DNA of 21,002 nucleotides from a virus, in the IMG/VR virus record IMGVR_UViG_3300007628_000005, positions 1-21,002 of that record; one strand, 5' to 3'. Positions 1 to 21,002 of the stretch are shown here, piece by piece. The notes under the pieces were generated by a model that was given only the letters and a program-made list of their open reading frames with translations, had not been told where the DNA came from and did no database searches. Both the position numbers and the translations under genes were made by a program. Position 1 is the first letter of the stretch; every line of letters begins with the position of its first letter.

Positions 1-581
1 ATAGCAAAAGTAAGAGTGGGGATGCTAGAGATATAGGAGATTTTGAGTATGAAAAGAAGAATGCTAAAGTACTTAAAAAAGCTCTACACAATATTAACGT
101 CTCTCTAGGCACCCTTCTAGCAGCTATGAAGGACTTAGCTATGCTAAGGGGTTCTGATGTAACTCCTGACGGGAAGCTTGGTGGGAAGGGTTTCATAATG
201 AATTTTAGAGATATGAAATCAACCCTAAATACCGCCGTAAGTGACCTTTCTGATATAACTGATACCATCGCTGATGAGCTAACTAACCCTAGGTGGGGTC
301 TTAGTAATACAGAAGTTAAGGGTATTAAAAAAGATCAAGAAAAAACAGAGGAAGAAGTAGAGGAAGTAGAGGAGATAGTAGAGGAACCTAAAAAAGAAAA
401 ACCGGAAGATAAGTCTGAGGGAGAGTCCGGCGATGATATTTCTCCTGATGATGTTAAAAATTCTGCAGAGGTAGAATCGATTAATAGATATAAGTCCCTT
501 TTAGAAGGTCCGTCGTCTATGGATAAGACTGCTAGGGACCTTAGTAAGAATATTCTAGCAAATCTTATGAGAGGAGAATAA
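1..581 (+). CDS. Acidic protein of unknown function, 5' end outside the window
   Basis: The reading frame is open from the first bases (first full codon at 3) to the TAA at 579-581, so the gene begins upstream of the window; 192 residues are visible. The internal ATG at 126 has no Shine-Dalgarno site and is probably not the start. The visible N-terminal third is helical and Lys-rich. It is followed by a Glu/Val low-complexity stretch (around nt 345-390, a short GAA-GTA-GAG codon repeat) and an acidic linker, then a short C-terminal helix (RDLSKNILANLMRGE). No enzyme motif is visible and I do not recognise the family. The stop is 2 nt before the next start, so it is probably cotranscribed with the terminase cluster. 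A structural or core role is a guess from location. Confidence 0.75.
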   Translation, partial: SKSKSGDARDIGDFEYEKKNAKVLKKALHNINVSLGTLLAAMKDLAMLRGSDVTPDGKLGGKGFIMNFRDMKSTLNTAVSDLSDITDTIADELTNPRWGLSNTEVKGIKKDQEKTEEEVEEVEEIVEEPKKEKPEDKSEGESGDDISPDDVKNSAEVESINRYKSLLEGPSSMDKTARDLSKNILANLMRGE

Positions 582-583
582 AG

Positions 584-2488
584 ATGGCTTTAGGAGATAT
601 TTCAAAATTAATGGGCGACGGCGATACGGCTAATATACCTGACCTGGATTGGGCGGTAGTAGATATAGAGAACAAGGATAATATTCCTGTTCCTATGAAC
701 GTGCAAATTATTCCGCAGCTAGAAGAGGCGTGGACCTATACAGGTAAAGATAAGACCGCATCTTTAATCCACAATATAGCTCACAATGATGCTAAGATCG
801 AGAAAATCAGTAGTGAGGATGTTGCAGGTGTAATAAATACGGCTAAGAAAGAGATTATGACCGGTTTGACAGGCAAGCCGCTTGCTGAAAAGCTAGCATC
901 CATCTACCCCGCTAAGCTTATTAAAGCGTCAACGGAGGGTCTTAAAAAGCTTTCTGAAGAGCAGGGATTACTTGGGAATGTTTATGTAGACCTTACTCCT
1001 TTTGATAGTTGTAAAGAAGCCGCTAGAGTACTAGGTAATAACAAAATCAGATTGGCTAAGTATGTCGTAGGTGAGCCTAAAAGGCATGTCTGCGCGTCCC
1101 ACTGCCAAGGTTTTTGTAAAGAGCTAAAGAAAAAAGTTTCTACTGAGATACAGTATAGCGAAGATATATTAGAAGAGTATGCTAATCACCTTAGAGTAGC
1201 CGGTGTTATAGGTAAATCAGCTAGCATTTCTTCTAAAGAAGAGTTACGTTCTGCTATTCTTTTTTCTAACAAAAAAACCGCTGCCAAGGAAAAACCTAAG
1301 AAAAAGGGTGTTCCTAATAGAAGTTTTGAAGAAGTTCAGAAAGAGTTTAAGGCAGCTATAATGAAGAAAGCTTCTAAGTCTCAGGAACAGGTTCAGGTAG
1401 ATAGATTTTCTGAGGTTAGACCTGTGCTTGCCTTTATGCAGAACGAGATGCTAAAAGGCCACATGGGCGGTAGTCTTAAAGAAGCCCTACAAAAGAAGTA
1501 TTCGGGAGACACTATAAAAAAGTATGCAGAGGAGATAAAGAAACTAGCCTCTCTTCAAGGACTTCTTGGTAATGTATATGTAGATGTTTCTTTGTATGAA
1601 ACCTCAGAAGACGCTATAAAGGCTGTAAAAACAGCTTCTACTTCACCAACTTACGTTATTCAGAGTGTTAAGAAAAATGAGTATGATAATGCGGATGAAA
1701 AAGTAGCAAAAGCTACCGGATGTCAGATTCTTCCTCGTGACGGTAAGATCGACTCTAAGATAGCTTCAAGCTACATTGATGATCTCCATTTCAATGACCG
1801 TATATCTAGCGATAAAGCTAGTGTCTTAAGAAACACTCTTGAAGCCGGTAACAGTGTGTTAAGTATATTAAGAGAAGCCTTTATGGCTACTCAAGACCAC
1901 ACACCCGCTAAGAGAGAAGGTGGGGTAAAAGGTTTTTATCGTCATGAGGCAACAAAGAAGTATGCTAAAGACGATGTAGCAAAGGAAGCAGCTTATAAGG
2001 CTGTTACGGCTGGTATTTCTATAGATAAGATAGAGTCTAAGCTTTCTTCTATTATACCTACTGTAGAAGCCGCAGGTATGATTAGAGATGTATTGGCTAA
2101 CATAAAAGAAGTAGATGCTAATGTACTAAGTAACTGCACCTCTGAAAAATACCATCTTTCATCTGATGCAAAACTTAAACAAGCAAGTAAATGCTCTACC
2201 TGTATCTTAAACAATTGTGATATGTGTATGTCTCAAGGTTTGAGGTTTGCTAATACTAAAGAGGAAGATGGTATTATTAAGTTAGACCCTCACACGAAGA
2301 AAATACAGCTAAATAATAACCCTGATGAGGCTCGTGGTGATATGTCTATGGAAGAAGATATGATAGCCAACAGGTGGGGTTCTGGAAATAACATAATGCT
2401 AGATAGTTTGAGAAAAGAAGCCAGCGAAACTGATGTGGATACGTCTTATGACGGTACTGGATTAGACGCCGGTCTTTTAGATATTTAA
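584..2488 (+). CDS. Unrecognised 634-aa protein with a duplicated domain and two cysteine clusters
   Basis: The start at 584 follows a GGAGAA site inside the end of the previous gene. Residues about 82-137 and 283-336 are a diverged duplication: both are helical segments ending in the shared core QGLLGNVYVD. Two cysteine groups are visible. C170, C174 and C178 form a CX3CX3C pattern. C537, C540, C545 and C548 form CX2CX4CX2C, which looks like a small metal-binding knuckle. The rest is Lys/Ala/Ser-rich and helical. The tetrapeptide [K/R]-x-A-S occurs nine times (starting at residues 57, 103, 211, 261, 320, 349, 392, 532 and 611), far more than composition predicts. That suggests an internal head/core protein cut by the prohead protease. 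The family is unknown to me; alternatives are a packaging accessory or virion-carried protein. Confidence 0.85.
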   Translation: MALGDISKLMGDGDTANIPDLDWAVVDIENKDNIPVPMNVQIIPQLEEAWTYTGKDKTASLIHNIAHNDAKIEKISSEDVAGVINTAKKEIMTGLTGKPLAEKLASIYPAKLIKASTEGLKKLSEEQGLLGNVYVDLTPFDSCKEAARVLGNNKIRLAKYVVGEPKRHVCASHCQGFCKELKKKVSTEIQYSEDILEEYANHLRVAGVIGKSASISSKEELRSAILFSNKKTAAKEKPKKKGVPNRSFEEVQKEFKAAIMKKASKSQEQVQVDRFSEVRPVLAFMQNEMLKGHMGGSLKEALQKKYSGDTIKKYAEEIKKLASLQGLLGNVYVDVSLYETSEDAIKAVKTASTSPTYVIQSVKKNEYDNADEKVAKATGCQILPRDGKIDSKIASSYIDDLHFNDRISSDKASVLRNTLEAGNSVLSILREAFMATQDHTPAKREGGVKGFYRHEATKKYAKDDVAKEAAYKAVTAGISIDKIESKLSSIIPTVEAAGMIRDVLANIKEVDANVLSNCTSEKYHLSSDAKLKQASKCSTCILNNCDMCMSQGLRFANTKEEDGIIKLDPHTKKIQLNNNPDEARGDMSMEEDMIANRWGSGNNIMLDSLRKEASETDVDTSYDGTGLDAGLLDI

Positions 2489-2513
2489 TAAATAATATAT
2501 GTGTGGAGGGTCC

Positions 2514-3281
2514 ATGCCTGGAAAAGAAGATAATAAAGATATTGAGATCTATGAGGATGAGATAAGGGAGAAACCATCTTTGGGAGAAGATGGTTATCCC
2601 TTATTAGACGGAGAAGATAATCATTTATTGGTAGATAAAGAGGATATATTAGAAGGGATAGACCTAGGTAAAGACATAGAAGATATAGGTAGTAGTGGTA
2701 CAAAGGATGAAAGGTTCAAAGAAAAACAAGGCAATCACACAGAGGCTTATGATACCCTAGAGAGTAGCCTTGTTTCGGTTAATAACCCAGAAGATGTACT
2801 GCAGGTCAGTATTAAACCTGGGTCTCCTTTACAACGAAATATAGAGGACCCTACTGAAAACGACGACCTCTACATATCTCTTAAAGAAAATGCCTCTACC
2901 TCTACTATATTAAATAATATTATGGTAGAGATTGCTGAAGAGGCAGCGTATTTAAAGACCTGGCGTAAAGAGAATTACAACCTTAAAGATGATTTGTCTG
3001 AGATATCTAATAAACGTATTCTCATACTTAAGAAATTAGTAGAGACCGTAGAGAAAAGGGAGAAGATCAGCAATAGTAAGGCTACAGGAAGAGTAGACTT
3101 TCACAGTGATAATTTTCAGAAGGTATTTGAGCACTTTCTACAAACTGTAAAAAGCACCTTTGAAAAGGTAAATATACCTACTCAGTACGAAGAGATTTTC
3201 TTTTCTCAGTTAGCTAAAGACCTAGATGGTTTTGAAGATATTGCTGAGAAGATATATCATGGGAAAAAGGTTAAGAAATAA
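2514..3281 (+). CDS. Acidic protein before TerL, possible small-terminase analogue
   Basis: The first in-frame ATG (2499) has no ribosome site upstream, whereas a GGAGG at 2505-2509 lies just before the ATG at 2514. I therefore choose 2514 (255 aa, starting MPGKEDNKD), although the spacing of 4 nt is short. The N-terminal half is acidic and probably disordered. The C-terminal half, from about residue 130, is a run of charged amphipathic helices with coiled-coil character. The TAA shares its last base with the terminase ATG (taATG), so the two are translationally coupled. Small terminase subunits often sit here, but no DNA-binding helix-turn-helix is recognisable, so that role is inference from position and helical content only. 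Confidence 0.8.
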   Translation: MPGKEDNKDIEIYEDEIREKPSLGEDGYPLLDGEDNHLLVDKEDILEGIDLGKDIEDIGSSGTKDERFKEKQGNHTEAYDTLESSLVSVNNPEDVLQVSIKPGSPLQRNIEDPTENDDLYISLKENASTSTILNNIMVEIAEEAAYLKTWRKENYNLKDDLSEISNKRILILKKLVETVEKREKISNSKATGRVDFHSDNFQKVFEHFLQTVKSTFEKVNIPTQYEEIFFSQLAKDLDGFEDIAEKIYHGKKVKK

Positions 3282-6200
3282 TGTCTATAGCTGAGATGTG
3301 TACTACATTTATTAAGAAAGACACCGACTCAGGTAAACTTCTTGATAAAAACATAATGGAGTTTGTTACTGCTCCTTGGGGGTTGGGTTTAGGCGCAACT
3401 CCTGATGTTCCTCCATTATACCCGTCTCAAAGATTTATTCTTAAATGCTATTATGGTCTGGAATTAGATAACTCAAGTAATAGAGATATAATAATAAAAG
3501 ACCAGTTTAATGAGGTAGAACTATACAGGTTTAATGAAGTTGAGTATTCTAAATATTTATACGACGAACATCGTATAAACGTTCATGATTACGGAGACAG
3601 ACCTAACTTAGTTTTGGTCTGCGGAAGAAGATCTGGTAAATGCATAACAGGAGATTCCCTAACTTTAACTGATAAAGGTATCTATCGTATAGAGGACCTA
3701 GGTGAAGCTCCTGATGAGGGTTTTTCTCCGCTGAATGTAGGTGTAGCTCAAGAGAGCGGTAGAAGCTCCAGGTCTGCATATTTTTATAATGGCGGCGTAA
3801 AGGACGTATTTAAGATTAAGACAAAAGATGGGTACAGTATTAACGGTACCGCTAATCATAGAGTAAAGGTTATGTCTAAAGAGGGCCTAATTGTTTGGCG
3901 CTATCTAGACGATATAAAACCAGGAGACTATATAGCCATCAATAGAAGCACTGACCTGTGGGCGTCAGAAAAAATAAAACTTGATAAGTTTTTTAATAAC
4001 GAAGGGAAAAAAGAAGTAACTTTTCCTGAGGAGCTAGATGAACTCACAGCTAGATTATTGGGTTATCTCGTGGGAGACGAAAGTTGGGGGGCTAAAAATG
4101 CGCTGTCATTAACTGTAGAGCATAACGAAACGTGGGACTCTTTAAAAGACCTATATACAAATATATTTAATGATTATAGAGTTATAGCAGACAAACGAAC
4201 TTCTAATACAGGTAGATTAAGTTTCTTTAGCACTGGTACGAGAAAATTTTTTCACGATTTAGGCTTTTCTTGGGATTGTAATAGATATAATAAATCTATA
4301 CCTTGGTCTATACTTAGGTCGCCTAAATCTGTGGTTTGTTCTTTTCTTAGAGGTTTATTTGAGACAGATGGGTGCCCCGAAAATAACGGGTCTTATATTA
4401 CTTTTTCTACGGCAAGCTTAAGGCTAGCCCATGAGCTTCAAGTAGTTTTGTTGAATCTAGGTATAATATCTAGTATTAGCGAGAAGTACAATAAAAAAAC
4501 AAAGAGGCATTACGCCCATTTAGGTATAAAAGGGGTAAGGTCTAGAAGAATATTTGCTGATCTAATAGGCTTCGACTCAGATAAGAAGATGCTTCCTGTT
4601 TTAGAGTCTCTTAAAAAAGCTAAAGAAGGTAAATCTAACACGGAAAGTATTCCTCACCAAAAAAATAAGATACGAGAACTTTTGGATTCTATTCCTATAA
4701 GAAAAAGAGGCGAAGGTCCTGGGCGAAGAAAACTAAGAGAACTCTTAGGCAATATAACAAAGAATACGAGAGAGGATCTAACATACAATAGACTATGCAA
4801 GTCTATAGATTTTGCAAAAGAAATTAATGCAGGTAAGGAAGAACTTGAGCATTTTAGAAACATAATAAGCACGGATTATTATTACTCTGAGGTTGTTTCT
4901 GTAAAAGAAAGTGAAGACCGTGTATATGACTTAAACGTTCCAGATGGAAACTCTTTTGTTGCTAACGGTATGACTAACCATAATACGACCGTAACTGCAT
5001 GCATAATAGCGTACGAAACCTATAAACTTTTAAACAGATACTGCCCTCAGGAATACTTTGGTATTATGCCTGAAGATGATATACGTATCACTTGTGTGTC
5101 TACGGGTAAAGAGACTGCTACAGAACTGTTTAACAGGGTAACAGGTCATATAGAAAGATGTGAGTTCTTTCGTAAGTTCAGGTGTAAGCCCACCAAACAG
5201 AGTATGCGCCTGAGGTCTCAAAGAGATATAGACAAGTACGGAACCGAAGGCAGAGCTACTATAACTATTAATGTTGCTCCGTGTAGTGCTAAAGGTCTTC
5301 GTGGTCATAACAATATAATAGTCGCTCTAGATGAGATGGCTTTCTTTTTCGCCGATGAGAAAAACTCCGGTGTAGGTGCTAGTGATAAAAATGATAGGGC
5401 TATTTACAACGCGGTTACTCCTTCTTTGGCTAAGTTCAAGACACCGGACGGTAACCCCGCAGGTAAGGTTATTTGTATATCCTCACCTTATGGAAAGACC
5501 GGTAAGTTTTATGAAGAGTATGAACGCTCTTTTAAAGAAGATAACGATGATATATTAATGATCCAGGCTCCTACCTGGGAGATTGACCCTCAACTAGCTT
5601 CAAAGTTTTTAAAGAACAAGTATAACGAAAATCCTAAGGTATATAGGTCTGAGTTCGGGGCTGAGTTTAGTGATGAGATATGCGCTTGGATAGAAGACCC
5701 CGTTATTGTGCGGCAGAATATAGTGCCGGGGCTGTCCTATAAAATAAGATCCTTTGAGAGGGTCCCACATTTCATGGGAATTGACATAGGACTAAAAGGT
5801 GATGGAACTTCAGTAGTGGTAGGGCATTGGACTAAAGAAGTAGTTGATGGAGAAGAGGTGGATAAATTAGAAGTAGATTGTTGTGAGACGAGGTATGCAG
5901 AAGAAGAAGGGAAAGATTTCTTTACGCCGGATGAGATGGCTGAATGGATATCTGAGTTTAAAGATAGATTTTTTATAATTAAGGGTTTAATGGACCAATA
6001 CTACGGTATGAGTATAGTCCCTTATCTAGAGAAAAAGGGACAGAAGATGTTTGAGTCTAGGCACTTTTCTGAGACTAGAAACTCAGAGATATATCAAAAC
6101 TTATTAGCCAGTATGATTTCTTCCACTTTGAGGTTACCTGAATTAGAAACAGAAAGACTTATAGACGGTAAACCTTCAAAGGACACGGACCTTGTATTAG

Positions 6201-6520
6201 AGCTTTTAACACTTCAATCGGAGCAAAGAGGAAAGTATTTAATAAAAGTACACGCCCCTGACAGAGATAAGGCTCACGATGATAATAGTGATGCCTTGTC
6301 TCGTATGGTTCAAGTGGCTATCGAGTACAAAGTAAAAGGTCTAGGAAATAAAATATCTGCTCCTGTAGGATCTAGTCAAGCGCATAGCTTTAAGAAAGCT
6401 AGGTCAAGAGATGCTATGAGAGCTAGCCTGAATAGACCTTCTAGCTCAAAAAGTTACGGGTCTCCTACAAGAACAAGAAGTTCTATGAACGGACCTTCAT
6501 TCTCAAGGACTTTTAGATAA
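3281..6520 (+). CDS. terL: Terminase large subunit (packaging ATPase/nuclease) interrupted by an intein
   Basis: This is the DNA-packaging motor, which docks on the portal, pumps DNA using ATP and cuts the concatemer. The translated product is 1079 aa; removing intein residues 121-568 leaves 631 aa, a normal TerL length. Visible ATPase motifs are the Walker A GRRSGK (115-120) continuing as TT after the intein, Walker B NIIVALDE (678-685, D684/E685) and a coupling-type segment ICISSPYG (around 731-738). The RNase H-like nuclease has candidate metal-binding acids D834 (FMGIDIGL), D905 (GLMDQYYG) and D1001/D1004 (HDDNSDALSRM). The C-terminus is a Ser/Arg-rich tail. The frame is intact across the intein, so protein splicing would restore the enzyme. 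It overlaps the upstream gene by one base. Confidence 0.96.
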   Translation: MSIAEMCTTFIKKDTDSGKLLDKNIMEFVTAPWGLGLGATPDVPPLYPSQRFILKCYYGLELDNSSNRDIIIKDQFNEVELYRFNEVEYSKYLYDEHRINVHDYGDRPNLVLVCGRRSGKCITGDSLTLTDKGIYRIEDLGEAPDEGFSPLNVGVAQESGRSSRSAYFYNGGVKDVFKIKTKDGYSINGTANHRVKVMSKEGLIVWRYLDDIKPGDYIAINRSTDLWASEKIKLDKFFNNEGKKEVTFPEELDELTARLLGYLVGDESWGAKNALSLTVEHNETWDSLKDLYTNIFNDYRVIADKRTSNTGRLSFFSTGTRKFFHDLGFSWDCNRYNKSIPWSILRSPKSVVCSFLRGLFETDGCPENNGSYITFSTASLRLAHELQVVLLNLGIISSISEKYNKKTKRHYAHLGIKGVRSRRIFADLIGFDSDKKMLPVLESLKKAKEGKSNTESIPHQKNKIRELLDSIPIRKRGEGPGRRKLRELLGNITKNTREDLTYNRLCKSIDFAKEINAGKEELEHFRNIISTDYYYSEVVSVKESEDRVYDLNVPDGNSFVANGMTNHNTTVTACIIAYETYKLLNRYCPQEYFGIMPEDDIRITCVSTGKETATELFNRVTGHIERCEFFRKFRCKPTKQSMRLRSQRDIDKYGTEGRATITINVAPCSAKGLRGHNNIIVALDEMAFFFADEKNSGVGASDKNDRAIYNAVTPSLAKFKTPDGNPAGKVICISSPYGKTGKFYEEYERSFKEDNDDILMIQAPTWEIDPQLASKFLKNKYNENPKVYRSEFGAEFSDEICAWIEDPVIVRQNIVPGLSYKIRSFERVPHFMGIDIGLKGDGTSVVVGHWTKEVVDGEEVDKLEVDCCETRYAEEEGKDFFTPDEMAEWISEFKDRFFIIKGLMDQYYGMSIVPYLEKKGQKMFESRHFSETRNSEIYQNLLASMISSTLRLPELETERLIDGKPSKDTDLVLELLTLQSEQRGKYLIKVHAPDRDKAHDDNSDALSRMVQVAIEYKVKGLGNKISAPVGSSQAHSFKKARSRDAMRASLNRPSSSKSYGSPTRTRSSMNGPSFSRTFR
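3641..4984 (+). mobile_element. In-frame LAGLIDADG-bearing intein in the TerL P-loop
   Basis: This is a 448-residue self-splicing element, residues 121-568 of the TerL precursor. It starts with Cys (CITGDSLTL, block A). It carries a TxxH-type block B (GTANHRV, T190/H193) and a block F/G end (VYDLNVPDGNSF, then VANGMTNHN). It finishes with His567-Asn568 followed by extein Thr569, the normal class 1 splicing chemistry. Between the splicing blocks lie two dodecapeptide endonuclease motifs, LLGYLVGDE (259-267) and LRGLFETDG (356-364). Both retain an acidic catalytic residue (D266 and D363), so homing activity may be intact. Insertion is exactly between the Walker A Lys and the following Thr, which makes TerL inactive until splicing. 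Confidence 0.95.
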
Positions 6521-6530
6521 GGTGTAAAAA

Positions 6531-9500
6531 ATGGGCGGAACTTCCGGTAATTATTCCAATATTATCATATACGACGAGGATAAAAGGTACTACTACTTAA
6601 ATCCTCAAAAGAACAAGCCTTTATTAGACGATGAAATCCGTAATATGCATATCGCTGTTATGGACCAGTTGCGTAGGTCTATACAACACACTCAAGGAGA
6701 TATTGCTGTACCCTTAGAGACGTTTAGCACTACTAACCCTACCGGAAACCATTTTAAGGTTGTTAGCGACGGTTCAACACCTAACGACTTTAAAGTTATA
6801 GGCGGTAATGGTATAGATAATCCAGCCGTTATGTTTTTAAAAGGTTATTATATTTTTCTTCCTGACGATATAACTTACAACTTACAAACATATGGCACTT
6901 CAAATGTTGACCTAGCTACTAACTCAGATAAGAGTAAAACGCTTACTCTAATACCAGACTTAACTACACCTACAGAAGATAGAAGAGACATTGTATTCAT
7001 CGACCTTCATTTTGAAGAGGTTACTGCTACATCTGGCGCAGACGATGAGGTGTATTACGACAGCAGCCTACTTGATCCTCGCATTGGAACAGCTACAGCT
7101 AATAGATTAAGGGCTGTATTTGATATAAGAGTTTTGGAAGGGTGGGAAGGCCCTATAGGGAAAGATATATTCGAACACACCTCGTTTTTAGGAGGTATAG
7201 ACTATACTGTACCTCCTACTCAGCAACATTTTAGAGTTCCTATTTCTGTTGTGTATAGAGAGTCAGGAACATCTATAATCGATAATAGCAAGGTAATAGA
7301 CCTTCTTACTATGTACGATAAAAGGCCTATGACTTTGGAAGAGGTTTCCTTTCGTAGTCTTCACGGCGGGTATGGTGAGTCTGCTGTGTTTGAGACTGAA
7401 GGTTCATTCACAGGATTCAACTCCCAATTCCCAGGAGCTAAGCTCGACGAAGGAGCTTACGCAACCGGGTTGAATCAAGGGTTTGCCTCTGAAGCTTTTA
7501 ATACTGATTCTATCACTCCTCGTGCTGTCGATAATGACGGTAAATTCCAGATGGGTGCTATTCAAGTAGGCGTAGAGACAGGGACTCAGACGTACCCTGT
7601 GACCGCAGAAACAGGTCCAGAAGAACTTAATCCGGGTGAAGTGATAGCCCATGAAGCTTCGTTTCAGCATGTAGCATTAGGCTACGATAGAGGTATAACT
7701 GGTAAAAGAGAGTATAACGATGCTGTAAGTATACACACCCAAGGTCTCACAGGCGTAAGTATTAATTTACTTAGAAGAGGTATTACAGGCGCTGCTGGCT
7801 TATCTATGCATAACTACAACGGTGAGACTGGAGTATATACACAGTTTGTAGACTCTGAGAATTACTTAGTTGTTGATTATAAAGGTAGGATGGGGTTTAA
7901 TACGGCGACCCCTGGATGGGACGCCCTCCCTACAATATGGAATGTTGAGAGATATGTTGACCCTGTGAATATTGTTCTTGATGTGAACGACTCGGTGCGC
8001 GTAAGAGAACATCTTTTTATAGACAGAGACACGTACACTCAAGGCGATGTCTACGGTAAAACTTGGTCTATTCCAAGTACTGTTGATAAAGAAAATAAAG
8101 CATACTTTGGATATACTGGGACACCTTCTTACGGCTTAACAGGGTCGAGTGCTAACGTGGTGATTAGGCCGGGTATAGCTACTCAAGGTTTATCCGGAAT
8201 AGAGGATTATAGAGGATTTACAGGTGTTTCCGGTTTCTATGAATCTTACGATAAAGATGGCGGTAGGGTTTTTACTATAGGAGACCTAGGTCCTGAGTTT
8301 GATAGGGTTGTAAAAACTTTGTACGGCACAGGTCTAGTTCCTCTTCTCTACTCGGATAATAGCTTCAGATATTTAGATACCTTAGGCACGATGGTTAGCG
8401 GGGATGAGGTAACCGCGACAGTAGATTTTTTGAATGGCGGTGACGTAACTCTTTCTACTATTACAATATCTGGTTCTAATTTTGACGACGCTATAGAGTA
8501 TCTAAGAAGTGAGTTAGAGTCACAGTTACAGAGCATAGCAAGTTCTGCGGATATAACAGTACATATTTTATCTGATGAATACGATGAAGCTTTACCTCTT
8601 GCGGATAGAATTAAAAACGACGGTAAAATAATAATAAGAGATAAGCTAAGTGAAATACAATCAATTAAGTCATTCAACGTACAAAGAAGTACCTTGGTTC
8701 CTCCTAATAATAACGACGATATTATGTGGACGGAATCTAAATACTACGGTTCTGGTAGTTACGGAGGAGATTTATTAGATTTTAAATTTGCAAAGCTAGA
8801 TTTAGGAGAGGCTGCTGATGCGTGGTTATTTAATGGAGATGTGTTCTTTAATGGAGACGGTCTCTTAAATCGTGTTACTTTCAGCCCTAATGTTATATTC
8901 AGAGATAATATTTTTGTTTACGGAGATCTCTTTGCTAATAACCTTAAGTTTGATAGGGCGATAGTAAACAACCTAACCGTTAATCAGAAGTTAGACGCTC
9001 TTCGGTATGTAGATATAGGTTCCGGGTATAATGAGAGCAATGAGCCTATCGGAGGTCTTACTTTAGGGGTGGGTACTTCCGGTAGTATCGAATTAATGCG
9101 AATGCAGAGAAATCAATATAGGAGTTTGTGGTTATATGTGGATGGGGATGCCAAGGCTGAAAACTTTATAGCAGATCTTTGTGGGACTGCGGGAAGCGTG
9201 TCCACTGTTATAGGTAATAGTTTCCCTCGTTCTAACGATATACTAAATGACGTTTACTTAAATATAGGAGGAAGCTACACAGACACCAACAATCCTTATG
9301 GATTACATCTAGTAGACTCTAGGTCTGGTATAGACGTAACCCAAGGTCAGGGTTTTAGGACTCTTCGCATAGATCACGCAGACGGTGACGGTAATTTGGG
9401 TCAGATCAGTGTAGACTTAAGAGGAGACTTAATAGTAAGTAATAATACAGCATCTAGGAGAATTACTGCAGGTACTACTACCCCAAACGTTAACTACGAT

Positions 9501-10646
9501 CTTTTTGTAAACAATAACGCTAGGATTGAAGGTACTCTAGAGGTAGAAAACCTTAGGTTTATAGGTACCGATACTGCAGACGAGCTGACAAGTATATCTG
9601 AGCCTCAGAACGCTATCATCTACAAAGACGGTATTAAGACTGTAGATAACAAACCTAACGGTATTTTGAGGACTAAAGAATTTAGTATAGACCAAAAGGT
9701 AGTTCTTATAAATGAGTCTCTTGGTTATAACGATGACGCAGTAGTAGTAAGACAAAGTTTGGATGGTGTGATTAAAGATACCAGAAGAGTTAATTATATA
9801 CAAACTGGTAATAATGGTGTCGGTTATACAGGTGTTATCCCAACGTGGGTTAAAGATAGTATGACTTATGCAGCCCCTGAGTTAGAAGAACGAGGCGGTA
9901 ACTTTTTAGATGCTGATACTATATCTGAAGAGTTAGGAGTTACTAGAAGGAATGACCCAGAGTATAGGTATAGTCTTGATAAAATAACTTTGGCTACTCT
10001 AGGGACTATTAAGATGAGATATATTGGAAGAATAGATAAAAGCGCTGTTAGTACGAACAACATTACAGACTTTATACAGACTTACGAGTTCGAATCCCCC
10101 TACTTTAAAGATAGGGACCAAGGGAGCGTTATTAATTGGTTCGCAGACGATCAAACTACAATATCTAACAACTTTATAGCTACTGTAGACCTAAGTGTAA
10201 TCGATGATCAAAAAGCATTTTGGAATAACAACGTGACCGCTCAAACAATAGGACCTCAGATTTACAACCTAAATAGACCTATATGGGTGTACATTCCTTT
10301 AAGCAGTTGGACCCACTATAGAGTGTGGAGCGATTTAAAGATGCTGTCTGAAACTTCTCCCGGTACAAGTCAGTACTTAACTATATATCTTGCTCAAAGA
10401 TGGTACCACCGTTTAATAGGTCAGAATTATGTAGAGATGAATAAACTCGTCAATAGTAGTGTTGATACAAAAGACAAAGATTGGTCTTTAGCTGTTTACC
10501 CTAGGTTTAAAAGTGTGACAAGAACAGTAGTAGATGTTACAGAAGACCAATATGATGCTGAGTGGGATCTAAACCTAATAGTTACTGCTTCTAGCGGTAC
10601 TGCATCAGATCTACAAGGCAGGATGTTTATTAATAGATACAAATAA
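6531..10646 (+). CDS. Giant virion structural protein, tail fibre/baseplate-like
   Basis: This protein has 1371 residues, with AAGGTG before the ATG. Residues about 1-60 are a helical, tyrosine-rich anchor. Residues about 150-210 (RDIVFIDLHFEEV and ATANRLRAVFDIRVLEG) match my memory of an N-terminal domain of phage tail and baseplate fibre proteins. Residues about 385-570 carry recurring Gly-x-Thr-Gly motifs (GITG, GLTG, GETG, GFTG). Residues about 790-1060 are regular beta-strand repeats like a fibre shaft (VFFNGDGLLNRV, VYGDLFANNLKF). The C-terminal ~250 residues are beta-rich and could bind a receptor. No enzyme motif or chaperone peptidase is recognised. It lies between terminase and portal, which usually adjoin. 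The stop codon is inside the downstream terminator stem. A tail or fibre role is inferred. Confidence 0.85.
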   Translation: MGGTSGNYSNIIIYDEDKRYYYLNPQKNKPLLDDEIRNMHIAVMDQLRRSIQHTQGDIAVPLETFSTTNPTGNHFKVVSDGSTPNDFKVIGGNGIDNPAVMFLKGYYIFLPDDITYNLQTYGTSNVDLATNSDKSKTLTLIPDLTTPTEDRRDIVFIDLHFEEVTATSGADDEVYYDSSLLDPRIGTATANRLRAVFDIRVLEGWEGPIGKDIFEHTSFLGGIDYTVPPTQQHFRVPISVVYRESGTSIIDNSKVIDLLTMYDKRPMTLEEVSFRSLHGGYGESAVFETEGSFTGFNSQFPGAKLDEGAYATGLNQGFASEAFNTDSITPRAVDNDGKFQMGAIQVGVETGTQTYPVTAETGPEELNPGEVIAHEASFQHVALGYDRGITGKREYNDAVSIHTQGLTGVSINLLRRGITGAAGLSMHNYNGETGVYTQFVDSENYLVVDYKGRMGFNTATPGWDALPTIWNVERYVDPVNIVLDVNDSVRVREHLFIDRDTYTQGDVYGKTWSIPSTVDKENKAYFGYTGTPSYGLTGSSANVVIRPGIATQGLSGIEDYRGFTGVSGFYESYDKDGGRVFTIGDLGPEFDRVVKTLYGTGLVPLLYSDNSFRYLDTLGTMVSGDEVTATVDFLNGGDVTLSTITISGSNFDDAIEYLRSELESQLQSIASSADITVHILSDEYDEALPLADRIKNDGKIIIRDKLSEIQSIKSFNVQRSTLVPPNNNDDIMWTESKYYGSGSYGGDLLDFKFAKLDLGEAADAWLFNGDVFFNGDGLLNRVTFSPNVIFRDNIFVYGDLFANNLKFDRAIVNNLTVNQKLDALRYVDIGSGYNESNEPIGGLTLGVGTSGSIELMRMQRNQYRSLWLYVDGDAKAENFIADLCGTAGSVSTVIGNSFPRSNDILNDVYLNIGGSYTDTNNPYGLHLVDSRSGIDVTQGQGFRTLRIDHADGDGNLGQISVDLRGDLIVSNNTASRRITAGTTTPNVNYDLFVNNNARIEGTLEVENLRFIGTDTADELTSISEPQNAIIYKDGIKTVDNKPNGILRTKEFSIDQKVVLINESLGYNDDAVVVRQSLDGVIKDTRRVNYIQTGNNGVGYTGVIPTWVKDSMTYAAPELEERGGNFLDADTISEELGVTRRNDPEYRYSLDKITLATLGTIKMRYIGRIDKSAVSTNNITDFIQTYEFESPYFKDRDQGSVINWFADDQTTISNNFIATVDLSVIDDQKAFWNNNVTAQTIGPQIYNLNRPIWVYIPLSSWTHYRVWSDLKMLSETSPGTSQYLTIYLAQRWYHRLIGQNYVEMNKLVNSSVDTKDKDWSLAVYPRFKSVTRTVVDVTEDQYDAEWDLNLIVTASSGTASDLQGRMFINRYK

Positions 10647-10685
10647 AGTAATAGGGGCTCTATTTTAGAGCCCCTATTACTTTAT
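10643..10685. terminator. Bidirectional intrinsic terminator between convergent genes
   Basis: This is a perfect 20-bp inverted repeat with a 3-nt TTT loop. The GC-rich core GGGGCTC/GAGCCCC sits close to the loop and the stem ends in AAA/TTT. It can stop transcription from both sides. The TAA of the fibre gene (10644-10646) and the stop of the minus-strand gene (10682-10684) both lie in the stem base. Confidence 0.93.
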
Positions 10686-11206
10686 GGAAGAACGATTTCG
10701 TCTAAGAATACCGTTATATCTGTACACATATTTCTACTTATGTCTATATAAGAGCATCCTCCCGGTACAGTTTGATTAATAGTTGATATAGTCGCATCTC
10801 TGTATGTAAAACGTAGGTTCATTGGGCTATCTTGCCAGTCACCAGGGTCGGAGTCATAACACTCTGGTAGTCTAAGAGTTATAGATACTTTACCTTGAGA
10901 ATCTGTGATATAGTTGGCGTAAGGGTTAAGTTCGCGCGTCTCGATACAGCACGCCTCCCAAGCTCCTGTATGCACAGCAACTTGAGTACTTATGGATACG
11001 TATGGAATAGGTCTATAATTGTGATCTACTACAGTAATGTTTAAATTAAGGGTTGTGGCTCCCGTTAAAGGTATAAACTCGATCTTGCTTATCTCGTTAA
11101 TATTGTAGGATAGGCTGTTACCGCCGTTCATAGTGACCTTCATGAAATAGTCTTGACTATAACTCAGACTCACGAGAAAAAGAATCAGAAACATAAATCT
11201 ACGCAT
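10682..11206 (-). CDS. Secreted Ig-like protein, probable phage cargo (moron) gene
   Basis: The protein has 174 residues and is the only minus-strand gene here. The N-terminus is a classic Sec signal peptide: two Arg, a hydrophobic core (FMFLILFLVSL) and a likely cut after SYS before Gln. Residues about 20-45 (KVTMNGGNSLSYNINEISKI) show a short pattern I associate with secreted proteins of Bacteroidota, Fibrobacterota and relatives. After it comes one beta-sandwich, Ig-like domain resembling bacterial adhesin repeats (LNLNITVVDHNYRPIPYVSI, then YITDSQGKVSITLRLP). Five mature-region cysteines could form disulfides after export. A good site (AAGGAG, 7 nt spacing) precedes the ATG. It has its own upstream gap and ends in the shared terminator, so it is a separate unit. 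Function is unknown; altering the host surface is a guess. Confidence 0.85.
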   Translation of the reverse strand: MRRFMFLILFLVSLSYSQDYFMKVTMNGGNSLSYNINEISKIEFIPLTGATTLNLNITVVDHNYRPIPYVSISTQVAVHTGAWEACCIETRELNPYANYITDSQGKVSITLRLPECYDSDPGDWQDSPMNLRFTYRDATISTINQTVPGGCSYIDISRNMCTDITVFLDEIVLP

Positions 11207-11220
11207 AAAAACTCTCCTTG

Positions 11221-11245
11221 CTTAGGTTTTTTAATCATACCTAAG
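11221..11245. promoter_or_regulatory. Inverted repeat upstream of the secreted-protein gene
   Basis: Seven-base arms CTTAGGT and ACCTAAG are separated by 11 nt, just 5' of the ribosome site of the minus-strand gene. There is no T-run on either side, so it is not a terminator. It could be an operator or a leader hairpin. The function is unproven. Confidence 0.4.
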
Positions 11246-11304
11246 TAATATACTTTTTTGTACTAAGAAAATTAAACGATAATTTCCATAAAAATACACG
11301 CCAT

Positions 11305-11320
11305 AATAATGTATTAATAA
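11305..11320 (+). promoter_or_regulatory. Candidate phage promoter element, copy 1 (divergent gap)
   Basis: The sequence AATAATGTATTAATAA matches 14 of 16 bases of the identical elements at 14500-14515 and 18003-18018. The palindromic core TATTAATA (11312-11319) starts 55 nt before the ATG at 11367. It lies in the 160-nt divergent gap (11207-11366), which otherwise holds AT-rich DNA and the ribosome sites of both genes. I see no convincing sigma-70 promoter in this gap. Confidence 0.4.
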
Positions 11321-11366
11321 TCCAGCGCTTTATATACGTTGTATTATTCAGATTATAGGAGATGTT

Positions 11367-11570
11367 ATGCCCGGTGAGTTAGGAGACGAGCAAACACAAC
11401 CAGGTGTAGGTTATTACGAGGACCGCTATGACCCAGACCCGGAATGGATTCACGCTAAGGATAGCACTGGGTGGTATGAACCTATACCTGAAAATAGCCA
11501 AATAAAAAGGATATTAAAAAGGCTTAGGAATAAAAAATATAAAAGATCAGATGGAGACCAAGATGCCTGA
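11367..11570 (+). CDS. Small protein of unknown function at the head of the portal operon
   Basis: The protein has 67 residues, with AGGAG at 11357-11361 five bases before the ATG. The first 45 residues are acidic and aromatic with many Pro, Asp and Tyr (YYEDRYDPDPEWIHAKDS). The last 20 are strongly basic (IKRILKRLRNKKYKRS). No family is recognised. It is the first gene after the divergent gap, and its end overlaps the next gene, so it belongs to the portal transcription unit. The basic tail could bind nucleic acid or an acidic partner; this is a guess. Confidence 0.75.
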   Translation: MPGELGDEQTQPGVGYYEDRYDPDPEWIHAKDSTGWYEPIPENSQIKRILKRLRNKKYKRSDGDQDA

Positions 11571-11874
11571 AACCAACCAGACTATCAAAAAAATAGATAT
11601 GCTAAGAGGTAAAGTTAAGAAAGATATTGTTAATATGCTTCAGCTTTACGGGTCTCTAAAGGATGACTTGGAAGGTAAGTTTAGGTCTGAGTTGAGGCAG
11701 CAAAAGGGTGATTACAACGGGCTAGAAGATTTTTACGCCCTGGTAATGCTGCTTAAAAAAGATAGCCAAACAGTTTCGGGTATAATGAATCTATTTAAGA
11801 GATTAAATGATTTATCTAAGTTTAACGTTTCTGAAATAGAAGATAATATAGAGCTCGAAAAAATATTCGAGTAG
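11563..11874 (+). CDS. Small helical protein preceding the portal
   Basis: Two ATGs are possible. The one at 11551 has no clear ribosome site; the one at 11563 has GGAG at 11553-11556 with a 6-nt spacer, so I choose 11563 (103 aa, starting MPETNQTIKK). It then overlaps the preceding gene by 8 nt. The product is almost wholly alpha-helical and charged, with heptad-like spacing (KIDMLRGKVKKDIVNMLQLY, later MNLFKRLNDLSKF). No known domain is seen. It sits 11 nt before the portal gene, which suggests an accessory role in portal or prohead assembly, by position only. Confidence 0.78.
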   Translation: MPETNQTIKKIDMLRGKVKKDIVNMLQLYGSLKDDLEGKFRSELRQQKGDYNGLEDFYALVMLLKKDSQTVSGIMNLFKRLNDLSKFNVSEIEDNIELEKIFE

Positions 11875-11885
11875 GGAGATAGTAT

Positions 11886-13877
11886 ATGGCAGAAAAAAAA
11901 GGATCGACAAGGACAAGGGTTACAAAAACTGCGTCCGTATCCGACACAGCAGGAAGTATGGCTAAAAAAACAGCTCAGGTTAAAACCATAGCTAGTCAGT
12001 CATCCACACCTATGCCTCTTACAGAAAAAGAAACAAGAGCTCGTATGGCAAAAAAGTACTCTACGACTACCTTTGGTTTTAATACTAGAAAAGCCTTCGA
12101 TTCTGCAGGTATAGGAGACGTATCAAATAGCGGTCATGGTAATTTTTACTCTCCGCAGCTATCTACAGACTTTTTAGAGAAGCCGCAAAACTTAAGAGAG
12201 CGTAGAGCTTGGTATAGGCATTTTTACAATTCTAACGAATTTGTAGGAGCGGCTGTAGACCTGCACTCTACTCTCCCTCTTTCAAAAATAAGACTAGATA
12301 AACCAAAATGTAAGAACTCAGATATGTGTGATTATGTCTATGATTACTTTGTAGACATGTGTGATGACATGAAGTTGTTTAAAACTCTTCTAGAAATAAG
12401 TCATGAGTACTGGCTCTTGGGTAACTGCTTCATTTTCGCTGAAGACCATGAGCCTTATACGGTTGAGGATGAAACCGACTTATCTGCGCAGGATAGAATA
12501 AAAGAGCTTAAAGAAGCTGGAAGAATAAGGTCTGATAAATTACACAAAGAATTTGAAATTGTAGATAAAGATCCTAATTACTTAGGGTGGAGAAAGCTTT
12601 TAATACTTCCCCCAGACCAGGTTAGAATAAAGAAAATACCTCTATCTGATGATTCGTTGATAGAGTTTATACCAGACCCAGAAACTAAAAAAAGTATACT
12701 TCAAGCTAAGCAGGGTATGTATCCAGGCTCTTACTTCCAAACAGAAAAAAATCCATACAGCCCTCCTGACGTACCGGAAAAACTAGCTCAGCAGTTAGAA
12801 CAAAACGGTACCATACCTCTAGACACAGACCCCTTTAGCGGGTCGCATGTGTACCACCTAGCTAGAAAGAAATCCCAATACGAGACTCTAGGAGTTTCTG
12901 TACTGGAGAGGTGCATAAATACTCTGCTCCTCCAAGATAAACTTAGACAAGCTCAGACCTCAATAGCCTCTCGGCACATGACTCCCATACGTATCGTGTG
13001 GGGAGAAGATTTAAGTGAGCCGGACGTTGAGAACTTACGAGAGCAGGTTGATTTGGCTCTTGTAGACCCAGACTTCTCGATTATCACCAACTACCAGGTT
13101 AACTGGGAAGAGATGGGATCTAACGGTCGTTTATTGGAACTCTCAGGAGAGTATGACCATATAGAAAACTCTCTATTTTCTGGGCTTGGTGTTACTCGTG
13201 AGATACTTACCGGTGAAGGTACGTATTCAGGTAATCGTATCACTCTTGAGATTATGAATACCCAATATTTGCTGTATCGAGAATTACTTCAAGAGTACGT
13301 AGAAAACTACCTGTTCAAGCCTGTGGCGAAGAAAAAAGGTTTTATAGAAGAAGATAAGTACGGAAGACAAAAGCTTATATACCCTAAGCTAAGCTTTACT
13401 AGGCTCGCTATTAGAGATAATGATTCCTTCTTTGAGCAGGTATTTCAACTTTATAATAAGGGCTCGGTTTCTATCGATGTCATACTCGATATGCTTAATA
13501 TTGATCCTGAGTCTACTAGTAAAAAGATTAAGTCCGACCTTTTTACTGTAGATGACTTCGCATATAACCAGCTTATGGCTAATATATACACGGCAGCAGG
13601 ACAAGGTCTAGTAGAGAGATATAACGTACTAGAAAGGCTTGCTGATTATATGGGTTTCTCAGAAGTTGAGCAGCCGCAAGAAGATGAAGGCGGCGGGGAC
13701 TTAGGCGGTGGAATGCCTAGATTCGCTAGTGCTGGAAAAAAAGAAAGCGGTAAAAAGGAGAATCCTAAAGTAGCTAATATGCCTGCTAATAAAAAAGCCG
13801 CTCTTCAAAAAGTATTAAACGCGGCTATGCAAAACCCAGAAAAACTAGAAAAGATTATGGGATATCTGGAGAAATAA
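11886..13877 (+). CDS. Portal protein
   Basis: The portal forms the dodecameric ring at one capsid vertex that seeds assembly, docks the terminase and passes DNA. The product has 663 residues, within the usual portal range. Recognisable portal features are the N-terminal wing (WYRHFYNSNEFVGAAVDLHS, about residues 108-127), an aromatic stretch HEYWLLGNCFIFAEDH, the segment HVYHLARKKSQYETLGVSVL, and the stem/crown region ENSLFSGLGVTREILTGEG followed by helical YLLYRELLQEYVENYLF. The first 60 residues are Ser/Thr/Lys-rich and the last 60 are Gly/Lys-rich, both probably flexible. [K/R]-x-A-S tetrapeptides sit only in those tails (KTAS 14-17, RFAS 612-615), consistent with trimming of the ends. 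AGGGAG precedes the ATG. Identification is by pattern, without alignment. Confidence 0.92.
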   Translation: MAEKKGSTRTRVTKTASVSDTAGSMAKKTAQVKTIASQSSTPMPLTEKETRARMAKKYSTTTFGFNTRKAFDSAGIGDVSNSGHGNFYSPQLSTDFLEKPQNLRERRAWYRHFYNSNEFVGAAVDLHSTLPLSKIRLDKPKCKNSDMCDYVYDYFVDMCDDMKLFKTLLEISHEYWLLGNCFIFAEDHEPYTVEDETDLSAQDRIKELKEAGRIRSDKLHKEFEIVDKDPNYLGWRKLLILPPDQVRIKKIPLSDDSLIEFIPDPETKKSILQAKQGMYPGSYFQTEKNPYSPPDVPEKLAQQLEQNGTIPLDTDPFSGSHVYHLARKKSQYETLGVSVLERCINTLLLQDKLRQAQTSIASRHMTPIRIVWGEDLSEPDVENLREQVDLALVDPDFSIITNYQVNWEEMGSNGRLLELSGEYDHIENSLFSGLGVTREILTGEGTYSGNRITLEIMNTQYLLYRELLQEYVENYLFKPVAKKKGFIEEDKYGRQKLIYPKLSFTRLAIRDNDSFFEQVFQLYNKGSVSIDVILDMLNIDPESTSKKIKSDLFTVDDFAYNQLMANIYTAAGQGLVERYNVLERLADYMGFSEVEQPQEDEGGGDLGGGMPRFASAGKKESGKKENPKVANMPANKKAALQKVLNAAMQNPEKLEKIMGYLEK

Positions 13878-13879
13878 GA

Positions 13880-14215
13880 ATGATAGTTTTAATAAGCAAT
13901 AAAATAAGGTCTGTTGTTGCAAGTCTTATAGGCATTGACGTAGATGAGTGTTTGCCTTCTGATGAAAAGCAAGCTAAAAAGTTTAAGGTGGAGAATCCCG
14001 TCAAAGAGGTAACTGTTACACACAAAAGAACAGACGGAGATATTAAGGAGAGAAAGTATAAAGCCCCTCCCAAAATTAAACCTAAGAGAAGAGATAATAC
14101 TTTATCTGAATGGGATTATAAAGACAAGAGAAAAGAGTATACAGAGCAATATAGGAATGAAGGTAAAGACGTCGAGACTGGTAACAAATACATTAAGAAA
14201 TTAAAAGGAGAGTAA
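13880..14215 (+). CDS. Small basic protein of unknown function after the portal
   Basis: The protein has 111 residues. It begins 2 nt after the portal stop, with GGAGAA overlapping the portal end as its ribosome site. The first 20 residues are hydrophobic (MIVLISNKIRSVVASLIGI). That stretch is too interrupted by charge for a confident membrane segment. The remainder is rich in Lys, Arg, Glu and Pro (KAPPKIKPKRRD) and probably extended or disordered. No family is recognised. Tight coupling to the portal gene suggests a structural accessory role. Confidence 0.75.
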   Translation: MIVLISNKIRSVVASLIGIDVDECLPSDEKQAKKFKVENPVKEVTVTHKRTDGDIKERKYKAPPKIKPKRRDNTLSEWDYKDKRKEYTEQYRNEGKDVETGNKYIKKLKGE

Positions 14216-14216
14216 T

Positions 14217-14504
14217 ATGGCGAAGGCTCCGAGACAACTTAAACGTCAGATAGAGATCTTTGAGGGTGTTATAAAATCCCTTAATGATATCACAGACGTT
14301 AATAAGATAGAGATGCAATACTATGGGGCGGATTTTATTGAGCAACTCACAGAGTTAAGATCAAAGGCTCTAGATTTGAGAAATTATATAGAAGTCTTTA
14401 AAAACAACTTAGAGTTTTCTTTAGGTACGCAATACGAGAGCAACAGTAGATTTGCTTCTGCTAAGCGTGTGGTGAATAATTACCTAGATTCTCCTGAAGA
14501 ATAA
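14217..14504 (+). CDS. Small coiled-coil protein with a C-terminal RFAS site
   Basis: The protein has 95 residues. AAAGGAG overlaps the end of the previous gene and the ATG is one base after its stop. It is mostly two long amphipathic helices (around residues 5-25 and 37-68), then a short basic tail. RFAS (78-81) is followed by Ala, giving RFASA exactly as in the portal tail. The family is unknown; a small core or portal-associated protein is plausible. The TAA stop lies inside the AT-rich element that precedes the next gene. Confidence 0.78.
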   Translation: MAKAPRQLKRQIEIFEGVIKSLNDITDVNKIEMQYYGADFIEQLTELRSKALDLRNYIEVFKNNLEFSLGTQYESNSRFASAKRVVNNYLDSPEE

Positions 14505-14515
14505 TCTATTAATAT
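14500..14515 (+). promoter_or_regulatory. Candidate phage promoter element, copy 2
   Basis: AATAATCTATTAATAT is identical over 16 nt to 18003-18018 and is followed by ATAAA. The palindromic core TATTAATA is at 14507-14514, 47 nt before the ATG at 14554. It overlaps the stop of the upstream gene. The recurrence in gaps at unit starts is the evidence. Confidence 0.5.
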
Positions 14516-14553
14516 ATAAAGGTTTTAGGTGAATATACCGCTAGGAGAATATT

Positions 14554-15726
14554 ATGGCTAAAGACGATAAAAAGAAAGATAAAAGTACTCCTAAGAAGGA
14601 TACTAATAAGAATGTCCCGAAGGTTACTCCTTCTAAAGACAAAGGACAAAATAATGTAAAGGATAAAGCTAGAAGTCTCATAAAAAATCACCCCCAAGTT
14701 CTTACGAACGCTCGGGGATTGTTTAGGAACGAGAACGGTAAGACTATAGTGGAAGAGATAGTCCATCGTGGAGATTCTAGCACTAAAGAGCGGATAATGC
14801 CTCGTAACCAATGCGACCTAACTGACGAAGATTTACGTTCTTTAGCTGTACATGCCTCCACTCTTGTTAATAAAGATATTGCTAAGTACGACCCGGTTTT
14901 AGCCTCTGAGGAAGCCTTGGCTATGTCTATTCGAACTAAAGACGGCGGTAAATATGACGGAAAGGTTAATGCTAATACTTTTTGTCTTATTCTTGGTGAT
15001 ATGAAAAATATGAAAAAAGCTTCTGACGAATCTAAGGAAAACGAGTCTACAAATGAAGACGCCTCCCCTGAAGAAGAGCCACAAAAAGAGACTGGATTCG
15101 AGAGAGGCAAAAGAATCACTAAAGAAAAGTTAGAAGAAATAAAAAAGAAAAACCAAGAGAAATCTCAAAAAGCTAAAGAAGAGGCCCAAAAGGCTGAAGA
15201 TATTAAAAACCCTGAGGAGGGAAAAATGGATAAGGAAACACTTAGAAGAGAAAAAGAAGCAATGCTTAGGAAGCTTTCTGCTATAGAAGAACTAATGGGC
15301 GAGGAAGTTGAAGCCGCTGATGAGGAACCGACTGAAGACGATGCTCAGGTAAACGATAGTTCTAATCCTGCAGAGCCTGATCAAGGCGGCGGAGAGATCT
15401 CAGATATATCTGATGTTACTGCCTCTCTGGATAAAATTGCTGGTGTCCTTGAGCAACAACGAGACAAAGAGCTGTTTAAGATGGCTTTCCAACTCGACCA
15501 GATCTCAGACATCCTCGAAGGTAAAAGAGAAGCATCTGCACTTGAGAGTGACCCAGACGAGAAATACATGAAAAATTTCTTTAAGGGCGGTCTTCATGAC
15601 GGTGATTCAGATGAGTCTTATATGAAGGAATTTAATACAGATATTACAAAAGAAGTAGAGTCTGTTAAAGATAAAAAGAACGGTAAAGAAGCTAGCCAAA
15701 AGCTGCCTTACCAGAAGTTGAGCTAA
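14554..15726 (+). CDS. Highly charged core/scaffold-like protein
   Basis: The protein has 390 residues, with AGGAGA before the ATG. Residues 1-45 are Lys-rich and disordered. Residues about 45-150 form a compact-looking domain (QVLTNARGLFRNENGKTIVE, then CDLTDEDLRSLAVHASTLVN). Residues 155-285 are an acidic and basic coiled coil with a Glu/Asp-rich stretch. The tail repeats a D-x-D-E-x-Y-M-K motif (DPDEKYMKNFF 333-343 and DSDESYMKEF 351-360). Three [K/R]-x-A-S sites are present (KKAS 154, REAS 325, KEAS 378). Such composition resembles prohead core proteins that are degraded during maturation, but I cannot name a family. It begins a transcription unit with the SH3-like and protease-like genes. 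Confidence 0.82.
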   Translation: MAKDDKKKDKSTPKKDTNKNVPKVTPSKDKGQNNVKDKARSLIKNHPQVLTNARGLFRNENGKTIVEEIVHRGDSSTKERIMPRNQCDLTDEDLRSLAVHASTLVNKDIAKYDPVLASEEALAMSIRTKDGGKYDGKVNANTFCLILGDMKNMKKASDESKENESTNEDASPEEEPQKETGFERGKRITKEKLEEIKKKNQEKSQKAKEEAQKAEDIKNPEEGKMDKETLRREKEAMLRKLSAIEELMGEEVEAADEEPTEDDAQVNDSSNPAEPDQGGGEISDISDVTASLDKIAGVLEQQRDKELFKMAFQLDQISDILEGKREASALESDPDEKYMKNFFKGGLHDGDSDESYMKEFNTDITKEVESVKDKKNGKEASQKLPYQKLS

Positions 15727-15742
15727 TTGAAAGGACCACAAT

Positions 15743-16303
15743 ATGCCTGGTATTTTTCTACATTCTGTCGGTGCCTGTGACTATAAAGTAGGACAACAAG
15801 TAAAGTGGTATGTAAATGAGCTTGAGAAGTCACCCTACATAGGAGTTATAACGGGTATAGCTCCGGCTTCTAATAAGGTGTATGTGGAGTGGCCTGTAGG
15901 AGGTAACCAGCAGATGGATCCTACTGAACTGCTTCTTGTGACCCCTGAGTCTGATGGCGTGTCTCCTATAAAAAGAGAGACTGGATACTCTAGCTATGAG
16001 AAAGAGAAATCCAAGGATCAGTTCGGAGATATTAGTCCTAAAGTCTTAAGACTAGCTGAGAAGCTGGCTGCTTCAACCCAGTCAATAGACATTGAAAAGT
16101 ACAGGGTTAGGAAGATGGCTAGCACGGTATCTACTAAATTTGCTAATGAGTTTGTTGGGAGTGTCTCTAAAGATATCCTTACATGCAAGAATGAAGGTAT
16201 GTCTGATGTAGAGGCGTACCAAACAGTGAGCGCAAGTTATGGTGATACATGCTCAGATATTTTTTTAAGAGATGCTGTTGAAAATATATATCAAGGGGAA
16301 TAA
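15743..16303 (+). CDS. Head-module protein with N-terminal SH3-like domain
   Basis: The protein has 186 residues, with AAAGGA before the ATG. Residues about 14-68 form a small beta-barrel-like pattern (YKVGQQVKWYV, YIGVITGIAP, VYVEWPVGGNQQMDPTELLL) of the SH3-like type, seen in other phage head proteins beside the protease. Residues 90-186 are helical and contain KMAS (124-127), which would separate the two halves, then a C-terminal helical domain with two Cys. The gene is 2 nt before the protease-like gene. The function is unknown; it may bind the capsid or assist the protease. Confidence 0.82.
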   Translation: MPGIFLHSVGACDYKVGQQVKWYVNELEKSPYIGVITGIAPASNKVYVEWPVGGNQQMDPTELLLVTPESDGVSPIKRETGYSSYEKEKSKDQFGDISPKVLRLAEKLAASTQSIDIEKYRVRKMASTVSTKFANEFVGSVSKDILTCKNEGMSDVEAYQTVSASYGDTCSDIFLRDAVENIYQGE

Positions 16304-16305
16304 TA

Positions 16306-17985
16306 ATGGCCATGCTAAAAACCGGTAATGCTATTGTTACTACACCAATAGTAGACCCTGGTAAATGGCTCGACAAAAAAACCCCCGCTAGTAGGGTTAA
16401 GGTAGCACAAGATAAGATAGCTGCTTTTGACCCTGCAAAATGGTTGTTGAGTCACGTATCTATAATAGCTTCTGTGGACACAGAACTTGCGGATCCTAAT
16501 GATAAGAAGAGTAATTATCTCATCACTCCAGAATACTCTATGTTCGTTAATAATAACGGAGATAGCTGGGAGAGAAATCTTTTAAAATCCTGCTACAGTT
16601 CATTCCTAGGGGCCGATAACTACGTAGAGCACGTACAAATACCTGAACTGTCCAAAGGTAAGGTTATTGACGTAGCTCTTAGAGAAGTACCTTTTACTAA
16701 GAGAGACGGTAAAGACTTAACAACCTTATACGTAGACATACTTATCGCTACTAACAGGACTCACTCAGACTTAATAGAGAAGATTACCTCAGGTGAGTAT
16801 AATGCGACATCAATGGGATGCCTCATAAAATATTCTCAGTGCTCTCAGTGCGGAAATATTGCAGAAGATGACTCTCAAGCCTGTCAGCATGTTAGATTCT
16901 TCAAGAATAACTACTTCTATGATCCTAACGGCGTGAAACGTATAATAGCGGAACTTTGTGGTAGAGCTGAAGAACCAGATAGCTGCAAGTTTATAGACGC
17001 TAGTTGGGTGAGAAAACCTGCTTTTGAAGGTGCCGTTCTACGAAATATCTTGGACATAGCTGGCGATAACCAAGACGTGTCTGAAAAATTGAACAAAGCA
17101 GTAAATATACCTTCTTTTATTCCTCAAGAAGGCATGCTCTTAAGAGCTGCTAGTGATGCTGCATCTGACTTGGTTAGAAAAGTAAATGCTGCCGAAGATG
17201 ACGCTCCTGCCGAGGGTGGCGGGGATGCTCCAGCGCCTCCCGCAGACGATACTGATTTCCCTGAACCAAGCGGAGGTGAAACTCCTCCATTAACGGAAGA
17301 CACTCCTCCAGCTGAAGGTGAAGGAGAACCACCTGCTGAAGGCGAAGGAGAACCACCTGCTGAAGGCGGAGGGGATTCCTCCTCAGCAGATCCTATGGCT
17401 GACCCAGGCGGTGCAGAGCCTGGTGCTGATCAAGGCGGAGCTGTCCCGGCCCCTGAGATTCAAGAGCCTATAGATGACGCTACAACAAAAGAAGTAAAAG
17501 ACATGCTTAAAAAGCAGGTCCTTAATCAAATAAGGAAAGAACTTTTACAGGAAGAAGCTAAAGGCCAAGAAAGACCTGTAGGTCTTGAGAATGAGGTAAA
17601 TAATAGTCTTATAAGAGAAGCCTCTAGAAAAACTTCTTACGAAAAAAATGTAAAAAGACTTATGTCTGCTGCAGAGAAATACCCGAACAACGAAAGAATC
17701 GTTAATGGTATTCATATACTTTCTAACCTTAAAGATTGGGGTAAGATTAGAAAGTATGGTTATAGTAGAGACGATGTCTTAGGTCTTTTGTTTCACGTAG
17801 ATAAAACTATGAGCAATCAACCGGTCGGGTTAGATACTGTAAAGGCCCTAAGTAAGATCAGGCTAGCATCAGGTAATTTGAAGGGTTTTTTTACTGAGCT
17901 GATAATAGAAACAGGAAGAAAACCTACAGCTCAAGAGGCTAAGAAATTAGCTGGATGGGGTAAAATTCTTTCAAATTTCGACTGA
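16306..17985 (+). CDS. Probable prohead maturation protease with scaffold-like tail
   Basis: The protein has 559 residues. Residues about 45-245 look like the prohead serine protease fold of tailed phages. They include a candidate catalytic His109 (NYVEHVQIPE), strand LYVDILIATN, and a candidate Ser169 in EYNATSMGCLI. Directly after lies CSQC (179-182) with C193 and H195, a knuckle like those I recall in capsid maturation proteases of some large phages. Residues about 295-395 are a Pro/Glu/Gly-rich linker containing a 24-bp repeat. Residues 395-559 are helical and may serve as scaffold. RAAS (280-283), REAS (437-440) and RLAS (519-522) would separate these parts if autocleaved. It precedes the scaffold and major capsid genes, the usual place. 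Assignment rests on motif pattern, not on alignment. Confidence 0.75.
   Translation: MAMLKTGNAIVTTPIVDPGKWLDKKTPASRVKVAQDKIAAFDPAKWLLSHVSIIASVDTELADPNDKKSNYLITPEYSMFVNNNGDSWERNLLKSCYSSFLGADNYVEHVQIPELSKGKVIDVALREVPFTKRDGKDLTTLYVDILIATNRTHSDLIEKITSGEYNATSMGCLIKYSQCSQCGNIAEDDSQACQHVRFFKNNYFYDPNGVKRIIAELCGRAEEPDSCKFIDASWVRKPAFEGAVLRNILDIAGDNQDVSEKLNKAVNIPSFIPQEGMLLRAASDAASDLVRKVNAAEDDAPAEGGGDAPAPPADDTDFPEPSGGETPPLTEDTPPAEGEGEPPAEGEGEPPAEGGGDSSSADPMADPGGAEPGADQGGAVPAPEIQEPIDDATTKEVKDMLKKQVLNQIRKELLQEEAKGQERPVGLENEVNNSLIREASRKTSYEKNVKRLMSAAEKYPNNERIVNGIHILSNLKDWGKIRKYGYSRDDVLGLLFHVDKTMSNQPVGLDTVKALSKIRLASGNLKGFFTELIIETGRKPTAQEAKKLAGWGKILSNFD
17311..17372 (+). repeat. 24-bp tandem repeat coding AEGEGEPP
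   Basis: Two units (17311-17334 and 17335-17358) differ by one base. A partial third unit follows to 17372. The repeat encodes the flexible acidic Pro/Gly linker of the protease-like protein and is likely to vary in length by slippage. Confidence 0.9.
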
Positions 17986-18002
17986 TTTTATTTATAAGTG
18001 TT

Positions 18003-18018
18003 AATAATCTATTAATAT
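18003..18018 (+). promoter_or_regulatory. Candidate phage promoter element, copy 3
   Basis: AATAATCTATTAATAT is identical to 14500-14515. The core TATTAATA is at 18010-18017, 79 nt before the scaffold ATG. It lies between two imperfect direct repeats beginning TTTATAA (17991-18009 and 18018-18036, 15 of 19 bases shared). TTATAAATG at 18019-18027 faintly resembles T4-type late promoters (TATAAATA). Confidence 0.5.
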
Positions 18019-18033
18019 TTATAAATGTGTGTA

Positions 18034-18057
18034 ATCAAATATCTGTAGATAGTTGAT
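18034..18057. promoter_or_regulatory. 24-bp near-perfect palindrome, operator-like
   Basis: Arms ATCAA-A-TATCT and AGATA-G-TTGAT flank a central GT: 11-base half-sites with one mismatch. It lies downstream of the AT-rich element and 31 nt before the scaffold ATG. A further ATCAA at 18063-18067 could pair with TTGAT (18053-18057) instead, giving two exclusive structures. It could be an operator for a dimeric repressor or a leader structure. Confidence 0.5.
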
Positions 18058-18088
18058 ATAAAATCAATTTACTAATAGGAGGTTGCAG

Positions 18089-19096
18089 ATGGCAAGACAG
18101 CGTCTGACGAGCAAAACAGCAGAAGATTGGGTTAAGTCACAAAAAGGGACACAGGCTGAAGCTAAAGGCTCTGGCATTGAGAATGACCCTTATTCAATGA
18201 ATAACCCAGATCACGAAAAGAATGACCCTAAGCACGACGCTTATGCAAAAGGCGACCCCTCTGCTTGGGCCGAAGATGTAGACAACAGTAATCTTAGTAA
18301 TCAAGACAAAAGGAATGAGATGCATGTTCCTGAGATGACTGCAAAGCAAGCCGCTGAAGCAGTTGCAGCTGCCAAGAAACTCGAAGAGAAAGCAATCAAA
18401 TGTATTGTTGCTTCTCAGCGCATTCTTCCTGGAGCAGCAGATGACCTCATCGAAGCTCAGGCCGCAGACCTTATGCATCTTCCTGAGAACAGCGTTAACG
18501 CAACACTCAGCCGTCAAGAAAATCTAGCAAAGCTTATCTCTAAGGCTGCTGCAGAATCTGAAGAAGAATCTGAAGAAGACTCTGAAGAAGACTCTGAAGA
18601 AGACTCTGAAGAAGACTCTAAAGAAGGGTCTCCTGTTAAAGAGGAGAAGGAAGCTGCTAAAGGTAAGGGTCTTGAAAAGGGCGATGAAGACGGTGAGGAT
18701 GAAATGGATAGGATTGCTAGTGCCTTACTCGCTGGCGATATGAGCAAACTTCCTCTTGCACTTCAAAAAGCTATCAAGAATAAGAAAGACGGTGAGGGAA
18801 ATAATAATAACGACGATAAGGGAAAGAAAAATAACGACGATGAGGGAAAGAAAAATAACGACGATGAGGGAGTAGAAGGTAAGGACGATACTGACGAAGA
18901 GGCAGCAATGGGCAAGTCTTGTGACGCTTCAGAATCTTCCCTCCTTGATGAAATATTTAGCAGCGTAACTGCTTCTGATAGTAAAAAAGGTGCTAAGACA
19001 CTTAAAGGCATGGTTAAGAAAGAAGCTTCTGAAGGTAGCGACGGTATCAACGGTATTTGGGACGCGCCACCTGACGTAAGCAGAGTATTTAAATAA
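18089..19096 (+). CDS. Glu-rich prohead scaffold/core protein candidate
   Basis: AGGAGG (18077-18082) is 6 nt before the ATG at 18089; an in-frame TTG at 18083 is too close to be the start. The product has 335 residues. Residues 1-85 are hydrophilic. Residues 85-155 are helical (KQAAEAVAAAKKLEEKAIKC, DLIEAQAADLMHLPENSV). Residues 158-177 are repeated EEDS. Residues 235-265 are Asn/Asp/Lys repeats. The C-terminal 50 residues are helical and end in a compact GIWDAPPDVSRVF motif, which could be a capsid-binding tail. The acidity, low complexity and place just upstream of the decoration and major capsid genes fit a scaffold removed by proteolysis. RIAS (208-211) and KEAS (311-314) are candidate cut sites. 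No sequence family is recognised. Confidence 0.82.
   Translation: MARQRLTSKTAEDWVKSQKGTQAEAKGSGIENDPYSMNNPDHEKNDPKHDAYAKGDPSAWAEDVDNSNLSNQDKRNEMHVPEMTAKQAAEAVAAAKKLEEKAIKCIVASQRILPGAADDLIEAQAADLMHLPENSVNATLSRQENLAKLISKAAAESEEESEEDSEEDSEEDSEEDSKEGSPVKEEKEAAKGKGLEKGDEDGEDEMDRIASALLAGDMSKLPLALQKAIKNKKDGEGNNNNDDKGKKNNDDEGKKNNDDEGVEGKDDTDEEAAMGKSCDASESSLLDEIFSSVTASDSKKGAKTLKGMVKKEASEGSDGINGIWDAPPDVSRVFK
18560..18619 (+). repeat. Five tandem 12-bp units coding EE[E/D]S
   Basis: The last four units are perfect copies of GAAGAAGACTCT and the first has one change. The repeat lies in the scaffold candidate and is in frame. Changes in copy number would lengthen or shorten the acidic tract without a frameshift. 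Confidence 0.92.
18806..18871 (+). repeat. 24-bp tandem repeat coding NNDD[E/K]GKK
   Basis: There are two full units (18806-18829 and 18830-18853, one base different) and a partial third to 18871, in frame within the scaffold candidate. The repeat encodes a polar, probably unstructured linker. Confidence 0.9.
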
Positions 19097-19121
19097 GAGT
19101 AAGACTAAAAGTTCACCACCC

Positions 19122-19145
19122 GCCCAAGTAGGGATTGGGTTTTTT
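19122..19145 (+). terminator. Weak intrinsic terminator or attenuator before the decoration gene
   Basis: A CCCAA/TTGGG stem with a 7-nt loop is followed at once by six T. An outer ACCC/GGGT alternative is also possible. The short stem suggests partial read-through. It lies between the scaffold candidate and the decoration and capsid genes. No promoter is obvious after it, so read-through or an upstream promoter must feed those genes. Confidence 0.55.
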
Positions 19146-19164
19146 CAAAAACAGGAGGTCTTTT

Positions 19165-19710
19165 ATGATCGGTGAAGGAAGTGGGATAGTCTCTGATCGC
19201 GGGCTAAACATTCTGTACAGGGTTACACTTAATACTGTAATGAACCTTACAGACGCCGGGTTGACCACTGCAAACACTTGTTACAACTCCAGTGCTAGTG
19301 ATGTTCGTATCACGTCTGACGTACCTTCCGGCATTCTTGCTGGTCAGGTTCTGATGGCTGGTACTTCTAACGGTACTGCTGTAACTAGTGATGCAACTGG
19401 TGCGCCACTTGGTGTAGCGATTAACAACGCAGTAGGTTATCCGTATGAGAGTATGAGCGGTGTTGCTTCTGGTAAGGTTCCTTACCTCAGCGGCTCTGGT
19501 TCAGTTTTCTCTACTGACGTTTATGAAGTTTACGACTCTGACAAGGCTACCGCTCTTAGTTATTCCGCTGGTGATGCTCTGTATGCATCTGAAAACGGTC
19601 TTTTGACTAACGAGAGCGACGTTTCCGGTTCAGAAGGTACAGTTGTAGGTGTTGTCCTTGTGGCCCCTTCTACAACAGACCCATTCATGGTTGTTCAGTT
19701 AAGAGTATAA
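19165..19710 (+). CDS. Probable capsid decoration/head-stabilising protein
   Basis: AGGAGG (19153-19158) lies 6 nt before the ATG at 19165, giving MIGEGSGIVSDRG. A TTG at 19135 lies in the terminator stem and is rejected as the start. The product has 181 residues, is almost wholly beta-strand and is rich in Ser, Thr, Gly and Val, with no signal peptide or enzyme motif (for example PSGILAGQVLMAGTSNGTAV, then APLGVAINNAVGYP). Small beta-rich proteins encoded just before the major capsid gene are commonly decoration or cement proteins. The location and composition are seen; the function is inferred. Its strong ribosome site fits a protein needed in high copy. Confidence 0.75.
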   Translation: MIGEGSGIVSDRGLNILYRVTLNTVMNLTDAGLTTANTCYNSSASDVRITSDVPSGILAGQVLMAGTSNGTAVTSDATGAPLGVAINNAVGYPYESMSGVASGKVPYLSGSGSVFSTDVYEVYDSDKATALSYSAGDALYASENGLLTNESDVSGSEGTVVGVVLVAPSTTDPFMVVQLRV

Positions 19711-19742
19711 CACTGTCCAGAAAGGCATTAGGAGGTTAAAAC

Positions 19743-20627
19743 ATGGCTGATACTAATATCTCTAATGAAGTTAAACAGCAGATCATAGGGGACTACATCA
19801 AGACTGCTGCTGGACGTGCTAAGCTTGCAGCTAGTATGGTTCAACCCCTTCGTCTGCGTCGCGACTATACTTCTGTCGCTCGTAAGGCTTTCCTCGTAGA
19901 GCAGCTTCCGGATGGCGCTCTGCCTATTTACGATAAGGATCCTAACGTGACCGCATTCGTAGTAGGTGAGGAAGGAGAAAACATCCTCGCAATCACGAAG
20001 CCTCGTCGTGTGATTTTCCCACTCTTCGAGATTGCTTCTAACCCTGAAATCCCTCTGACACAGGTTAAAGAGCGTAGATTCGACCTGATCGAAAGATCAC
20101 AGGATCTTGCTAAAGCTCAAATCCAGGCTGCTGAAGATGCTCGCGCATTTGATGTAATGGATGCCGTTGCTCAGAATGGTTTCGATAACCTCGGTTCTGC
20201 TTATGTGAACGCTCAGGTTAACGCTACAGCTCCGCTGACACCGTCTAACCTTGCTGACGCTTTTGCACGTATCGAAACTCATGACCTTCGCGTTGCTCGT
20301 ATCTTTGTGAATGCTCTGGATTACTCCGACATTCGTAAGTGGGGCCGTGATGTTCTTGACATCGAAACTCAGGCTACATTGCTTAAAACCGGATTAATGG
20401 CAACCGTTTGGGGAGCTCAGATCATCGTAACTCGTAAAGTAGCTCCTGGTTACATTTACGTTTGCGCAGAGCCTGAATTCTTCGGACGTATACCCGTTCG
20501 CACGGAGCTAACCGTCCTAAGCGCAGATGACCCGAAAGCAAGAAGAATTGGGTTTTCGGTCTTCGAAAATTTAGGGATCGGGTGTCATAATCCTCTCGCT
20601 ATCACTCGTATTAAGCTTGCTCGCTAA
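19743..20627 (+). CDS. Major capsid protein, HK97 fold
   Basis: The protein has 294 residues, with AGGAGG before the ATG. Features of HK97-fold major capsid proteins are visible. There is a short helical N-arm, then DYTSVARKAFLVEQLPDGAL. A long spine helix (residues about 110-145, QVKERRFDLIERSQDLAKAQ onward, ending near FDVMDAVAQNG) follows. The A-domain runs through VARIFVNALDYSDIRKWGRD and LLKTGLMATVWGAQIIVTRK to YIYVCAEPEFFGRIPVRTEL. The N-arm is short, without a long cleavable delta domain, consistent with a separate scaffold. Codon choice differs from its neighbours: most Arg codons are CGT/CGC and Leu CTT/CTG, while other genes favour AGA and TTA. That fits selection for high expression. 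A strong terminator follows. Confidence 0.92.
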   Translation: MADTNISNEVKQQIIGDYIKTAAGRAKLAASMVQPLRLRRDYTSVARKAFLVEQLPDGALPIYDKDPNVTAFVVGEEGENILAITKPRRVIFPLFEIASNPEIPLTQVKERRFDLIERSQDLAKAQIQAAEDARAFDVMDAVAQNGFDNLGSAYVNAQVNATAPLTPSNLADAFARIETHDLRVARIFVNALDYSDIRKWGRDVLDIETQATLLKTGLMATVWGAQIIVTRKVAPGYIYVCAEPEFFGRIPVRTELTVLSADDPKARRIGFSVFENLGIGCHNPLAITRIKLAR

Positions 20628-20649
20628 GCTTAGTCGGTAGCTAGAATAC

Positions 20650-20684
20650 AAAGGCTTCGAGATTTTATCTCGAAGCCTTTTTTT
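20650..20684 (+). terminator. Strong intrinsic terminator after the major capsid gene
   Basis: A 13-bp perfect stem AAAGGCTTCGAGA / TCTCGAAGCCTTT has a 5-nt loop (TTTTA) and seven T in a row. It is a textbook rho-independent terminator closing the capsid transcription unit. Confidence 0.95.
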
Positions 20685-20710
20685 GACTTTTTTTAGGATC
20701 ATTATAGTAT
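20683..20710 (+). promoter_or_regulatory. Possible sigma-70-like promoter for the last gene
   Basis: TTGACT (20683-20688) and TAGTAT (20705-20710) are 16 nt apart, in AT-rich DNA just after the terminator; overlapping alternatives TATAGT and TATATT exist. A new promoter is needed for the next gene if the terminator is efficient. The match is weak. Confidence 0.35.
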
Positions 20711-20753
20711 ATTACTGTAAGTGTATTACAAAAATGAGAGCTAGGGGGTTTTG

Positions 20754-21002
20754 GTGTTAAGTAAAAAAGATTTAACACAAGGCCTATTGAATGCCTTGTG
20801 TTTAGAGGGGTTGTCTGATAAAGAGATAGGTAGTAAGTACGGTATGACAGGGGAGGGCGTAGCGTATCGAAGAAAGAAATATGGAATTGACTTAGGGTGT
20901 AAAGATTCTGTTACTAAAAAAGCTATTAACAAGCTAAAGACAACGCCAAAAGAAATCCTTGAAGTAGATTATTATTGCATGACTGTAAAAAATTTTTCTG
21001 AG
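20754..21002 (+). CDS. Helix-turn-helix protein, 3' end outside the window (possible homing endonuclease or regulator)
   Basis: A GTG start at 20754 follows AGGGGG (20743-20748). The frame is closed upstream by TAG at 20742-20744 and stays open to the edge, giving 83 codons. Residues about 20-46 (LCLEGLSDKEIGSKYGMTGE, then GVAYRRKKYGID) read as a helix-turn-helix: an acidic first helix, a short turn, a recognition helix with basic residues, then a YGI ending. That ending is common in phage DNA-binding proteins, including the N-termini of freestanding homing endonucleases. No catalytic motif is in view, so regulator and endonuclease remain equal options. It is its own unit after the capsid terminator. 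Confidence 0.65.
   Translation, partial: MLSKKDLTQGLLNALCLEGLSDKEIGSKYGMTGEGVAYRRKKYGIDLGCKDSVTKKAINKLKTTPKEILEVDYYCMTVKNFSE
20774..20802 (+). promoter_or_regulatory. Strong hairpin at the 5' end of the HTH gene
   Basis: Perfect 10-bp arms AACACAAGGC and GCCTTGTGTT with a 9-nt loop lie inside codons 7-17 of the HTH gene, 17 nt after its start codon. It could slow early translation or be a symmetric site bound by the gene's own product. Confidence 0.55.

Follow-up and report, generated by a model that had tools for sequence, protein, structure and literature searches.

A 16-nt element that recurs before virion genes and is a probable late promoter in large uncultured phages distantly related to Bacillus phage G

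The late promoters of phage T4, which depend on gp55, gp33 and gp45, consist of a single AT-rich block (an 8-bp TATA box) with no -35 element, and occur in many copies before the virion genes. They are served by the host core polymerase together with factors that are tied to replication. The T4 late box lies about one helical turn before the transcription start, and gp33 is a mimic of sigma region 4 (PMC2988020). In phiEco32, the middle and late promoters recognized by the gp36 sigma factor carry the element tAATGTAtA and start transcription 6-8 bp downstream, and the late promoters of phage 7-11, recognized by the gp47 sigma factor, are bipartite, with the arrangement GTAAtg-(16)-aCTA (PMC8948821). 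For jumbo phages that lack an RNA polymerase of their own, a review states that they rely on conserved sigma homologues, which act at promoters specific to the phage (PMC13282480). Annotated sigma factors are found near the terminase in both Bacillus phage G and Tunturiibacter phage Tunturi_5. Meanwhile, phiKZ and AR9 are jumbo phages that possess compact promoters of their own and encode a multisubunit polymerase.

Here, we describe an element from a 21,002-bp virus record, analysed over its whole length and hereafter called the window. Among named phages, LR745208, Tunturi_5, and Bacillus phage G come nearest to it by portal and capsid proteins, and the window is therefore a 21-kb fragment of a jumbo-phage lineage that is distantly related to Bacillus phage G. 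The papers that we found and read named no promoter for this lineage, and the ten papers listed by a search for the letters TAATAATCT were irrelevant. The features of the window that concern the element are listed in Table 1. The acidic protein that opens the third unit appears scaffold-like by position and composition.

Table 1. Copies of the element in the window and the transcription units that they precede
Feature	Position	Strand	Details
Copy A, TAATAATGTATTAATA	11304..11319	+	PWM score 19.2; precedes the gene at 11367, which opens the portal operon
Portal operon, first genes: 67 aa, 107 aa, portal protein (11886-13877)	11367..13877	+	Portal PHROG 16240, E=1e-38
Copy B, GAATAATCTATTAATA	14499..14514	+	PWM score 19.1; precedes the gene at 14554
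Second unit: 390 aa, 186 aa, head maturation protease (16306-17985)	14554..17985	+	PHROG 18299, E=5e-13
Copy C, TAATAATCTATTAATA	18002..18017	+	PWM score 22.6; perfect consensus; precedes the operon of putative scaffold, decoration, and major capsid
Third unit: acidic 335-aa protein, head decoration-like protein (19165-19710), major capsid (19743-20627)	18089..20627	+	PHROG 122, PHROG 2522
Intrinsic-terminator-like hairpin, strong, closing the capsid operon	20650..20680	+	14 pairs and a T tract

The initial annotation of the window had pointed to a 16-mer at three places on the plus strand, in two exact copies (14500-14515 and 18003-18018) and one copy with two mismatches (14/16; 11305-11320). 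All three were recovered, and no further match to the 16-mer was present in the window at up to three mismatches. The conserved unit, TAATAATCTnTTAATA, begins one base before this 16-mer. The spacing of 47-79 nt that had been given to the first gene of each cluster is correct if it is counted between the start of TATTAATA and the ATG (55, 47, and 79 nt for the ATGs at 11367, 14554, and 18089), and corresponds to 47, 39, and 71 nt from the end of the element for copies A, B, and C. The placement of the copies in intergenic gaps does not strictly extend to copy B, which overlaps the stop codon of the gene ending at 14504. We also agree that the sites carry no good sigma-70 promoter, as neither an upstream nor a downstream box is present there, and the window contains 23 sigma-70-like matches, a number at the level of chance (18.9 +/- 4.6). 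The exact repetition of the 16-mer at two intergenic positions was seen in 0 of 300 Markov shuffles of the window. A looser count within the window alone is weak, with three matches reached in 7 of 100 shuffles. Since the searched record (G000) is the window itself, enrichment had to be examined in relatives.

Portal relatives comprised 31 IMG/VR loci on contigs of 15-470 kb. Motif discovery by EM was run on each of eight relatives (34-62% GC) separately, with their upstream regions as input, and arrived at TAATAATCTnTTAATA in all of them; in the genomes of 51% and 62% GC among these eight, AT-rich chance is no explanation. At a strict threshold, a matrix made from 217 sites gave 227 matches vs 38 in reversed-sequence controls, and 203 of the 227 were intergenic, though non-coding DNA makes up only 6-13% of each genome. 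Because this matrix had been trained on the same regions that it scanned, a non-circular test was added, in which the window-derived 14-mer ATAATCTATTAATA was sought in 13 relatives at up to one mismatch. It yielded 81 matches, of which 73 were intergenic and 64 lay within 110 nt before a start on the same strand; 60 composition shuffles gave a mean of 0.55 and a maximum of 3 such promoter-positioned copies. Enrichment upstream of genes, the check that had been proposed for the element, was thus found in the relatives by a wide margin, and a whole group of large uncultured phages carries the element at the same places, in dozens of copies per genome. It is absent from Tunturi_5, occurs at control level in Bacillus phage G, and has no strong copy in the three loci where portal identity is as low as 41-45%.

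Throughout the relatives, the element lies on the coding strand, shortly upstream of start codons, and it is the sole conserved block in aligned leaders that have otherwise diverged. The consensus from the 217 sites, TAATAATCTnTTAATA, is built as a direct repeat, TAATA-n6-TAATA, with a period of 11 bp, about one helical turn. The palindrome TATTAATA, which had been taken for its core, is not conserved: motif position 10 is degenerate across these sites (A 0.45, T 0.32, C 0.16, G 0.07), so that most copies in relatives are not palindromic. This rules out the palindrome as the functional core and marks it as incidental. Nor was a -35 partner found in the 217 sites: upstream of the element, none of the columns between -45 and -1 is conserved. 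Downstream, a sigma-70 -10 box (TAnnnT or TATAAT-like) is not enriched at any offset from 1 to 34 nt. The element hence does not have the TTGACA and TATAAT boxes, about 17 bp apart, of host sigma-70 promoters.

The lack of a -35 element, the single AT-rich block, and the many copies before virion genes are shared with the late promoters of T4, as would be the use of the host core polymerase with factors tied to replication. The two differ in that T4 uses its 8-bp box, whose consensus TATAAATA is not matched by that of the 217 sites, whereas the present block spans 16 nt of other sequence, would sit further upstream, and is accompanied by a two-HTH protein of sigma-4 fold. Meanwhile, phiEco32 offers the likeness of a phage-sigma promoter with a single element starting with TAAT, but the consensus here is not tAATGTAtA: it is 16 nt long, its second half is different, and its transcription start would lie about 14 nt downstream. 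Phage 7-11 presumably has in common with this lineage the action of a phage sigma and host core on late genes, and differs by its second box, which is missing here.

The position of the element was compared between loci by using window proteins as tblastn queries. It preceded the orthologue of the gene at 18089 (copy C) in 24 of 26 loci, that of the gene at 14554 (copy B) in 12 of 26, and that of the gene at 11367 (copy A) in 6 of 9, vs a single case in the 176 tests made on nine further genes from this region, a few of the loci being near-duplicates. No portal (0/30 loci), protease (0/26), or capsid gene (0/25) had the element directly upstream. The three genes that the initial annotation had singled out are therefore exactly those whose orthologues the element precedes. 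In the relative G009, it leads the genes of the tail sheath, the tail fibre, and others of the virion region, and is not found before those of the RecD2 helicase, NAD synthase, NAPRTase, topoisomerase I, and NAD-dependent DNA ligase. A description of the element as late only is inexact, as a few non-virion genes carry it, among them ribonucleotide reductase in G009 with a weak copy upstream, and we use late in the sense suggested by the class of genes that it leads. Motif searches in the element-free upstream regions of relatives gave no promoter-like consensus for a second class; the best motif from such regions of G009 resembles the tRNA T-arm sequence.

The distances from the element to the ATG include a separate class of 13-17 nt (14 sites, eight of them at exactly 14 nt). 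A Shine-Dalgarno site is present at 1 of these 14 genes, with the ATG at up to 17 nt, vs 133 of the 148 whose ATG lies at least 22 nt away (Fisher p=9e-11), and except for two weak copies, Shine-Dalgarno sites start only from +14 after the element. Among the short-spaced genes are three orthologue groups; each has members from two or more phages, and these resemble one another at the N-terminus, which makes their starts credible. At the sites with long leaders, a pyrimidine-purine step peaks at +14 (0.45), and purines peak at +15 and +16. The two signals agree in pointing to a probable start of transcription some 13-16 nt after the element. The element would then lie between about -30 and -15, further from the start than the T4 late box or the phiEco32 element, and a subset of late mRNAs, those of the short-spaced class, would probably be leaderless, beginning at or beside the start codon; this reasoning draws on start codons from a simple gene finder, on 14 short-spaced genes, and on a weak initiator signal. 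Alternatively, transcription may begin 6-8 nt after the element and produce short leaders without a Shine-Dalgarno site.

Proteins that might read the element were sought among the products of the relatives. A protein of about 207 aa with two HTH units is present in 21 viral loci and matches the sigma region 4 of Pfam, which makes it comparable to the gp33 of T4. Its predicted model displays both HTH units, with most of residues 41-180 at pLDDT >80; the first unit has the fold of sigma region 4, and in the fold comparison for the second domain the match list was filled by the first. The two recognition helices, TQGAISHRLSRA and TQVKVRHKFDRS, bear a weak resemblance to each other (hhalign probability 12%, E 0.003), and resembling helices would suit a direct repeat in the DNA. 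The gene is part of a conserved order in which the clamp loader and the 5'-3' exonuclease are followed by the HTH protein and then, after the first strong element, by the structural genes. The window record has no sigma-like genes, and ends about 1-3 kb short of the place where synteny would put the HTH gene. A shorter and diverged two-HTH paralogue (34% identical) is located at 59322-59858 of another relative, G012, far from the portal region.

The other candidate is a diverged ECF-like sigma of 203-253 aa, encoded behind the replication genes in G009, G011, and G012; in G009, the genes ahead of it are those of DnaB, DnaG, and the family A DNA polymerase (PolA), the polymerase gene lying just before it. 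Its model matches sigma factors of the PDB, with a mean pLDDT of only 70. The genes of both families lie in replication blocks and have no strong element directly upstream, as expected of factors that switch on late genes. Between the two, we slightly favour the HTH protein as the reader because of where its gene lies, and because a pair of HTH units would match a repeated DNA sequence.

This recurrent, strand-specific element at the starts of transcription units thus occurs together with a conserved phage sigma-like gene. We postulate, with good but not full confidence, that it is a late promoter used across the lineage by the host polymerase with one or more phage sigma-like factors. Under this proposal, TAATAATCTnTTAATA would form the core of a promoter that is specific to these phages and used mainly for their late (virion) genes, and the compact single block would serve alone, without a -35 partner or a sigma-70 -10 box. 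The sigma-like protein or proteins would be made from the replication gene blocks, and the two-HTH protein, the ECF-like sigma, or both would bring the host RNA polymerase to the element. RNA synthesis would then begin some 13-16 nt past it, at or near the start codon for some late mRNAs. Possible, though less likely than not, is a novel architecture, in which a 16-nt TAATA direct repeat (11 bp apart), centred near -22 and free of -35 and -10 boxes, would be bound at its two half-sites by the two HTHs of one sigma-region-4-like protein, giving conserved leaderless late mRNAs that start about 14 nt below.

Of the readings first offered for the element, a promoter of the sigma-factor or activator type is supported by the enrichment upstream of genes and by the presence of sigma-like and activator-like phage proteins. 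The activator side of this pair could also mean that the element is only an operator for an activator or repressor, and that nearby sigma-70 promoters start transcription, as with the MotA box and -10 box of T4. A two-HTH DNA-binding protein conserved beside the element would fit an operator, and the likely placement at -30 to -15 is more like that of activator boxes than that of a -10 box. However, the sites have neither the downstream -10 enrichment nor the conserved upstream box that such promoters would bring, and the sigma-70-like matches of the window do not exceed chance, which leaves the operator an unlikely explanation. The other branch, in which a phage-encoded RNA polymerase reads the element, as in phiKZ, AR9, or T7, is far less probable still. 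Compact single-block promoters are typical of such enzymes, and the lineage shares with phiKZ and AR9 the condition of jumbo phages with compact promoters of their own. Yet the Rpb2 domain (PF00562) was found in 0 of 18 records and a T7-type RNA polymerase (PF00940) in none over the cut-off, among records of which many are fragments and against phiKZ-type subunits that are divergent, and the sigma-like proteins that are present need a bacterial core.

The constant coding strand and the short distance to start codons would also suit an element that works in RNA, as a conserved 5' leader with a role in stability, translation, or processing. The element is AT-rich and without a partner sequence, however, and Shine-Dalgarno sites are missing exactly where the ATG follows at 13-17 nt, a pattern that fits a transcription start below the element and not an element within the leader; we see very little chance that this explanation is right. 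Chance repeats in AT-rich DNA, to which the loose count in the window alone lent some colour, are refuted by the comparisons across genomes and orthologues, and we discard them. The late promoter served by host polymerase and phage sigma-like factors is the reading that we retain. It would belong to a known kind, that of phage sigma with host core, and nothing in the material that we searched had its sequence, length, likely position, or candidate reader. The element provides a ready map of late genes for dozens of uncultured large phages, names two candidate regulators, and allows the promoter geometry and the predicted leaderless late mRNAs to be tested sharply.

Other motifs were seen in the outgroups. 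In LR745208.1, CGATTTCnCTAAAAATT followed by a conserved GTGCCGATAGGG precedes about 30 mostly non-structural transcription units. Its CGATTTCnCTAAAAATT has a similar shape at first sight, and was rejected as a related motif for its location mostly outside the structural region and its second conserved part. About 25 genes of the outgroup G013 carry GAGTGGAATCGGTATAGC upstream, at a distance of 16-28 nt from the ATG and immediately ahead of the Shine-Dalgarno site; this motif was also rejected as a counterpart of the element. Motif searches restricted to the structural regions of the outgroups showed nothing clear. Meanwhile, the contig WJJK01000172.1, filed under a Candidatus Altiarchaeales MAG, contains a phage module with the HTH gene and the element; it is probably mis-binned phage DNA, because the replication genes of a relative are of bacterial type.

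Additional observations concern the gene content of these phages. Past the hairpin that follows the capsid gene (window 20650-20750), a sigma-70-like TTGACT-16-TAGTAT lies before a small gene at 20751, which has weak repressor-type matches and is without the element. The sole minus-strand gene of the window (10682-11206) is located between two plus-strand operons and encodes a 174-aa product with a signal-peptide-like N-terminus and no family match. The terminase large subunit (window 3281-6520) is split by an intein with a LAGLIDADG homing endonuclease, and in G009 intein or homing domains also occur in RecD2, ribonucleotide reductase, NAD synthase, and DNA polymerase. The genes of NAD synthase and NAPRTase are adjacent in G009 (61976-66587) and form an NAD-salvage pair, which by its presumed function is of a kind that could counter NAD-depleting defences.
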